Positions 1 through 64,000 of a stretch of 64,000 nt of DNA are shown here, one piece after another. The stretch comes from Scytolyngbya sp. HA4215-MV1 (lineage in GTDB: Bacteria; Cyanobacteriota; Cyanobacteriia; Leptolyngbyales; Leptolyngbyaceae): positions 1 to 64,000 of the forward strand of contig JAHHIA010000009.1 of the NCBI GenBank assembly GCA_019359045.1, given 5' to 3'. The notes beneath the pieces are model-generated. The model saw only the letters and a list, made by a program, of their open reading frames with translations. It had not been told where the DNA came from and did not search any database. How positions within the stretch are numbered: position 1 is the stretch's first letter; the number at the start of each line of letters is the position of its first letter. The translations under genes were made by a program, and so were the position numbers.

Positions 1-64
1 CGGTTCTACCTCGTCTCCAATCGGGAATCGTTTTGAGTTGTTCGATCAATGCCTCTACACTCAT
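1..64 (-). CDS. Partial N-terminus, possibly an ISAs1-type transposase
   Basis: An ATG on the minus strand at 64 opens a frame that runs off the left edge after 21 codons. The visible residues read MSVEALIEQLKTIPDWRRGR. The pattern of a short helix, then 'IPDxRRGR', resembles the N-terminus of ISAs1/H-repeat transposases, where 'VPDxRxxxGRRHP' precedes hydrophobic helices. An AGGA lies just upstream of the ATG. The fragment is too short for a firm call; it could equally be an unrelated small protein. Confidence 0.3.
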   Translation of the reverse strand, partial: MSVEALIEQLKTIPDWRRGRT

Positions 65-107
65 TGTCCTACCCAGTTGTCGTCCCCTTTAGCTTGCATT
101 CCTCCTG

Positions 108-806
108 CTAAAGAATCAACCCTACCTCTGGGAGGGTTGCCAAATACACCGCAGTTTCAGCTCCTTCATCGGCTGTAAACGGCGCATTAGAGCCACCCAT
201 GTCAGTTTGCATCCAGCCAGGAGAGTAAGCATTCACCAAAATATTGCTTCCCTGGAGCTCCTTTGCCCAGAGTGCTGTCAAGCCATTCAACCCTACTTTG
301 GACAGGCGATACGACGGAGCCAATGGATAGTAATCGCCACCCATTGATGTAAGGCATGCCATTTCAGTAGACACGTTGACGATCCGCCCGTAGTTTTGCG
401 CTTTCATCAAGGGCATGAGTGCCTGGGTAATTCGGGCGACTGCTAAAACATTGGTGGTCAATGTTATCAGCATCGTTTCCATCTGAACCGTGAGCAGGCT
501 GGCTTCTTCGGGCTGCATCGTTGGGTTAATACCCGCGTTATTGACCAGAACATCGACTCTGCCATACGTCTGCTGTACCCAGGTTGTGAACTGCTGCACA
601 CTGACATCGCTCGTGACATCCAGAGGATGAAAATCCACTTGAATATTTTCGCTGGATAGGCGCTGTTGAGCGGCTAGACCATCTTGCTCCCGACGACTGG
701 TCAGCACAACCCGAATATCTTCTTCCTGGGCTAGCTGGCGAGCGATCGCATAGCCTAATCCTTTGTGACTGCCTGTGATTACGGCGACTTTCTGCGCCAT
801 GGTCAT
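108..806 (-). CDS. SDR family NAD(P)-dependent oxidoreductase
   Basis: Classical short-chain dehydrogenase/reductase of about 232 residues. The Rossmann glycine motif TGSHKGLG is near residues 11-18, the NNAG motif near 88-91, the catalytic Ser in NVSTE, and Tyr and Lys in SYRLSK near 165-169. The C-terminal half carries the usual 'PGWMQTDMGG' loop. The substrate is unknown. I start it at the ATG at 806, which has GAGGAG four bases upstream, rather than the TTG at 809. It is transcribed divergently from a LysR regulator at 909, the common layout for a regulator and its target enzyme, so control by that regulator is likely but inferred. Confidence 0.9.
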   Translation of the reverse strand: MTMAQKVAVITGSHKGLGYAIARQLAQEEDIRVVLTSRREQDGLAAQQRLSSENIQVDFHPLDVTSDVSVQQFTTWVQQTYGRVDVLVNNAGINPTMQPEEASLLTVQMETMLITLTTNVLAVARITQALMPLMKAQNYGRIVNVSTEMACLTSMGGDYYPLAPSYRLSKVGLNGLTALWAKELQGSNILVNAYSPGWMQTDMGGSNAPFTADEGAETAVYLATLPEVGLIL

Positions 807-885
807 CAAACTCCTCTGAGTGAATTGGCTATTGGTGAACTGGCTATACCGTTATCGTATCGACCTCAAAGCTATTGAACAAGAC

Positions 886-907
886 GATATTTCAGATACA
901 ATATATC
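886..907. promoter_or_regulatory. Partial palindrome between SDR and LysR genes
   Basis: The 100-bp divergent intergenic region contains GATAT...ATATC, an interrupted inverted repeat ending two bases before the LysR start codon. LysR proteins usually bind interrupted palindromes in such regions and repress themselves. The arms are short and AT-rich, so this is only a candidate operator. Confidence 0.25.
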
Positions 908-908
908 A

Positions 909-1835
909 ATGAAATCGATAAATTTATCCGAGATCGACTTGAATCTCTTGGTTGCCTTTGAAGCCCTTCTGGAACAGCACAGCGTTACAAAAGCTGCTGA
1001 ACAACTTCAGATTGGTCAGCCTGCCATGAGTGCGGCGCTCAGCCGTCTGCGGATGCTGTTTGAAGATGAATTGTTTGTCCGGTTAGGGCGACAGATGCAG
1101 CCGACGCTCAAAGCCCAGGCGATCGCCCCCAGCATCTTGGCAGCCTTGCAGCAGATTCGCCAAGCCGTTGCTTCTAGTCAAGCATTTGAGCCAACTTCGA
1201 GCGATCGCACCTTTGCCATTGGTAGTTCAGACTACACCAGCTTTGTCTTAGTACCACCGTTGCTACAGTTATGTCATCAAACGGCTCCATCCATTAACTT
1301 TCGGATCATTGGATTTGAGAAGGACACTGTTGGAGATTTACTAGAACAGGGAGTAATCGATGTGGCATTGGGTGTTTTTCCCAATCCACCCCGACAAACC
1401 CAATGGGAACCCCTTTTTGAAGAACGATTTGTAGGAATTGCCCGTCAAGGACATCCGACGGTCAAGCGGGAAACCATGAATTTGGAGACCTTTGCCCAAC
1501 TTTCCCATGCCCTCGGAACCCTACGTCGAGATACTACGGGCGCAATCGACCAGGCGTTGAATGAGCAAAATTTAGAGCGCCGAATTGCATTTACAACTCC
1601 ATACATGATGGGGTTGCCGTTTGTGATCGCATCTAGTGACTTAGTTGCGGCACTTCCCCAACGCATCGCGCTTCATTTAGAAACCGTCTGCAATTTGACA
1701 ATTTTTGAATTGCCAGTCAAAACCAAACCGTGGATGGTTTCCATGCTTTGGAGTGCTTTGAGCGATCAAGATGAAGCCAATCGCTGGTTACGCAATGCGA
1801 TTAAAGCAATTTCTCAAACGATTGGGACAAGTTAA
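909..1835 (+). CDS. LysR family transcriptional regulator
   Basis: A 308-residue LysR-type regulator. Residues 8-66 form the winged helix-turn-helix (DLNLLVAFEALLEQHSVTKA, then the recognition-helix segment GQPAMSAALSRLR). Residues from about 90 to 300 form the periplasmic-binding-protein-like effector domain. The DLNLL start and 'FVRLGRQMQPT' resemble the NodD/PcpR branch, which often senses aromatic or quinone-like compounds, but the ligand cannot be read from the sequence. It is divergent from the SDR enzyme at 108-806, its most likely target. The ATG start fits the family N-terminus. Confidence 0.93.
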   Translation: MKSINLSEIDLNLLVAFEALLEQHSVTKAAEQLQIGQPAMSAALSRLRMLFEDELFVRLGRQMQPTLKAQAIAPSILAALQQIRQAVASSQAFEPTSSDRTFAIGSSDYTSFVLVPPLLQLCHQTAPSINFRIIGFEKDTVGDLLEQGVIDVALGVFPNPPRQTQWEPLFEERFVGIARQGHPTVKRETMNLETFAQLSHALGTLRRDTTGAIDQALNEQNLERRIAFTTPYMMGLPFVIASSDLVAALPQRIALHLETVCNLTIFELPVKTKPWMVSMLWSALSDQDEANRWLRNAIKAISQTIGTS

Positions 1836-2489
1836 GCCAGAAATAATCAATCAATAGTCCTTGGAGGCTGACACCGAGTATTGCCACGCGCATTTACCAA
1901 GGACTTAGCCACATCACGTTGCCAATCACCTGCCGCAGATACCCTCAAACTCAAACGGATAACCTCTCGGTGGTCGATTGGGCAATCATCAACATACAAT
2001 CTGTAGTCACCACAATTGGAGCGCTGGCTATCGTCATTCAATGCACAATTTAGAAAATCTTATCTTTGCCCTGTGCCATTCTATTCACAGGGACCAAAAT
2101 TCAATAAGCAACGGTCAAAATCCTATCTTTGACTCACTTCATTCCATACTCAGAATGGAATATCCTATCTCCGACCCTCATCGTTCCAGCCTCAGAGTAG
2201 AAAATCTTATGACTGACCCTCATCATTCTCTGCAAATCATAAGAAATTCTTTACACAGTATGGAAACTTCTATTCCTGACCCTCATCGTTCCATACTCAA
2301 AGTAGAAAATCTTAGGATCGACCCTCATCGTTCCAGCCGAACTATAAGAAATCCTGAGTACGGTATAGACAATCCTTGACCTGAGCTTCATAGTTCGATC
2401 GTGAGAACGACTCATCACTCAACTTTGCAACTATCGCTGAATCAATCGCGAACATGCGATCGCATGCTCGCGAAATCAAAGCAGCGCCT
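1836..2489. other. Gene-poor gap, mostly a degenerate repeat array
   Basis: This 650-bp stretch between the LysR gene and the VOC gene holds the 21/42-bp repeat array described separately. A 64-codon minus-strand frame (1847-2041, TTG start) and a 133-codon plus-strand frame across the repeats (1978-2379) are open. Neither has a ribosome binding site or a family I recognise. I see no RNA gene here. Confidence 0.6.
2056..2412. repeat. Degenerate 21/42-bp tandem repeat array
   Basis: Two kinds of 21-bp block alternate. Block A resembles AATCYTATnnnYGACCCTCAT, seen near 2161, 2203, 2266 and 2308. Block B resembles CRTTCCAnnCTCARARTRGAA, seen near 2140, 2182 and 2287. Seven A+B units can be traced, starting at 2056, 2119, 2161, 2203, 2266, 2308 and 2371, with an extra half-unit at 2098, 2245 and 2350. 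Block B is itself a small hairpin (TTCCAT...ATGGAA at 2140-2160). All spacings are multiples of 21, so a plus-strand frame stays open and would give a 14-residue peptide repeat (DPHRSxLRVE). Whether this is translated is unknown. Confidence 0.8.
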
Positions 2490-2870
2490 TTACTGCATCG
2501 AATGCAGACCAAACAGATTACCTTCGGTGTCAACCACTAACGAGATAAAACCATATTCACCAATGGACATCTTGGCTTCCCGAATTTGTCCCCCAAACTC
2601 TTTCACTCTGGCTTCTTCAACTGCACAGTCATTGCAACTGAAATAAACGAGCGTACTGTTGCCACCGGAGGGAACTCCAGGCATTTTGACTAATGCACCG
2701 GATGCACCGGGTGCACCCATGTCACCTTGATTCATGGGAAACGTCCACATCTCAATGTCTGGATTACCCAGTTTTTCTAATGTGAGTTGAAAGGTGGACT
2801 CATAGAAAGCTTTGGCGCGATCCATGTCTTGCACATAGATCTCAAACCAAACTACAGGATTGTTTTTCAT
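2490..2870 (-). CDS. VOC family protein (glyoxalase/bleomycin-resistance fold)
   Basis: A 126-residue single-domain vicinal-oxygen-chelate protein. It opens with NPVVWFEIYVQDMDRAKAFY, the first beta-alpha unit of the fold, and closes with 'SLVVDTEGNLFGLH', the usual 'DPDGNxxxL' strand. The central GALVKMPG and TLVYFSCND segments match the YdcA/CFP32-like branch. Metal ligands and substrate are not evident. It stands alone, pointing toward the repeat array, with 350 bp of apparently empty DNA upstream. Confidence 0.9.
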   Translation of the reverse strand: MKNNPVVWFEIYVQDMDRAKAFYESTFQLTLEKLGNPDIEMWTFPMNQGDMGAPGASGALVKMPGVPSGGNSTLVYFSCNDCAVEEARVKEFGGQIREAKMSIGEYGFISLVVDTEGNLFGLHSMQ

Positions 2871-3219
2871 GACTTTTCTCTGTTGTGTTAGTTCTGTTCA
2901 GGGGTGTCAATCTCATCACACGAACTCAACTTTATTGCTTCACTTGACGGGTGCCAATGTCAAGCAATTTTTTGCACAGCTTATTGAAAATGCAAGGCAG
3001 CACAGTTTCTTTGGGCATCTTCCAACTCAGCAACGCCACCCCGTTCTACGATCGATCTTTTGGGAGTTTGTTTTGGGATATTAAGTATTGCCCCTTTTTG
3101 AATTGGGCTTGGACAAACGAGCATCCAGGATGCTTGAGTATCCTCTTCGTCTTCTCCTGGAATCAAAGCAATATTAGTACATTTGCTCTATTTATTCAAT
3201 CCCTAGCTGGAATTCATTT
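2871..3219. other. Intergenic region with no recognised gene
   Basis: About 350 bp between the VOC gene start and the end of the Uma2 gene. Overlapping short frames exist on both strands, but none has a ribosome binding site or a recognisable domain. A minus-strand stretch near 3020-3050 would translate to 'GGVAELEDAQ', a phrase often produced by translating tRNA genes. No acceptor stem or T-arm can be folded there. Confidence 0.5.
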
Positions 3220-3783
3220 TTACAGTTTCAACCAGCCAAACACCTCGCCAACCGTGAGTTGCAGATCCACCACTAGCTTAGGAACCGGTAATTTTTCCTC
3301 GCTGTCCTGGAGTAGCTCAGGTTGTTGTCCTGGGGGGAAAATCAGCAAGGATTTCTCCTCTGGATCAATCAGCCAACCCATCTGAGTTCCCTGCTTCAAA
3401 CAATGCAGAATATTACCAGCGACTTTTGTCAGGCTTTGTTCTGGAGATAGAATCTCAATCGTCCAATCGGGATAGAGCGGAAACACATTGGTGATGTCTC
3501 CATTCTCATCGACTGGAATTCGTTCCCAGGCAAACACCGCAATATCGGGAACGATCGACCTTCCGCCAAAAGTACATCGCAATTCTGGAAAAGCACAGGC
3601 AACTTTCTGCCTTTTAACCGCAGCGTTAATGGCTGTGGTCAACTCACCCTGAATAATACTGTGCTTTCCCTGTGGAATTGGCTTTTGAACTACCTGTCCG
3701 TTGATGTATTCACTAGCTGGTTTCGTTTCGGGCAAACGCAAAAATGCCTCCAGGGTCAGGGTTCTTTCTGGGACTTGTACCAT
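3220..3783 (-). CDS. Uma2 family endonuclease (DUF820)
   Basis: A 187-residue member of the Uma2/DUF820 group, very numerous in cyanobacteria and predicted to have a PD-(D/E)XK nuclease fold. The core is visible as 'SEYINGQVVQKPIPQGKHS', then VPDIAVF (Asp of the PD motif) and 'WTIEILSPEQS' (the E-x-(S) strand). The C-terminal 'GWLIDPEEKSLLIF' is typical. The natural role of the family is unknown, though links to mobile DNA have been proposed. I use the ATG at 3783; a TTG six bases upstream is also possible. A second, broken Uma2 gene lies at 10703. Confidence 0.9.
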   Translation of the reverse strand: MVQVPERTLTLEAFLRLPETKPASEYINGQVVQKPIPQGKHSIIQGELTTAINAAVKRQKVACAFPELRCTFGGRSIVPDIAVFAWERIPVDENGDITNVFPLYPDWTIEILSPEQSLTKVAGNILHCLKQGTQMGWLIDPEEKSLLIFPPGQQPELLQDSEEKLPVPKLVVDLQLTVGEVFGWLKL

Positions 3784-3831
3784 CTGCAATATCCCTCTCG
3801 CTCAGAGTCACATCGGGTAGTGCTTCAAAGG

Positions 3832-3888
3832 TGTTGTTGGTATTTTTGAAAGCTTTGCTCAGCAAAGCTTTCAAAAATACCAACAACA
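3832..3888. repeat. 57-bp perfect palindrome with GCTCAGC apex
   Basis: Two 28-base arms are exact reverse complements around a single C at 3860. The inner part reads GAAAGCTTTGCT-C-AGCAAAGCTTTC. It sits in the 300-bp gap between the divergent Uma2 and acs genes. Related palindromes with the same apex occur at 21093-21133 and 41364-41406. There is no T-run outside the arms, so an ordinary terminator is not obvious. A mobile hairpin repeat or a cruciform-forming site fits better. Confidence 0.85.
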
Positions 3889-4087
3889 TGTCTAAAACAT
3901 AACCGTCACATCGCTGCGTTTAGAAAGGGCTTTTCTCATCCATTGACGAGCGATGCCCTATTCTAGCGCGGGTGTATCTCGCGATTGAGCATCGTCAGGG
4001 GATGGCGTATAACAAAATTATTCGATCGCACCCATCCGGCAAAAGAAAGCAGTATCTTGGCTAGAGAGTTGATTAGAACCCGCCACC

Positions 4088-6058
4088 ATGTCTCAGCCCA
4101 CGATCGAATCCATCCTGCACGAAAACCGTCTCTTCCCGCCCTCTGCCGAATTTTCTCAAAAGGCGCATATCAAGAGTTTGGCAGAGTATCAGCAGTTCTA
4201 CGATCGCGCCAAAGCCGATCCTGAAACCTTTTGGGCAGAACTGGCAGGCAAAGAACTGCACTGGTTTCAAAAGTGGGACACAGTATTGGACTGGCAACCG
4301 CCCTTTGCCAAATGGTTTGTCAATGGCAAGATCAATATTTCCTACAACTGTCTAGATCGACACCTGACCACTTGGCGACGCAACAAAGCTGCCCTGATCT
4401 GGGAAGGCGAACCGGGAGATTCGCGCACCCTCACCTATGCTCAACTGCATCGTGAAGTCTGCCAGTTTGCCAATGCCTTGAAGCATCTGGGTGTCCAAAA
4501 GGGCGATCGGGTTGGCATCTACATGCCCATGATTCCCGAAGCCGCGATCGCCATGCTGGCTTGTGCCCGCATTGGCGCGGCGCATTCGGTTGTGTTTGGG
4601 GGCTTTAGTGCCGAAGCATTGCGCGATCGGTTGATTGATGCCCAGGCCAAACTGGTGATCACTGCTGATGGTGGCTGGCGCAAAGATGTAATTGTGCCGC
4701 TCAAACCCCAGGTAGACAAAGCTCTGGCAGATGGCAGCGCCCCCAGTGTAGACAAGGTGCTGGTGGTGAAACGCACAGCGCAGGAAGTGACCATGCAGGA
4801 CGATCGAGATTACTGGTGGCACGATCTGCAATCCCAAGTCTCCGCCGATTGTCCCGCTGAACCCATGGACAGCGAAGATATGCTGTTTGTGCTCTATACC
4901 TCCGGCAGTACCGGCAAACCTAAGGGGGTAGTTCACACGACAGGCGGCTACAATCTCTATACCCACATGACCACTCAGTGGATCTTTGATCTGCAAGACA
5001 CCGATGTTTACTGGTGTACTGCCGATGTGGGTTGGATTACCGGACATAGCTACATCGTCTACGGTCCCCTGTCGAATGGGGCAACCACCGTCATGTACGA
5101 AGGTGCACCCCGTGCCTCCAACCCCGGTTGTTTCTGGGATGTAATTGAAAAGCATGGGGTCAATATTTTTTACACGGCACCAACCGCAATCCGTGCCTTT
5201 ATCAAAATGGGCGATGAGCACCCTAATGCCCGCAATCTGTCTTCTCTGCGCTTGTTGGGCACTGTGGGTGAACCGATTAACCCGGAAGCCTGGATGTGGT
5301 ATCACAAGATTATTGGAGGCGAACGCTGCCCGATCGTCGATACCTGGTGGCAAACCGAAACAGGCGGCATTATGATCACGGCGCTCCCCGGTGCGATTCC
5401 GACTAAACCGGGGTCGGCGACTCTACCGTTCCCTGGCATCCTGGCAGATGTGGTGGATCTGGACGGCAATTCTGTGCCTGCTAATGAAGGTGGCTACCTG
5501 GCAGTGCGCTATCCCTGGCCCGGCATGATGCGAACCGTTTACGGCGACCCCGATCGCTTCCGTCGCACTTACTGGGAACACATTCCCCCCCACGATGGCA
5601 AATACACCTACTTTGCTGGCGATGGTGCCCGTCAAGATCAGGATGGTTACTATTGGGTGATGGGTCGGGTGGATGATGTGATTAACGTTGCCGGACATCG
5701 TCTGGGCACCATGGAAATTGAGTCGGCATTGGTGTCGCATCCCTCAGTCGCAGAGGCAGCGGTGGTGGGCAAGCCGGATGAAGTGAAAGGGCAGGAGATT
5801 GTGGCGTTTGTCACGCTGGAAGGCAACTATACCCCCAGTGATGAACTCAACAAAGAGTTGAGACAGCATGTGGTGAAAGAGATTGGCGCGATCGCCCGTC
5901 CCGGTGAGATTCGCTTTGCCGACGCCTTACCCAAAACGCGATCGGGTAAGATTATGCGGCGGTTGTTACGCGCTCTTGCCAGCGGTGAGGAAGTTTCGGG
6001 GGATACTTCAACGTTAGAGGATCGCGGGGTGTTGGAAAAGCTGCGGGAAGGTTCGTAG
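4088..6058 (+). CDS. acs: Acetyl-CoA synthetase
   Basis: This 656-residue, full-length enzyme converts acetate, ATP and CoA to acetyl-CoA through acetyl-AMP in the cytoplasm. The ATP-binding loop [19 protein letters not shown] lies near residues 268-287. The 'WWQTETGG' motif follows, then the C-terminal domain hinge, and the regulatory or catalytic lysine in [11 protein letters not shown] near residue 621, which is acetylated in other bacteria. The start ATG follows 'CCGCCACC' without a clear Shine-Dalgarno sequence, but [17 protein letters not shown] is the usual cyanobacterial N-terminus. It stands alone, with the large palindrome upstream. Confidence 0.98.
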
Positions 6059-6118
6059 GTTAAGCGTCTAGTGGCGCGATCGAACAATGCCTGTTACGAG
6101 ACATGAGTTGCCTGTTGA

Positions 6119-6167
6119 AAGACCTCATCTGCTGCGAGGTAAAGTTACTTGGGGCTGGTGAGGTCTT
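6119..6167 (+). terminator. Possible stem-loop terminator after acs
   Basis: AAGACCTCA at 6119-6127 pairs perfectly with TGAGGTCTT at 6159-6167. An alternative smaller hairpin, ACCTC/GAGGT, lies inside. It begins 60 bases after the acs stop. No long T-run follows, so it could instead be a regulatory fold in the leader of the next gene. Confidence 0.35.
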
Positions 6168-6192
6168 ATCGCCTGCGTTTGCGATCGTCTAT

Positions 6193-6219
6193 ACCACAAA
6201 CAAAGTTGCGGTTTGTGGT
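6193..6219. promoter_or_regulatory. Perfect 9-bp stem-loop in leader of the 6286 gene
   Basis: ACCACAAAC at 6193-6201 pairs with GTTTGTGGT at 6211-6219 around a nine-base loop, 66 bases before the start codon at 6286. It may be a repeat unit, an operator or a 5' UTR hairpin; the sequence does not decide. Confidence 0.35.
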
Positions 6220-6285
6220 GGTGCAAAGTTCTCGGCAACTGCTGACTAAAAACGTTCGGCGGCTATCCCATTTTCGGAGGTACAA

Positions 6286-6804
6286 ATGACACAGCAACTT
6301 CGTAGAACCTTAATCACGGGCTCAGCGATGTTCGGCATATGGGACAGACACTACTTCGAGAGTGTTGTTGACTACGATACCTGGTCGAATGAACTGCTTG
6401 ACGATGACGATATCGAGCGTCATGTCACTGGGGGGCACTTTGTTCCCATAACGAACTATTCGGATGGGGCTTTCGATTTCGAAGTGCGCATAGGCGACAC
6501 CGGGAATCCATGCGAACTCAGCGATCGCGAGCGGGAGTATCTGACGGAATCATCAGATCCGTACCTCTTTCGGGCTGTGGGAGAACTCAACATCAGCGGT
6601 ATAGAGTTCGTATCGGCTACGCTTGACAGTAACGTTGGCACTCTGGAGATAGACGCCGGAACATACACTGTTACGGTTCATCAAATAGCGTGGGATGAGG
6701 AGCCGGGGGCTGTGGATGAAGAGGGGAATCCTTCCGCAGATGCGCTTCCAGACTTCCTCATTATCGTCAACCCGAGTGACGGTAATGGAGCGCCGGATCT
6801 GTGA
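6286..6804 (+). CDS. Acidic orphan protein, function unknown
   Basis: A 172-residue protein I do not recognise. The start is well supported by GGAGG eight bases upstream of the ATG. It is strongly acidic, with a DDDD run near residue 39 and 'DEEPGAVDEEGNPSAD' near the C-terminus. The middle alternates likely beta strands (GHFVPITNYSDGAFDFEVRI, TLEIDAGTYTVTVHQIAW, DFLIIVNP), and there is no signal peptide or membrane segment. Small acidic all-beta cytosolic proteins of this shape are common among bacterial immunity proteins, but no toxin gene lies beside it, so that is only a guess. It stands isolated, with hairpins upstream and a 950-bp gene-poor stretch downstream. Confidence 0.7.
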   Translation: MTQQLRRTLITGSAMFGIWDRHYFESVVDYDTWSNELLDDDDIERHVTGGHFVPITNYSDGAFDFEVRIGDTGNPCELSDREREYLTESSDPYLFRAVGELNISGIEFVSATLDSNVGTLEIDAGTYTVTVHQIAWDEEPGAVDEEGNPSADALPDFLIIVNPSDGNGAPDL

Positions 6805-7247
6805 GAATTGCTCGCACGAGAGGCGGTAGTGCAAACAGTCGGTAACGTTGGTACGATAAGCCACGAGGTGGCGCCTTCCAGTTGTTCCCGCTAGTAGAAT
6901 GATTGCCAACGAATAGATGAGGTTTAAGGAGCATAGTCATAGCTGCGTTTAAGCACATGGAGTTTTTGATTACAACAATGGAGATTGCGGCATCAAACCT
7001 CATCGTTCCACAAAACACGATTGCCCATTGAAACCATTCAGATTCAGAGGACGCCCCAACCTTGATCGCAACTTGCCCATGCCAGATCAGGATTGGGATG
7101 ATGAGTTTCCTGCGTCAATCGACTCTACGGTGAGGGGCGTTGGTGTAGCCTGTGCAAAGCACGTATCGCGCTTATTGGGGGCTGTAAAGCTTAACGGTAT
7201 AGCTCCGCTAAAGCAATCGCGCAATGTACCGAAGTATTGTTGATGAT

Positions 7248-7274
7248 GGTGCGTTTGCTTGCCAGCAACGCACC
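7248..7274. repeat. Small hairpin repeat (GGTGCGTT...AACGCACC)
   Basis: GGTGCGTT pairs with AACGCACC, and an inner GCT/AGC pairing leaves a one-base bulge and the loop TGCC. Hairpins of this 'GTGCGTTGC/GCAACGCAC' type are scattered in many cyanobacterial intergenic regions. Confidence 0.5.
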
Positions 7275-7489
7275 CTACAAAAGAGAGGAGCGATCTACTT
7301 TCCCCCTAGGGAAGCATTCTACAGCGGCTTAACTTTTCCTGTTACTCTTGTAAACTTGATGCCATAAGAAGTGAAGGAATTTGCATCTAAAATAGTTAAA
7401 TTTTGTCCAGCGATTTTACGAATTCTCTGTCAAGGGTTAAAAAACTTCTCTCCTGGTTATAAAGCTTCAGCTTTGTCATCTCTCCGTGG

Positions 7490-7529
7490 CAGCTCCAGTT
7501 TCCTTGTTGGGATTAGGAAGCTGGAGCTG
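7490..7529. repeat. Strong 14-bp stem-loop
   Basis: CAGCTCCAGTTTCC at 7490-7503 pairs with GGAAGCTGGAGCTG at 7516-7529, with one G-U pair and a 12-base loop. No T-run follows. It lies about 230 bp upstream of the aldehyde-dehydrogenase-like gene. It could be a dispersed repeat or a structured leader. Confidence 0.5.
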
Positions 7530-7757
7530 ACAGTAGGCGTTGCAAGCCGATCTCACTAGCCTGAGCAGAATATGGATCACGTTCATGGGGATTGGGTTTT
7601 TTAGTGTTGGTCTGACCGATGGTAAGTGCGATCGCGCTTCAGAAAGGCGATCTTGCCAATCCAATTCAGCTAAGACTACGTATTTTCTTTGAGAAAAAAT
7701 GCTGTGGTCTTTAAGATGAGATCGAATGTGTCCTTTTGTCGTGACTGTGACAACCTC

Positions 7758-9419
7758 ATGCTTGAGACCCCTCGCCCACAGGTGGATAATGCGATCGCGG
7801 CTCTCAGCGATCGCAAAAATGACTGGTTAACGATCGGGATTCCAGAACGCATTGCCTACCTGCGCGACTGTCTGGCAGGCGTCAAAGCGATCGCAGAAGA
7901 CTGGGTCAAGGCTGCCTGTGCTGCCAAAGGCATCGCCCCCGATGCACCGCTGGCAGGGGAGGAGTGGATCGCGGGTCCGGTGGCAACCCTTTGGAATTTG
8001 AGATTGTTGATCAAAACGCTGGTCGCCGACGGGCAGCCTACTCCGGTAGCAGTGGAGCAAAAAGCCAATCACCAGACAGTAGTCCAGATTTTTCCCGATA
8101 ATCTCATGGATCGACTGCTGTTCCTGGGCTTTAGGGGCGAAATTTGGCTGGAACCGGGCAAGCCCGCCACTCAGGGGTTGGTCTACCGCCAGCGCCCCAG
8201 CGAAGGCAAATTGGCATTGATATTGGGTGCGGGGAATGTGTCTTCGATCGCCCCTGCTGACACGCTTTACAAGCTCTTTGCCGAAGATCAGGTGGTGCTC
8301 TTAAAAATGAACCCCGTGAATGAATACATGGGGGCATTGTTAGAACAGGCATTTGCGCCTTTGATTACTGATGGATTTCTGAACATCGTCTATGGCGGCG
8401 CAGAGTTGGGCAGTTATCTTTGCCAGCATCCTGACATTGAGTCGATTCATATCACTGGGTCGCACCATACTCACGACGCGATCGTCTGGGGCAGTCCCTC
8501 AGCAGAGCAGCAACAGCGTCAAACAGACCACACGCCCCGCTTGACCAAACCCATTTCTTCAGAATTGGGCTGTGTCACGCCAATTTTAGTCGTTCCCGGT
8601 AACTGGTCTAAAGCAGATATGACTTTCCAGGCGCGCCATATTGCTGGGATGGTGGCACATAATGCCAGCTTCAACTGTGTCGCGGCAAAGGTGGTGGTCA
8701 CGGCTAAAGGCTGGCATCAACGGGAAGAATTTTTGCAACAACTCTACCAACAATTAGCAAAAACACCATCGCGTCAGGCATATTATCCGGGGGCGCAGCA
8801 ACGCTATCAAGCTTTTTTAGACCGCTATCCCCAAGCAAACCCGCTGGCAGAGCGCACGGAAACGATCGTTCCCTGGACTATGATTCCTGATGTACCGCCT
8901 GCTGCCGATGAGTATGCGCTGCAAACCGAAGCCTTTTGCGGAGTGCTAGCCGAAGTGAGCTTAGAGGCAGAAAATGCGAAAAGCTTTCTGGCACAAGCAA
9001 CGGAGTTTGTGAATCAGCACGTTTGGGGGAACTTATCTTGTATTTTGCTGGTGGACCCGACCACGCAACGACGGGTTGCTGCCGAGTTGCAAACCGCGAT
9101 CGCTCAACTCCGCTATGGTGTGATTGGAGTCAATACCTGGACAGGCGCTGTATATCTGATGGGCGCTGCCCCCTGGGGCGCATTTCCTGGCAATTCGCTG
9201 GACAATATCCAATCGGGGGTAGGTGTGGTGCACAACACCTATTTGTTTGAACATCCCCAAAAAGTGGTGGTCTATGCTCCTTTTCACATCATTCCGACCC
9301 CGGTTTGGTTTGCCGATCACAAAAATTTGCTGCAACTTGCCCAGCGATTTGCTTTACTGCAAGCGGCACCAGATTTGGGTAAGTTTATCCGGGTAGTTGT
9401 GGCGGCTTTCAAGGGATAG
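7758..9419 (+). CDS. Divergent aldehyde dehydrogenase superfamily protein
   Basis: About 553 residues with the aldehyde-dehydrogenase/acyl-CoA-reductase fold. Visible marks are the nucleotide-binding segment LALILGAGNVSSIAPADTLY, 'IHITGSHHTHD', Glu269 in SELGCVTPILV and the likely catalytic Cys307 in NASFNCVAAK. The surrounding residues differ from ordinary NAD-dependent ALDHs, and the C-terminal 60 residues are extra, so the substrate is unclear. I chose the ATG at 7758 because the upstream in-frame starts (TTG 7689 and a following ATG) add a low-quality, Cys-rich extension; no clear Shine-Dalgarno sequence decides it. The gene is eight bases from the esterase gene that follows, and they are probably cotranscribed. 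Confidence 0.85.
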   Translation: MLETPRPQVDNAIAALSDRKNDWLTIGIPERIAYLRDCLAGVKAIAEDWVKAACAAKGIAPDAPLAGEEWIAGPVATLWNLRLLIKTLVADGQPTPVAVEQKANHQTVVQIFPDNLMDRLLFLGFRGEIWLEPGKPATQGLVYRQRPSEGKLALILGAGNVSSIAPADTLYKLFAEDQVVLLKMNPVNEYMGALLEQAFAPLITDGFLNIVYGGAELGSYLCQHPDIESIHITGSHHTHDAIVWGSPSAEQQQRQTDHTPRLTKPISSELGCVTPILVVPGNWSKADMTFQARHIAGMVAHNASFNCVAAKVVVTAKGWHQREEFLQQLYQQLAKTPSRQAYYPGAQQRYQAFLDRYPQANPLAERTETIVPWTMIPDVPPAADEYALQTEAFCGVLAEVSLEAENAKSFLAQATEFVNQHVWGNLSCILLVDPTTQRRVAAELQTAIAQLRYGVIGVNTWTGAVYLMGAAPWGAFPGNSLDNIQSGVGVVHNTYLFEHPQKVVVYAPFHIIPTPVWFADHKNLLQLAQRFALLQAAPDLGKFIRVVVAAFKG

Positions 9420-9427
9420 GGGAAGCA

Positions 9428-10624
9428 ATGACAGTATCTTTTGGGTTTCTTTGGCTGGTCTCGCTCCTGTTAAGTGGTGTTGCGTTGTTCTTGAGTATCT
9501 GGATTGTGATTCCGGCTCCAACCCTCTCCCTGCTGCCATTGGGGGTGGGTGCGCCGGAAGTGAGTCCCTGGTTATTGGTGCTGAATACGATCGCGGCAAT
9601 CTCTGCCCTGCCTGGCATTCGTAGAACCGCCTGGTTCCGTTTTCCACTGAGTCTGGCATTGATTGGGATATTGGTGAGTAGTCTGCCGTTGCTCCAGTTT
9701 TCGGCAACCAACCAACGGTTTGCGACAGCAATGCAGCAAGCCCTGGGAGCCAATTCTCTGGCAAAGCTGCCAATCGACTTACAGGCAAAGTGGCGGACTC
9801 AGCCGTTGATTTTGCGGGATGTGTTTCGGGGGATTGCAGTTCCGTCAGTTCGGCAAACGGGAGCAATTCAATTTGCCCAACCGGATGGAGTGCCACTGAA
9901 GCTGATCGTCTACCGTCCGCTTCCGGTGGGGCACTATCCGACCATCGTCTCGATTTATGGAGGGGCATGGCGATCGGGCAATCCCCAACAAAATGCCGAA
10001 TTTAACCGCTACATTGCAGCCCAGGGCTATACCGTCGTGGCGATCGACTATCGCCACGCACCCCACTATCCCTTTCCCGCCCATTTAGAAGATGTCCGAA
10101 CGGCGCTGGCATTTATCCGCCAACATGCTCAGGAGTACGAAATCGATGTCGATCGCATGGCATTGATGGGGCGATCGGCGGGGGCACATCTGGCAATGCT
10201 GACAGCTTACCAACCAGATGCCCCCCCGCTGCGGGCGGTGGTCAATTACTACGGTCCGGTGGATTTGTTGCAAGGCTACTATGATCTGCCAAAGCCCGAC
10301 CCCATCAATAGTCGGAAGGTTCTGCGGGCTTTCTTAGGAGGCACCCCAGAGCAAAAGCCTGATCTGTACCAACAGGCTTCGCCCATCCATTACGTGACCC
10401 ATCCCTTACCGCCAACGCTGTTGGTCTATGCTGGACATGATCACCTGGTCCAGGCAAAATTTGGCAGAGCACTCTATCAACGGTTGCGATCGGTCAACAG
10501 TCTCGCTGTTTCGCTCGAAATTCCCTGGGCAGAGCACGCTTTCGATAGTGTGTTTAACGGCATCAGCAACCAACTGGCACTCTACTACACGGAACGGTTT
10601 CTCGCCTGGGCACTCAAGTCTTGA
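9428..10624 (+). CDS. Membrane-anchored alpha/beta hydrolase (BD-FAE/HSL-like esterase)
   Basis: A 398-residue protein. The first 90 residues contain two or three hydrophobic segments (FLWLVSLLLSGVALFLSIWI, then 'WLLVLNTIAAISALPGI' and 'FPLSLALIGILVSSLPLL'). A carboxylesterase domain follows. The oxyanion-hole motif YGGAWRSGN is near residue 177, the nucleophile Ser250 is in MGRSAGAH, and the C-terminal acid and His are near 'AGHDHLV' and 'WAEHAFD'. The start has GGGG 7-10 bases upstream. It lies immediately after the aldehyde-dehydrogenase-like gene, suggesting a shared pathway for an ester or lipid-derived substrate; that link is inference. Confidence 0.88.
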   Translation: MTVSFGFLWLVSLLLSGVALFLSIWIVIPAPTLSLLPLGVGAPEVSPWLLVLNTIAAISALPGIRRTAWFRFPLSLALIGILVSSLPLLQFSATNQRFATAMQQALGANSLAKLPIDLQAKWRTQPLILRDVFRGIAVPSVRQTGAIQFAQPDGVPLKLIVYRPLPVGHYPTIVSIYGGAWRSGNPQQNAEFNRYIAAQGYTVVAIDYRHAPHYPFPAHLEDVRTALAFIRQHAQEYEIDVDRMALMGRSAGAHLAMLTAYQPDAPPLRAVVNYYGPVDLLQGYYDLPKPDPINSRKVLRAFLGGTPEQKPDLYQQASPIHYVTHPLPPTLLVYAGHDHLVQAKFGRALYQRLRSVNSLAVSLEIPWAEHAFDSVFNGISNQLALYYTERFLAWALKS

Positions 10625-10702
10625 AGCCCTATCCCGATCGTTCCGCGCTAGCGTTCGCCTGAACATTTGTACAATAAAATCAGCCTGTGTGGGTAGCTTC
10701 CA

Positions 10703-11172
10703 ATGACTTCTACCCATTTCGTTCCCTCTGCCAATCCTCACCTTTCCCTGCCAGACCACACCCAACTGCCAGAGTCCAATGGTACGTTTGCGAAAAATTT
10801 TCAGGAGCATCCTCAAAGCCTCTTACTGACGGATTCAATTCAACCTGTTTTGCAACAACTGCATTTCGATGGACAGTTCTGCATCGGTCAAGACTCTGGC
10901 ATCTACTGGCGCAGTATCCCCTGACGCCAATGGGGGTGGAGTTGGGGATCTGGCAAGGATGTTTTCAGAATTTGGAGCGACCCTGGCTGCGCTGGTGGGA
11001 CTTGCATGGCAACCTGCTGCTTTGTGGCGAAGAACGAGCGGAACAAGAATATCAACGCGCCGAACGAGAACACCAACGTGCCGAACGAGAACGCCAGCGA
11101 GCCGATCGGTTGGCAGAGTATTTGAGATCCCAAGGCATTGATCCTGATACCTTACCGTTACGGTTCCCCTAA
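10703..11172 (+). pseudogene. Uma2 family endonuclease remnant with internal deletion
   Basis: The N-terminal frame from the ATG at 10703 gives a typical long-form Uma2 start (SLPDHTQLPESNGTFAKNFQ ... FDGQFCIGQDSGIYWR) and stops at about 10922. A second frame, shifted by one base, then resumes with the family C-terminus: GVELGIWQG, PWLRWWDLHGNLLL, a coiled coil of 'RAE(R/Q)' repeats, then 'RLAEYLRSQGIDPD'. The central 100 or so residues that hold the PD-(D/E)XK catalytic core are missing. The simplest reading is one deletion near 10910-10925 that also broke the frame. An intact relative lies at 3220-3783, but it is of the short form. Confidence 0.8.
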
Positions 11173-11440
11173 AGGCCCACGGTGTTGAAGCGGTTCTCTG
11201 ACTGCCACACGCCTCCAACCGATGTGAGTAAAGTATGCCATTTTTGGGGGTCTGTACCTGAATGGGGCTTAACCCAGTGTGGCAACAGCAGCTCTGGACG
11301 ATCGGCACAGGGCTGAGCGGGAGATTGTTCAGCAGATTGGAACCGTAGCCGCAAATACCGTCTAATATATTCTGGTTAAGTCCATCGTATGACGCTGCAC
11401 AGACGACGATTCTCAGCCCGTTCCTTACAGTGATTCAGCT

Positions 11441-13102
11441 ATGATTCAGATTACGTCTTTCCCCAGCCAAGTTAAAACTGAAGAATTTTTAACCATCACA
11501 GGTACGGCTTCCGGCTACGAAGGGAAACCCCTAACACTGACATTTGAAAATAACTATCAGTTAGGGGCAGGCGCAGTGCAAAGCACTGGTACTTGGAGTT
11601 TGCAGTTTCGTTTCACTCAAGCAGGCACTCGCCGTCTCGTCTTTTCAGTCAAAGATAATCAGGGCAATATCATCCGCAGTCAACCGATTACGATTACGGT
11701 GGTCGCTGCCCCACCTGCCAAGATTGAAGCCACGACTTTTCCCAACCAAATCCGCACGGATGAGCTGTTAACGATCTCGGGTACTGCCAATGGGTTTGAA
11801 GGCAAGGCGCTGACGCTGATTGTGGACGATCGCTTCCGCAGCAGTGCAGGTGTAGTCGCACCCAATGGTCTCTGGAATGTGCAGTTTCGCTTTACGCAAG
11901 CAGGCGCACGGCAGTTGGTGCTCGCCGCCAATGATGCCCTCGGCAAAGAGGTGCGGAGTCAACCGTTTACGATTACGGTAGTGGCAACTCCGGTCGCGAA
12001 TGTGCAGATTACCAAATTCCCGCCTGAGGTGAAAGTTCGCGAGGAATTTAATCTTCAGGGCACTTCCAGCGGACTGACCGGGAAGTCTGTGGTGTTGACG
12101 ATCGACAATCAATTCAAAACCAATATTGGCGCCATTGCGGCTGATGGCTCGTGGCAAACGACTTTCCAATTTTTGCAACCGGGGACGCGACGATTGACCG
12201 CGACGATCGATAATCCCCCCAGCAACCCAGTTATTAGCAATACGGTGACTATCAATGTGGTCGCCACCTCTTCGCAACTGACTATCACCCCACCCACTCA
12301 ACCAATTCGGGCAGGAGAAAAATTTGTTTTAGAAGGAGAAGCCAAAGAGTTTGCAGAAGGGCGACAACTGATCGTCCAGACAGATGGGCAGTATGTTTTG
12401 GCGCGTCCGATCGTAGCAAATCAACGCTGGCAAGCTGAAATCTTTTTCAATCAAAGTGGCAAGCGGTTGGTGGAGGTGGTCGCATCGGATCAGGAAAAAG
12501 TGCAGATTGAACTAGATGTTCAAGCCTCCCAAACCAATACGCAATTGGAAATTTTGCCGTATACGGTCTGGACTTCCGTTCCGACTCCGGCGTCAATTCC
12601 CGATCTAGTCAACCCCAAGCGAGTGACCCTGCACCACACGGTGATTGCAATGTTACCCGCAAATGCAACTCAGGCGCAGGAAATTGAACGAATGCGGCTG
12701 ATTCTCGATATCCATTTGAATAGCAGTAAGTTCGCCGATATTGGCTATCACTACATTGTCATGCCCAGTGGCAGAGTCTATGAGGGACGCTCCAGCCAAA
12801 AAGCAGGTGCCCATGATTTGATTAATGATGGTTTTGGGGTGGCAGTGGATGGAAATTTTGAAAGTTCACTGCGGTTAACTCAAAAACAGTTTGATACCGT
12901 GGTGGCGCTGTGTGCGTTGCTGTTCAAACGCATGGGTCTCAATGATCCCGTGACTCCTGTGAGTACCACTACTTATAGTTTTGGGACGCAGCAATTACCG
13001 AGAATTTTGGGTCATCGCGATCGCTATACCACGGCTTGTCCTGGCTCGATTTACGATCGATTGCCCGAAATTCGTCAAGCGGTCAAAGCGCAGTTATCGT
13101 AA
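11441..13102 (+). CDS. N-acetylmuramoyl-L-alanine amidase (PGRP) with Ig-like repeats
   Basis: A 553-residue protein. Four repeats of about 92 residues start near residues 1, 93, 186 and 279. Each has the pattern 'I-x-x-FP-x-(Q/E)(V/I)(K/R)-x-(E/D)E ... TG(T)A-x-G ... W-x-x-QF-F-QAG-R-L', like bacterial Ig-type beta sandwiches. The C-terminal domain (385-553) is a peptidoglycan-recognition amidase with zinc ligands in TLHHT (near 396), GHRD (near 523) and TACPG (near 533), plus IGYHYIVMPSGRVYEGR. It should cleave the bond between MurNAc and L-Ala. There is no signal peptide at the ATG used, so export by an unusual route or cytosolic use must be considered. It is convergent with the GNAT gene. 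Confidence 0.92.
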   Translation: MIQITSFPSQVKTEEFLTITGTASGYEGKPLTLTFENNYQLGAGAVQSTGTWSLQFRFTQAGTRRLVFSVKDNQGNIIRSQPITITVVAAPPAKIEATTFPNQIRTDELLTISGTANGFEGKALTLIVDDRFRSSAGVVAPNGLWNVQFRFTQAGARQLVLAANDALGKEVRSQPFTITVVATPVANVQITKFPPEVKVREEFNLQGTSSGLTGKSVVLTIDNQFKTNIGAIAADGSWQTTFQFLQPGTRRLTATIDNPPSNPVISNTVTINVVATSSQLTITPPTQPIRAGEKFVLEGEAKEFAEGRQLIVQTDGQYVLARPIVANQRWQAEIFFNQSGKRLVEVVASDQEKVQIELDVQASQTNTQLEILPYTVWTSVPTPASIPDLVNPKRVTLHHTVIAMLPANATQAQEIERMRLILDIHLNSSKFADIGYHYIVMPSGRVYEGRSSQKAGAHDLINDGFGVAVDGNFESSLRLTQKQFDTVVALCALLFKRMGLNDPVTPVSTTTYSFGTQQLPRILGHRDRYTTACPGSIYDRLPEIRQAVKAQLS

Positions 13103-13131
13103 GTGACGGTTTACCTCAACTGAGATGCATT

Positions 13132-13722
13132 CTACTCAGTGGGCGCAGGCTTAGTCGGACGGCGACGAGAGCGTTTCCAAACAGCCCGTTCGGCTTTGTC
13201 TCGTTCGTAGGCAATCAGGCGACCGTAATAGTCGTGTCGGCTCAGGTTCATCGATAAGAAAACATGCTTGCGGATATTGCCAAACCCTTTGCGGGTAAAA
13301 AAATTGACCGCAGGAATATTTTCTGGGTCAGTGTCCACCATCATGAACCGTGCCCCATCTTCAATCATGCGTTCGACTAAGCGATCGACCAGTTTATCGC
13401 CCACGCCACGTCGCTGACAATGGGGACTGATTCCCAACCAAATGATGTAGCCGTAGACCCAAGAAGCTTTAGTAATGGTTGTGCCAAGAATAAAGCCTGC
13501 TAACTGTTCATCTATCTCTGCAACCAGGCAATATTCTGGATCGGTATTGTAGAGTCCGATGACTTCCCACTGATCCCAGGTGCGATAAATATAGGGATAC
13601 AGATCGCTGGTAAAGAGCGATTCTCCTAAATGGTAGACAGTCGCCAGATCGTCAATTTCCATATCGCGAATATTGACATGGAGGGAGGCGGGAGTCTCAG
13701 GTGAGAGTAGGTCGTCGGTCAT
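13132..13722 (-). CDS. GNAT family N-acetyltransferase
   Basis: A 196-residue RimI-like acetyltransferase. The acetyl-CoA pyrophosphate loop is QRRGVGDKL, preceded by the beta-4 strand YIIWLGISPHC and followed by 'FMMVDTDPENIPAVNFFTRKGF', which completes the fold. The tail is basic (WKRSRRRPTKP). The substrate, a protein N-terminus or a small amine, is unknown. The ATG at 13722 begins the frame. It is the last gene of the long minus-strand run and is convergent with the amidase gene, with only 29 bases between the two stops. Confidence 0.92.
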   Translation of the reverse strand: MTDDLLSPETPASLHVNIRDMEIDDLATVYHLGESLFTSDLYPYIYRTWDQWEVIGLYNTDPEYCLVAEIDEQLAGFILGTTITKASWVYGYIIWLGISPHCQRRGVGDKLVDRLVERMIEDGARFMMVDTDPENIPAVNFFTRKGFGNIRKHVFLSMNLSRHDYYGRLIAYERDKAERAVWKRSRRRPTKPAPTE

Positions 13723-13829
13723 ATCCCTGAAATGCTATTGTCCCAAGCGCAGTTGGTTAGGTGGTAGATATTTATTGATATTTTTGAATATCACCAGCAC
13801 AGTTTTGGGGTTGCGCTCGACGATCACAA

Positions 13830-15803
13830 TTAGCGACCTGGACGGGGAAAGGTGGGCAATTCAACGGCGGCAAGAGACTTGAGCTTTTTCGAAGAACGGA
13901 ATGGGTAAACCAAGGGGGAAGGTCCCGGTGCGGCGAGGGTCGCGGTATTGGAGGTTGCCATTGGCTGCTCGAAGTCGCTAGCGTTGGCGTGAGAAGACTT
14001 GTTGGGGGAGAGGGTAATGAAGGGAGACGCAGTGGGTCGATCAGGGGGCGGCACCGTGATTGAGGACTCGATCGGATGGAGCACCTGCCGGAATAGATTC
14101 AGTACTTCGGTTGAGCGATATTTCAGCTTTTCTGAAGCAGCAGGTCGGCTGGTGTCTGATTCATCCCGGTCGTTATCTTCGGAGTCCCCCCAATCCTCAT
14201 CGCTTGAAAGACTAGTATCTGTGTCGGCAACCCAGTTTGTCGAATTGACAGAAGTTTCATCCCAGGCGTTTACTTCGAGATTGACCTCAGTCGGTGCGAT
14301 AGGGGCTGAGCCGTCCTGCTTCAGTGCCGTTGATTCTGGAAAAACGGGTGTAAGAGTAGCAGGAGACAATGCTGCTGCTGCAAGTTCTGCGGAAGTAAAG
14401 TCTGCTTGAACCAGTCTATCCATATCCTGAGTCGCTGGCTCAGAGGGGTCGGGTGCGGAGGCGGTTTGAGGAGTGACTTCTGCGGTGGTCTCCGTAGGAA
14501 AGCCAATTAACCGAGCCAAATCTTCCCAAAGGCTATCTTCTTGGGAACCGGATTCGGACATGAGGGACTGCACAACCTTGTCGATTTGGCGTTCCAGCGC
14601 AGGGGTAAAGATCGGTAAATGCTCTAAGTTTTGCTGGCTCAGAGATTCGACGATCGCTGCCTGGCTCGATGCCTCCTGCGAATCTACCGTCTCAGGGCTG
14701 TCTTCTACCGCGACCAGATCAGCCTCTTCTGCCAAAGTGGAAGGGGAGGGAACGATCGTCAGCATTGGAGGGGTGGAAGCAGGAGCGAATGACTGATCCG
14801 AGGTTTCGCGATCGTCGTCCCAGGGATCGCTGCCTGAGAATGCACTCTGGGTTACCGGCGACTCTTCAGAAGCCACAGGGTTCAGCGATGCCGCGGTTGC
14901 CCAGCGAGCACGCAATTTATTAAACGTAGGCACTGCAAGACCGGGCTGCGCACTCCAGGGTTGCACGGGCTGGGCTTTGGACGTCAGTCGTTGCACTGCT
15001 GAGTCGTTGAGGGGTTGAGAGGCAGACTCAACCGAATCCGCCAAGTTAGAAACCCACTCATCGGTTAAGGGCATTTCCAGACATTGCTCCAGCGCCGCTT
15101 TGTACTGCAAAGTTTGACGCTGTTGCCGATGCAGGCGCGAGCGCAAATCTCGACAGGTACTTTCGGCTTGCATTAAAAGCTGAACTTGTTCGTGATGGCG
15201 TTGTTGGGTCAGGGCGCACTCTCGCTCCAGTTGAGCCACCCGTTCCTGGCTGCTATCCAGTTGAGCTGTTAAGGTATCAATGAGGCTCTGCTGTTGCTGG
15301 ACTGCCTGCTGAGAGGCTACCAATTCCTGGAGTAAGCCGCTGAGCTGTGCTTGCAAAGCTTCTACAACCTGTGAGTCGTCCACAGATTGGGAATGCTGGA
15401 CTAGTAAGGCTTCCTTATGTTGAATCAGAGCAACTTTCTGATCCAACTCATGCTGTTGTAAGGCGATCGCCTCTTCTAACTCAGCAATGCGCTGCTGCAA
15501 CGCTGCATTCCGCTGATGCAACTCTGTAATCACGGCAAGCAAGGTGGGGGTTTCCATGGGAGGCGCTTCCTCATTTGATGGCTGACGCTGAAAAGAATCA
15601 CTGTCAAATTCAGATTCCTGACCCGGAATCGCATCAATTGAAAGGGTATTCGGGAAATTCACCGTTTGCCAATCCGCCTCTGCATTAGCAGACTCCACCA
15701 ACAGTGTGGTCCGATCTAGGGGTGGAAACTCGGCTGGCTGGAATGGTACGATCGGCGACCTGGGCAGATCCATTTCGTGACTGGAAGTGACAGCTTCACT
15801 CAT
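13830..15803 (-). CDS. Large coiled-coil protein beside ftsE, function unknown
   Basis: This is a 657-residue protein of no family I can name. Residues 1-80 are acidic and disordered. About residues 83-250 form a Gln-rich coiled coil (TELHQRNAALQQRIAELEEA onward) ending 'YKAALEQCLEMPLTDEWV', which is probably the conserved core. The remaining 400 residues are low-complexity Ser/Pro/Asp/Glu with a basic C-terminus (SSKKLKSLAAVELPTFPRPGR region). There is no signal peptide or transmembrane segment. The gene follows ftsE on the same strand after 107 bp, so cotranscription is likely, and a role tied to division or envelope is possible but inferred. Confidence 0.85.
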   Translation of the reverse strand: MSEAVTSSHEMDLPRSPIVPFQPAEFPPLDRTTLLVESANAEADWQTVNFPNTLSIDAIPGQESEFDSDSFQRQPSNEEAPPMETPTLLAVITELHQRNAALQQRIAELEEAIALQQHELDQKVALIQHKEALLVQHSQSVDDSQVVEALQAQLSGLLQELVASQQAVQQQQSLIDTLTAQLDSSQERVAQLERECALTQQRHHEQVQLLMQAESTCRDLRSRLHRQQRQTLQYKAALEQCLEMPLTDEWVSNLADSVESASQPLNDSAVQRLTSKAQPVQPWSAQPGLAVPTFNKLRARWATAASLNPVASEESPVTQSAFSGSDPWDDDRETSDQSFAPASTPPMLTIVPSPSTLAEEADLVAVEDSPETVDSQEASSQAAIVESLSQQNLEHLPIFTPALERQIDKVVQSLMSESGSQEDSLWEDLARLIGFPTETTAEVTPQTASAPDPSEPATQDMDRLVQADFTSAELAAAALSPATLTPVFPESTALKQDGSAPIAPTEVNLEVNAWDETSVNSTNWVADTDTSLSSDEDWGDSEDNDRDESDTSRPAASEKLKYRSTEVLNLFRQVLHPIESSITVPPPDRPTASPFITLSPNKSSHANASDFEQPMATSNTATLAAPGPSPLVYPFRSSKKLKSLAAVELPTFPRPGR

Positions 15804-15910
15804 GACAGCAATCCTGCAAACGAAGACCCCTTACCCAGCAGGCAAGATGCAGTCCATGATATACCCATGTGCTCTGTTTGCAGTGAAATTCATAAAAACT
15901 AACGTAATCT

Positions 15911-16723
15911 CTAAAACCGCTCTGAATAAAGATGTCCACCTCTTAGTTGGACAACAGGATGGTTAGATAGGCGAATCAAACTAGCATCATGAGTGGTCAC
16001 AATCACAGTAATCCCGATCGAATTGAGCTTTTTAAGAATTTTGATCACCTGCCAGGAATTATCAGGGTCGAGGTTGCCAGTGGGTTCATCCGCCAGCAAA
16101 ATCGGCGGGGTTCCCACAATGGCACGGGCAATGCTCACCCGTTGCTGTTCTCCACCCGATAATTCATCGGGAAAACAATCTGCTTTATGTTGTAGCCCAA
16201 CCATCTTAAGAGCAGGTTGTAGGCGACGATAAATTTCTTTCCGGGCAAACCCCTGTGCCCAAAGAACAAAGGCGACGTTTTCGGAAACCGTGCGACGAGG
16301 AATTAATTTGTAATCCTGAAAGACAATACCAATCCGCCGTCGCAATAAAGAGAGTCGATCGCCCCTCAACTCGGTGAGCGGCTGATTGTCTACAATAACT
16401 TCTCCTTGAGAAGGCTGCTCTTCACCATATAACAATTTCAGTAAAGTCGATTTGCCAGAGCCAGAGGGACCCGTGATGAAGAGAAAACTGCCTCGCCGAA
16501 TCGATAGATTGACATTGACCAGCGCTCGACTGCCGTTCCGGTAAATCTTGCTCACATCCTGCAGTCGGATAATCGGATCCACGATCGGGGACGCTGCTTC
16601 AGAAGGCGTTGCTGCCGCATTCGGGATTGAAAACGTACTCACTGGAGGGATAGGGGAACTCACGGCACTGTCGGAAGTGCCAGATGGATGACTTGAAAAC
16701 TGACCTTTTAAACCCTGAACCAT
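15911..16723 (-). CDS. ftsE: Cell division ATP-binding protein FtsE
   Basis: A 270-residue ABC ATPase. The first 50 residues are a Pro/Ser-rich extension not found in E. coli FtsE. The domain then starts at [20 protein letters not shown]. Walker [10 protein letters not shown] is at 85-93, the signature LSGGEQQR near 188, Walker [14 protein letters not shown], and the H-switch TTHD. The '[11 protein letters not shown]' and '[19 protein letters not shown]' segments mark the FtsE group over MacB/LolD. FtsE with membrane partner FtsX controls peptidoglycan hydrolases at the septum. No ftsX lies nearby. Confidence 0.9.
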
Positions 16724-16829
16724 GGAGCGAAGATGGTGAAGAAAGTGAAATCAGCCTGAGATCAACTCAGTTCAAGCAGAGTTATCGCCCCATCATAGCT
16801 GATGGAGTTTAGATTCTCCGATCGTCTTC

Positions 16830-17576
16830 TTAAGACAACCAATACACCAGCGATCGCCAAACAAACTTCGGTAATGCCAGCATCCGCCGCCAGCGCCAGG
16901 GTTCTTGATAAAGCCGGTAGACCCACTCCAAATGGTTATCGCGTAGCCAACCTGGTGCACGAGTTTTCACCCCTGCCCAAATATCAAAACTGCCGCCTAC
17001 GCCAATCCAGACAGCATTGGGGCAAAGCGATCGATGGTCGGCAATCCATAACTCTTGTCGGGGGACGCCCAAACCAACCAAAATGAGCGGCGGCAGCTGG
17101 GTTTTCAGGGTTTGCTCAAACGCCTGCTGCTCTTCTCCAGAAATATAGCCATGCTGAGTGGAGATCGTCAGTTCTGGCAACTGTTTCTGCCACAGTTCGG
17201 CGGCAGTTTGCGCCACACCAGGCGCTCCCCCATAAAAGAAAACGGAGCGCCGCTCCTCTAACTTGGCTAACTGTTGGAGCAGGGATTCTGCCAGTTCGAT
17301 GCCTGGACAACGCTGTACCCGTTTTCCCTGTACCTTCAGATACAGCACGACGCCAGCCCCATCTGGAATGATCAATTCTGCCTGACGAATCACTTGGGCA
17401 AGTGCTGCGTTTTGTTCTGCCTGCATGGTCATCTCAGCATTGAGGGTCACCACATGACAGCCTTTACCCTGAGCCACAGCATTGACCAACCAGCCAGTGT
17501 AATCGTCTAACAGATGAATTGGAAAGCCCAACACCGAGGAAGTTTTGGGCGTTTTTGGTACAACCTGCTCTTGCAC
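16830..17576 (-). CDS. WecG/TagA/CpsF family glycosyltransferase
   Basis: A 248-residue GT26-family enzyme. Visible motifs are HVVTLNAEMTMQAEQN (the N-terminal NTD..M pattern), LIIPDGAGVVLYLKVQG (donor site 'PDG.G'), FFYGGAPGVAQTAAE, LILVGLGVPRQELWI and VWIGVGGSFDIWAGVKTRAP, all in the family order. Such enzymes add ManNAc-type sugars to undecaprenyl-linked carriers in surface polysaccharide or teichoic-like polymer synthesis. It is downstream of proB by 56 bp on the same strand. A TagO/WecA-type lipid carrier enzyme sits at 53240 and could act in the same pathway; that link is inference. Confidence 0.92.
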   Translation of the reverse strand: MQEQVVPKTPKTSSVLGFPIHLLDDYTGWLVNAVAQGKGCHVVTLNAEMTMQAEQNAALAQVIRQAELIIPDGAGVVLYLKVQGKRVQRCPGIELAESLLQQLAKLEERRSVFFYGGAPGVAQTAAELWQKQLPELTISTQHGYISGEEQQAFEQTLKTQLPPLILVGLGVPRQELWIADHRSLCPNAVWIGVGGSFDIWAGVKTRAPGWLRDNHLEWVYRLYQEPWRWRRMLALPKFVWRSLVYWLS

Positions 17577-17632
17577 AACTGTTTTTCTCTTGCAATCTGG
17601 AACGGACTCAGGAGCTAGATTTTACCGTATCT

Positions 17633-18775
17633 CTAGCCCCGATCGCTACCAGTTCCCGTTCCCCCAACCACCAAATTATCCCGGTGAATTACCGTCTCGG
17701 CGCCAACATAGCCCAAAATGCGAGCAATTTCCTCCGATTGGTGTCCTCGAATTTGTTGGAGTTCCTGGCTATTGTAATTGACCAATCCTCTGGCAATTTC
17801 GTGTCCATCGCGATCGCAAACCAGGACAGCGTTCTGATGGTGAAATTCTCCCTCGACGGCGAGAATCCCTGCTGCCAACAAGGATTTGCCTAACTTCCGA
17901 ATTGCCTGAACAGCGCCTTCGTCCAAATAGATCTTGCCCGCAGGGACTAACCCGTGGGCAATCCAACGCTTGCGAGCGCTGAGCGGACGGGGTTGCGGCG
18001 CAAACTGCGTGCCAATCGATTCTCCCTGCAAAATCTTTTCTAGATTGTCAGGTGCCCTGCCCTCTGTAATCACCGTGCGAACTCCCGCACCTGTGGCAAT
18101 TTGAGCGGCGGCAATTTTGGTCACCATCCCCCCTGTCCCCCAACCCGAACCGCGACCTGTCGTGTTGATCTGGAGTTTGCTCAACTGATCCATCTGATTA
18201 ACCAAGATGATAGGTTGAGCATCGGGATGACTGCGCGGGTCAGCAGAATAGAGCCGATCGACATCTGTGAGGAGAAAGAGCCAGTCGGCTTCCAGCAAAC
18301 TGGCAACCAATGCCGAGAGCGTATCATTGTCGCCAAATCGTAATTCATCAACCGCAACCGTATCGTTCTCATTCACGATCGGAATTACCCCTAATCGAAG
18401 CAATTCCTGGAAAGTCTGATAAGCATTGAGGTAGCGGCTGCGCTGAACCAAATCGTCGCGCGTCAAAAGCACCTGGGCGATTGGCTGCTCTAATGAGGTA
18501 AAAAAATCATCATAAATCCGCATCAGCCGTCCTTGCCCAACTGCTGCCACTGCTTGCTTGACTGCGATCGAGCGGGGACGCTCGGTTAAGCCAAGCCGTG
18601 CACACCCAACTCCAACCGCGCCAGAAGACACTAGCACCACCCGATGACCTTGGCGACGAAGATGGCAGAGGGTTTCTACCAAGGTCGCGATCGTGGAAAG
18701 TGCCAACCGTCCTGCGGAGGGTTGGGTCAGACTAGAAGTCCCAATTTTGATAACAAGAGTTTGCGGCTGAATCAT
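17633..18775 (-). CDS. proB: Glutamate 5-kinase
   Basis: A 380-residue, full-length enzyme that phosphorylates L-glutamate to glutamyl-5-phosphate, the first step of proline synthesis. The amino-acid-kinase domain begins with [12 protein letters not shown] (Lys10) and contains [32 protein letters not shown] (glutamate site) and [23 protein letters not shown] is the nucleotide loop. A C-terminal PUA domain (about 290-370; '[13 protein letters not shown]...GKSLLAAGI') is present, as in bacterial ProB. The ATG at 18775 fits. It is preceded by a 240-bp gap with a strong hairpin and followed by the glycosyltransferase. Confidence 0.97.
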
Positions 18776-18860
18776 ATATCACCCATGACGACCATCCTAA
18801 TGATCACCCTGTCTCGAGTGATCTTCACCCCACCAAGATTGATCTTTCTCCCACAAAGCA

Positions 18861-18902
18861 GTAGAGCGCCAGTTCCCCTATTGATGGGGGCTGACGCTCT
18901 AC
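18861..18902. repeat. Strong hairpin upstream of proB
   Basis: GTAGAGCG at 18861 pairs with CGCTCTAC ending at 18902, continued by CAG/CTG and TTCCCC/GGGGG after one mismatch, with a short ATTGAT-type loop. It lies between the yqeG stop and the proB start. There is no T-run on either side, so it is more likely a leader fold or dispersed repeat than a simple terminator. Confidence 0.5.
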
Positions 18903-19014
18903 GCATGTATTCAAAGTGATTCATGTTTAGGGTCTTTATATTGGCTGACCCCATTTGATTCTTTTATTAGAATGCCAGGGATTTTTAATGAGTCAGTGTT
19001 TCCTAATGTTTTCT

Positions 19015-19578
19015 TTAGATTTCTTTCTTTATCTTTTTGTCATGGTCAGTGAATTTATGTTGCGTTGCTGTAACAGAGGCTCCCAGGACGCTCGATATCC
19101 AAACTTCAAGCGATCGTACCGGGTAGCGACGAACCATTTCTGTGGGATCAACCATTGGTTCAACCAAAACTGTAAACATGCCCAGACGATTGCCTGCTAG
19201 CACATCGGTAAAAAGCCGATCGCCAACCATCCCGACCTGTTCCACTGGCAGATTCATCGCAGCCAAGGCTTTTCGGAGCTTGCGTCGCGAAGGTTTGCCT
19301 GCGCTAGCCAAGTAGGGCAGGTTCAGAGACTGAGCAATGCGACCGATGCGATGATCACTAATATTATTGCTAACCAACCACAACGTGGCGACCTGCCTCA
19401 CCTGCTCAACCCAAGGCAGCAATTCTTCAGATGCCTCAGCCGTGGTAATTGGCACCAGCGTTTCGTCCACATCCAAAATCAACCCTTTTAAACGGTTTTG
19501 CTGCACAATTTCTGGAGTCAGACTCAAAATTGTGTCTCCCAGAATCAAGTCAGGCTGTAAAAGTTTGCCCAGAACCAT
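19015..19578 (-). CDS. YqeG family HAD IIIA-type phosphatase
   Basis: A 187-residue HAD phosphatase. Motif I is LILDVDETLVP (Asp36 and Asp38), motif II LWLVSNN, motif III the Lys in ASAGKPSRRKL, and motif IV MVGDRLFTDVLAGNR. The length and the 'LVEPM' segment match the YqeG/GEP4 group, whose mitochondrial member makes phosphatidylglycerol from PG-phosphate; that activity is plausible here because phosphatidylglycerol is essential in thylakoids. It lies between mltG and proB on the same strand. The C-terminus is basic (DHDKKIKKEI). Confidence 0.92.
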   Translation of the reverse strand: MVLGKLLQPDLILGDTILSLTPEIVQQNRLKGLILDVDETLVPITTAEASEELLPWVEQVRQVATLWLVSNNISDHRIGRIAQSLNLPYLASAGKPSRRKLRKALAAMNLPVEQVGMVGDRLFTDVLAGNRLGMFTVLVEPMVDPTEMVRRYPVRSLEVWISSVLGASVTATQHKFTDHDKKIKKEI

Positions 19579-19785
19579 AAAAAAAATATGTGAATGCCAC
19601 TTGGAAATTTCAGATCTTTTTGGATTTTATTACTATCGCTAGAAAAATTCGGCAAAACGAAAGTGCAAAACCAGACAAGACACAACCCTATTTTGACACT
19701 TCATCCCTGAAACCGATGACAAACAGCAACGAAGCAGACTAAATTCGTCCATCCTGCTCGATACAAATTTGTGGGCATGAGCAAC

Positions 19786-21015
19786 TCAAGGAGAGGGACT
19801 GGGAACGGTTGAGGTCGTTTTAGGTTTTCTATGAGCAGAGGAGTGTCCCTGGACTTTGGCTTTAGGCACAGGACTGGGGTGAGGTTTAGCTGGTGCTTTG
19901 GCTGCTTTCGACGGCTTGGGGCTCGGCTGAGATTGGCGATCGCGCCCCGCCCGAATGGCATTTTGAGCCGCCTCATGTTCTGCTAAGGTACGACTAAAGA
20001 TGTGTGTCCCATCATAACGAGCTACAAAGTAAAGGTAGGGCGTCGGTTCGGGCGAAAGGGTGGCTTTTAAGCTAGCGAACCCCGCACTGGCGATCGGTGT
20101 GGGGGGTAACCCAACATTGAGATATGTGTTGTAAGCCGAAGGGGTGGTTACCTGTGCCAGCGTTAGCGGGCTGTCTGGGGTCTGCTTTACCCCCAAACCA
20201 TACTCCACTGTCGGATCTGCACCCAGGGGAATACCTTTTTGCAAACGATGGACAAAAACTCCAGCAATGCGAGGGCGCTCTGAGGAAACCACTGCCTCTT
20301 TTTCCACGATGCTTGCCAACGTAACCCACTCTAACAAGCTCAGGGAGGTTTGTTGCTGGTTTTGTCGATAGAGGGGTAGAGCAACTTGTTCAAAGCGTTG
20401 CAGCATCAGATCAATCACTTGTTGGGGTGTGGCAGATTGATCCGCCAGTTTGTAAGTATCTGGATAGAGAAAACCCTCCAGATGGGGTAAATTTTCGTCG
20501 GGTAACCAAGGATAACGATCACGGGGTATTTTTTGTACTGCTAGTAAAAAATCCTGTGACTTAAAGAACCCTTTTTCCTCAAAATATTGCGCCATTTGAC
20601 GTAGCGAGTATCCTTCTGGGATGGTAAAACTTACTGTAACTACCTCCCCATTCCAGATTTTGGTTGCGACTTCCGACAAGGATTGCTGTGCCGACAGCTC
20701 ATACGTACCTGCCTGAAATCCCCCCTGCGGATTTTTCCACATTAGCCAGCGTGCCCACAAATCCCATGCGGTAGCAGAGCGAATCACACCTGAAGTTTGC
20801 AAATCTTGCCCAATTTGTCTTGCCGAAGTTCCTTCCGGAATCGCAACTCTGAGTGAGTCAGGGGTTGAGCTAGAGGCACCCAGCGCAAGTTCTTGGGCAG
20901 GGGGAGCACTTGCCCACTGCCACCACCGCCAACTCTGCCATCCCAGCCCCCCGAGGATTGCTATCAGCAGGATTGGGTAGATCGACCACTTAGGAACGGA
21001 TTTGACGATTTTCAT
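19786..21015 (-). CDS. mltG: Endolytic murein transglycosylase MltG
   Basis: About 409 residues. One N-terminal membrane helix (WSIYPILLIAILGGLGWQSW) is followed by a LysM-like region (VAIPEGTSARQIGQDLQTSG, then FTIPEGYSLRQMAQYFEEKG) and the YceG/MltG catalytic domain. The catalytic Glu is in LASIVEKEAVVSSERP, with 'LGADPTVEYGLG' and 'YNTYLNVGLPPTPI' further on. It cuts nascent glycan strands at the inner membrane to end polymerisation. The C-terminal 60 residues are Pro/Lys/Ser-rich. I start at the ATG at 21015: an earlier frame opening at 21108 would translate part of a dispersed palindrome. Confidence 0.93.
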   Translation of the reverse strand: MKIVKSVPKWSIYPILLIAILGGLGWQSWRWWQWASAPPAQELALGASSSTPDSLRVAIPEGTSARQIGQDLQTSGVIRSATAWDLWARWLMWKNPQGGFQAGTYELSAQQSLSEVATKIWNGEVVTVSFTIPEGYSLRQMAQYFEEKGFFKSQDFLLAVQKIPRDRYPWLPDENLPHLEGFLYPDTYKLADQSATPQQVIDLMLQRFEQVALPLYRQNQQQTSLSLLEWVTLASIVEKEAVVSSERPRIAGVFVHRLQKGIPLGADPTVEYGLGVKQTPDSPLTLAQVTTPSAYNTYLNVGLPPTPIASAGFASLKATLSPEPTPYLYFVARYDGTHIFSRTLAEHEAAQNAIRAGRDRQSQPSPKPSKAAKAPAKPHPSPVPKAKVQGHSSAHRKPKTTSTVPSPSP

Positions 21016-21092
21016 GAGAAAACTGACGAAGCAGGCAGCCACCGAAACGATGAGCCTGTTACTGGATTCTGTTCTAGATACATTTTTGCAAA

Positions 21093-21133
21093 ATATTTTT
21101 GAAAGCATTGCTCAGCAATACTTTCAAAAATAT
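21093..21133. repeat. 41-bp palindrome with GCTCAGC apex (family member)
   Basis: Two 20-base arms with a single mismatch surround the C at 21113. The inner sequence GAAAGCATTGCT-C-AGCAATACTTTC closely matches the palindrome at 3832-3888, including ATTTTTGAAAGC. It lies just upstream of the mltG start. Confidence 0.8.
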
Positions 21134-21261
21134 CAACCGCACTTTTGAAACACAATTCTTCACTGAAATCCTGAAAAAACGAGGGATCTGCCCCAATGGT
21201 TTCTGACTTGTTCTCCCTGAAGAACGAAAAGCGATGCACTGAATGAATTACAGCAAAAAGA

Positions 21262-21855
21262 TTAATCTAATGCATCAAACAGTTGGTCTTCTAGCATGGG
21301 CAACATTGGCTCCAGCTTTTTAAATTCTTCCTGAGAAAGAAGCTGGGGCTGACCGGAAGCATCGAGTCGAGCAAAGATAAAAAAAGGATCGAGTGGTGTG
21401 TAAATTGCGTACTCTTGCTCTTCATGATAGAACCGAGCAAGCAGTTGTAACTCTTCTTCGTATTCTTCATCTTCCAGCTCTTCTTCGTCTTCAAACTCTT
21501 CATCATCGACAAAGTCTGGCAATTCCCCCTCGACGGTTAAGGTGACTGCTGTGCGTTTGAGAACCAGGTTTTGTTCTTCTAAAACGACTTTTGCAGTGGG
21601 AAAGATTTCATCAATTTCATCGTCATCATCGACCAGGATAGGATCTTCATCTTCCTCATCTTCCCAGGCAAAGATTTCAATCGGGGAGTCGATCGGCAAA
21701 AGCAAAACATACTCCTGCTCTTCAACTTCTAGCGTATGTTCGACCGTGCAGGTGAGTGTACGTCCGGCTTCGTCCGTAAGTGTGACAGTGGGGACATCTT
21801 CTTCCATTTCATCATCCATTTCTGGATCTTCCCAGTCCCGGTTGAATTCAGCCAT
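21262..21855 (-). CDS. DUF3727 domain-containing protein
   Basis: A 197-residue, extremely acidic protein conserved in cyanobacteria and plastids. There are two similar beta-rich halves: residues 22-75 (VTLTDEAGRTLTCTVEHTLE, then YVLLLPIDSPIEIFAW) and 100-185 (AVTLTVEGELP ... YAIYTPLDPFFIFARL). They are joined by long Asp/Glu runs (PILVDDDDEIDEIFP; EEFEDEEELEDEEYEEE). The first half resembles DUF1292. No function is established. It sits between ruvX and mltG on the same strand, an order I believe is common in cyanobacteria. The ATG has no strong ribosome binding site. Confidence 0.92.
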   Translation of the reverse strand: MAEFNRDWEDPEMDDEMEEDVPTVTLTDEAGRTLTCTVEHTLEVEEQEYVLLLPIDSPIEIFAWEDEEDEDPILVDDDDEIDEIFPTAKVVLEEQNLVLKRTAVTLTVEGELPDFVDDEEFEDEEELEDEEYEEELQLLARFYHEEQEYAIYTPLDPFFIFARLDASGQPQLLSQEEFKKLEPMLPMLEDQLFDALD

Positions 21856-22051
21856 CTTAAACCACCTTATGTATCTGCGAGCAGCGTTCTTTTGAAAAGT
21901 ATCGCCTAGAAAGACACCTTGCAGAACTTTTCAGTGGGTAAATCTAAAGGAAAAAGGGTAAGACTGAGTTAAGCGGCGGGCATTGAACGGCGGAGAGAGA
22001 TGGCTTTTGAGTTTTACGCTTTCAGGTTGGACTGCCGAAAACAGCTCACTC

Positions 22052-22495
22052 CTAACATCGCTGTGCTCGTTTTTCATCCAGCCATTGCTGCAAAATGAGC
22101 GCGGCAGCTTTGCGATCGATTAAGGCTTTATTGCGCGACGGCGAAATATTTTCTGCGTGGAGGAGTTGTTCTGCTTGAAAGGAGGTCAGACGTTCGTCCA
22201 CGTATTCCAGTGGCAGTTGCAGGGCATTGGCAATGGCTTTGGCAAATTTTTGTACATGGCGTGCTTGAAACCCAATACTACCGTCCATTGAGTAGGGCAA
22301 GCCAACCACGAGGACTTCAACCTGCCGTTCTCGCACAATTTGCTGAATTTCTGCCAGAATTTGTGGAAACGATCGTCGCTCTAGAGTCGTAATCCCGCTG
22401 GCAATTAACCCAGTACGGTCGCACCCCGCCACCCCAATTCGCTTTTTACCTACATCTAACCCGATCGCAGATACAAAGGATGTGGCAGGTGACAT
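22052..22495 (-). CDS. ruvX: Holliday junction resolvase RuvX / YqgF
   Basis: About 147 residues with the RNase H-like YqgF fold. The first acidic residue is in SAIGLDVGKKRIGVAGCD, then VEVLVVGLPYSMDGSIG, the second acid in LEYVDERLTSFQAEQLL and the third in LIDRKAAALILQQWL. The family acts in Holliday-junction resolution and/or 16S rRNA 5'-end maturation. I start at the ATG at 22495, which gives the usual length; the frame stays open 35 codons further upstream, but that part overlaps the preceding GNAT gene and is not conserved-looking. Confidence 0.93.
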   Translation of the reverse strand: MSPATSFVSAIGLDVGKKRIGVAGCDRTGLIASGITTLERRSFPQILAEIQQIVRERQVEVLVVGLPYSMDGSIGFQARHVQKFAKAIANALQLPLEYVDERLTSFQAEQLLHAENISPSRNKALIDRKAAALILQQWLDEKRAQRC

Positions 22496-22517
22496 AAGCA
22501 AATAGGGTATCGCACTT

Positions 22518-23750
22518 TCAGGAGATGGGCTGGTTGGTGTCAGAATGCCGATCCTTGGCGGAGGAAGATGGCTTGCCCAAGGTTGGCTGCGTGTCATCAA
22601 GACTGGGTGAGTGTGTAATCGATCGCAACAAGGATATGCGACCAGGGACCGGCTTACGAGCAGGTTGGAAGCCCTGAAGCATATCAGAAAGTTGCAGTCC
22701 TTCTAGCGAAGCAGGCTTTGCCTCTCGCAGTTTGTGCCAAACGGAACGGGACATCATCAGGGTGTGAGCGACACGGCTAGCACCGACCCGTCCGAGAAAT
22801 TCTTCTCGTTCGGGCTGGTAGTCCGAAGAAGCAAGTTGTAAGGACTGGGCCGGCACATCTTGGGTGATGCGCGCCATCTGCGATAACAATTCAGGATAGA
22901 GCCATGTATAGGCGGGATGCACGGTCATCTGAGCAACGTGAGGGCGAGAGCCATCGCGACTCAGTCGGACTTGAAAGTAGCCGATCGCAGCCTTCCGCTG
23001 AGACTCGAACACATATCCACCCACCACTTCGGTCTGATTCATCCACTGACACAGCCCTCGCACAATCGAACCCAACAGGCTGGTCCTAAAATCTTGGATA
23101 TGGCGATCAAACACTTGACGCACAAGCGGCGGCATGGCAACGGTGTCCAGTTGATAGAGCAACTGAGCATCGGCATTGCTTACGGGCAGGAGGTTTGGCA
23201 AATCGGGTTCTCGTTCTGCCAACTCTTGCAGTAGTTCTGGCGCGATCGACCAATAAGTCATTTGCGCCAAGGGTTGAAAGCCATTTTGTCGATAAAGCGC
23301 CAGCAGCGACTTTTCATTCACATCGACTTCCAGCAACCAGGTTCGCGCTTCCCAAATCGCTTCAAAGCAGTAACGCAGCAACTGAGAACCGATATTTTGC
23401 GAAGGCGTACAGTTGGGCTGGTCTTGAGCTTGGGACAACACTGCAACGCGATCCACCCGCCAGGTTGTGTGTGTACGGTTAAATGGGGAGATTTGGATTA
23501 ACCCCCGCACCTGATTCTCTTGCTCAGCGACATAAGCATGAAAAATTTGCCGAAAAGGATTCGGCAGAAAATTCAAAAAACTCAGTAAACTGTACCAGCG
23601 ACGGATGGGCAAGGGGTTGCTTTGTTCGATCGAGCCGCTAATTTCCTCGGTCAGAAGTGACTCCAAATACAACTGCTCGACCACGTCCAGATCGCGATAC
23701 TGAACTGAACGAATGGTGGTTGAGGTTGATTGAGGAGATACTGAAGTCAT
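22518..23750 (-). CDS. GNAT family N-acetyltransferase, two-domain
   Basis: About 410 residues. The N-terminal part (10-200) is a GNAT domain: IRSVQYRDLDVVEQLYLESL, then AYVAEQENQVRGLIQISPF, the CoA-site region 'GSQLLRYCFEAIWEARTWLLEVDVNE' and SLLALYRQNGFQPLAQMTYW. The rest (about 215-380) looks like a second, degenerate GNAT half (VVGGYVFESQRKAAIGYFQV; HVAQMTVHPAYTWLYPELL). Substrate unknown. The ATG at 23750 is preferred over an upstream GTG/CTG-type extension. The gene ends 22 bp before the ruvX start, so the two are likely cotranscribed. Confidence 0.88.
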   Translation of the reverse strand: MTSVSPQSTSTTIRSVQYRDLDVVEQLYLESLLTEEISGSIEQSNPLPIRRWYSLLSFLNFLPNPFRQIFHAYVAEQENQVRGLIQISPFNRTHTTWRVDRVAVLSQAQDQPNCTPSQNIGSQLLRYCFEAIWEARTWLLEVDVNEKSLLALYRQNGFQPLAQMTYWSIAPELLQELAEREPDLPNLLPVSNADAQLLYQLDTVAMPPLVRQVFDRHIQDFRTSLLGSIVRGLCQWMNQTEVVGGYVFESQRKAAIGYFQVRLSRDGSRPHVAQMTVHPAYTWLYPELLSQMARITQDVPAQSLQLASSDYQPEREEFLGRVGASRVAHTLMMSRSVWHKLREAKPASLEGLQLSDMLQGFQPARKPVPGRISLLRSITHSPSLDDTQPTLGKPSSSAKDRHSDTNQPIS

Positions 23751-23911
23751 CTTGGTAAAGCGGCATTCCCGCCAGGTTTTTTTAAGTAGGTGTAGTGTAG
23801 GTGTTTCCCAGGCTAGCTCGTGCAACTCGCAAACAAACCACGTTAGGAAATCCCGAAACGTTGCCTTTGACTCGTTGTCATCCTTCCAATTACGACAGGC
23901 AGTACGCTGAA

Positions 23912-25087
23912 TTAGGACAACAAGGTGGGGCGGATCAGCACAACCGGAGTTTGCTCATCGGCGTTTCCGGCTGGGTTACTCCGAAGAGCTTGCTCTAAAA
24001 ATGATGTTGACAAGTCAGACGTAGATGCCAATATCTTAACCGCTTTCAAGTCGTTCACGTCTACGATCGCCGCAGACAAGCCCGTAACTTTTTGAATTTC
24101 ATTCACAACTTTCTGGGGATAGGCGGGTCCCAGGACAATGAACTGATCATAGGGCGGCAAGGTTCCGGTGACATCATCAATTAGGCGGGCTTGTTCGCCA
24201 GCCAATTGGTAGAACACACCAGGCTTACCCAAAACCTTGGCGATCGATCCGATCAAAAATGCTGCCATAACTCGGACTGGACCAACCACATCCACGAGGC
24301 TCTGTAAGCCACACGCGGTTGCCAGACTGGAAGTTGGCAAAAAGTAGTAACACAAGCGTTTGGCAACCCAACCAGGACGGATATCTGAAGGGTGCCGCCA
24401 ACGTCCTTGCATGATGGCAAGTGGAGTCTCCCCGATCGTCACAATGTCTCCCTTTTGAGCGTAGGGCAGCACGTAACGCTGCACCACTTCCACGGGATTG
24501 TCTAAATGGGTGAGCAAATGAGTGCGAATCGGCAACACATCCGCCTTGGGGGTAGGTCGCCAGCGCTGATGCTCTTCGGCTTTGGGAAACTTGAGCGGTA
24601 CCACGACATGCCGAACTTTTGGAATCCGTCCCTCGGGTCCATAGGTCATATAGCATATTCGCACCCAGGCAGCCTGCAACTGACTCAGGTCGGTTCCCTG
24701 GATTTCGATCGCAACTTCCATCTTGGTGGTTTTACCCACTTTGACGATATAACCAAACCAGTAGTCATCTGAGCGCGCAGGAGCATCAGGATGGTGAGAA
24801 ACAATCCGAATCTGATGGGTGATTCTTTCCAAACTGCCAGAAGATAGCAAAGTTAACTCTGCTGAGACCTCTGGCACCATAATTTCCAATCGGCGGGTTC
24901 GATTGATTAACTCCAACTCTCCTACCAATAAATAGCGCTTGAGTTCGTAAACCTCTAATTGCCAGTCTCCAGAGGTCAATTCCAGCTGATTGCCTGGACG
25001 ACGACGATACTGGATCTCAAAGACCAGCAGCGCCAGACCGACCAAGAGCACAATAATCCCTAAGCCAATACCCAGATTTCCAATCAC
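23912..25087 (-). CDS. CofE-like (F420-0:gamma-glutamyl ligase family) membrane protein
   Basis: A 391-residue protein. One N-terminal membrane helix (LGIGLGIIVLLVGLALLVFE) is followed by a beta-rich region of about 150 residues unique to this protein type. A CofE/F420-ligase-like domain then starts near VLPIRTHLLTHLDNPVEVVQ, containing KGDIVTIGETPLAIMQGR and 'RPGWVAKRLCYYFLP'. Cyanobacterial proteins of this kind are usually annotated as F420-0:gamma-glutamyl ligase, yet cyanobacteria use F420 sparingly and the family occurs widely, so the true substrate is uncertain. It heads the long minus-strand run, with 490 bp upstream lacking a gene. Confidence 0.75.
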   Translation of the reverse strand: MIGNLGIGLGIIVLLVGLALLVFEIQYRRRPGNQLELTSGDWQLEVYELKRYLLVGELELINRTRRLEIMVPEVSAELTLLSSGSLERITHQIRIVSHHPDAPARSDDYWFGYIVKVGKTTKMEVAIEIQGTDLSQLQAAWVRICYMTYGPEGRIPKVRHVVVPLKFPKAEEHQRWRPTPKADVLPIRTHLLTHLDNPVEVVQRYVLPYAQKGDIVTIGETPLAIMQGRWRHPSDIRPGWVAKRLCYYFLPTSSLATACGLQSLVDVVGPVRVMAAFLIGSIAKVLGKPGVFYQLAGEQARLIDDVTGTLPPYDQFIVLGPAYPQKVVNEIQKVTGLSAAIVDVNDLKAVKILASTSDLSTSFLEQALRSNPAGNADEQTPVVLIRPTLLS

Positions 25088-25578
25088 TACAGCGTCCGAT
25101 CGTTTGATGTTCCTGTCAAAAGTCTATTACTTCCCTACGAAGTTTGAGGTTTGAGTTTTCACTTTTCGTCTGAAATTTTGGTTGAAAATTTTCGATATGC
25201 CATTTTAATACAGTGAAGCTCAGCACTGGAACAACCTCACCCTCATGACCGAAGAAACTCGTAGATCCTGAACAATTCACCACGATGGATTAATTCATCA
25301 ACATTTCCAGCAATTCCGGATGGCGTTTTAGCGAGATTCTCAATCGAGTGTCGATGGTTTTGCCGTACCACTGGTCTAAAAAGACAAGTTGCGGTTTCAG
25401 GGAGACAAATCGTTCATCACAAGTGCCGAAAAAAAGAGGGTGTGTTTTGCTTGGAGAAATTGTCCATTTCTAGCCTCCCCAGCTCCAAGTTGGCGAAACA
25501 TGCCTCAAAGTAGTAAAGTGCATCTTCCAGGGTTCTCCAGAACCGTCTATTCTACTGATACTGATCAATAAGCTGAAG
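25088..25578. other. Intergenic region upstream of accC, no gene seen
   Basis: About 490 bp separate the divergent CofE-like and accC genes. A 60-codon plus-strand frame ends just before accC but has no ribosome binding site or recognisable domain. The region must contain promoters for both genes. No riboswitch or RNA gene is recognisable. Confidence 0.5.
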
Positions 25579-26937
25579 ATGCGGTTTTCAAAAATTTTAA
25601 TTGCGAATCGGGGAGAAATTGCGTTACGCATCCTTCGCACCTGTGAAGAGATGGGAATTGCAACCGTGGCGGTTCACTCTACAATCGATCGCCACTCCTT
25701 GCCCGTGCAACTGGCAGACGAAGCGGTCTGCATTGGCGAACCTCCTAGTAGTAAAAGTTACCTGAATATCCCGAATATTATTGCTGCTGCCCTCACCCGG
25801 AATGCCACTGCAATTCATCCGGGCTATGGTTTTTTGGCAGAAAATGCCAGGTTTGCGGAAATTTGTGCCGATCACCAGATTGCGTTTATCGGTCCTTCGC
25901 CTGACTCTATTCGATCGATGGGCGACAAATCCACTGCCAAAAAAACTATGCAACGGGTAGGAGTGCCCACGGTTCCTGGTAGCCATGGGTTGCTAACGGA
26001 TGAACAAGAAGCGCTGGTCATTGCCCGGAAAATTGGTTATCCCGTGATGATTAAAGCCACTGCGGGTGGGGGTGGACGTGGCATGCGCCTGGTTCGCGAA
26101 GATGGGGAACTGGTCAAATTATTTTTGGCAGCTCAGGGAGAGGCAGGCGCCGCTTTCGGCAATCCGGGACTGTATCTGGAGAAATTTATTCAGAATCCCC
26201 GCCATATTGAATTTCAAATTTTGGCAGATAATTACGGTAACGTGATTCACTTGGGCGAACGGGATTGTTCCATTCAACGACGGCACCAGAAACTGCTGGA
26301 AGAAGCACCTAGCCCTGCACTCACGTCTGAACTGCGGAGCAAGATGGGACAGGCAGCCGTGATGGCGGCAAAATCGATTAACTACACCGGCGCTGGGACT
26401 GTCGAATTCTTACTCGACAAGTCAGGCGAATTTTACTTCATGGAAATGAATACTCGTATCCAGGTCGAGCATCCTGTCACTGAGATGATTACCGGATTAG
26501 ATTTAATTGCAGAGCAAATCCGCATTGCGCAGGGGGAACGGCTGAGTTTAACCCAAGATCAAGTGCTTTTGCGGGGACACGCGATCGAATGCCGCATCAA
26601 TGCCGAAGACCCCGATCACAATTTCCGTCCCCATCCCGGTCGGATCAGTGGCTATCTCCCCCCCAGTGGTCCGGGCGTACGAATGGATTCCCATGTCTAT
26701 ACCGACTACGAAATCCCGCCCTATTACGATTCCTTGATTGGCAAGTTAATTGTTTGGGGCAGCGATCGCTCAGCTGCCATTAAGCGAATGAAACGAGCAC
26801 TGCGAGAATGTGCTATCACGGGCTTACCTACCACAATTAACTTTCATCAGCGTATTTTGGAAAACCCAGATTTCCTGCGCGGTGAAGTATTCACCAACTT
26901 CGTAGAACAGATGATGCAAAAGCATTTAGGGAGTTGA
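25579..26937 (+). CDS. accC: Acetyl-CoA carboxylase, biotin carboxylase subunit
   Basis: A 452-residue, full-length subunit that carboxylates biotin on AccB with ATP and bicarbonate, the first half-reaction of malonyl-CoA and fatty-acid synthesis. It begins with [20 protein letters not shown]. The ATP-grasp glycine loop [11 protein letters not shown], the bicarbonate and biotin-site [15 protein letters not shown], and catalytic [15 protein letters not shown] are intact. It is followed by yggT on the opposite strand and then psbX and ycf66, a gene order often seen in cyanobacteria. Confidence 0.98.
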
Positions 26938-26995
26938 ATTTAGCAGGACTTAGGGAGGTTGTTTGCCCTCATCTCTCAGCCTCCCCAACTGAATC

Positions 26996-27280
26996 TCAAG
27001 TCAATATTCTCAGCAGCCCCTGCTGACCGACCAGCAATTCTCTCAGTAAACTGAAAATCCCGACCCAGATTACGGGTGTAATATCAACCCCACCGATCGG
27101 TGGAATAATTTTTCTAGAAGGCGATAGAAAAATTTCTGTGGGGAATGTGATCCAGTTAAAGGGAAACTTGGCAAGTTCGATTTGGGGATACCAGGTCAGA
27201 ATGATGCGGAAAATGAACAGAAAGATGAAGGTGCCCAGCAGAGGACCCAAAACCCAAGTGGCAAAAATATCGGAAGTCAT
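26996..27280 (-). CDS. YggT family membrane protein
   Basis: About 94 residues with two hydrophobic segments: WVLGPLLGTFIFLFIFRII near the N-terminus and 'VIWVGIFSLLRELLVG' near the C-terminus. They flank 'WYPQIE..KFPFNWITFPTEIFLSPSRKIIPPIGGVDITPV', the YggT signature with its P-(T)-(E/D)-x-(F/L)-L-x-P-x-R-x-(I/L)-(I/L)-P motif. Cyanobacterial and plastid YggT/Ycf19-like proteins affect thylakoid or nucleoid organisation, but the biochemical role is unknown. I use the ATG at 27280; an upstream GTG adds two residues. It is convergent with accC. Confidence 0.92.
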   Translation of the reverse strand: MTSDIFATWVLGPLLGTFIFLFIFRIILTWYPQIELAKFPFNWITFPTEIFLSPSRKIIPPIGGVDITPVIWVGIFSLLRELLVGQQGLLRILT

Positions 27281-27474
27281 CAGCACTCAATGCATTAAGC
27301 TTTGTAACTGGTTTTCTCATGATTTTAACCTACCTAGATCGCAGTAAATCAGTGATTCTTCGTTGTTCTCTTTGGGCTTCTCTTTGAAACTCGTATCGCG
27401 ATCTGCTTCTCAAGGGTGTAACAGACCATTAAAATAATCACGTATGAACTGTTGTAACAAAGGAATTCGGTTCA

Positions 27475-27594
27475 ATGACTCCTTCTTTAGTAAATTTCTT
27501 CTACAGTCTGTTGGCAGGTTTTTTGGTGGTCGTGATCCCAGTCGTCGTTGGACTCGTCTTCATTAGCCAAAAAGATAAGGTTCAGCGTCTCTAA
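27475..27594 (+). CDS. psbX: Photosystem II protein X
   Basis: This 39-residue protein is easily overlooked because of its size. It begins MTPSLVNFFYSLLAGF, has one transmembrane helix rich in Val and Leu, and ends 'ISQKDKVQRL'. These features match PsbX, a single-helix subunit at the periphery of photosystem II that helps plastoquinone turnover at the QB site. AAGGA lies 12 bases upstream of the ATG. A likely -10 box (TAAAAT) is near 27429. It lies between yggT and ycf66, the usual cyanobacterial neighbourhood. Confidence 0.95.
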   Translation: MTPSLVNFFYSLLAGFLVVVIPVVVGLVFISQKDKVQRL

Positions 27595-27739
27595 GCGATG
27601 AGTTTCTCTCAAACTCAATCTTGTTTTTGCTCATCGGTGTGAGCGCTGGTCAGGGAATGGTTTAGCCGACCCATCATCAGTTGTCTAGAACCGACCCTAA
27701 TTAGCAAGTCCTCATTGAAGAGTTGATAAATCGTCTCAT

Positions 27740-27785
27740 CCCTGGATAAGTTCGGGTGGAGTTCGCCGTTTTTATCCAGGGTTTG
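27740..27785 (+). terminator. Stem-loop, likely terminator between psbX and ycf66
   Basis: CCCTGGATAA at 27740-27749 pairs exactly with TTATCCAGGG at 27772-27781 around a 22-base loop, followed by TTT. It lies 146 bases after the psbX stop and could end the psbX transcript. Confidence 0.5.
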
Positions 27786-27921
27786 AGGTTTGATTCTATG
27801 GGGTGCCGTGACACTTTGCCATTGACTCCGTTAATCTGGAGCTAGCTGGTTAAGACATCTCGGGGAGAAATCGCTAACATAAGGTCTAGTCCTTTGGGAA
27901 ATGTAGTCGTTGGAGGTAGCG

Positions 27922-28740
27922 GTGGGCATTCCACTTAGCTGGAGTAGCTTTTTGGGTATTGTGCTGGCGGTAGCCGGGGCAGGTCTTTATGCTCTGCGAT
28001 CGCTGCGCCCCAGTCTGGCAAGAGATCAAGATATTTTCTTCTCAGCGGTTGCTCTGCTCTGCGGTGGAATTATCTTTTTCCAGGGCTGGCGGCAAGATCC
28101 GATTTTGCAGTTTAGCCAGTTTTTGCTCACAGGATGTGCAATTTGGTTTGCTTATGAAAGCATTCGATTGCGCAGTGTAGCAACGGAACAGGCAAGGCGG
28201 AGTACACCGATTGTGGATGAAGATCGCCCAGTCAGTCGGGTTTATCGAGCTGAATTGGATGAACTCAGTCCAGCGGAAGATCGTCCGACGCGCCGTATTC
28301 GGGGGACTCGCGATAGCCGCCCCAGCCGTAGCGACGATTATTACGACGACACCCCAAGACGGCGTCCTTCCTCTCGTAACAGCAGTAGTAACAGTGATGA
28401 ACGGTATGGTTCCGACGATCGTCCTCGCAAACGACGTCCTCGCCCTACTGAAGAACGTCCTGTGAGAACGGTCGATGATGCGGAAAGCACGGATTATTCT
28501 TCGGATTATCCTGAAGACAGACCTCCACGACGCAGTTCTTCGCGTCCCAGTAATGGGCAAGAGCCTGGGGCAGCCCCCAAGCCAAAGCGTTCCCCCCGTC
28601 CTCTGGGGGATGAAGCACCACCGCCTCGTCGCCGTCGCGATGAAGACCCCGAGGCAGAGCCGCCTTCTCCCTCTGATTATGTAGACTATAAGCCTGTTGA
28701 TCCCGGGGATGACGAAACTGACAACTGGGGTGACTATTAG
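27922..28740 (+). CDS. ycf66: Ycf66 family protein
   Basis: About 272 residues. The N-terminal 95 residues are the Ycf66 domain: two membrane helices around SFLGIVLAVAGAGLYALRSL and 'AVALLCGGIIFFQGWRQDPILQFSQFLLTG', conserved in cyanobacteria and some plastids. The rest is disordered and highly charged, rich in Arg, Asp, Ser and Pro. I choose the GTG at 27922 because GGAGG ends five bases before it; a TTG at 27910 is the alternative. Function is unknown. It follows psbX, and a terminator lies just after the stop. Confidence 0.93.
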   Translation: MGIPLSWSSFLGIVLAVAGAGLYALRSLRPSLARDQDIFFSAVALLCGGIIFFQGWRQDPILQFSQFLLTGCAIWFAYESIRLRSVATEQARRSTPIVDEDRPVSRVYRAELDELSPAEDRPTRRIRGTRDSRPSRSDDYYDDTPRRRPSSRNSSSNSDERYGSDDRPRKRRPRPTEERPVRTVDDAESTDYSSDYPEDRPPRRSSSRPSNGQEPGAAPKPKRSPRPLGDEAPPPRRRRDEDPEAEPPSPSDYVDYKPVDPGDDETDNWGDY

Positions 28741-28762
28741 ATTTTCGATCAAGACTTTTTTG

Positions 28763-28792
28763 AATGCTTCCCTGAGCAAGGGAGCATTTTTT
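28763..28792 (+). terminator. Rho-independent terminator of ycf66
   Basis: AATGCT-T-CCCT pairs with AGGG-AGCATT (one bulged T) around a GAGCA loop, followed directly by TTTTTT. It starts 22 bases after the ycf66 stop. Confidence 0.8.
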
Positions 28793-28799
28793 CAGAGAA

Positions 28800-29432
28800 A
28801 TGTTTCTGATTCCGCCTGAAAAGGTGACTTTCTGGTTTTGCTTTTATGCATTGGGGCGCGCCCGATTTGTTCTGTTCAGGCAAACAGGTTCGCTCTGGCT
28901 TCGTCTAGGTCTGGGTCTAGGAAGTGTGTTTCTGGTTAACGCCTGCACACCCACTTCGCTTCCCGTGGGTCCAGTGTCTTTGAACAGCCGCTATACGGAT
29001 GAGCAACCCGCACTCAGCGGGGATGGCAGATTTTTGGCACTGGTTTCGAACCGGAGTGGAAGTCGCAATATTTTGCTTTACGATTTGCAACGCCAGCAGT
29101 TTGTGACTATCCCTCGGTTAAACCGACCGGATGCAATCGCTGAAAGTCCAAGCCTGAGTTATACCGGGCGCTATATTGTTTATCTTGCCAGTGATCGCAA
29201 TCGTCCTGAGGTGGAATTGTACGATCGCATCACTCAACAAACCCAACTGCTCACCGTGGGGTATCGTGGCTGGGTGCGGAACCCCAGCATTAGTCTGGAT
29301 GGTCGTTACATTGCGTTTGAAACGGGGTTGCGGGGGCAATGGGATATCGAAGTGATCGATCGCGGTCCCAACGTGGAACTGGATATTCCAGATGCACGTC
29401 GAATTCGCTCATCGCCCAATTCCCCATCCTAA
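28800..29432 (+). CDS. TolB-like (PD40 repeat) protein, putative lipoprotein
   Basis: A 210-residue protein. A long hydrophobic N-terminus (WLRLGLGLGSVFLVNAC) ends in a possible lipobox Cys. Then come three or so WD40-like/TolB propeller blades: 'DEQPALSGDGRFLALVSNRSGSRNILLYD', 'AESPSLSYTGRYIVYLASDRNRPEVELYD' and 'RNPSISLDGRYIAFETGLRGQWDIEVID'. Only half a propeller is present, so it may pair with itself or with the paralogue at 29590. It is expected at the outer leaflet or in the periplasm. The start is uncertain because the N-terminus before the helix is long. Confidence 0.85.
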   Translation: MFLIPPEKVTFWFCFYALGRARFVLFRQTGSLWLRLGLGLGSVFLVNACTPTSLPVGPVSLNSRYTDEQPALSGDGRFLALVSNRSGSRNILLYDLQRQQFVTIPRLNRPDAIAESPSLSYTGRYIVYLASDRNRPEVELYDRITQQTQLLTVGYRGWVRNPSISLDGRYIAFETGLRGQWDIEVIDRGPNVELDIPDARRIRSSPNSPS

Positions 29433-29589
29433 AACCGTGGGTTAGGTTCCAGACAGGTTGTTGATATTTTTGAAACCCTATCGCACCGTGAACTGAATCA
29501 TCGTCACCCTGAAAACTCAACCCGTCCGACTGAACACTTCGGCCCTTTTTATTTTTTGCATCACCTCAATTCTTTCACGCGACTGCCTT

Positions 29590-30111
29590 GTGAAACCCTC
29601 TGTTCCCCCGCTTACGATTGCTTTTATGCTGCTTCTGGGAGGATGCACAACTCCTCGCCTGGTAAGCTTTCCGTTTGATCCAGGTGGTAGAGGTCTCAAT
29701 AGCCCTTTTTCAGAGTTAAATCCAACCATTTCAGGGCGCTATATTGCCTTTAGTTCTGATCGGCGGGGCAGTCAGGACATTTATCTCTACGACACGATTG
29801 ATCGGCGGTTATTAGATTTACCTGGCTTGAACGCGATCGATATGATCACGTCTCATCCAAGCGTTTCAGAAAATGGGCGGTTTATTGTATTTGCAGCAAG
29901 TCGTCAGGGACAATCAGGAATCTATTTATACGATCGGGAAACCCGCCAACTGCGTAACCTGACCGAGTCTCTCCGTGCCGAAGTCCGTCATCCTACCATT
30001 AGTGCGGACGGTAACGTGATTGCGTTTGAATCTAGCGCCAGTGGACAATGGGATATCCTGCTCTACAACCGTTCTGGGCAAAAGTTGAATATCCAGACTG
30101 ATCCGCAATAA
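29590..30111 (+). CDS. TolB-like (PD40 repeat) lipoprotein
   Basis: A 173-residue paralogue of the preceding protein. A clear lipoprotein signal (LTIAFMLLLGGC) is followed by three PD40 blades: 'ELNPTISGRYIAFSSDRRGSQDIYLYD', 'TSHPSVSENGRFIVFAASRQGQSGIYLYD' and 'RHPTISADGNVIAFESSASGQWDILLYN'. The blade motif (S-x-x-G-x-x-(I/V)-x-F-x-S-x-R) is that of TolB and its relatives. The start is a GTG without a clear ribosome binding site. The tandem arrangement with 28800 on the same strand suggests duplication and perhaps joint assembly into a six-bladed propeller. Confidence 0.88.
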   Translation: MKPSVPPLTIAFMLLLGGCTTPRLVSFPFDPGGRGLNSPFSELNPTISGRYIAFSSDRRGSQDIYLYDTIDRRLLDLPGLNAIDMITSHPSVSENGRFIVFAASRQGQSGIYLYDRETRQLRNLTESLRAEVRHPTISADGNVIAFESSASGQWDILLYNRSGQKLNIQTDPQ

Positions 30112-30156
30112 GAGGCTGACGCAATCGAGAATTGAAGCGATCGAGGAGAGAAACTT

Positions 30157-30348
30157 CTAAAACCCTAACCAGGTCCAAAAATCCTGGCGAGTAAAAAGCT
30201 CTATGACCAATAAGGTGATGAACCCCACCATGGCAAACCTGCCATTGATTTGTTCGGCATAGGCAGTCCAACCAAAAGCAGGTATGGATTGATTGGACAA
30301 TGGCTCTGGGGTGGTAGACGTAACGGGGGAGTGCTCAGAAGACGACAT
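30157..30348 (-). CDS. High light-inducible protein (Hlip / SCP)
   Basis: A 63-residue one-helix chlorophyll a/b-binding-like protein. The helix carries the chlorophyll-binding pattern AEQINGRFAMVGFITLLVIE, i.e. E-x-x-N-G-R-x-A-M-x-G. The N-terminus is Ser/Thr/Pro-rich. Hlips bind chlorophyll and carotenoid and protect photosystem II assembly intermediates under high light. I use the ATG at 30348; a TTG two codons upstream is possible. I do not see a clear HLR1 box upstream. It is convergent with the TolB-like gene and follows the iron-sulfur subunit gene by 70 bp. Confidence 0.95.
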   Translation of the reverse strand: MSSSEHSPVTSTTPEPLSNQSIPAFGWTAYAEQINGRFAMVGFITLLVIELFTRQDFWTWLGF

Positions 30349-30418
30349 AGTCAATTTTTTCGCGGTGGGCGTTGGGATTGAAGGTTTGAGCGGAAATCGC
30401 GGTATACCAAAATCGAGT

Positions 30419-31495
30419 TTATCCGCCTCTGGGGATCTCTTGTTCGGGAACCGAGGTAAAGGTAATCGTCAGCTTGGCTTCTTGCGCTTGCACGGACTCA
30501 ATCAACGATTTTACCGTGCTTGTTCCTTCGGAAGCGGTAAACTCGAGCGGAAACTTACGTCGAGCCACCATCCGTAAGCCCAAGGGGATGAGACTCAGCA
30601 AGCCCTGGAGATCTCTAAAGGAATTCCCCACCACTCTGAGTCCAAACAAGCGTTCGTCAATCCATCCGCCTCGTTTCACCAGAGCAATTAAGGTTTTGCG
30701 GTGACGGATTGAGCGTCCTGCCTGAGCATCCTTGCGATCCAAAATTTCTCCCTTTAATTTACCAATCTGATCCATCGGGGCAACATCCATCGGACAGACG
30801 GCATTGCAGTAATAACACCGGGTACATCCCCACACGCCCTGGGTGCCCTGATGAGAGGACTCCAGACGCGACTCAATTTGGTCGTCACGATCGTCGGCAA
30901 CCAGTCGGTAAGCTTTGGCAAGCGCATGAGGACCGACAAAACCAGGATTGACCTCACGGGCATTGCATTCTGAATAGCAAGCACCACAAAGAATACAGTT
31001 TCCTGTTTGGTTCAATCGCGATCGTGCCTCGGGGGTTTGCAAAAACTCTCGCTCCGGGATCTGGCGTGCTGCGGTACTGACGTAGGGATCGATCGCCTTG
31101 AGGTTCTCCCAAAAACTGCTCATATCGACGACTAAATCCTTAATGACAGGCATATTACCCATCGGGGCGATCGTAATTTTTGGCAAAGCTTCCTGTACCG
31201 TTTGGGAATCAAGATTGAAGTGATTGACTGGATTTGCTTGAGGGGAAAAACGGGCGATTTCGCTGCCGACATTTTCTTTGCAGGCTAAAGCAGATCGTCC
31301 ATTAATGCGCACAGAACAACTGCCACAAATTGTGTTTCGACAGTTTTTGCGAAAAGCCAGACTACCATCCTGCTCCCACTTAATCTGATTCAAACAATCT
31401 AAAATTGTATTCCCTGGCTCAACATTTAGTGTGTACGCCTGAATCTTAGGAGGACTATCTTGGCTCTGCCGAACAATCTGAAAAAGAACTTGCAT
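30419..31495 (-). CDS. sdhB: Succinate dehydrogenase/fumarate reductase iron-sulfur subunit
   Basis: A 358-residue iron-sulfur subunit. The plant-type 2Fe-2S cysteines are in KNCRNTICGSCSVRINGRSALAC, and the 4Fe-4S and 3Fe-4S cysteines in CILCGACYSEC and CTRCYYCNAVCP. It passes electrons from the flavoprotein to the quinone pool in the thylakoid or plasma membrane. The C-terminal 100 residues extend beyond the usual 250, as in other cyanobacterial SdhB proteins. No sdhA or membrane anchor lies nearby, as is usual in cyanobacteria where the subunits are dispersed. Confidence 0.95.
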   Translation of the reverse strand: MQVLFQIVRQSQDSPPKIQAYTLNVEPGNTILDCLNQIKWEQDGSLAFRKNCRNTICGSCSVRINGRSALACKENVGSEIARFSPQANPVNHFNLDSQTVQEALPKITIAPMGNMPVIKDLVVDMSSFWENLKAIDPYVSTAARQIPEREFLQTPEARSRLNQTGNCILCGACYSECNAREVNPGFVGPHALAKAYRLVADDRDDQIESRLESSHQGTQGVWGCTRCYYCNAVCPMDVAPMDQIGKLKGEILDRKDAQAGRSIRHRKTLIALVKRGGWIDERLFGLRVVGNSFRDLQGLLSLIPLGLRMVARRKFPLEFTASEGTSTVKSLIESVQAQEAKLTITFTSVPEQEIPRGG

Positions 31496-32525
31496 AACTC
31501 AAAACTTAGTCCAAATTCTATTGGTTGAGAAATTGCTTTTACCAAACATCTGTCGAATTAGGCTGCGAAATTAGCTGGTCGATCCAGAGAGGCAGCTTTT
31601 TCTGATACATACCGAAACGAACCCAATTCCTCACCACTTCTTCTATGCCAATTTTCCAGGAAGATTCCGTGCAATACCAGCCCAGGTAAATAATCTACAT
31701 GCCTGGTGAAATCTTCAGGAGGTGTAGTCAAAATACTACCTTGATATCACCTGTTACCGCAGTGTTGGTCGAGCATGAAGCTTGGAGTAGGCGGTTTTGA
31801 TTGTGAACAAAATACGGCCAATCAAGGCTTAAAGATACCTTAAAAAACTGTAATCTTAGGGACAATCCTTTATATGGGAAGCCTCGATCGTACTTCTAAA
31901 ATTGGCTCAAGCGCGTGACTTTGCTGGGAGAACTCCTCAACCCCTTTCAAGCTCATAGAATCCGGGTATTGCACTCCGATATCAAGCGTGGCGAAATCCT
32001 TTGGTTAAAGGCTTAAAGTCTCTAACTTCTACCAATAAAATTTTCTCTGTTGCGAGAACTTGGCACGATGCTTATTCTCATTATCGATTTGGGGCAATTA
32101 CTCAGTACAGGCTTTGGAGAATGAGAAACAGTTCTAGGAAACTTCATTTTCACACAGCCACAAGTTCTCACAAATGATTTAGCGCTGAAATCTCTCGAAG
32201 AACCTGAGTGATGCAGGACTGTAGATTACTTGTTTACTTTTATTATAAAAAGAGAATGAGTTGGTTTCTGAACCCTTCTTTTACAAAATTGATGGGATCG
32301 TCGGTTGTAAAACTTAGAAAATTGCTATAAATTCAATTTAGGGCTAGAAATTGATTCAAAAAAAGTTAGCTTAAATCGAGATTTCTAATAAAAACCGTTC
32401 ATCCATACTTTGCCAAAATAGGTAGAAATAAGGATAATATTTTAAAAAGCCCGAATTAAAAGCCCGAATTGTTGGCTCTAGAGTCTATTAACCATTTCAG
32501 TAGCTAAGGATTGCTTTGTAGAGAA
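31496..32525. other. 1-kb AT-rich intergenic region upstream of cyAbrB
   Basis: This is the longest stretch without a gene in the window. It lies between the divergent sdhB and cyAbrB genes. It turns increasingly AT-rich toward cyAbrB and contains a 13-bp tandem duplication at 32446-32471. I see no frame with a ribosome binding site and no tRNA. An unrecognised small RNA or long 5' UTR could be present. Confidence 0.6.
32446..32471. repeat. 13-bp perfect tandem duplication in the cyAbrB leader
   Basis: AAAAGCCCGAATT is repeated twice without interruption, 55 bases before the cyAbrB start. It could be a binding site or a recent slippage duplication. Confidence 0.85.
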
Positions 32526-32936
32526 ATGACGGAAACTGCAACCACCCCATTAACGGGAAAAGCGCTACTTCAAAAAGTAAAAGAGCTTTCAAGCCTTCCC
32601 CGGCGAGAGACAGCTAAGCGTTGTGGCTATTACACGGTTACAAAGAACAAGCAGACGCGCGTCAACCTGACAGATTTTTATGACGCGGTATTGGCTGCAA
32701 GAGGTATTCCGCTGAGTCCAGAAGGCTCAAAAGATGGGCGAGGTCGTGAACCAACATACCGTGTTAGTGTTCACAGAAACGGTCAAATTGTGATCGGTGC
32801 AGCTTATACTCAGGCAATGGGTCTCAAGCCAGGAGATGAGTTTGAAATTAAGCTTGGTTATAAGCATATTCATCTCATTCAGATTGATTCAGGCAAGACG
32901 GACAGAAATGGATCTTCCGACGAAGATGAGGATTAA
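32526..32936 (+). CDS. cyAbrB-type transcriptional regulator
   Basis: A 136-residue member of the cyanobacterial AbrB family. The conserved N-terminal part begins MTETATTPLTGKALLQKVKE and runs through ETAKRCGYYTVTKNKQTRVN. The swapped-hairpin AbrB DNA-binding segment is at the C-terminus, unlike Bacillus AbrB, and includes GQIVIGAAYTQAMGLKPGDE followed by 'FEIKLGYKHIHLIQI'. These proteins bind DNA broadly and regulate nitrogen and carbon genes. I use the ATG at 32526 because the family starts there. It is not clear whether this is the cyAbrB1 or cyAbrB2 type. The AT-rich leader may be autoregulatory. Confidence 0.95.
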   Translation: MTETATTPLTGKALLQKVKELSSLPRRETAKRCGYYTVTKNKQTRVNLTDFYDAVLAARGIPLSPEGSKDGRGREPTYRVSVHRNGQIVIGAAYTQAMGLKPGDEFEIKLGYKHIHLIQIDSGKTDRNGSSDEDED

Positions 32937-33319
32937 TTCTCGTGTCTGAGTAGTTTTGGCTGGTTTCTACTTAAGGGCTTTTGTGAGTGTTCGATCGATG
33001 CATATTCTGATGGGTGATGAATGCTTTTCTAAGCTTCATGATATTTAGCTTGCAAAAATGTCTACCCTATGCTTTTTTGTTGTACTCTTAAGCAGATTTG
33101 GCTGGCTTCTAACAAGTCGCCAAATCATGGATGTCCTACAGGTTTTAGGTAGCGTAATTGATTGAATCCAGCTTTGGCTAGAGCAGACTTTGACTGTTCT
33201 GGCCAAAGTTGTTTCAGCAGATCCCTTATACCGATTCCATAACATTCGTAGCAGATGAATTTCTGAAGTGCTCAAGTAGTGGTGCTTGAGCCAGCCAAAA
33301 TCGCAACTTTAAAGTCCAG
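32937..33319. other. Intergenic region, no gene seen
   Basis: About 380 bp between cyAbrB and the CPBP protease gene. A 76-codon minus-strand frame (33045-33275) is open but has no recognisable domain or ribosome binding site. No hairpin stands out. Confidence 0.45.
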
Positions 33320-34174
33320 ATGGTCTTAACTCAGGTGGATGCACTGGTGGCGTTACTCAAACAGAGTTCTTCGCTGGTGCGTGTGGGATTGTTTTTTCTG
33401 GTTTGGCCTCTAATTTGGCTACCCATCGCGGTTCCTCTTTCCCTGGTTTTGCAATGGCAGCCGCCCAAGCCTCCAACGATCGCCCAAAAACTGCCTCTGG
33501 TTCTTTCTCTCTATCTCTTGGCTTTCCCGGTCTTGTGGGGATTTGCCTGGATGCAAGCAATCCCTTTTTCTAGCTATGGGCTGCAATGGCACGTCTCTGT
33601 GCTGAAATCTTTGAGCGTGGGTCTAGGGTTGGGCGTCCTGGGCTTAGTCGGATTATTCACCTTGCAACACCGATTGGGTTGGCTGGTAGGAAAAGTACCA
33701 AACTGGCAAAATTTGGGTGCGATTGGCTTGCCTGCGCTAGGGATGGCATTGGGCATTAGTCTGACGGAAGAATTGGTATTCCGAGGCTTTTTGCCAAATC
33801 AACTCTACACAATCCAACCGGGGTGGATGGTGGCAATTCTCTCTAGCCTGATTTTTGCCCTGCTACATCTTGTGTGGGAGGGACGGGCAGGGTTTGTCCA
33901 ACTTCCAGGGCTGTGGCTGCTGGGCTTGATACTGCTGCTTGCTCGTTGGGTGAACGAGGGCAGCCTAGGGCTCGCCTGGGGGCTTCACGCAGGCTGGATC
34001 TGGGGTCTGGCAAGCCTGGATGCGATCGGGTTGAGCCAACCTTCGGGGCGTGCTCCCCAATGGGTGACAGGTCTTGCAGGGCAACCGTTAGCCGGAATGA
34101 TGGGAATTCTTTTTTTACTAACAACAGGATTATTGCTTTGGGAGATCCGGGGTTTAGTAATCTGGATGACTTAA
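33320..34174 (+). CDS. CPBP family intramembrane glutamic endopeptidase
   Basis: A 284-residue multi-pass membrane protein with about eight hydrophobic segments. The Rce1/CPBP (Abi) motifs are present: the double Glu in SLTEELVFRGFLPNQ (motif 1, EExxxR), the 'SSLIFALLHLVW' helix (motif 2, His) and a third His in 'GLAWGLHAGWIWG'. The family cleaves proteins within membranes, from CAAX proteases to bacteriocin self-immunity. In cyanobacteria such proteins are numerous and their targets are mostly unknown. It is convergent with the DUF1868 gene, with a bidirectional terminator between. Confidence 0.92.
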   Translation: MVLTQVDALVALLKQSSSLVRVGLFFLVWPLIWLPIAVPLSLVLQWQPPKPPTIAQKLPLVLSLYLLAFPVLWGFAWMQAIPFSSYGLQWHVSVLKSLSVGLGLGVLGLVGLFTLQHRLGWLVGKVPNWQNLGAIGLPALGMALGISLTEELVFRGFLPNQLYTIQPGWMVAILSSLIFALLHLVWEGRAGFVQLPGLWLLGLILLLARWVNEGSLGLAWGLHAGWIWGLASLDAIGLSQPSGRAPQWVTGLAGQPLAGMMGILFLLTTGLLLWEIRGLVIWMT

Positions 34175-34225
34175 TGACATAGGTAGGGATAAAGTCAATT
34201 TTGAGCCACCCTTTACCTCAAGCTG

Positions 34226-34264
34226 AAAAGGCGAAACAGATCTTCGAAGATAGTCTCGCCTTTT
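34226..34264. terminator. Bidirectional terminator
   Basis: AAAAGGCGA at 34226-34234 pairs with TCGCCTTTT at 34256-34264, and the loop contains ATCTTCGAAGAT, itself palindromic. The A-run and T-run make it usable from both strands. It lies between the convergent CPBP and DUF1868 genes. Confidence 0.75.
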
Positions 34265-34308
34265 GAATATGAATTGGGTTGTAAAAACCGTCTCAGGCAA
34301 ACCCGGTT

Positions 34309-35094
34309 TTAAAATTCAAACACTGCCCAGTCGGATTCTCGATAATAGCAAGTCATATCATCGAATTTACGTAATTCTGCCTGGTGCACCCAGAAATCTG
34401 AAGCATTGCCATGTAACCATTGTTGGTTGAGTTCATTGCAGGTGTCACTCAGTTGGGCACGATCGAGATCGGTTGGGATTTTGCCAAAATAGCCGAGTGT
34501 GATATGAGCGGTGAGATTGTATTGCTGCTCGATCCCGATCGCAATGACATTGGGATTTTGGTAGATCGACCGCCGTAGCATAATCAATCGATTGTAAGCT
34601 TCTTCTTCTCGCGGTACGAGACATACACCCACTGCTCTGGGCATGATCATTAGTCCAGCAATTTGCATCTGAACAGGTCCCTGCGAAGGGGCAATCTGCT
34701 GATATTGCTCAAAGCTCTGAGCGATCGCCGATCTCAATTTGTCCTCAAATTCTGGATTTTCACTGGCATCCCGATATGCCTGATCCCAGATGAGGTCCGC
34801 CAGCGTCAGGTGGAAACTTTCAACAGGCAAGGGAATCAATAAGCTCGGATCAAACTGCTGGACTAAACGTTGCTGATATTCTTTAAGCAATAAGTAAATA
34901 TCTGCATTTTTAGTATCTTCTTCGCTGGGTGGCGTGATCACGGTATAACCGGGAAAGGGCACCGCTTGATAGTGCTGCTCCTCAAGGGGCTTGAATTTCG
35001 GAGATTCCTGAATGTTTTGCACCTGAGATTCGTAGGTCTCTGGTAGCGTCAGTCGGATCACCCGATTTAAGTAGGTCTGGTAGTTGTTATCCAA
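34309..35094 (-). CDS. DUF1868 protein, 2H phosphoesterase superfamily
   Basis: A 261-residue protein with two H-x-T motifs, FHLTLAD (His95) and AHITLGYF (His197), spaced as in 2H phosphoesterases such as LigT and cyclic nucleotide phosphodiesterases. The N-terminus 'KFKPLEEQHYQAVPFPGYTVITPP' is typical of DUF1868. 2H enzymes hydrolyse 2',3'-cyclic phosphates or related RNA ends; the substrate here is unknown. The start is a TTG at 35094 with GAGG 11 bases upstream, so the exact N-terminus is uncertain. Confidence 0.9.
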   Translation of the reverse strand: MDNNYQTYLNRVIRLTLPETYESQVQNIQESPKFKPLEEQHYQAVPFPGYTVITPPSEEDTKNADIYLLLKEYQQRLVQQFDPSLLIPLPVESFHLTLADLIWDQAYRDASENPEFEDKLRSAIAQSFEQYQQIAPSQGPVQMQIAGLMIMPRAVGVCLVPREEEAYNRLIMLRRSIYQNPNVIAIGIEQQYNLTAHITLGYFGKIPTDLDRAQLSDTCNELNQQWLHGNASDFWVHQAELRKFDDMTCYYRESDWAVFEF

Positions 35095-35497
35095 TCTGAA
35101 CCGCCTCGCGCAATGACTAATAGTGTGTCAAATTTGACCTAATGCAATTGGGGCTGCAATCAAAATGCCCGTTGAAACGTTTGAAATTGAGGACTAGAAC
35201 GATTTCGTAAACCTCCTTCAACCTTCTGCTCATGCACTCGCATCAGGCACTTGAGAAGGAAATCAACAAAGTGGGGATCGCCCGTGTAGATTTCATCCTA
35301 GCCCATCTCCTGGAAGGAATGTCAGGTTTGTCGAAGCAGTCGATCGTCTGTCCTGGAGATGGGTATCCTTCTGTCTTCTCGATCGCTCACTGTCTTGCTC
35401 CATTTCTGCATCTTTGCTAAGACAATTTTGGGCTAAGACGATTTTGGATCTTCGCTAGGACAATATCATCACTCAGAAGGGCTGTGAGGTGTTCTTT
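35095..35497. other. Intergenic region with short tandem repeat
   Basis: About 400 bp between the divergent DUF1868 and holA genes. Near its right end a 16-bp unit GCTAAGACAATTTTGG (35416-35431) is repeated directly (35432-35447, one change) and partly again at 35454-35467 (GCTAGGACAATATC). No gene or RNA is recognised. Confidence 0.6.
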
Positions 35498-36487
35498 ATG
35501 CCAATTTACTTATATTGGGGAGATGATGAATTTGCGATCGCCCGCGCGGTTGCGGCTCTGCGGCAACAAGTTTTAGACCCGACTTGGGAAAGCTTCAATT
35601 ACGATAAACTCTCCGCCGAGCAGCCCGATGCGATGCTTCAGAGCTTTAATCAGGCAATGACGCCGCCCTTTGGAACAGGGGGGCGACTGGTTTGGCTGAT
35701 GAATACAACGCTGGTACAGCGCTGTTCGGAAGAACTGTTGGCAGAACTAGAACGGACATTGCCGGCAATCCCAGACACCTCAACGCTTTTACTGACGGCT
35801 GAGACCAAGCCAGATGGGCGTTTGAAATCCACCAAGCTCTTACAGAAACATGCGGAAATTCGAGAGTTCTCCCTGATCCCGCCCTGGAAGACGGAACTTT
35901 TAGTCAAGCAAGTCCGACAAGTTGCTCAGGAACTGGGAGTAAAGCTGACCGCTGACAGCGTAGAATTGCTCACGGAAGCGGTGGGTAGCGATACCCGTCA
36001 ACTCTATAGCGAACTAGAGAAATTACGACTTTACGCAGGTGATGCTCAGTCCCCGTTAGAGATACCTGCCGTTTCTGCGTTGGTAACGACCAGCAGCCAA
36101 ACCAGTTTGCAACTGGTGGAAGCCGTTCGCCAAGGAAAAACAGCTGATGCCCTCGCATTACTCGCTGATTTATTGGCACGCAATGAAGCCCCAACGGCGA
36201 TTGTGGCAACCCTGATCAGCCAGTTTCGCCAAAAGCTCTGGGTAAAGCTGATGATCGAAGCAGGAGAACGCGATGATCGAGAAATTGCCCAGGCGGCAGA
36301 AGTCTCTAACCCCAAGCGAATTTATTTTTTGCGACAAGAGGTGAAGCCATTACGGCTCTCCCATTTGCAACAGGCTTTACCACTCCTCTTGGAACTGGAT
36401 TATGGCTTAAAAGGAGGGGCAGGAGCAGATCCCATGGAAACGTTACAAGTCAAGATGATTGAATTGTGTTGTCTATTTCAGCCTTAA
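35498..36487 (+). CDS. holA: DNA polymerase III subunit delta
   Basis: A 329-residue clamp-loader delta subunit that opens the beta sliding clamp. It begins MPIYLYWGDDEFAIARAVAA, the characteristic HolA start, and continues with an AAA+-like domain lacking Walker motifs (LLTAETKPDGRLKSTKLLQK), the collar domain 'SSQTSLQLVEAVRQGKTADALALLADLLARNEAP' and 'LLELDYGLKGGAGADP'. I use the ATG at 35498, which has GAGGT seven bases upstream. An in-frame GTG three codons earlier is less likely. Confidence 0.95.
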   Translation: MPIYLYWGDDEFAIARAVAALRQQVLDPTWESFNYDKLSAEQPDAMLQSFNQAMTPPFGTGGRLVWLMNTTLVQRCSEELLAELERTLPAIPDTSTLLLTAETKPDGRLKSTKLLQKHAEIREFSLIPPWKTELLVKQVRQVAQELGVKLTADSVELLTEAVGSDTRQLYSELEKLRLYAGDAQSPLEIPAVSALVTTSSQTSLQLVEAVRQGKTADALALLADLLARNEAPTAIVATLISQFRQKLWVKLMIEAGERDDREIAQAAEVSNPKRIYFLRQEVKPLRLSHLQQALPLLLELDYGLKGGAGADPMETLQVKMIELCCLFQP

Positions 36488-36576
36488 ACTTAGTCTGGAC
36501 TACAATGAGCCCCTCGCGCCGATGAATGTTGTCCCCGTGTTGCGGAACTTCTCACCCTTAAATTAATTCAAAATAA

Positions 36577-37137
36577 ATGAATATACATTGTGTGATGGTT
36601 CTTTCAGTGTCACATTCAGTTATGACAAAGTTATTGCAATCCTTGCCTGTTTCCTTGATTGATTGGTCGCCAACAGTTTGTCTGAAGGGTTGTTTCCGCT
36701 CTCGCCCATGGTTGGTTGCACTGTTGTCAGCGGTGGGGGTCTGTGCAGGATTGGCGCCTGATTTATCCAATCTATCTGCGACACAGTGGTGGGATGCCCC
36801 TGTGTATGCCCAATCGGCAATTAGCAATACAGAAGTGAGTCAGTTTGCCAGGGCTGCCTACAAAATTGAGCGAGAGCGCCAAACCCTTTATACGATCGCC
36901 AAACCTGTCTTTGGAGGCGCAGTTCCCGCAAACTTCTGCGGCATGAACGATCTGCCCACAACTCTGGCAGCCCCTTGTCAAACGTTTTTGGTGAATAGCG
37001 ATCGTCATATTCGCGAAAGCGGTTTAACAGCCCCACGATTCTATGAAATTTATAATCGGCAGCAATTTGACTCTGATCTCCAAGCCAGGGTGAACAAAGA
37101 ACTGCAACTCTGTCAGCAACAGGGGGTTTGCCGATAG
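36577..37137 (+). CDS. DUF4168-like exported protein
   Basis: About 186 residues. A hydrophobic segment (WLVALLSAVGVCAGLAP) probably directs export. The mature part starts around 'YAQSAISNTEVSQFARAAYKIERERQTLY', which has the DUF4168 pattern of an amphipathic helix, then helical segments ending 'RFYEIYNRQQFDSDLQARVNKELQLC'. Four Cys in the mature part may form disulfides. Several in-frame ATGs (36577, 36595, 36622) are possible starts, and none has a good ribosome binding site. A paralogue follows 79 bp downstream on the same strand. Confidence 0.75.
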   Translation: MNIHCVMVLSVSHSVMTKLLQSLPVSLIDWSPTVCLKGCFRSRPWLVALLSAVGVCAGLAPDLSNLSATQWWDAPVYAQSAISNTEVSQFARAAYKIERERQTLYTIAKPVFGGAVPANFCGMNDLPTTLAAPCQTFLVNSDRHIRESGLTAPRFYEIYNRQQFDSDLQARVNKELQLCQQQGVCR

Positions 37138-37215
37138 GGAGTTCTAGATACCCGCGTTCGTCGAGGGGCAGAGGGAAGGCAAACCCAGAGAAATATCATC
37201 AAAATTGTTTACTAA

Positions 37216-37893
37216 ATGTGGCATTTCGTGAGAATTGCGCTATCTTGGGCGCTAGTTTTCGTTCTTACGATTGTGAACCTTTTATCTTTCTCTCTCTTTT
37301 CCCGGTTGGTGCGGCGGTTAAAACCAACTCAGACTTCAGCAGGCGATCGCAGGCGATCGCCTGCTCGAACCGTGGGGGCTATCGCAAGCCTGATGGTGGT
37401 GATGGGAGGATGTGGCAAACTTCAGACTTCGACGCCATCCACTTCAGTCACTACAGTTACTGATGCAGAAATCAGTAATTATGCAAAAGGGGTTTTGGCG
37501 ATCGAGGTAAGCCGTCAGGTTGCGGTGAAAGAAATTCAACAGATCACTCAAACCGATGAAGTGCCAGTAATTTTGTGTAGCCAGCCCGAAACGTTGAACA
37601 AACTGGCAAAAGCAGTGCAGACTATCGCGATCGCCTATTGCAATCAGGCAAAACAGGCAGGAGAGAACAGCGGCTTTACCATGGCACGATTTAACGCCAT
37701 TACCGCCACCTTGCCTACCGATGTGCAATTGAGCAAGCGCATTCAGGACGAGTTGCTCCGCTTGCAAAAAGGCTCAGCGCCTCAGAGTGCTCCAGTTCCT
37801 CAGGCTAAGCCTGAAGTCACTCCTACGCCTGAAGTCACTCCTACGTCTGAAGTCACTCCCACGCCTGAAGTCTCACCCACTGCCACCCCATAA
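37216..37893 (+). CDS. DUF4168-like lipoprotein with C-terminal Pro/Thr repeats
   Basis: A paralogue of the preceding gene, about 225 residues. A helix at the N-terminus is followed by a second hydrophobic stretch with a lipobox (ASLMVVMGGCG near residue 66). The true start may therefore be a later GTG near 37306, which would leave a normal Arg-rich lipoprotein signal. The mature part has 'VTDAEISNYAKGVLAIEVSRQVAVKEIQQ' and 'NSGFTMARFNAITATLPTDVQLSKRIQDELLRLQ', matching the upstream protein. It ends with four short (P)EVTPT repeats. Two adjacent HIP1 sites lie in the N-terminal linker (37341-37360). Confidence 0.75.
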   Translation: MWHFVRIALSWALVFVLTIVNLLSFSLFSRLVRRLKPTQTSAGDRRRSPARTVGAIASLMVVMGGCGKLQTSTPSTSVTTVTDAEISNYAKGVLAIEVSRQVAVKEIQQITQTDEVPVILCSQPETLNKLAKAVQTIAIAYCNQAKQAGENSGFTMARFNAITATLPTDVQLSKRIQDELLRLQKGSAPQSAPVPQAKPEVTPTPEVTPTSEVTPTPEVSPTATP

Positions 37894-37896
37894 GCA

Positions 37897-37993
37897 GGGA
37901 TAAGGGCGTTGCTGAAAAGCTAAATGATTTGGAATGAAGTTTCAAATCATTCAGCATCATTTTTATCCCGCTGTTGAGCAACGCTGGGATAAG
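37897..37993. mobile_element. MITE-like element with 8-bp flanking repeats
   Basis: Imperfect terminal inverted repeats GCGTTGCTGAAAAGC (37906-37920) and GCTGTTGAGCAACGC (37970-37984) match at 12 of 15 positions. The flanks carry the identical 8-mer GGGATAAG at 37897-37904 and 37986-37993, as a target-site duplication would. Inside, AATGATTTG and CAAATCATT form a stem. There is no room for a transposase, so it would be non-autonomous. It begins three bases after the stop of the DUF4168-like lipoprotein gene and may also act as its terminator. Confidence 0.6.
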
Positions 37994-38018
37994 ACGTGGG
38001 ATGCGTAGAAGAGAGCGT

Positions 38019-38107
38019 CAACTGACGTAGAGGGATCAAAGATGCGGACGCGGAGAGTAAGAAGCAGGATTGAAACAACGTCCTCCGCCGATTCTCCGCG
38101 TCAGTTG
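38019..38107. repeat. Nested palindromic element
   Basis: GACGCGGAGA (38047-38056) pairs with TCTCCGCGTC (38093-38102). CAACTGACG (38019-38027) pairs with CGTCAGTTG (38099-38107). The right-hand arms overlap, so two alternative folds compete. It lies between the MITE-like element and the minus-strand gene at 38130. Confidence 0.55.
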
Positions 38108-38129
38108 CATTCGCAAAGACCTAAAAAAA

Positions 38130-38399
38130 TTATTCGGGCAAAATGTAGCGGGTTAAGATACTCATCACTTCGCCAGGGTTGGGCGCAGGCAGTAAGGGAC
38201 TCCATTCACCTACTTCTGCAAAGCGCAGTCGATGGAGCGTCCGGATGGTGCCTACCACCCCTCGGCGAGAACCAATGACCAAAATTTTGAGGGGTTCTCG
38301 TTCGGGGGGAGGTTCGGGGGAAGGAGATTGGGTAGAAGCCGACACGGAAACTTCGCCAGCAGGAGTTTCGCTGGCGTACAGCAAAAAGTTTTTTAGCAT
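38130..38399 (-). CDS. Conserved small protein, function unknown
   Basis: An 89-residue protein. The N-terminus MLKNFLLYASETPAGEVSVS and a Pro/Glu-rich linker precede a compact domain: PLKILVIGSRRGVVGTIRTL, 'HRLRFAEVGEWSPLLPAPNPGEVMSILTRYIL'. The phrase 'ILHRLGFAEVGEWSPLLPTPNPGEVMSIL' recurs in small cyanobacterial proteins as I remember them; no function is known to me. The V-I-G-S start suggests a small alpha/beta fold. I use the ATG at 38399 rather than the longer frame from 38435. Confidence 0.75.
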   Translation of the reverse strand: MLKNFLLYASETPAGEVSVSASTQSPSPEPPPEREPLKILVIGSRRGVVGTIRTLHRLRFAEVGEWSPLLPAPNPGEVMSILTRYILPE

Positions 38400-38590
38400 G
38401 GATAGAGATAGATAACTGGATAGAATGAACAGCAACCCGTCGCGATCGGTGTGCTGTTTGCAATATCAGAACGAAATTGGACGCTAGACTATCGGCGCTA
38501 GACAGCAGACCTAAGACGATCGCTTAGCCCTGAAAGGATCAGGTTAAAGCTGTCTCAAATCCGGTGTTTCTTGTCAGTAGTCTGGTGCCC

Positions 38591-38626
38591 AAAACCGATC
38601 GACCATATTCCAAGGTGATCGGTTTT
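38591..38626 (-). terminator. Perfect 10-bp stem, probable terminator
   Basis: AAAACCGATC (38591-38600) pairs with GATCGGTTTT (38617-38626) around a 16-base loop. On the minus strand it starts 52 bases after the stop of the HTH gene at 38678 and ends in a T-run, so it probably terminates that gene. Confidence 0.65.
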
Positions 38627-38677
38627 CATCATTCAAATTTACACTCTACCGAGTAATCTGTCAATAAGTTCTCTTGT

Positions 38678-39169
38678 TTAAGAGTCTGCTTCTCCATAGT
38701 GAAAACCCACTTGTTCAGCAACCAGGGTCAAAAATTTTGAAGTGGTTAGGCGTGGTGTGTAGGCATGGGTTTCCCATTCACTAATGGTTTGTTGGCGCAC
38801 TCCCAATCGAGCCGCAAATTCTGCCTGCGATAGCCCCATGTGCTGTCGCAGAGCTTTGATCAATTCACTATTCCACAACACGGTATCTCCGATCCGTTCA
38901 ATATGATAGTGATGAGAAGGTTTGCGGAAGATGACTTGTTCTGCCTGGAGATCAACCTCTGCTGCCAGGTAGCCAGAATTCATCCAGGCGGTCGCTTGGA
39001 GTGCTCCTTTGCTGCGGTTGCTCCACCAGGCACGACTACTGCGAGCAGACTTGGGTAAAAGCGTACCAATGAGGGTTTCGATCTCTGCAAAAGTCATAAT
39101 CACCTGGTCGGGGCGATCGCTCCGGCTTAAATATTCCTGGAGTGGCTGATATTTACTTCCTGATTTCAC
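38678..39169 (-). CDS. DUF7662-like domain fused to an XRE helix-turn-helix
   Basis: A 163-residue protein. The N-terminal 85 residues ('KYQPLQEYLSRSDRPDQVIMTFAEIETLIG..LPKSARSSRAWWSNRSKGALQATAWMNSGYLAAEVDLQAEQVIF') match the DUF7662 pattern of small domains found in defence-related and toxin-antitoxin contexts. The C-terminal 60 residues are a Cro/CI-type HTH: ALRQHMGLSQAEFAARLGVR, then 'QTISEWETHAYTPR'. It is probably a DNA-binding regulator whose N-terminal part senses a ligand or binds nucleic acid. No toxin or restriction gene lies next to it. Confidence 0.8.
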   Translation of the reverse strand: MKSGSKYQPLQEYLSRSDRPDQVIMTFAEIETLIGTLLPKSARSSRAWWSNRSKGALQATAWMNSGYLAAEVDLQAEQVIFRKPSHHYHIERIGDTVLWNSELIKALRQHMGLSQAEFAARLGVRQQTISEWETHAYTPRLTTSKFLTLVAEQVGFHYGEADS

Positions 39170-39208
39170 ATGCTATCTGTATACACGCTTGGGCTGATTG
39201 TTTAGCTG

Positions 39209-40126
39209 TTAAACCACCGTCTGCCGTCCACTGACAAACAGTCGCACAATCGATAAACTCAAAATCAATAAAAACATGACTAACCCGATCGCACAGGCAT
39301 AGCTCATTTCCAGATTTTGAAACGCTTGCTCATAGAGATAGTAGACGATCGTTTTGGAACTGTTACGAGGTCCGCCTTGGGTCATAATAAAAACCTCTTC
39401 AAAGACCTTGGTGGCAGAAATGGCAGAAATGACCGCAACCAGGGCTAAATAAGGACGCATCAAAGGGATCGTGATATCCCAATGTTTTTTGATGCCATCG
39501 GAGCCATCGATCGCGGCAGCTTCGTACAGATCTACCGGAATGGATTGCAACCCTGCCAGGTAAATTACCATGTAGTAGCCCAGTCCTTTCCAAATGGTCA
39601 CAACCATGACGCTAAAAATTGCCCAAGTGGGACTTGTAAGCCAGGGAATCCCCGTAGTGGATAAGCCGCTTAACTTCAATAGTTGGTTCAGTAATCCATT
39701 ACTGGCATAGAGCCATTTCCAGGCAATCCCGGCGACCACCATCGAAATGACAACAGGGGTGTAGTAAGCAACTCGAAACCAACGGATTCCCCTTAGCTTT
39801 TGGTTGACCAAAATGGCTAAGCCCAAAGGCACTATCACCAAAATTGGCACCACCTCAACCAGGTAAAGCAAAGTATTACGGAGCGTTTGCCAGAACAAGG
39901 GATCAACCCAAAGCCGACGTAAGTTTGCCAACCCGACCCACTGGGGGGCTTGGGTCAGGTCATATTCAAAGCGAGTAAAGCTGAGATAAAATGCCTGCAC
40001 TGCTGGGAAAAAGACCGTGAAGCTCAGCACCAACAGGGCGGGTAGCAAAAAGAGATACGGGGTAAACACCCGACTGATTGATATCCGACTTTTGGGCATC
40101 CAGTTTTTGGGCATCCAGATCTGCAT
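39209..40126 (-). CDS. Carbohydrate ABC transporter permease (MalF/UgpA type)
   Basis: A 305-residue inner-membrane permease with six predicted helices. The cytoplasmic EAA loop that contacts the ATPase is YEAAAIDGSDGIKKHWDITI, with 'PLMRPYLALV' after it, and 'FIMTQGGPRNSSKTIVYYLYEQAF' marks the sugar/glycerol-phosphate branch. A small 18-bp direct duplication makes the start WMPKNWMPK. It lacks a partner permease, ATPase or binding protein nearby, which is common in cyanobacteria where shared ATPases serve several systems. The substrate is unknown. Confidence 0.92.
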   Translation of the reverse strand: MQIWMPKNWMPKSRISISRVFTPYLFLLPALLVLSFTVFFPAVQAFYLSFTRFEYDLTQAPQWVGLANLRRLWVDPLFWQTLRNTLLYLVEVVPILVIVPLGLAILVNQKLRGIRWFRVAYYTPVVISMVVAGIAWKWLYASNGLLNQLLKLSGLSTTGIPWLTSPTWAIFSVMVVTIWKGLGYYMVIYLAGLQSIPVDLYEAAAIDGSDGIKKHWDITIPLMRPYLALVAVISAISATKVFEEVFIMTQGGPRNSSKTIVYYLYEQAFQNLEMSYACAIGLVMFLLILSLSIVRLFVSGRQTVV

Positions 40127-40218
40127 CGCGATCGCAATTTAATAGGGAACCTCCCTAAACCTAAAATGAAGACTTCTTTTTGGGAAGTCTTCGTGCTCAA
40201 TTCTATTCGCTCAAATGA

Positions 40219-40860
40219 TTACTCAACTAAATTTGCCCGCTTGACGATGCGCCGAGCTGGCAACATTTGGGGTCGGCGTCTTTGGGGTAGGTATGCAGGC
40301 ACTTCGTGGGCGGTGTGGATCACTTCCACAGTTCTCGCTTGTTGTTGATTTTGTTGGCGAGCAACCAAAACAAACAAACCGACCAGGACAATCCCCCCAC
40401 CCAGCGTGAGCGCGACTCCGCCAAAAGCCCACAATAAGCCTGTCAACACGGGATTGGAGAGCGGGTCGTTATTCCCTAAAGATTGGTTGACGTTAGCGTT
40501 GGCTAAAGCTGCACTTGCTTTATTTTGAGCATTCATCACTTCCAACTTTTCGTGCAAGTCTTGAAGTTGGATTTTCAATTTTTCGTTGTCATTTTTTTGT
40601 TGCTCAACAAGTACCTTCAGTTCTTCAAGCTTTTTCGCCTCTTCTGCACTTTGCAGCTCAGGAGAGGGAGAGACTGTAGGCATTGGAGAAGCAATGACCT
40701 GAATCGGTTGATTCGGCAAGGTTGGAGAGAGGGATGTATTTGGCATTGGCTGAGATAAGCCAGTATTGGGTGCCCCAATACTAATCCCACCTTTCAATAG
40801 AACGAGTGCTGCAAGTCCAGCAAAGGCTGCACCGCCCAAAAAAGATGTACTTTCACTCAT
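40219..40860 (-). CDS. Membrane protein with coiled coil, function unknown
   Basis: A 213-residue protein starting at the ATG at 40860. One helix near the N-terminus (FLGGAAFAGLAALVLLKGG) is followed by a Pro/Ser-rich linker, a coiled coil of about 45 residues (EEAKKLEELKVLVEQQKNDN onward), and a second membrane helix (WAFGGVALTLGGGIVLVGLF). A cytosolic basic tail has 'RTVEVIHTAHEVPAYLPQRRRPQ'. I recall similar proteins in heterocyst-forming cyanobacteria, but I cannot name a function. Confidence 0.75.
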   Translation of the reverse strand: MSESTSFLGGAAFAGLAALVLLKGGISIGAPNTGLSQPMPNTSLSPTLPNQPIQVIASPMPTVSPSPELQSAEEAKKLEELKVLVEQQKNDNEKLKIQLQDLHEKLEVMNAQNKASAALANANVNQSLGNNDPLSNPVLTGLLWAFGGVALTLGGGIVLVGLFVLVARQQNQQQARTVEVIHTAHEVPAYLPQRRRPQMLPARRIVKRANLVE

Positions 40861-41440
40861 TGCTACCGCCTTTAGGACTGATTTCAATCCGCTCTTTTTG
40901 AAGTGGACGAGATCGAACCATCATCATCTCAGTTGCCTCTCCTCACATAAGCACCCCGCTTAGAGTAAATCTGCAATTGCTTCGTGCATTGCTGATATTC
41001 ACTCATCATTATTCTGCTCCATAATACACGCTCAGGAAAGGAGTTGTTCAAGTATTTAGCAACTAAACTGATAATTTTTTTAATCTTTTAGAAAAACTGG
41101 GGTAAGAGATCGCCCCCATAGATTTTAATCGTCATTATTTTGAGTCAACTTTTAGCAGATTTTAGTGATTTCATATTTTTTTTGAAGATTCTATCCTGCT
41201 GTGAGTGGCGAGTTTTAGCGGCTTTTCTGTGAGCGGGAAAAAATGACGCGATCGCTGAATTGGGCTATCTAATCAAGCAGTTTCAAACAATAGAACACTT
41301 AGAATTCCTTCAAATGATTGATTGAGATTTGACCCATTGAGGGGGCTGACCCCTCACGATGGGGAGATTTTTATTGAAGATGCTCAGCATCTTCAATAAA
41401 AATCTCTTTCTTGCAATTTAGTAACAACCATGAAGCGCGT
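40861..41440. other. AT-rich intergenic region
   Basis: About 580 bp between the start of the coiled-coil gene and the end of egtB. It is AT-rich, with T- and A-runs near 41060-41190, and its right end carries the palindrome at 41364-41406. I see no gene. Confidence 0.55.
41364..41406. repeat. 43-bp perfect palindrome with GCTCAGC apex (family member)
   Basis: Two 21-base arms are exact complements around the C at 41385. The inner part is TTGAAGATGCT-C-AGCATCTTCAA. The apex and the AT-rich outer arms match the palindromes at 3832 and 21093, although the middle sequence differs. It starts 34 bases downstream of the egtB stop and could stop transcription. Confidence 0.8.
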
Positions 41441-42805
41441 TTATGACCTGGCGCAACGAAATCCTGCAAAAATTTGCCGCACATGGGGATGATACCAATT
41501 GCGAAAGGGACTACGTAACGAAAAGAGAGGCGTTGCCCAACTGCCGCCCCGCAAAACCCGATGCTGTCCATCAAAATAGGCTTGAGAATATCCTCGGTAG
41601 GGATAACTCTCAAAGTTCTCATAGCCCTCAAACCAGGATTGGGTCCACTCCCAAACATTGCCTAGCATGTCGTAACAGCCATAGGCACTTTGCCCAGAAG
41701 GATAAGCATTGACAGGAGTGGTATGTCCCACCAGGCAGTTGTAGTTGCAGCGCTGACTAGATGGCTCTGCCTCGCCCCATGGGAAAAGAGCAGACTGTTG
41801 GCTGTGGGGATTCCAGCGAGCTGCTTTTTCCCATTCCGCTTCAGAAGGTAAGCGTTTGTTGACAAAGCGGGCGTAGGCTTCGGCTTCGTAGTAACTGACC
41901 CCATAAACCGGATGATTGTCCCAGACAGAATTGTTTGACCAATAGAGGGGCTTTTTGACTGGGTTGTCTTGGAGCCATTGCCAGCCTGCGGACGACCACC
42001 AGGAAGCGTTGCGGTAACCGCCTGCCTGAATAAATTCTTGGTATTGACGACAGGTTACGGGGTAGCGATCGATCCAATAAGTTTCAAGATGCACCGGGTG
42101 AGCAGGACGTTCATTATCTTGGGCTTCAACCCCGTTGTTGCCTTGCCAAAACGCTCCAGCGGGGATTTGCACCATTGCATCGGTCGAGGTCGGAGCAGCG
42201 ATCTCAGCCGAATCAGACACCCATTGATTGGGAGATGCAGACCTCCCAGCTAAAGGGGGTGTAGGAAGTGGAATGCCGGGTCGAATGCCGCTGTCTTTAT
42301 ACTCCAACGAACCCCAGCGTTGGAGTTGCAACACCAGGGCGATCGTCTCACTATGCTGGCTTTCATGTTGAATCAGCCAGTGCCAAAAGCGTTCCTGCCC
42401 CGCAATCGGAGCGACTGCTAAGTATTCAAATGTCTGAGTCCGAATGCTCTCCAAATATTGACGGACCTCCGTCAAGGTGGGGAGTCTGACTCGCTCATTT
42501 TTGGGCAATCCATCGGCAGCAAACAGACGACGATAAGTCGGGAATTGGGGTGCTTTTTGGGCGAGGTGTTCCAGCATCCATAGCCCTTCGGTATAAGCGA
42601 TGTGCCCTAGATGCCAGCCGATCGGGCTAAAGTCTGGATGTGCCTGGCGGCAAAAGGTTTCGTAATCAATATCTTCAAACAAGGTCAGTGTCGTTTCACG
42701 ACAAACTTGCAAGGAGTTTTGAATCTGCTGCCTTAAGCTTTCAGAAACACGAGCCGGGTTGCTTCTGATGGCAGTCGGGTCAAAGCGGGTAAATCTGGAT
42801 GTCAA
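41441..42805 (-). CDS. egtB: EgtB-like sulfoxide synthase (DinB + FGE domains)
   Basis: A 454-residue non-haem iron enzyme. The N-terminal DinB-like domain carries iron ligands: a His in GWHLGH (65 or 68) and the H-x3-H-x-E motif HESQHSE (His147, His151, Glu153). The C-terminal formylglycine-generating-enzyme-like domain (about 220-454) has VQIPAGAFWQGNNG, RLPSEAEWEKAAR and 'GNVWEWTQSWF'. EgtB joins gamma-glutamyl-cysteine or cysteine to trimethyl-histidine with O2 in ergothioneine synthesis. The TTG start has GGAG six bases upstream and lies inside egtC, whose last 26 bases overlap this gene. Confidence 0.88.
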   Translation of the reverse strand: MTSRFTRFDPTAIRSNPARVSESLRQQIQNSLQVCRETTLTLFEDIDYETFCRQAHPDFSPIGWHLGHIAYTEGLWMLEHLAQKAPQFPTYRRLFAADGLPKNERVRLPTLTEVRQYLESIRTQTFEYLAVAPIAGQERFWHWLIQHESQHSETIALVLQLQRWGSLEYKDSGIRPGIPLPTPPLAGRSASPNQWVSDSAEIAAPTSTDAMVQIPAGAFWQGNNGVEAQDNERPAHPVHLETYWIDRYPVTCRQYQEFIQAGGYRNASWWSSAGWQWLQDNPVKKPLYWSNNSVWDNHPVYGVSYYEAEAYARFVNKRLPSEAEWEKAARWNPHSQQSALFPWGEAEPSSQRCNYNCLVGHTTPVNAYPSGQSAYGCYDMLGNVWEWTQSWFEGYENFESYPYRGYSQAYFDGQHRVLRGGSWATPLFSLRSPFRNWYHPHVRQIFAGFRCARS

Positions 42806-43565
42806 GGTCTTCTCCGATCGTCAGCATAGTGTTTTCAGGGCAGGCGATCCAGTCCCCAGCAAACAAAGGTTCGGAGGCGACCAGCACTGCATCAGGAAAG
42901 TCAGGAGCGTTACGGAGCCAGTACAGGGAAGGAACCGTTCGGTTAGCAAACCGGGAAACAACCAGTTGCTTGCCATCGCTGAAAATGAGATTAGCAGCAA
43001 AGCCGGTTTGGTAAGACTGCCCTAAGTCAGAGAGGAGGGTCAACGTTTTATGGAGCACTTCCGCCAGTGTGAGTTCTGGTGAAGTCTCCCATTGAGTGAG
43101 CAACAGGGCAAAGAGATGCTCCGAGTCGGTGCTACCCTGAATCGATTGATAAGCGCGATCGCTCAGACGATCGCGAATCGGTCGGTACAGAGTTTGGCGA
43201 AAATTTTCAATGAACCCATTATGAACAGCCAAGATGAATTGTTGCTGAAAAGGCGGACAGTTGCTCAAATCAACGGCTTGCCCAGGCGTTGCACTGCGAA
43301 TACTCGCCAAAATACAACTGGACTCGACATAGCGACTTAATGGGGGCAAATTAATATCGCTCCAGATTGGCACCGTGTTTTTGTAAGTGAAGGGTTCGGT
43401 TTGGCGAATGGGGTGATACCAACCCACACCAAATCCATCTGCATTGAGCAACCCAGCCGTCATTTCGCGCGGTTGATAACTCTGGACAATTAAAGAATGC
43501 TCTGGTTGATAGAGCAAGCGATCGAGTGGGATAGGGGAACCGAAATAGCCAAGTAATCGGCACAT
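42780..43565 (-). CDS. egtC: EgtC-like class II glutamine amidotransferase
   Basis: About 261 residues. The ATG at 43565 is followed directly by Cys2 in MCRLLGYFG, the N-terminal nucleophile of Ntn-type amidotransferases, which must be exposed by Met removal; this decides the start over an upstream in-frame codon. Further on are 'NADGFGVGWYHP', CILASIRSATPGQ and FILAVHNGFIENF. In mycobacteria EgtC removes the gamma-glutamyl group from the EgtB product. The 26-bp overlap with egtB means translational coupling. EgtD, the histidine methyltransferase, is not in the window. Confidence 0.87.
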   Translation of the reverse strand: MCRLLGYFGSPIPLDRLLYQPEHSLIVQSYQPREMTAGLLNADGFGVGWYHPIRQTEPFTYKNTVPIWSDINLPPLSRYVESSCILASIRSATPGQAVDLSNCPPFQQQFILAVHNGFIENFRQTLYRPIRDRLSDRAYQSIQGSTDSEHLFALLLTQWETSPELTLAEVLHKTLTLLSDLGQSYQTGFAANLIFSDGKQLVVSRFANRTVPSLYWLRNAPDFPDAVLVASEPLFAGDWIACPENTMLTIGEDLDIQIYPL

Positions 43566-43709
43566 GCTCAAAAACGCTCCTGTACCTGTAATCAAAAATT
43601 AGGCTGCTCGGTTGAGGATAGCCTGAGGAGAGAATGAATTGGACTGAGAAATAGTGTAAGAGGTAGAGCAGTGGAGAAAGGGGCAGGTCAAAGCATTAGA
43701 AATTGGAAT

Positions 43710-43789
43710 CTCCACGTCTCCGTGTCTCCGCATCTTCGTATCCCCACGTCTCCGTATCTCTGTGTCTGCGCGTCTCCGCATCCCCGTGT
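43710..43789. repeat. 8-bp tandem repeat array
   Basis: Ten copies of a degenerate octamer with consensus CTCCGTGT run without a break (CTCCACGT, CTCCGTGT, CTCCGCAT and so on). They lie between the egtC and alcohol dehydrogenase genes. A second locus of the same type, on the other strand, lies at 58924-58963. Short tandem repeats of 7-8 bp are a known feature of filamentous cyanobacteria. Confidence 0.85.
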
Positions 43790-43833
43790 CCTAGCTGAGC
43801 CTGCCGCTCAACTCTCACATCCCTTCCAAACCA

Positions 43834-44916
43834 TCAGGGCTGAATCGAAACTTTAATCACTTTGCGGGCTTTCATGTCTTGAAACACTTGTTCTAGCTGA
43901 CTTAGGGGTTGGTCAGCACTGATCAGCTGTTCCAATGCAATAGTGCCACTGGCAATGAGGGCAAGGGCTTGCCGCACATGATGGGGCGTGTTGTGGAAGA
44001 CACCTTTGAGGGTAAGTTCGCTGTAGTGAAGTAGCTCAGTATTAACCGTGATGTGGCTGTTGCGGGGACAGCCCCCAAATAGATTGACCGTGGCACCCGG
44101 ACGAGCACAGGCGACCGCAGTTTCCCAAACGCTGGGAACACCTGTCGCTTCGATGACGATATCAGCGCCCCAACTATCGGTGAGCGCTTCGACCAGGGTA
44201 GGCATATCGTCAATCTGGCGATGGTTAAAAATCTGGCTGGCGCCAAGGTGCTGTCCAATCGTGAGTCGCTGGTCGCTTCCGCCGAATAAGAAAATTTCTG
44301 ATGGACGTTGATTGAAAGGGGAACCCGCTTGCGATCGCCACTGTCCGTTTCCAGCAGCTAGCACTGCCACAAACATTAAACCGATCGCACCATCACCAAT
44401 CACGACGACACGATCGCCCGCTTTCACATTTGAGCGATCTACCCCATGTAGCACACAGGCAAGGGGTTCAGTCATGGCTGCCCAGGCTGCGGGTAAATCT
44501 GCAGGAATGGGGAGTAGATTCTGCTGGACAATCGCAGCGGGAATTTTCAAATACTCGGCAAAGGTACCGTTGTTGAAAATCAGGTTGGAACAGAGAGAAT
44601 ATTCTTGCTTATGGCAGAAAAAACAATCCAGACAGGGAGCGGAGTTGTTGGCAACCACGCGATCGCCCATACGCCAACCCCTTACCCCGTGCCCCAACGC
44701 CACAATTTCTCCGGCTACCTCATGTCCAAACAAAGTAGGCGGTTTTAGCATCTTGGCATGTCCTCCCCGCCGCCAAACTTTGAGATCGGTGCCGCACGTG
44801 GTTGCGGCTGCGACTCGGATCACGACCTCACCCTCGGCAGGGGTTGGATCGGGAACCTGCTCTAACCGCAGATCTTCTTGCCCGTACAGGAGTGCTGCTA
44901 ACACGCGATCGCCCAC
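43834..44916 (-). CDS. Zinc-dependent alcohol dehydrogenase family protein (MDR)
   Basis: A 360-residue medium-chain dehydrogenase. The catalytic zinc site is ATTCGTDLKVW with LFGHEVAGEI, and the structural zinc site is CLDCFFCHKQEYSLC. The nucleotide-binding loop is VVVIGDGAIGLMFVAVLAAG. An insertion of about 20 residues (NGQWRSQAGSPFNQRPSEIF) follows the Rossmann glycine motif and is unusual. The sorbitol/threonine dehydrogenase branch is likely; the substrate is unknown. The start is a GTG at 44916 with GAGG seven bases upstream; a second GTG lies at 44904. Confidence 0.9.
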   Translation of the reverse strand: MGDRVLAALLYGQEDLRLEQVPDPTPAEGEVVIRVAAATTCGTDLKVWRRGGHAKMLKPPTLFGHEVAGEIVALGHGVRGWRMGDRVVANNSAPCLDCFFCHKQEYSLCSNLIFNNGTFAEYLKIPAAIVQQNLLPIPADLPAAWAAMTEPLACVLHGVDRSNVKAGDRVVVIGDGAIGLMFVAVLAAGNGQWRSQAGSPFNQRPSEIFLFGGSDQRLTIGQHLGASQIFNHRQIDDMPTLVEALTDSWGADIVIEATGVPSVWETAVACARPGATVNLFGGCPRNSHITVNTELLHYSELTLKGVFHNTPHHVRQALALIASGTIALEQLISADQPLSQLEQVFQDMKARKVIKVSIQP

Positions 44917-45034
44917 TGCGAAACCTCACCCCAAATCCTAACCCGAAAGGTTGAGTCCCGACCCAGTCTCAATCTCACAGGCCGCCAGGAGAATGTTAGG
45001 TAAACTTATATTAAGAAGTTTTTTGAAGATTCCA

Positions 45035-45580
45035 ATGCTACGGCGAACTTTGTTGCGAACTTTCTTGGCTGGGATGGCGTTCTTTCTCACCTGCTTGAGT
45101 GCGGTTCCAGCGGCTTATGCCCTGGGCGGCACTTTGCCAGCACTCAATCAACCTGCTCCCGAATTTCGTCTGCCAACCCACATAGGAAATGGCACGATCT
45201 CGTTATCCGATTATCGAGGCAAATGGGTCGTTGCCTATTTCTACCCCAAAGACTTTACCCCTGGTTGCACGCTGGAAGCCCAGCGCTTTCAGCAAGATTT
45301 ACCTAAATACTTGAGTCGCAATACCCAAATTTTGGGAATTAGTGCCGATTCGATCGATGCCCATGCAGAATTTTGTGAGTCCGAAGGGTTGCGGTTTCCC
45401 CTTCTGGCGGATACCGATGGCTCAGTCAGCAAAGCCTATGGCTCCTGGATGGGCATTGTCTCTGCTCGCCACACCTTCATCATTGATCCAAATGGGATCT
45501 TGCGACAGATTTTTACAGGGGTGAGACCTGTGATTCACAGTACTGAAGTATTAGCGAAGCTGGAGGAGCTACAGGGGTAG
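45035..45580 (+). CDS. Exported peroxiredoxin Q (BCP family)
   Basis: About 181 residues. A signal peptide (MLRRTLLRTFLAGMAFFLTC, then 'AVPAAYALGG' with a cleavage site) precedes a thioredoxin-fold peroxiredoxin. The peroxidatic Cys is in FTPGCTLEAQRF. The usual resolving Cys five residues on is replaced by Gln, but another Cys lies 36 residues on (AEFCESEG), the spacing known for the alpha-3 type of PrxQ. It reduces hydroperoxides, probably in the thylakoid lumen or periplasm. Earlier in-frame starts at 44951 and 44993 are possible; I chose the one giving a normal signal peptide. Confidence 0.9.
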   Translation: MLRRTLLRTFLAGMAFFLTCLSAVPAAYALGGTLPALNQPAPEFRLPTHIGNGTISLSDYRGKWVVAYFYPKDFTPGCTLEAQRFQQDLPKYLSRNTQILGISADSIDAHAEFCESEGLRFPLLADTDGSVSKAYGSWMGIVSARHTFIIDPNGILRQIFTGVRPVIHSTEVLAKLEELQG

Positions 45581-45639
45581 GCAGGGGCTTTTCCCCGCTT
45601 ACAATGGATCTCAAAGCTCGCTCTTAAGGCAGGTGTGTG

Positions 45640-46134
45640 ATGGAACCCAAGCCAAAAGCCTCAGCCCAAACTCAATCTGAACCGATCGAGTTTGCCGAAC
45701 CGCCTGCCCGGACTCCGCTGGTTTTATTGCAAGCAACCGAACGATCGCTACGATTAAAAACGGTCGAAATTTTAGCGCCTATTCTGCCGGAGAAAACAGC
45801 GACGAGTTTGACAGAAGTTTCCCAGGTCGCCGAGGAGTCACTGCAAAAATTGGCAGAGATTGACCTGGATGAAATCACCGATGAGGACCTGAAGCCAGCC
45901 CGAATTCAGGTGGGGCTAGCCTTTGTTGGCTTTGGTGCCCTGATGATGGTGTTTTTGCTGCTATATCTCTACACTCTCCATCCAGAGATCAATGCAGCCG
46001 ATCAAGTGAAAGAGTACTGGTATCAGTACATTTGGTTTGTGGGGTTGGGGGTGGCTGGCATGTTTATGCTGGGACGAGAAGCCATGAGACCGAGACGCCT
46101 GACCGATCAAGAAACCTTGGATGACTGGGAATAA
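45640..46134 (+). CDS. Two-helix membrane protein, function unknown
   Basis: A 164-residue protein. The first 100 residues are cytosolic and acidic, with a short amphipathic stretch 'EVSQVAEESLQKLAEIDLDEITDEDLKPAR'. Two membrane helices follow (VGLAFVGFGALMMVFLLLYL and WFVGLGVAGMFMLG), then a short tail. No domain is recognised. The ATG at 45640 has AGGCAGG upstream; the GTG just before it is less likely. It follows the peroxiredoxin gene by 60 bases on the same strand and may share its transcript. Confidence 0.75.
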   Translation: MEPKPKASAQTQSEPIEFAEPPARTPLVLLQATERSLRLKTVEILAPILPEKTATSLTEVSQVAEESLQKLAEIDLDEITDEDLKPARIQVGLAFVGFGALMMVFLLLYLYTLHPEINAADQVKEYWYQYIWFVGLGVAGMFMLGREAMRPRRLTDQETLDDWE

Positions 46135-46167
46135 AAGTCAGAAATTGCTGCGGCAAATGCTGAATGC

Positions 46168-47340
46168 TCAGGTTTTTACGATCGGTAACTTGAGATAGGT
46201 ACTTAACTCGTAAGCAAGCCACGCTAGCTCTGGATCAGTCAAGCTGGGATTATTGCCTAACTCAAATTTTTGCTCCCCCGCAAAGATCGTAATTTGATTT
46301 CCTGAACCAATACTGGAGGGCTGTTTGCCAGATTCCAGTTTAGTGATTGTCTGCCGACGCGCAGACTGGGCGCGACTCGACGAAAAACCCAGCGTTTTAC
46401 TGGAAAGGGTAATTTGCTGGCGATCGATGCGCAATTGGGTCTGCCCCAAAACCGAGGGAATCGAAATCTCCAAAAGTTCGGGTGTATTGGTCAGGGCGAT
46501 TTTACTATCGATCGGTTTTTTGACGGGTTCTGGTGTCTGATTGCGAAGACGCTCTTGCTCCAACACATCTAACGCCTCTTGGGCTGAGCCGAGCCGACGC
46601 TCCAGACTATGTTCGGTCATCCAGGTTAGCCAGTCCACAAAGGAAGCGCTCAGGTTCGTAAAATGAGAAAAGTCCACCTGCACGCCTTTGCGAGGCAAGC
46701 TGGAGGGATGCACGCCAGTAACAGAGGTAATCAGCGTTGCCCCCAAGCTGTACAAGTCAGAAGCAGGGACGGCTCTACCACTGAACTGTTCGGGTGGCAT
46801 ATAACCATACGTGCCAACAACTGTAAAAGAAGTACTATCACGGGTGGCAAAGCTTTTAACGGAGCCAAAATCCACCAGATAAGCCTGGCGAGGCGTCAGC
46901 AAAATGTTGCTGGGTTTGATATCGCGATGGATGACAGGTGGTTGTTGCCCATGCAAATAGCACAGGATCGCAAGTAAAGCTTTGCCAATCTGTTTTGCTT
47001 GGGCTTCGCTCAGGGTTCTTCCCTCTTGCAAAAGTTGTTCTAAGGATTTTCCTTCAATAAAGCTTTGCACCAGTGCCAGTGCTCTGCCATCTTTGGGAAG
47101 GTCAATTTCAAAATGGCTTAAATATTTTGGAATTGAAGGATGAGTGAGAGAGCGAATCGTCTCTGCCTCTCGTTGAAAAAGTTTCAAATCATCCCACTCA
47201 GTTTCCTCATCCACAAAGAGAAGTTTGAGGATGACCAACTCTTGATTCGTCAAATCCTTCGCCAGAAGTGTCCAGCGTCCAGATTTCTTTCCCAGTTGTT
47301 TTTCGACCTGATAGCGGTCACCCAATATCTGCCCTGACAT
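46168..47340 (-). CDS. Serine/threonine protein kinase
   Basis: About 390 residues. The kinase domain (7-270) has a degenerate glycine loop (YQVEKQLGKKSGRW), the Lys in VILKLLF, catalytic VIHRDIKPSNILL, DFGSVKSF and 'GTYGYMPPEQFSGR', all the residues needed for activity. The C-terminal 120 residues are soluble with no membrane helix; they form a beta-rich region ('LEISIPSVLGQTQLRIDRQQITLSS...FAGEQKFELGNNPSL') of unknown type. I start at the ATG at 47340. The frame stays open 60 codons upstream, but that part does not look like kinase sequence. Confidence 0.92.
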   Translation of the reverse strand: MSGQILGDRYQVEKQLGKKSGRWTLLAKDLTNQELVILKLLFVDEETEWDDLKLFQREAETIRSLTHPSIPKYLSHFEIDLPKDGRALALVQSFIEGKSLEQLLQEGRTLSEAQAKQIGKALLAILCYLHGQQPPVIHRDIKPSNILLTPRQAYLVDFGSVKSFATRDSTSFTVVGTYGYMPPEQFSGRAVPASDLYSLGATLITSVTGVHPSSLPRKGVQVDFSHFTNLSASFVDWLTWMTEHSLERRLGSAQEALDVLEQERLRNQTPEPVKKPIDSKIALTNTPELLEISIPSVLGQTQLRIDRQQITLSSKTLGFSSSRAQSARRQTITKLESGKQPSSIGSGNQITIFAGEQKFELGNNPSLTDPELAWLAYELSTYLKLPIVKT

Positions 47341-48002
47341 GGTTGTTCTCGTCTGCGAGCACGTATAATGTTTGACTTTTTCAAAGTGGTGATATGCACC
47401 AGCGGCAGGCTGCTTTTGGATTTTGTCAGATTGCGCCCTTAATTCTGAATTGGCAATCAGGTTGAATCTGCTGTAGGAACCGTGAAAGCGGCTCACCACA
47501 CTCCTCCAACTTTCAAGCATTTCAGCGAGTCGCTTAAAAGCTCTGCCTAAATTCCCTATAGTATGCCCAGCAGCGCGGAAGTGCGATAGTGAATCTTAAA
47601 AAATCATATTTCACTTGGCTCTGGCACTGCCGCGATGCGAATCGATCGCATCAAGCTAGCATTCTGGCAAGAATTTTTCGAGCACATGCCTGATTCCTCA
47701 CAAATAAGTGTATCTTTTCATCCCTTGAAATCGATGCACTGGTAGAGGCGCGGGATGTACTCCTACGGTCTCTGCCCAAGTCTGTTAATTTTTGATGGAT
47801 AGCCCTCTGGACTTTCACTCTGAGAGTGCATAAGCTAATTTTCAGTTGCTCACCCGCATTTTATGCAGGGAATCTTTTATTCATTACCGCGATACATCAC
47901 ATCAATGCAGGGTTTGATTGGGATGGGCAAAGCGCAAGAAGGGATTGAACGACAAGCTAAAATTTCAGGGTTCAAAGAAAGGCGAATGTTTGGAGAGTCT
48001 CT
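47341..48002. other. Intergenic region with long imperfect hairpin
   Basis: About 660 bp between the divergent kinase gene and the gene at 48003. The segment 47574-47634 folds into a long imperfect hairpin: CGCGGaAGTGC...AGTGAA against TTCACT...GCACTgCCGCG. No gene with a ribosome binding site is seen. Confidence 0.5.
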
Positions 48003-48482
48003 ATGGTTAGCATCAACCAACCCCCAGCCTGGCATTTTGATTCTCAAGAGGTTTATGTTCCGCTCTCTTTTGAAGGAGAAGTCGTTGGGTTTTGCAAGCT
48101 CAACCATGCCAGTCGCATTGTCGAAATTCTTAATGAGGAAGATCGGTGTCAAAAAGCCTTACGTCTTGCCTGTTACGACCTGGCAGCTCGATCAGGCGGG
48201 AGTGACGGAGTTGATGTTCTGATCGAGAAGTACCTGGCGAAAACTGAGCGACCGAAGCGGGGGACAGGGGTAGTTGCGTTGCTTTTGAAAGAGCGCCAGA
48301 CAGACTTAGATTTAAACGATGATGAGTTTGCTAAGTTTTGTGACACCTATCGCGTCTCGCGCAATGAATTGAGTCGTATTTATTCAGGAGAAGAAATTGG
48401 CAGCGGGCAATTGAATTGCTTAGCCCGAATTTTAGGCATTTCAGTGGATGAACTGATTTCGATCTGGCAGGGAGCGGATTAA
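48003..48482 (+). CDS. Small protein with possible HTH C-terminus
   Basis: A 159-residue protein with no family I can name. The N-terminal 50 residues look beta-rich (EVYVPLSFEGEVVGFCKLNH). The C-terminal 70 residues (LLLKERQTDLDLNDDEFAKF, 'CDTYRVSRNELSRIYSGEEIGSGQLNCLARILGISVDELISIW') resemble a Cro/CI-like helix-turn-helix with the 'L-A-x-x-L-x-(I/V)-S-x-D-E-L' ending typical of XRE regulators, though the recognition helix is atypical. It is convergent with the membrane protein gene at 48491, with only eight bases between the stops. Confidence 0.7.
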   Translation: MVSINQPPAWHFDSQEVYVPLSFEGEVVGFCKLNHASRIVEILNEEDRCQKALRLACYDLAARSGGSDGVDVLIEKYLAKTERPKRGTGVVALLLKERQTDLDLNDDEFAKFCDTYRVSRNELSRIYSGEEIGSGQLNCLARILGISVDELISIWQGAD

Positions 48483-48490
48483 TGATGGGG

Positions 48491-49276
48491 TCAGGTGGGT
48501 GCCATCCGTTGTGTTCTGAAGGTAACGTTGCTGCCTTCTTGGGTTTGCTCTAAAACCAGCAGGGGAGTGGGTTTTGCTTTTTGATCCCAATGCATGTTGG
48601 CAATTCTGCCTTGAATGGTGGGTTGCCAAGTATGGTGCTCTTCGGTGGTGTTGAGATAGTTTTCAATACATTTGATGATCTGGTCGATGGTGACGGAGGT
48701 GGGCTGAGTGGGCAACTTCACCATTTTAATTTGAATCCGAAACAGCACTCGTTTAGTGCCTTTAGGGAGATCGCCCGGTTCGTATTCCACGTCAAAAATT
48801 TCGTCAATTTGGCGTCCCGTGCTGGCGATGCCGATCGCCCCGTGGTGAGCTTGCCCGGGGCGAAGTGCAACAGTGATTTTTTCTTTGACTCTAATTTTGA
48901 TTTGATTGACAATCGCGAAGTGGAATCCTTCTTCAGTCATCCGCATTCTGAGATAGTCAAGGTTAAATTCGCGAGAGTGAATGAGGTCGGGGTTTTTCTC
49001 CATTTTGCCGATCGTCTCAACCGCATATTTGAGCTTGCGTTGGAGTTCCCGATTTTTGAGTTCTTCAAATCTCGCTTTCTTGGCAAGTTTATCAAACTGA
49101 AGCTTACTGTAAATGCCGAGTGCCACTAATAGGATGAGGAGACTGCCAGAAGTAATTTGCCATGTGTTGGCGTTGGAGAATAGGGTGGGATGGATCGGGG
49201 TGGTGCTTTGGGAGATCTTGGCTTTGGCAGGAACCTGGGCAAGCCAGACTGGGGTTAGGTAGAACGGGGTAGACAT
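48491..49276 (-). CDS. Single-pass membrane protein, function unknown
   Basis: A 261-residue protein. A hydrophobic segment near residues 40-57 (ITSGSLLILLVALGIYSKLQ) follows a Ser/Thr/Pro-rich N-terminus. A short coiled coil comes next (FEELKNRELQRKLKYAVETI), then a soluble domain of about 150 residues (FHFAIVNQIKIRVKEKITVA ... LFRIQIKMVKLPTQPTSVTI) that looks alpha/beta. I do not recognise the family. It lies between a peptidase gene and a putative regulator gene. Confidence 0.75.
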   Translation of the reverse strand: MSTPFYLTPVWLAQVPAKAKISQSTTPIHPTLFSNANTWQITSGSLLILLVALGIYSKLQFDKLAKKARFEELKNRELQRKLKYAVETIGKMEKNPDLIHSREFNLDYLRMRMTEEGFHFAIVNQIKIRVKEKITVALRPGQAHHGAIGIASTGRQIDEIFDVEYEPGDLPKGTKRVLFRIQIKMVKLPTQPTSVTIDQIIKCIENYLNTTEEHHTWQPTIQGRIANMHWDQKAKPTPLLVLEQTQEGSNVTFRTQRMAPT

Positions 49277-49429
49277 GGTTGGTTGCTGTTGGCTAGAAGT
49301 ACCTCTATATCCTCAAGATGCCCCCATAACTTTGCTATCAGATCAGGCAAAGTTCTTCAGTATTGGTCATTTCATCAGCAGAATCCATTTTCATCAGCAG
49401 AATAGGGCACAACGATCAAACTTCAGCAT

Positions 49430-51157
49430 TTAGCGCAACCATCTTGCCCGATAGCCACGTGCATCGATATGGCTGAGATACGGGAACCTGGTATAGCGTC
49501 CCAAACCACCAGACCACCAAGGATCCAGAAACCAATAGATTTGATCTCCTGTAAGACCGTCGCAATAAAAATCGATCGCGTCTCCAACCATGTGACGACT
49601 GTTGGAAACTTCCCCTACTCTAGCATTGACATCCGATAGACGATACCAACGAGTTATATGGACAGGGCGACCTAATCGATCGCGAACTTGCTGCACCAAT
49701 TGGGCGATGTGGACAATTGCATCGACTGTTGCCTGGTTGGGGGGCAGGTAAGTGCCCCCATGGGTGGCTTCTGCCCAAGTAAAGCTGCCACTAGGAAGAA
49801 TAGAGGCATGGATTTGGAGGTTGTGAGGCGTCCAAGCAGGCGGTCGGCGGGGCAAAATTAGAGCAAGAGGGGTTGGCGCTGCCTCTTCGCTATCTCGTCG
49901 TGCCTGAGACATCCGTTTCAGGTCATCCATCAAAGTTTGGATTGTTTTTTCGGGCGTTGGTAGATTGCGCCAAACCTGGGCAATGCGAATCAGCGCATTG
50001 CGCTGGTGATCAAGACCTTGGTATTCGGTAGGAATTTGGCGAATAAACTCGATGAGTGATCGATCGACCTGTGCCGCAGCCTCTGTCAAAATGCTCTGGG
50101 CGGGAGCACTGCCTGTAAACAAGGTCGGATTTACGCCTAAGGCAATGAGCGTATCCGATCTCGAATCGAGTTGACGCCAGAGCCGAAAACCTTCGACCAG
50201 AGCATTGCGTTGATTTGCCTGGGCAGCGTAGGTAATGGAAATGCGTTGGATCAAGGCAATCAATACAGAGTCAAGGATTTTTAGGCTGGTGACAGCAGAG
50301 GTGCTTTTTCCCAGAGAGGCGATCGCCGCTTCGCGGGAGTCTAGTTCTCGCCAAAGCTGGGTCAGGCGGATTAATCCTTCTCGTTGGTGTGGATACCCTC
50401 CGTAGCTAGCAGCAATCCGCTGGACAAACTGAAGTAAAGGAATATCCAGGTAAGTGTCGTCTAGGGTATGGGGTTGGGTGCCCAGCGGCAGCGGTGCATT
50501 GAGGGCGGCGATCGCCGCCTCGCGTGTATCTAACTTACGCCAGAGACGGGTTAGCTCCAAGAGCGCTTCGCGCTGATGCACCAACCCAACGTAGTGAGTT
50601 GGTAAGTGTTCCACTAGCGTCAACAGCGCTTGCTCCAGATACGCCAGATGGGGGGAAGCGTTTTGGCTCTGAAAGTCGATTTCCCCATCTTCGAGATAGT
50701 GAGTCATCAGGACCTGCTTATCACTTTTTTCGAGCCGCGCCGCTGCCACATCATTGGCAGGGGGTGCGTAGCCACTAGCAACGGTCATTAAAAATTGATC
50801 GCTATACCGTCCTGCTTCGGCAAACCAGAAATCTGCTCCTTGCCAGCCCTGAGCCGTCAGGTTATTGGTGATGCTGCGAATCGTATTGGCAGCGTAATGC
50901 ACTTGTCCCTGAAAGGTACTGACATCCGCTAGGGAAACCCGATTAGCTGGAGCAATCCCCAATCCAGTTTCTTCCTCCTCTAATGTGGGATGCCCCTGGG
51001 CTGCGTACAGCGCTGCCAGAATGGGTTTGTGAATCCCTGTACGCTCGGCTTCGACAAGATAGATAGAATTTCGTTGATCAGGGGTCAATGGAGCCATAGG
51101 TTGAATAGAAAGCGGTTTGCTGATGACGATCGGCGGAGTCGCGATCGCTCGATGCAT
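49430..51157 (-). CDS. M15-family D-Ala-D-Ala carboxypeptidase-like protein with four repeats
   Basis: A 575-residue protein. The N-terminal 430 residues contain four repeats of about 85 residues, each centred on 'QR(E/N)(A/G)L-x-x-x-x-x-LWR-x-LD(T/S)R-x-(A/T)-(I/L)-(A/I)-(A/S)-L'. The C-terminal domain (about 445-575) is a Peptidase_M15_3 type, with predicted zinc ligands His522, Asp529 (SRHMVGDAIDF) and His563 (LSHIDARG). It should cut peptide cross-links in cell-wall peptidoglycan, but there is no signal peptide. The repeats are of a kind I do not recognise and may bind a surface or partner. Start at the ATG at 51157. Confidence 0.88.
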   Translation of the reverse strand: MHRAIATPPIVISKPLSIQPMAPLTPDQRNSIYLVEAERTGIHKPILAALYAAQGHPTLEEEETGLGIAPANRVSLADVSTFQGQVHYAANTIRSITNNLTAQGWQGADFWFAEAGRYSDQFLMTVASGYAPPANDVAAARLEKSDKQVLMTHYLEDGEIDFQSQNASPHLAYLEQALLTLVEHLPTHYVGLVHQREALLELTRLWRKLDTREAAIAALNAPLPLGTQPHTLDDTYLDIPLLQFVQRIAASYGGYPHQREGLIRLTQLWRELDSREAAIASLGKSTSAVTSLKILDSVLIALIQRISITYAAQANQRNALVEGFRLWRQLDSRSDTLIALGVNPTLFTGSAPAQSILTEAAAQVDRSLIEFIRQIPTEYQGLDHQRNALIRIAQVWRNLPTPEKTIQTLMDDLKRMSQARRDSEEAAPTPLALILPRRPPAWTPHNLQIHASILPSGSFTWAEATHGGTYLPPNQATVDAIVHIAQLVQQVRDRLGRPVHITRWYRLSDVNARVGEVSNSRHMVGDAIDFYCDGLTGDQIYWFLDPWWSGGLGRYTRFPYLSHIDARGYRARWLR

Positions 51158-51454
51158 AAGTGCAGTCCGTCTCCGAGAGCAATTCTTGGAAAATACATTT
51201 ACCGCTAGTCAGCGCGCAAACCCTTTGCCCTTACGCATACCCGACAAGTTGGCGGTAATTTATTTTCTGGAAATCTCCCTAGCTCAAAGTCTACATGTGT
51301 TTCAGGACTTGTTTCTGCCCTCTTGTCACGCGTCCTTTCCGCCTTCACTTCTCTGCCTTCCCCTCTCCATCTCCTCTATTCTCTCCACTGTGGCTACCGT
51401 CCGCTGCCGAGGTTAAGCTTAGATTAGTTCTGATGTAACTTCTTGGGGTCTGGC

Positions 51455-52738
51455 GTGACTAAGACAAATCTAGATTTTCTTGCAGTAACCGATCCAGCGA
51501 TCGCCGATTTGATCCAGCGCGAACTCCAGCGCCAGCGGAGTCACCTGGAATTGATTGCCAGCGAAAACTTTACCTCTGCCGCAGTGTTGGCAGCCCAAGG
51601 CTCGGTATTGACCAACAAGTATGCTGAAGGTCTACCGGGCAAGCGCTATTACGGTGGCTGTGAGTTTGTGGACGGTGTGGAACAATTGGCGATCGATCGG
51701 GCAAAACAGTTGTTTGGCGCCGCCCATGCCAATGTGCAACCCCATTCGGGTGCCCAAGCAAACTTTGCTGTCTTTTTGGCGCTACTCGAACCCGGCGATA
51801 CCTTTATGGGCATGGATCTGGCTCACGGAGGACACTTGACTCATGGCTCTCCAGTCAACGTTTCGGGTAAATGGTTTAAAACCTGTCACTACGCGGTGAA
51901 CCGGGCTACGGAACAACTGGACTATGACGAAGTCCGCGCTCTGGCTCTCGAACATCGCCCCAAACTGATTGTTTGTGGGTATTCTGCCTATCCTCGCATC
52001 ATTGATTTTGAGAAGTTTCGGGCGATCGCTGATGAAATTGGCGCATACCTGATGGCAGACATTGCCCACATTGCTGGTTTGGTCGCAACCGGACATCATC
52101 CCAACCCGATTCCTTATTGTGATGTTGTTACCACAACTACTCACAAAACCCTGCGAGGTCCCAGAGGCGGGTTGATTTTGACCCGTGATCCAGAATTGGG
52201 CAAGAAATTTGATAAAGGGGTATTTCCGGGCAGTCAGGGCGGACCTCTGGAGCATGTGATTGCAGGCAAGGCAGTCGCATTTGGCGAGGCGCTGAAACCA
52301 GAATTTAAAACCTACTCTGCCCAAGTCATTGCCAATGCTCAAGCACTGGCAGCTCAGTTGCAAAAATGCGGCTTCAAGATCGTGTCTGGCGGCACAGATA
52401 ACCACTTACTATTGGTTGACTTGCAATCGATCGGCATGACAGGCAAGCAAGCGGATCAGCTCGTAAGTGGCATCAACGTCACGGCGAACAAGAATATGGT
52501 GCCCTTTGACCCGGCATCGCCCTTTGTAACCAGTGGCTTGCGATTGGGATCACCAGCGATGACAACTCGTGGTATGGGCACGACCGAATTTGTCGAGATT
52601 GCCAATATCATCGCCGATCGCCTGCTCAGTCCCGAAGACGCAAGCGTCACCCAAACCTGTCAGCAGCGGGTTGCAGCATTATGCGAAGCCTTCCCACTCT
52701 ATCCTCACTTAACAATTCCGGTGGCGACTCTGGCGTAA
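51455..52738 (+). CDS. glyA: Serine hydroxymethyltransferase
   Basis: About 427 residues. It converts serine and tetrahydrofolate to glycine and methylene-tetrahydrofolate, and in cyanobacteria also serves photorespiration. The PLP lysine is in [16 protein letters not shown], with '[12 protein letters not shown]', [20 protein letters not shown] and [12 protein letters not shown] conserved. I use the GTG at 51455 as start: GGGG ends six bases upstream, and this gives the expected length and the '[16 protein letters not shown]' N-terminus; a TTG at 51443 is the alternative. It is followed by a terminator and a TagO-type gene. Confidence 0.97.
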
Positions 52739-52803
52739 TTTCCATCAGTGATTCACAAATAGAGTGAGTCTCTTCGTTGGTGATTGATCAGGAGAAATTT
52801 CTA

Positions 52804-52849
52804 AGAGGGTGGAATCATGGGCATGTCCCATGACTCCACCCTCTCGTTT
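52804..52849 (+). terminator. Rho-independent terminator of glyA
   Basis: AGAGGGTGGAATCATGGG (52804-52821) pairs with CCCATGACTCCACCCTCT (52827-52844), with only one imperfect pair, around a short CATGT loop. CGTTTT follows. It begins 66 bases after the glyA stop. Confidence 0.85.
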
Positions 52850-53239
52850 TAGTTCGATGACTTTTTCATTGCTGAGTTTCACAACAACTTCCGGAATTTG
52901 CTGACTAACCCCAGTCTATGTTTTCTAGACTGATGTCTCTTAGAACTGAATCTTTACTCAGAATCAGATCTCTCATCGTGCAAAGCTGCCAAAAGGCAGT
53001 ACGTTGTTTTGTAGCAGTGCATTGTTGCTTAAGGTTCATTGTCTTGTGGAGTCTGCTGGCAAAATAAGGTTAATCAATGGGTTTTGTCGGGATTTGCACA
53101 AATTAGAGTGCTGATATGGACGAATTTAGAGCAATCTTGCTTTAGACCGACCCCTTCGATTTATATTTATCTGGTGACTACCGTCTGAAATGTAGTAGAC
53201 TCTGCCTGACACTTTTTGTCCATCCCTACACTCTCTCAG
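52850..53239. other. Intergenic region upstream of the TagO-type gene
   Basis: About 390 bp from the glyA terminator to the next start. It presumably carries the promoter of the transferase gene. No gene or RNA is recognised. Confidence 0.5.
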
Positions 53240-54364
53240 ATGCCTCACCATCTGTTTCAACCACCTTTAATTCTGTTGTCCGGGTTGGCAAGTCGTTTGC
53301 CAAGCCACTCTGCGATCGACCTCAAATACCACCTCATTGCTTTCCTGGTAGCCGCGCTGATCGTGCTTTGGAGCACGCCAGTGGTCAATAAAATCGGGTT
53401 AAGGAATGGGTTGGTCGATCCGCCTGGGGGTCGCAAAATTCACCAGCGCCCCATGGTGCGACTGGGAGGTGTTTCCATTTTTATGGGGACGGTCATTGCC
53501 CTGCTCATTGTTTGGAGCTTCGGTGGGTTTGGTCTTTTACCTTCTGAAAAGGAATATGAAGTTTGGGGCGTCGCGATCGGGGGTATCGCATTCTTCTTAA
53601 TTGGACTTGCAGATGATCTGTTCAATCTTCCAGCCCTGAGCCGCCTCTTTATGCAACTGTCGGTTGCTGGAATGGCATGGCAATCTGGAGTGCGAATTGA
53701 GTTTTTGACCATTCCGTTTTTTGGGCTAACGTCTTTGCCAGAGTGGATTGGTTTGCCTATCACGGTGATTTGGTTGGTTGGTATGGCAAATGCCATCAAT
53801 ATGATTGATGGGTTGGATGGTCTGGCGGCTGGAGTGTCGGGCATCGCCGCGGTGGTGATGGTGATTGTCAGCCTATTTATGAATCAGCCTGCGGCAGCCT
53901 TGATCGCCGCAGCCCTTGCAGGTGGAGCGATCGGGTTTCTGCGTTATAACTTCAACCCAGCCCAGATCTTTATGGGCGATGGCGGAGCCTATTTTATGGG
54001 TTTTACCCTGGCAGGGGTTGGCGTGATTGGGTTGGTCAAAGGGGTGACAACTGTGGCAGTGTTGCTACCTTATCTGATTTTGGCAGTGCCGATTTTGGAT
54101 ATTTCTGCGGTGGTGGTCGATCGCCTTCGACGAGGCAAATCCCCCTTTGCAGCAGATAAGCGTCATTTACACCATCGCTTGTTACAAGCGGGGCTGTCAC
54201 AACGACTCATTGTTTGCTTCATCTACTCTCTAACTCTTTGGGTTGGTAGTTTAGCAGTCGCAGTGTCGGGGATTCCCAGTGGTTTAGCCTATGCTCTGGC
54301 AGCCACCGCATTGTTAGGTTACACCAGTTGGCGTGTCTGGAAAAATGCTCGACCCCAGGCATAG
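53240..54364 (+). CDS. TagO/WecA-type undecaprenyl-phosphate sugar-1-phosphate transferase
   Basis: About 374 residues with roughly ten membrane helices. The MraY/WecA family signature is complete: KIHQRPMVRLGGVSIFMG, GLADDLFNLPALSRLFMQL (the DD pair), 'NAINMIDGLDGLAAGVSGIAA', FNPAQIFMGDGGAYFMGF and 'DKRHLHHRLLQAG' (H-x-H-H). It transfers GlcNAc-1-P (or a similar sugar) to undecaprenyl-P to begin surface polysaccharide synthesis. The H-H-R-L-L loop favours WecA/TagO over MraY. A TTG eight codons upstream is an alternative start. The GT26 enzyme at 16830 could act after it. Confidence 0.92.
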   Translation: MPHHLFQPPLILLSGLASRLPSHSAIDLKYHLIAFLVAALIVLWSTPVVNKIGLRNGLVDPPGGRKIHQRPMVRLGGVSIFMGTVIALLIVWSFGGFGLLPSEKEYEVWGVAIGGIAFFLIGLADDLFNLPALSRLFMQLSVAGMAWQSGVRIEFLTIPFFGLTSLPEWIGLPITVIWLVGMANAINMIDGLDGLAAGVSGIAAVVMVIVSLFMNQPAAALIAAALAGGAIGFLRYNFNPAQIFMGDGGAYFMGFTLAGVGVIGLVKGVTTVAVLLPYLILAVPILDISAVVVDRLRRGKSPFAADKRHLHHRLLQAGLSQRLIVCFIYSLTLWVGSLAVAVSGIPSGLAYALAATALLGYTSWRVWKNARPQA

Positions 54365-54390
54365 TCTAAGTAGCATTGTCATCGAGTAAG

Positions 54391-54434
54391 AGTTTTGAGT
54401 GATGAGTTTTACCTAAGGCTTCTCACTCAAAACT
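54391..54434. repeat. 12-bp inverted repeat (AGTTTTGAGTGA)
   Basis: AGTTTTGAGTGA (54391-54402) pairs exactly with TCACTCAAAACT (54423-54434) around a 20-base loop. Further 'ACTCAAAACTC' copies follow up to 54453. These 'GAGTTTTGAGT' repeats are often found between cyanobacterial genes. It lies between the TagO-type gene and cinA. Confidence 0.75.
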
Positions 54435-54467
54435 CCATTACTCAAAACTCAAAACCTTCATTTTTCC

Positions 54468-55736
54468 ATGTCTGCCGAAATTATTTGCGTTGGAACAGAA
54501 TTACTGCTGGGCGATATTTTAAATAGTAATGCCCAGTTTTTAGCGCAACAATTGGCGCAGTTGGGTATCCCTCACTACTATCAGAGTGTGGTCGGAGACA
54601 ATCCAGCGAGAATTCAGCAGACCGTGGCGATCGCGAGTGAGCGTTCCCAAATTCTAATCTTTACTGGCGGTCTGGGTCCCACCCCTGACGACCTCACCAT
54701 TGCCACGCTGGCGGATTTTTTTGGTGTCCCCCTAGCGGAACGTCCCGAAATTATCGAAGACATTACTCGTAAATATGCCCAGCGGGGCAGAGAGATGACG
54801 GCAAACAACCGCAAGCAGGCGCTCTTACCCGTCGGAGCCGAAATTCTCACCAATTCAGTGGGCAGTGCCCCCGGCATTATTTGGCAACCCCGCCCCAACC
54901 TGACGATTCTGACTTTTCCTGGCGTTCCCACAGAGATGAAGCAGATGTGGCAAGAAGTTGCCGTTCCCTACCTAAAAAGTCAAGGTTGGGGACAGCAACT
55001 GATCCATAGCCGAACCTTGCGATTTTGGGGCATTACCGAATCTGCTCTGGCAGAAAAAGTCGCCCCTTTTCTGGATCGACAAAATCCAACGGTTGCTCCC
55101 TATGCCAATAACGGGGAGGTCAAGCTGAGAGTGTCTGCTCGAGCTGCATCGGAGGCAGAAGCCACCGCACTGATTGCCCCAGTGGAACATCAACTCAAAC
55201 AAATTGCTGGCGCAGACTGCTATGGCGCGGATGAGGATACGCTCGCGTCGGTGGTGGGTCGAGCTTTGCTGGCATCAAAAGCAACGCTTGCCGTAGCCGA
55301 GTCCTGTACGGGAGGGGGCTTAGGGCAAATGCTCACTGTGACGCCAGGTAGCTCAGTCTATTTTTGGGGTGGGGTCATTTCTTATGACAACTCGGTCAAA
55401 GTGGAATTGCTGAATGTCCATCCGGACGATTTGGCACAACAAGGAGCCGTCAGTGCGATCGTCGCTGAGCAGATGGCGGCAGGAGTCCGCGATCGTTTGG
55501 GAACCACTTGGGGGCTGAGTATTACGGGTATCGCGGGACCCGATGGTGGCAGCGACAGCAAACCCGTGGGACTGGTCTATATTGGATTAGCCCATACGAA
55601 TGGGTATGTCACTAGCTACGAGCATCGCTTTGGTGAATTACGCAGCCGCAACTGGATTCGCCATCTCAGCGCTTGCACGGCACTGGATCACCTACGACGC
55701 CAATTAATTCTGTCAACGTCCCGAGCAACCGGTTAA
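54468..55736 (+). CDS. cinA: CinA family protein (nicotinamide-nucleotide amidase)
   Basis: A 422-residue, full-length CinA. The N-terminal MoCF-like domain (about 1-170) begins SAEIICVGTELLLGDILNSN and has FTGGLGPTPDDLT and TFPGVPTEMKQMW. A linker follows, then the C-terminal CinA domain (about 260-415): 'AVAESCTGGGLGQMLTVTPGSSVYFWGGVISYDN' and GITGIAGPDGGS. The C-terminal part deamidates NMN in pyridine-nucleotide recycling. The N-terminal domain is a pyrophosphatase-like unit. The glyA-TagO-cinA order on one strand is common in cyanobacteria. Confidence 0.96.
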   Translation: MSAEIICVGTELLLGDILNSNAQFLAQQLAQLGIPHYYQSVVGDNPARIQQTVAIASERSQILIFTGGLGPTPDDLTIATLADFFGVPLAERPEIIEDITRKYAQRGREMTANNRKQALLPVGAEILTNSVGSAPGIIWQPRPNLTILTFPGVPTEMKQMWQEVAVPYLKSQGWGQQLIHSRTLRFWGITESALAEKVAPFLDRQNPTVAPYANNGEVKLRVSARAASEAEATALIAPVEHQLKQIAGADCYGADEDTLASVVGRALLASKATLAVAESCTGGGLGQMLTVTPGSSVYFWGGVISYDNSVKVELLNVHPDDLAQQGAVSAIVAEQMAAGVRDRLGTTWGLSITGIAGPDGGSDSKPVGLVYIGLAHTNGYVTSYEHRFGELRSRNWIRHLSACTALDHLRRQLILSTSRATG

Positions 55737-56135
55737 ATATCTAGAAGTTTCCAGAGAAGATTTACCCTCTGCCATTGCCCTTCGACTTCGCTCAGGGCAA
55801 AAGTTGGCTGAGCGGGTCGAAGCCAGCGGGTAATTTGTTGGCTAAAAATCTCCTCCGTGAAAGATGTATCGAAAAATTTACAAAGCCATTTGGCTGATAG
55901 GGCTGAAAGCCATTTGACGGAAATTGTTAACGAGCGTTTCAATCAGAGGGTGGGTTCCTTGATCATTTGAAATGTTTAGCTATGATAGGAAGACGGGATC
56001 ATGAACTTTGTGCTAAGAAGTACATCTTCCGAAATATAATTTTAAAAGCGAGTGGGTTGAGATTTTTCCGGATACGGTTAGGTTTGAGTTCATAGAAAGA
56101 ACTTTCGGGCGGTACTTTAAGGAGCTTTCTGTTCA
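55737..56135. other. Intergenic region after cinA
   Basis: About 400 bp between cinA and the small protein gene at 56136. It holds the hairpin repeat at 55780-55822. A minus-strand 69-codon frame (55733-55942) passes through it, but reads through the repeat and is not credible as a gene. Confidence 0.5.
55780..55822. repeat. Dispersed hairpin repeat (CTTCGAC...GTCGAAG type)
   Basis: CTTCGACTTCGCTCAG at 55780 pairs with CTGAGCGGGTCGAAG ending at 55822, apart from two or three positions. The translated form 'PAQP..FALSEVEGQ' is familiar from spurious proteins in many bacterial genomes, marking a widespread repeat. Confidence 0.6.
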
Positions 56136-56270
56136 ATGGACTACATTGAAAAGGTACTCGAAAAAATTAAAGAATGGACACGCAGGTTGATCGAAGCCCT
56201 TTTGGGACCTGAAATTCAACCCGAAGCTGAGCCGATTCCCATTCCAGTCAACGATCCCCAACGTCGCTAA
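56136..56270 (+). CDS. 44-residue conserved small protein before aroQ
   Basis: A short gene with AAGGAG 11 bases upstream of the ATG. It encodes a 44-residue peptide: an amphipathic, positively and negatively charged helix (MDYIEKVLEKIKEWTRRLIE, then 'ALLGPE') and a Pro/Glu-rich tail 'PEAEPIPIPVNDPQRR'. I have seen similar small proteins ('...LKEWARKLVDALLGPE...PIPIPV') in cyanobacteria; no function is known to me. It ends 29 bases before aroQ on the same strand, so cotranscription is likely. Confidence 0.7.
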   Translation: MDYIEKVLEKIKEWTRRLIEALLGPEIQPEAEPIPIPVNDPQRR

Positions 56271-56299
56271 CGATTTACCGCTGAGTTAGGGATTTAAGA

Positions 56300-56749
56300 T
56301 TGCTAAATATTTTGGTGCTGCACGGACCAAACCTGAATCTCTTAGGTAAACGAGAGCCTGAGGTTTATGGCTCCACGACTCTGGATGCAATTAATCAGCA
56401 ATTAGAGCAAGCATCAAAGGGGCTGGAAATTCATCTTTCGATTCTCCAGTCTAATCATGAAGGTGTGCTGGTTGATGCAATTCAGCAGGCGTTTGGGCAA
56501 CAGCAGGGATTGTTGATTAATCCGGGTGCCTACACACACACCAGTGTGGCCATTCGGGATGCGATCGCCGCAATTGATCTACCCACCGTAGAAGTCCATT
56601 TGAGTAATATTTATCGCCGAGAAGCGTTTCGGCACCATTCCTATATTGCCCCGGTTGCGATCGGTCAGATTAGCGGGTTTGGCGCAGACAGCTACCTATG
56701 GGGGCTACACGCGCTGGTACAGCACTTACGGAAATCAATACCAGCGTAG
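56300..56749 (+). CDS. aroQ: 3-dehydroquinate dehydratase, type II
   Basis: A 149-residue enzyme of the shikimate pathway that dehydrates 3-dehydroquinate, usually as a dodecamer. All marks are present: [22 protein letters not shown] (the Arg-rich lid and catalytic Tyr), '[18 protein letters not shown]', [19 protein letters not shown] and '[16 protein letters not shown]'. The start is a TTG at 56300 with TTAGGGA about nine bases upstream. Directly downstream are about 560 bp without a gene. Confidence 0.96.
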
Positions 56750-57316
56750 GGCTTTGGCATTTAGATTTTGCCAGTAAAGATCCCTTGCCATTCCATTTTT
56801 CTGATCTACGCTATCCATGACAGCGATCGTGGTCTGAAAGGCAAAGCAGCAAATTTATTCGCCCCTGGAATACCTGAATTCCAGGGGCTTTTGATTGATG
56901 ACTCAGCTAAACAATGACTCCGCCCTCTGTCTGGGTTGAAGCTCGTGAGCGCGCGCTTAGACTATAAATTTGTCAGCAGACTTTTACCAGTTCAATATTC
57001 CAGATTCAGACATTCCAGATTGAGCTGTTTGGTCATTTACCCAAACTCCAAATTTCAAATTCCAAAATTATGCTCAAGCGGTCAATGGGTGGGTATTTCT
57101 GATACAGCAATTCCAGCGTAATCAGGGAAAATAGACCCTGTTTAAGTAGATTAGCCCCATTCTCAAATGGGTAGGTTTCGCTAGCGGTCAATGGTAGGCT
57201 AATGCAGGGTTTTTATAAAATGCTTACGCTCCTTTTGCCGAATTGGCAAAAAGGGGCAGGGCTGGCTATGCCCTTTGAAACCCTACCCAAACAGGCAGCC
57301 GACAAAAAGAGGTGAT
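56750..57316. other. Intergenic region after aroQ
   Basis: About 570 bp. A clear terminator hairpin lies at 56861-56892. A smaller stem, CCTTTTGCC/GGCAAAAAGG (about 57231-57254), lies near the right end. Otherwise no gene, tRNA or repeat was recognised. Confidence 0.55.
56861..56892 (+). terminator. Rho-independent terminator
   Basis: GCCCCTGGAAT (56861-56871) pairs with ATTCCAGGGGC (56878-56888) around ACCTGA, followed by TTTT. It lies 112 bases downstream of aroQ and probably ends that transcript. Confidence 0.85.
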
Positions 57317-57505
57317 ATGGGTGAAACCCCGCTGGATCTAGAACTTTGGGTTGATCAGATGGCGCTTCTGGTCTCTTTACCTTTGCAACCAGAACATCGT
57401 GCGGGTGTGGTTGCTAATTTTGATCGAATACAGGCGATCGCCCAGTTGGTGATGGAGTTGCCATTGCCGGATGAAGTAGAAACGGCTCCTGTGTTTGAGC
57501 CTTAG
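57317..57505 (+). CDS. atzG: AtzG-like small subunit (DUF4089)
   Basis: A 62-residue protein with AGAGG just upstream of the ATG. It is nearly all helical: LDLELWVDQMALLVSLPLQ, 'EHRAGVVANFDRIQAIAQLVMELPLPDEVE', then 'APVFEP'. This matches the DUF4089/AtzG family, which resembles GatC and forms a complex with the AtzE amidase. It is 15 bases upstream of atzE, so the two are surely one operon. A longer frame from 57275 is less likely. Confidence 0.88.
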   Translation: MGETPLDLELWVDQMALLVSLPLQPEHRAGVVANFDRIQAIAQLVMELPLPDEVETAPVFEP

Positions 57506-57520
57506 GAGCGTGGAAATTTT

Positions 57521-58912
57521 ATGAACCCATCTTTCCCAGATGCAATCCGGATTGCTGAAACTGTTCGGGGTCGCGAAGTGTCTGCCAAAGCGGTTGTGGC
57601 TGCTGCTTTGGCAAGAATTGCGGCTCAAAATCCTCGTTTGAATTGTTTTACAACCATTCTGGCAGATGCTGCCCTGGAACAAGCAGAGCAAATCGATCGG
57701 GCGATCTCGGCAGGCACTGATCCGGGACCGCTGGCAGGCGTACCGTTTGCTGTCAAAGATTTGTTTGATGTGGCTGGAGTGACCACCTTAGCCGGCTCTA
57801 AGATTAATGCAGAACGCCCTCCGGCAAGCAAAGATGCCACTCTGGTCAGAGCACTGAAACAGGCAGGCGCCGTCTTGGTCGGAGCACTGAACATGGATGA
57901 GTACGCCTATGGCTTTGTGACCGAAAACAGTCACTATGGGGCAACTCGCAACCCTCACGATTTACAGCGAGTAGCAGGGGGATCTTCTGGCGGTTCAGCG
58001 GCAGCCGTGGCAGCAGGATTGGTGCCTTTAACCCTGGGATCCGATACGAATGGTTCCATTCGGGTGCCTTCAGCATTTTGTGGCATTTTTGGACTGAAAC
58101 CTACCTATGGCAGACTTTCTCGGTCTGGAGCCTATCCATTTTGCAGCAGTTTCGATCATTTGGGACCGTTTGCTCGATCGACGCGTGATCTGGCACTGGC
58201 GTTTGACCTGATGCAAGGGTGGGACGCAGATGATCCAGCCTGTACCGATCGTCCCCCCGAACTCTGCTTGCCCGAATTGAGTCGGGGCGTCGATAGCATT
58301 CGGGTGGCGATCGCGGGCGATTACTTTACCCAAAGTGCTGAACCGGAAGCACTGCAAGCAGTGGAAAAAGTTGCGAAAGCACTGGGGGCATCACAGGTAG
58401 TCACCCTGCCAGAAGCTCACCGGGCAAGAGCGGCAGCTTTTTTAATCACTGCGAGCGAGGGGAGTAATCTGCACCTCGAAAATTTGCGTCAGCGTCCCCA
58501 GGATTTTGACCCAGCAACCCGCGATCGTTTTTTGGCGGGTGCGCTGATTCCGGCAACCTGGTATCTTCAGGCGCAGCGGTTCCGGCGTTGGTATCGCGAT
58601 CAGGTGCGCGAATTGTTTGAGCAAGTGGATGTGATTCTGGCACCGACCACTCCTTGCGTAGCACCGCTGATTGGACAGACCACCATGGTGTTGGATGGGA
58701 TGGAAATGTTGACCCGTCCCAATATCGGACTCTTTACCCAACCGCTTTCTTTCATTGGCTTGCCGATCGTCTCTGTGCCCGTGCATCGTCCTGGTGAGTT
58801 ACCCCTGGGTGTGCAAGTGATTGCGGCTCCTTACAATGAAGCGTTGACTTTGCGAGTGTCGGCTTATCTGGAAGCAACCGGGGTGGTGACTGCGCCGGTG
58901 GCGATGTTGTAG
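57521..58912 (+). CDS. atzE: AtzE family amidohydrolase
   Basis: A 463-residue amidase-signature enzyme. The catalytic triad is visible: Lys in FAVKDLFDVAG, then the Ser pair in AGGSSGGSAAAVAAG, with LGSDTNGSIRVPSAFCG after it. The family deaminates 1-carboxybiuret in cyanuric acid breakdown (s-triazine degradation), but AtzE-AtzG pairs are widespread in bacteria without triazine use, so the physiological substrate here is open. AGGAGCG lies upstream of the ATG. No atzD (ring opening) or atzF (allophanate hydrolase) lies in the window. Confidence 0.9.
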   Translation: MNPSFPDAIRIAETVRGREVSAKAVVAAALARIAAQNPRLNCFTTILADAALEQAEQIDRAISAGTDPGPLAGVPFAVKDLFDVAGVTTLAGSKINAERPPASKDATLVRALKQAGAVLVGALNMDEYAYGFVTENSHYGATRNPHDLQRVAGGSSGGSAAAVAAGLVPLTLGSDTNGSIRVPSAFCGIFGLKPTYGRLSRSGAYPFCSSFDHLGPFARSTRDLALAFDLMQGWDADDPACTDRPPELCLPELSRGVDSIRVAIAGDYFTQSAEPEALQAVEKVAKALGASQVVTLPEAHRARAAAFLITASEGSNLHLENLRQRPQDFDPATRDRFLAGALIPATWYLQAQRFRRWYRDQVRELFEQVDVILAPTTPCVAPLIGQTTMVLDGMEMLTRPNIGLFTQPLSFIGLPIVSVPVHRPGELPLGVQVIAAPYNEALTLRVSAYLEATGVVTAPVAML

Positions 58913-58923
58913 AAGGATGAGTT

Positions 58924-58963
58924 GGGGGAGACGCGGGGACACGGGGACGGGGAAGGAGATGAG
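58924..58963. repeat. Short 8-bp tandem repeat
   Basis: A run of roughly four octamers (GGGGAGAC, GCGGGGAC, ACGGGGAC and a decayed one) follows the atzE stop. It is the reverse complement of the motif in the larger array at 43710-43789. Confidence 0.6.
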
Positions 58964-59103
58964 GTGTTAAAGACTGAAGTCGCCTCTCTCTTCTCTGAAT
59001 ATTGAGACCTAACACCTACGATCAAATCTGCTAAGCGAAGCCTGGTTGACCATGAGCGGATAGATTAGTAGCAGAACTTTTGCTGCGATACGAGGACTAA
59101 TCT

Positions 59104-62100
59104 ATGCGTCCCCTGAAGTCTATTGGTTTAGCGGCGATGCTGCTGGTGTTGGGGGTGTCTGTACCCGTTGCGCTGGTGAGTGTTGGGTTGCCTGGTTTCG
59201 CCCAGACGAGTCAGAGTCAGAGAGTGGAGGTGGATCAACTGGCACAGCAGGGCGATCGCCAGTATCGGGAGGGCAAGTTTCCGGAGGCGCTGGCAACCTA
59301 TCAACGGGTGGTGACGCTGCGGCAACAGATTAAAGATCGACCGGGGGAGGGCGAGGCGTTCTATAACGTAGGCAGAACGTACTATCAGTTAACACGTTAT
59401 ACCGATGCGCTGAAGGCTTACCAGCAGGCACTTGCCATTCGATCGGACTTCAACGACAAGGATGGGGTGGCGGTCATCCTGAACAGTGTGGGGCGGACTT
59501 ACTACAAGCTGAATAATTACGCTCAGGCACTCAAGATTTATCAGCGGGCGCTGGAGTTGCGGTTGGAAGTGGGCGATCGCTTAGGGGAGGCAATCACTCG
59601 CGATGATCTCGGCAATGTGTATCGGGGCATGGGAGATTTTGCTCAGGCAGTGGAGTCTCACCAAAAGGCATTGGAGTTGACGCGACAGTTGGGGGCGAAA
59701 CCCGCCGATGAGGCAAAAATTCTCAATAATCTGGGGTTGGCTTACGAGGGTTCCAGCAAATACCAAGCGGCGTTGGAAGCTTACCAGCAGGCATTAGAGC
59801 GATTCAAAGCGCTGAACCAGGTTCCGAACATCACGACGACACTGACCAATATCAGTTCGATCTATATCAATTTGGGACAATTTGCGGCGGCGGAAAAGTC
59901 TTTGCAAGAAGCGCTGCAAATTGCCAAGGAAATTGGCTCACAACGGGATGAAGCCGCCATTCTCAATAACGTGGGGGCAATTCGAGAGCGGTTGGGGCAA
60001 TATTCCAAAGCGCTAGAGGCGTATCAACGAGCAGCTGAGATTTTTCTAGCATTGGAAGATTTGTCCAAACAGGCGGATATGTTCAACAATATCGGCGTAG
60101 TGTACGAGCGGTTGGGGCAATATCCGAAGTCCCTGGAGTTTTTTCAAAAAGCATTATTGATTCGTCAGTCGATCGGCGATCGAGCGGGCGAAGGCAGCTC
60201 ACTCAACAACATGGGAACGATTTACTACAAGTCGCAGCAGTATTCCAAGGCGTTGGAATTGTGCCAGCAAGCGTTGAAATTGGCGCGGGACAGTGGCGAT
60301 CGCTCGGGAGAAGCCGTCACTCTGAATAATTTGGGCACCACTCGCAATAAACTCGGCGATTTTCGCCAGGCAGCAGAGCTATATCAACAAACGCTAGAGA
60401 TCCGCGCCGAGGTGGGCGATCTACTGGGCGAGGCAATCACTCTGGGTAATCTGGGCAGTGCCTACCATAGTCTGAAAGCCTATCCTCAGGCATTGGGCTT
60501 CTATCAGCGAGCGCTGGGCATGGCTCGTTCGTTGGGCGATCGCCAGACCGAACGGGTGATTCTTGCTAATATGGGGCACTTGTTTCGAGAGCAGGCACAG
60601 CCCGATCTGGCGATCGCTTTCTACAAACAATCGGTGAATGTGACAGAAGCCATCCGCAAAGATTTGCGATCGCTGTCTCGCCAAGATCAAGAAGCTTACA
60701 CGCAGACCGTAGCGATGACTTATCGCAATCTGGCAGATACCTTGCTGACCAAGGGGCGCGTGGCAGAAGCGCAACAAGTCTTGGAACTGCTAAAAGTGCA
60801 AGAACTGCAAGACTTTACTGAGGATGTTGAAAACAAGACTGAAAAAATGGGGGTGACGATCGCCCCTATCGAAGCGTCGATCTTGCAGGAAAACGGCTCA
60901 CTGATTGCGTTTGGTCAAAAGGTAGAGCAGTGCAAACAAACACAATGCTCCCAACTGCCGCAACTGACCGCTCAACTTCAGGCATTGAACCAGCAATATG
61001 ACCAGACGGTGCAGAGTTTTGAGAAAGAAATTCAACAACGCTTGAAAAATGATCCGTCGTCGCTTGACCCGGCAATTTTGCCCGGATTGAAGAGTTTGGT
61101 GGAATCCCAACCCGGTACGGTATTGATTTATCCGCTGGTGTTAAAAGACAAAATCTGGCTACTGATGGCGGCACAGGGCGGAATTGTTAAGCGCTACGAG
61201 GTGCCTGTGAATGAAGCCCAACTGGGGGAAGCAGTGCTCAAGTTTCGGCGACTGGTGCAAGATCGGCGGTTTCGCCCCAAAGGTGCCCAAGCGGCAGGCA
61301 AACAGCTGTATGAATGGCTGGTGCGTCCTCTGGAAAAAGAATTGGATGCGAATCAAATTAAACATCTGGTGTTTGCCCTCGATCGCTCTACCCGCTATTT
61401 GCCGATGGGGGCGCTGTTCGATGGTAATCAATACTTAATCGAGAAGTACACGGTTTCGACCGTTCTGTCGGCAAATTTGACTAATCTGAGTGAGCGTTTG
61501 CCGACGGGCGTACAAAACACCACCATTCTGGCGTTGGGAGCGTCGGAATTTACAGGTGGGTTCAATCCGCTACCCAATGTACCGACGGAACTCGATGCGA
61601 TCGTCCGCAAACACAAAAGTGACGTACAAGGGATCTATCCCGGTCTAGAATTTCTCAACCAAGCTTTTAATTTAACGACGTTACAGGCAAACCTGCCGGG
61701 GCGCAAAATTCTACATATCGCCACCCATGCTGCGTTTGTCTCAGGTAGACCAGAAGATTCTTACCTGGTGTTGGGCAATGGCAAAAAAATGACAACGGAT
61801 GAGATCAAAACCCTGACCCGGTTGGGAGATGTGCATCTGGTTGTCCTCTCTGCTTGCGAAACGGCGCTAGGGGGACCCGACCAGGATGGTATCGAAATCT
61901 CTGGCATCAGTTCCTATTTTCTCAATGCTGGCGCTAAAGCGGTGATTGCGTCGCTTTGGTCTGTGGATGATGCCAGCACCAGCCAGTTGATGCGAGAGTT
62001 TTACGGCATTCTGGCAAAAAGTACGGCGGAAAATCCAGTCACCAAAGCGGAAGCGCTACGGCAAGCCCAACTCAGCTTGCTCCATACCCAAACCAACGAT

Positions 62101-62160
62101 GCCGATTTTTCCCATCCCTATTTCTGGGCACCATTTATTTTGATTGGCAATGGACTTTAA
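59104..62160 (+). CDS. TPR repeat protein with C-terminal CHAT peptidase domain
   Basis: A 1018-residue protein. A signal peptide-like start (SIGLAAMLLVLGVSVPVALV, then 'GFAQT') suggests export. About twelve TPR units (residues 40-530) follow, many with the 40-residue 'A(I/V)xLNNLG..Y..LG.Y..AL..YQ.AL' pattern of the kinesin-light-chain type. A linker comes next, then the CHAT domain (about 690-1018): LLMAAQGGIVKRYEV, ILHIATHAAFVSGRPEDSYL (catalytic His875) and VVLSACETALGG (Cys918). CHAT proteins are caspase-like cysteine peptidases; some are defence or cell-death effectors, others have unknown targets. No clear substrate gene lies next to it. Confidence 0.92.
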   Translation: MRPLKSIGLAAMLLVLGVSVPVALVSVGLPGFAQTSQSQRVEVDQLAQQGDRQYREGKFPEALATYQRVVTLRQQIKDRPGEGEAFYNVGRTYYQLTRYTDALKAYQQALAIRSDFNDKDGVAVILNSVGRTYYKLNNYAQALKIYQRALELRLEVGDRLGEAITRDDLGNVYRGMGDFAQAVESHQKALELTRQLGAKPADEAKILNNLGLAYEGSSKYQAALEAYQQALERFKALNQVPNITTTLTNISSIYINLGQFAAAEKSLQEALQIAKEIGSQRDEAAILNNVGAIRERLGQYSKALEAYQRAAEIFLALEDLSKQADMFNNIGVVYERLGQYPKSLEFFQKALLIRQSIGDRAGEGSSLNNMGTIYYKSQQYSKALELCQQALKLARDSGDRSGEAVTLNNLGTTRNKLGDFRQAAELYQQTLEIRAEVGDLLGEAITLGNLGSAYHSLKAYPQALGFYQRALGMARSLGDRQTERVILANMGHLFREQAQPDLAIAFYKQSVNVTEAIRKDLRSLSRQDQEAYTQTVAMTYRNLADTLLTKGRVAEAQQVLELLKVQELQDFTEDVENKTEKMGVTIAPIEASILQENGSLIAFGQKVEQCKQTQCSQLPQLTAQLQALNQQYDQTVQSFEKEIQQRLKNDPSSLDPAILPGLKSLVESQPGTVLIYPLVLKDKIWLLMAAQGGIVKRYEVPVNEAQLGEAVLKFRRLVQDRRFRPKGAQAAGKQLYEWLVRPLEKELDANQIKHLVFALDRSTRYLPMGALFDGNQYLIEKYTVSTVLSANLTNLSERLPTGVQNTTILALGASEFTGGFNPLPNVPTELDAIVRKHKSDVQGIYPGLEFLNQAFNLTTLQANLPGRKILHIATHAAFVSGRPEDSYLVLGNGKKMTTDEIKTLTRLGDVHLVVLSACETALGGPDQDGIEISGISSYFLNAGAKAVIASLWSVDDASTSQLMREFYGILAKSTAENPVTKAEALRQAQLSLLHTQTNDADFSHPYFWAPFILIGNGL

Positions 62161-62384
62161 TACCAATTTGATTTGTGGTTGCGACAGATCTAGATTCCCT
62201 CTAGCCGCTGCGTGCGACTGGATATCGGGGTCAGGTATTGCGAATTTAAGTGCTCAAAGTTAACACTTCGCAATCGATCGACTGAAAAGCATTAAACTTC
62301 ATTGCGAAGTTCAAAGTGAACAATCGTGGCATGGTAGGGTCTTGTTCGTTGGAGAATGCCGAAAAGCTACGAAAGGAGAACACC

Positions 62385-62600
62385 TTGGATTCACGTACAG
62401 ATCTTCCCCAAAATGCATCGCTTCGTGAAGACTTCAGTGAGTACGTTGCCCACCTCCAGCTTCACATGGCTTTGCAAGCTCGCAATCTGGTTCCGACCCT
62501 GACTCAAACGTTGGACAGTCGCGAGCAAATGCTGCACCAAACCCAAGCGATGTTTGAAAAGCAAATTTCTCGCCAAATGTTCAATTCGTCTCAAGGGTGA
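62385..62600 (+). CDS. Small helical protein, function unknown
   Basis: A 71-residue protein. The TTG at 62385 is the best start because AAGGAG lies six bases before it; an ATG 23 codons upstream has no ribosome binding site. The sequence is helical and Gln-rich (FSEYVAHLQLHMALQARNLV, then 'PTLTQTLDSREQMLHQTQAMFEKQISRQMF'), with no signal or membrane segment. I do not recognise it. It stands alone, 220 bp after the CHAT gene. Confidence 0.6.
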   Translation: MDSRTDLPQNASLREDFSEYVAHLQLHMALQARNLVPTLTQTLDSREQMLHQTQAMFEKQISRQMFNSSQG

Positions 62601-62895
62601 TTTGATTCATCGTGCACGTTGAGTCTTATATTCCGCTGCCCACATCGCCAGGATGGCTTGAGGTGAGGCAAAAATCTTGGTAAGCAGATCTGCCTCACAG
62701 TTCTACGACTGTTGAGGCCATGTTCATTATGGTTGTGGCTGACCCGGTGCTTCAGTTCTGGCAGTGGTCGCCACGGAACGATTCGATCGCAACAATATCA
62801 ATAACTGAAACAATCAATAACTGCAACAGCCTCCAGAATGACTCGACGGTGGCGGGGGATTTGTTCTATTAAACGACGGTGTTTGGCAAGCGTTG

Positions 62896-63510
62896 CTACG
62901 GCTGGTTTAACACGCGCTCAATTCGCCGATCGGGAATCAACCAGATGATCGCAACAAGTACGTATAGAAAAGCCGCTAACCAGGCTTGTACAAAAGAAAG
63001 CAGAATTGCCACTGCGTAGATGATCAGTGACAGTTTGCCTTTGTAGTCGCGACCAATTGCGATCGCGAGATCGGAATCTTTGCCGTGGTGAGCGATCAGG
63101 GTATAGGTCAAGATCAGGTAGGAGATCGCGGCAAAAAATAGGACAACGCCATACAGGGCAAGCGGAATGGTGGCTAAGTGATTTTCGCCCATCCAGGCAG
63201 TGGTAAATGGCAACAGCGAGAGCCAAAACAGGAGATGTTGATTTGCCCAAAGGATGGGTCCATTAACGCGGCGAACGGCTTGGAGCAAGTGGTGGTGATT
63301 GTTCCAGTAGATGCCGAGATAGATGAAGCTCAATACGTAGCTAAGAAAGACTGGAATCAATGGACGGAGCGCGGCAAGGTCAGCTTCGTGAGGCACTTTT
63401 AGCTCTAACACCATGATGGTGATGATGATGGCAAGAACGCCATCACTAAAGGCTTCTAATCTCCCTTTTCCCATCTGTATAGGCTCTCTGCGACTGGAAT
63501 GGTTGGACAT
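62896..63510 (-). CDS. TMEM175-type (DUF1211) potassium channel family protein
   Basis: A 204-residue membrane protein with six hydrophobic segments. The first contains the channel-family signature RLEAFSDGVLAIIITIMVLE, the (R)-x-x-x-(F)-S-D-G motif lining the pore in TMEM175. The 'WNNHHHLLQAVRRVNGPILWANQHLLFWLSLLPF' segment is also typical. Bacterial members assemble as tetramers with weak K+ selectivity. It is transcribed toward the left. A start at residue 13 (MGKGRLEAFS) is equally possible. Confidence 0.92.
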   Translation of the reverse strand: MSNHSSRREPIQMGKGRLEAFSDGVLAIIITIMVLELKVPHEADLAALRPLIPVFLSYVLSFIYLGIYWNNHHHLLQAVRRVNGPILWANQHLLFWLSLLPFTTAWMGENHLATIPLALYGVVLFFAAISYLILTYTLIAHHGKDSDLAIAIGRDYKGKLSLIIYAVAILLSFVQAWLAAFLYVLVAIIWLIPDRRIERVLNQP

Positions 63511-63834
63511 CCCGTACTCTACCGCATCGTTGATGAGTCGTAAAATTGCATTGCAAATCCTATTAATTACTTGTAGCTAAGAGAACATATCCTATCTTTT
63601 TCAATACATAGAAACAGTCTTGCAGGTTTCATTGTTTTCCTTCATACCAGATTGATGAGCAAATTTAGTATTCGTAAAATAAATAAGTTCATCAAAACTT
63701 GACGCAATTAAGTCACACAAGACCAAATTTTCTCTGTTAAATTGGGTATCAAATCAGGTGCAAATGTCAGGTTGAGTATCTAAATCGGATACAAGCGCAA
63801 ACCATACAAAGAACTCCACTTCATTGGTCTAGTT
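63511..63834. other. AT-rich intergenic region
   Basis: About 320 bp of AT-rich DNA between the divergent TMEM175-type gene and the short frame at 63835. No repeat or gene was recognised. Confidence 0.5.
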
Positions 63835-63909
63835 ATGGAACTATCTCAATCCAATCTTTTGCAACTAGCTAAACAGGGAAACATTCAAGCAATTTTAGAT
63901 TTCATGTAA
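63835..63909 (+). pseudogene. Short frame, probably a broken gene start at the window edge
   Basis: An ATG opens 24 codons reading MELSQSNLLQLAKQGNIQAI and then 'LDFM' before TAA. The phrase 'SNLLxLAKQGNxQAI' resembles the start of a family of larger cyanobacterial proteins, as I remember it. After the stop, a second frame continues with 'NISFSQKE', another stop, then 'LHASLAESEEYLQSAIAQEVIM' to the edge. This looks like a gene interrupted by an indel and a stop, but the window ends too soon to be sure. Confidence 0.35.
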
Positions 63910-64000
63910 CATTTCTTTCAGTCAAAAAGAATAGTTACATGCTTCTTTAGCAGAGAGTGAAGAATATCTACAAAGCGCGATCGCTCAAGAAGTCATCATG

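Follow-up and report, generated by a model that had tools for sequence, protein, structure and literature searches.

Insertion sequences of the IS1 family generate target duplications of 8-9 bp and have ends that begin GGTNNTG. REP/RAYT-type hairpins, by comparison, are single-stranded palindromes moved by tyrosine (Y1/HUH) transposases that recognize the fold, and to our knowledge tyrosine transposases leave no target duplication. REPs of the GTAG type have been reported in cyanobacteria, and ERIC, NEMIS and Nezha represent further sequences that are short, non-coding, mostly intergenic, foldable and present in multiple copies, as set out in PMC3733652. A different process can alter palindromes in place. 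In yeast, template switching homogenizes the arms of inverted repeats and inverts the spacer between them (PMC8604942). Such switching has also been proposed for RNA hairpins by authors who regard the evidence that it maintains short stems as circumstantial (PMC8794818).

The window considered here, which is the whole 64,000-nucleotide stretch of DNA that was analyzed, contains three palindromes that a first-pass annotation had taken for one mobile family with a common GCTCAGC apex. All three were confirmed in the sequence at the positions given there (Table 1), with arms of 28 bases at 3832, one mismatch in 20 pairs at 21093 and perfect arms of 21 bases at 41364, each pair of arms surrounding a single base. 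The proposed kinship holds for the first two, which appear to be the cores of a multi-copy, non-coding miniature element (MITE). It fails for the third, and one family of three is rejected because the palindrome at 41364 is single-copy and unrelated. Matches to TTTTTGAAAGCNNNGCTCAGC with up to three mismatches number 125, counted by strand, in the 6.6-Mb, 33-contig genome, as compared with 6 for the reversed pattern. The apex is a poor hallmark: GCTCAGC occurs 19 times in the window, where the shuffle mean is 10 and one of 100 shuffles reached 19, so that taken alone it is weak evidence. It is rejected as the common feature, as loops differ in other genera and the shared part is a box in the arms.

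The explanation that we consider probable overall is that of a MITE moved by an IS1-type transposase, with a hairpin remodeled by template switching and a box shared between element types, the palindrome at 41364 being separate. Two points weigh on this confidence: the IS1 remnant whose ends fit best (L037) lies below the PF03400 cut-off, and the loop is unevenly flipped in copies with perfect duplications. The MITE is a new IS1-type family, a known kind of element, in one cyanobacterium; less ordinary are arms and loops of the kind that template switching would produce and a hairpin box common to MITE types and genera.

Table 1. Features of the palindromes and of the elements that enclose them in the 64,000-nucleotide window
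Position	Strand	Feature	Basis
3807..3815		9-bp target-site duplication GTCACATCG, first copy	sequence, duplication statistics
3816..3904	-	full-length 89-bp IS1-type MITE, copy 1; left end 3904, right end 3816; neighbors Uma2-type gene / acetyl-CoA synthetase gene	blastn, ends
3832..3888		perfect palindrome of 57 bp that makes up the hairpin core of copy 1	palindrome scan, folding
3843..3877		35-bp core TTTTTGAAAGC-N13-GCTTTCAAAAA, box also in MITEs of other cyanobacterial genera	pattern searches
3905..3913		9-bp target-site duplication GTCACATCG, second copy	sequence, duplication statistics
13755..13795	+	weak candidate for a decayed short form, perhaps a chance match	end matching
21065..21158	+	decayed copy 2, between YceG (mltG-type) gene and DUF3727 gene	alignment of copies
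21093..21133		core palindrome of copy 2 with a single mispair	sequence, palindrome scan
29440..29482	+	43-bp hairpin-less form; relic noted earlier at 29462 is its right half	ends, sequence
41364..41406		lone hairpin, single copy, outside the MITE family	pattern search, palindrome scan

Alignment of the copies places the ends of the element outside the palindrome, which is therefore only its middle: GGTTATGTTCTAGACA, the 57-bp palindrome and CCTTTGAARCACTACC together make up a non-coding unit of about 89 bp. Mobility, as claimed in the first-pass annotation, is upheld for two of the three palindromes, the moving unit being the larger element that encloses the hairpin. A blastn search with a 91-base consensus found at least 40 places covering 74-91 bases (40 of 95 candidates scored). 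Collection by ends gave 57 copies, of which 35 are 89 bp long, eight are 43 bp, five are 88 bp and nine have other lengths. This set leaves out copies with more than nine end mismatches in total, nested sub-hits and the spurious pairs L072 and L063, and other copies with worn ends, such as copy 2 of the window, lie outside it. In 29 of the 57 copies, the flanks form a target duplication of 8 or 9 bp that is perfect or has one mismatch, as compared with 0.06 expected from shuffled pairings (10 perfect 8-bp and 7 perfect 9-bp duplications, and 5 and 7 with one mismatch); a recognizable duplication is missing in 28. A simple heuristic that counts ORFs from 100 aa upward classes 56 of the 57 as intergenic, and the genes neighboring these copies are in tandem (34), convergent (14) or divergent (8) orientation. 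Compared as terminal inverted repeats, GGTTATGTTCTAGACA and GGTAGTGCTTCAAAGG agree at roughly half of their positions. The element is thus short, non-coding, dispersed, present in many copies and associated with target-site duplications, as MITEs are.

Within the window, the copies differ in their state of preservation. Copy 1 has a perfect 9-bp duplication, GTCACATCG, on both sides, and its predicted fold as single-stranded DNA has an energy of -30.5 kcal/mol (z -9.3). Copy 2 has no clear target duplication and is too diverged to be counted among the 57. Of two shorter relics proposed earlier, the one at 29462 survives as part of a 43-bp hairpin-less copy, whose flanks AAACCGTG and GCACCGTG match at 6 of 8 positions. 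The other, at 13777, is doubtful and was rejected as a secure relic, having four mismatches in its left end and no good right end. At 57273-57287, CTTTGAAACCCTACC is one mismatch from the right end of the MITE, with no left end reported nearby, and is perhaps a solo end or a chance match.

Among 39 genomes, the element was found only in its own, none of the 38 relatives carrying it. In this comparison, the empty sites that the first-pass annotation had asked for did not come to light, which counts against the preferred explanation. Searches of plasmids with the element and of viral contigs with the 35-bp core likewise gave no match. Elsewhere in its own genome, two loci (L089, L090) combine family ends with different hairpins, possibly through replacement of the whole hairpin; at L089 the arms are largely re-matched and the duplication is a perfect one of 8 bp. 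At a third locus (L095), MITE-like ends enclose an unrelated interior in an element of 75 bp.

The duplications of 8-9 bp and the GGTNNTG ends of the MITE are those of the IS1 family, from which we infer that an IS1-type DDE transposase acting in trans mobilizes it. Five matches to PF03400 (IS1) occur in the genome, four of them over the cut-off. At least one GGTAGTG end was found at four of the five places and both ends at two of them (L034 and L037). The right ends of the MITE and L037 agree at 13 of 16 positions; L037 is the one match below the family cut-off (22.5 vs 24.1 bits), and an evident target duplication is found neither there nor at L034. The MITE differs from the IS1 family and its known MITEs in that no parent insertion sequence with its own ends was found among the five PF03400 places, and in being mostly hairpin, for which the ends of the PF03400 remnants offer no visible counterpart. 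Opposite MITE ends 400-1600 bp apart, in 120 stretches of the genome, were found only with an end carrying four mismatches, and none of these pairs was credible. As no IS1 transposase gene was found between ends of the MITE, the element is termed "IS1-type" and is not a proven member of IS1.

The first-pass annotation had instead pointed to REP-type mobility, in which a tyrosine transposase would recognize the folded single strand. Dozens of short intergenic palindromes with variable but compensated stems are common to the MITE and to REP/REPIN sequences, and the report of GTAG-type REPs in cyanobacteria also speaks for such a mechanism. It is nevertheless extremely improbable here, being largely refuted by the target duplications of 8-9 bp at 29 of 57 copies. 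Those duplications, together with IS1-like termini external to the hairpin, favor a DDE-type transposase. Moreover, the foot of the hairpin (TGTTG.../...CAACA) has neither a GTAG nor a CGTC tag; the GTAG of the right end of the MITE belongs to the outermost bases and is separate from the foot. ERIC, NEMIS and Nezha can be likened to the MITE by description only, and they differ from it in that here a box is common to element types with different ends and the loop flips.

How the arms of the hairpin remain complementary while their sequence changes is a separate question from how the element moves. In the 35 copies of exactly 89 bp, there are 26 pair changes affecting both sides, of which 23 are complementary as compared with 0.7 expected by independence, and 38 changes affecting one side. 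A second analysis, of 44 long copies, found both sides changed at 20 of the 28 pairs (3.3 in shuffles) and pairing in 96% of cells, as compared with 41-52% when the partner was slid. The earlier observation that arms stay complementary despite sequence change is thus strongly supported within the MITE family; the palindrome at 41364 provides no evidence for it. The loop also varies: relative to the ends of the element, 17 of the 35 copies have C as the central base, 16 have G, and T and A occur once each, independently of a polymorphism of the right end (Fisher p = 0.72). Arms that change together and a spacer that inverts are the pattern by which template switching is recognized, and matched arms and inverted loops are likewise found in quasipalindrome template-switch mutation as described in PMC8604942 and PMC8794818. 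The systems treated there are yeast genes and RNA genes, whereas here the process would operate on families of mobile hairpins.

The first-pass annotation had allowed either selection on the fold or a copying mechanism. Under selection on a transcribed RNA or a DNA cruciform, serving as a processing site or a protein target, compensatory changes would arise one by one. Strong covariation would be expected, and a somewhat slower evolution of the box relative to the outer arms (pair-by-pair data from the 44 long copies), spacing that is nearly constant at 13 bases (66 of 70 sites in other genomes) and an identical box in several genera all agree with such selection. We regard it as unlikely. One-sided transitions number 30, of which 14 create G-U on the strand read and the other 16 do not; no wobble bias is apparent. 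With flipping loops and no preference for G-U among one-sided changes, template switching inside the hairpin fits the arms and loop better than does selection on RNA, and copying is the better supported of the two readings, although not proven. Also at odds with a selected RNA, the Rfam search of the 64-kb window gave no match at gathering scores, and hairpin-less forms of 43-46 bp exist in two element types. Further, the palindromes of copies 1 and 2 have no T tract of the kind that marks an intrinsic terminator, in line with the view in the first-pass annotation that the palindromes are not ordinary terminators. Selection for cruciform formation, on the other hand, would keep the arms matched likewise, which counts against template switching.

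Comparison of copies with and without perfect duplications qualifies this picture. The 13 copies with perfect duplications have 8 doubles and 15 other departures and the remaining 22 have 15 and 26, so that the share of doubles is no higher in the former (8/23 departures vs 15/41). Where the duplication is perfect, the center is C in 9 copies, G in 3 and A in 1, from which flipping appears to be incomplete in these copies; in the others they are 8 C, 13 G and 1 T (p = 0.07 for C/G). Under the preferred explanation of template switching, a polymerase would switch templates inside the 28-pair hairpin or cruciform, copying a mutation in one arm into the other and flipping the loop, and the fold would not be kept mainly by selection on RNA. 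If so, compensatory change in mobile hairpins can stem from an error of copying and not from selection on the fold, and searches that use covariation to detect functional RNAs would have to treat repeats with caution. Loop orientation would then also constitute a natural record of template-switch events, for which the ends and duplications of each copy supply internal controls.

Loss of the hairpin provides another type of variation. Compared with the 89-bp element, the 43-bp copies lack the stretch that two TTTGAAA direct repeats enclose. As perfect duplications are absent from all eight 43-bp copies and present in 17 of 44 long ones, the sequences suggest that the hairpin may sometimes be lost, with age, by deletion between these repeats. 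A parallel pair of forms, of 131 bp and 45-46 bp, occurs in P3, a MITE of another genus. One 45-bp short form of P3 (L204, genome G167) has flanks, CAAGAGCCTGAG and CTCAGGCTCTTG, that are inverted repeats of each other, as if it had inserted into the loop of another hairpin.

The same signatures in arms and loops recur in two MITE types of another genus. P1 (TACAGCAATTATCGATC...GCGCTGTA, genome G161) was sampled as 26 copies by ends, which come from 30 loci in a single genome where the end has 198 strand matches; all 22 of its doubles are complementary (1.2 expected), single changes number 10, and its loops are TTC (8), GAA (7), AAA (6) and TTT (5). P3 (CAGCAATTCTCATTAT..., genome G167) has two hairpins, compared in 12 copies of exactly 131 bp. 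As a loose match to the T-rich box served to orient these copies, their box content is not free of bias. In the first hairpin, 15 of 15 doubles are complementary (1.4 expected), with 9 single changes and loops of GAA (5), TTC (4) and three others; in the second, 8 of 10 are complementary (0.7 expected), with 6 single changes and loops of AAC (6), GTT (5) and one other. Duplications of 9 bp that match at 8 or more positions flank 15 of 30 P3 copies of any length in genomes G167 and G300, where 0.03 would be expected. P1 and a further type, P2, both begin and end with TA, which suggests that TA may be their target. A P2 consensus from copies in genus g41 matched five plasmid records; because all of these are from Pseudanabaena, g41 is taken to be that genus. 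P3 gave no match in plasmids. One locus considered as an autonomous element between P3-type ends (L221) was rejected, as it holds a FolD-like gene, according to its ORF, and no transposase. The literature search found no paper that treats MITEs together with cyanobacteria and Pseudanabaena.

What these element types have in common with the MITE of the window is the 11-bp arm box TTTTTGAAAGC and its partner. Of the 388 genomes of the class that were searched, 33, from 7 of 160 genera, contain the pattern TTTTTGAAAGCN{3,25}GCTTTCAAAAA, which is by construction present in all matches, and none contains the reversed palindrome. These genomes comprise 25 of the 26 of genus g41, the MITE's own genome and seven more. 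A scan of named genomes with a narrower pattern, from which own or near records were possibly left out, found only the filamentous cyanobacterium LEGE 07170. At 70 distinct sites read in other genomes, the spacer has 13 bases in 66, and inner pairs are complementary in 289 of 330 cases, representing 32 different stems; the surroundings of the box are MITE-like and differ. Among the 26 P1 copies gathered by ends, 15 have the exact box in each arm, 7 a box that is changed but matched, and 4 neither; the corresponding counts for the 35 copies of 89 bp in the MITE's own genome are 27, 2 and 6.

In 15 flank comparisons, with shuffle counts uncorrected for that number, the flanks of the MITE showed no likeness to those of P1, P2, P3 or the g66 type (as high a score was reached by 135-200 of 200 shuffles) and only marginal likeness to those of the LEGE type (24/200). 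P1, P2 and the g66 type are related to one another by their flanks (0-1 of 200), P1 and P3 have a short common stretch (2/200), and likeness to the LEGE type is weak for both P1 (10/200) and the g66 type (15/200). As far as these sequences go, the hairpin box is common to element types with different ends, a statement for which the one control is thin: a box of equal length from the other hairpin of P3, the only control box, was found in 9 of the 388 genomes, all of genus g41.

Convergence or chance among AT-rich palindromes could also produce a shared box, and the box is AT-rich, the matches in 388 genomes hold it by construction and a single control was used. That explanation seems quite improbable to us given 22 fixed bases in 33 of 388 genomes with none for a reversed palindrome of the same composition, the exact or changed but matched boxes in P1 copies gathered by their ends (15 and 7 of 26) and the confinement of the control box to one genus.

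MITEs of other cyanobacterial genera, whose ends differ, also carry TTTTTGAAAGC, which would therefore represent a module common to several element types, either recognized by a common factor or passed on by template switching from hairpin to hairpin. A more specific version, offered tentatively and with rather less than even confidence, is that TTTTTGAAAGC-N13-GCTTTCAAAAA is a transferable hairpin cassette, in which the box and its near-constant spacing are kept while the sequence outside and inside varies and is re-matched. The box would then be read by a common host or element factor, or hairpins would overwrite one another; such template switching between elements would make the hairpin a parasite of MITEs. 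Its carriers would include the IS1-type element (8-9-bp duplications), P3 (9 bp) and P1 and P2 (apparently TA), presumably moved by different transposases. If the sharing of a box between different ends is real, MITEs would swap internal parts, or an unknown factor would read the box in several genera. No description of the box was found among the papers listed in the literature searched, which lay mostly outside subscription journals, and none of those listed for the box sequence itself deals with repeats of cyanobacteria. Within the 85 bases before the core at one locus of genome G300 (L179), a variant hairpin, GAATTTTTGAAAGGCTGG...CCAGCCTTTCAAAAATTC, with a changed box lies near a normal copy.

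The palindrome at 41364 appears to be a separate, single-copy hairpin and represents a quite different case. Besides matching itself on both strands, its sequence, GATTTTTATTGAAGATGCTCAGC, has one further match, at a non-palindromic place on another contig. It lies 34 nt downstream of the stop codon of an FGE-sulfatase/DinB_2 gene on the minus strand, and this position, together with a terminator-like score and a tail (TTTCTTG) on the plus strand, would suit an ordinary terminator or 3'-end hairpin. It is here that the first-pass rejection of terminators may not hold. Against a terminator, the gene that ends there is on the minus strand, where the T tract is absent, and a similar hairpin was found downstream of homologues at none of 19 other loci from relatives. 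The gene at these loci was taken as the longest ORF, with a length that fits the frame of the match in 17 of 19 (not L277 and L278), and the loci are homologues for which orthology is not implied. Four of them (L267, L268, L273 and L278) have different hairpins downstream. Weighing these points, we place the terminator or 3'-end reading a little short of an even chance, and regard the palindrome as a lone hairpin that may be a terminator. A repeat of a different type lies farther along the window at 54390-54455, upstream of an ORF at 54468, where inverted and direct repeats (GAGTTTTGAGT/ACTCAAAACTC) overlap.
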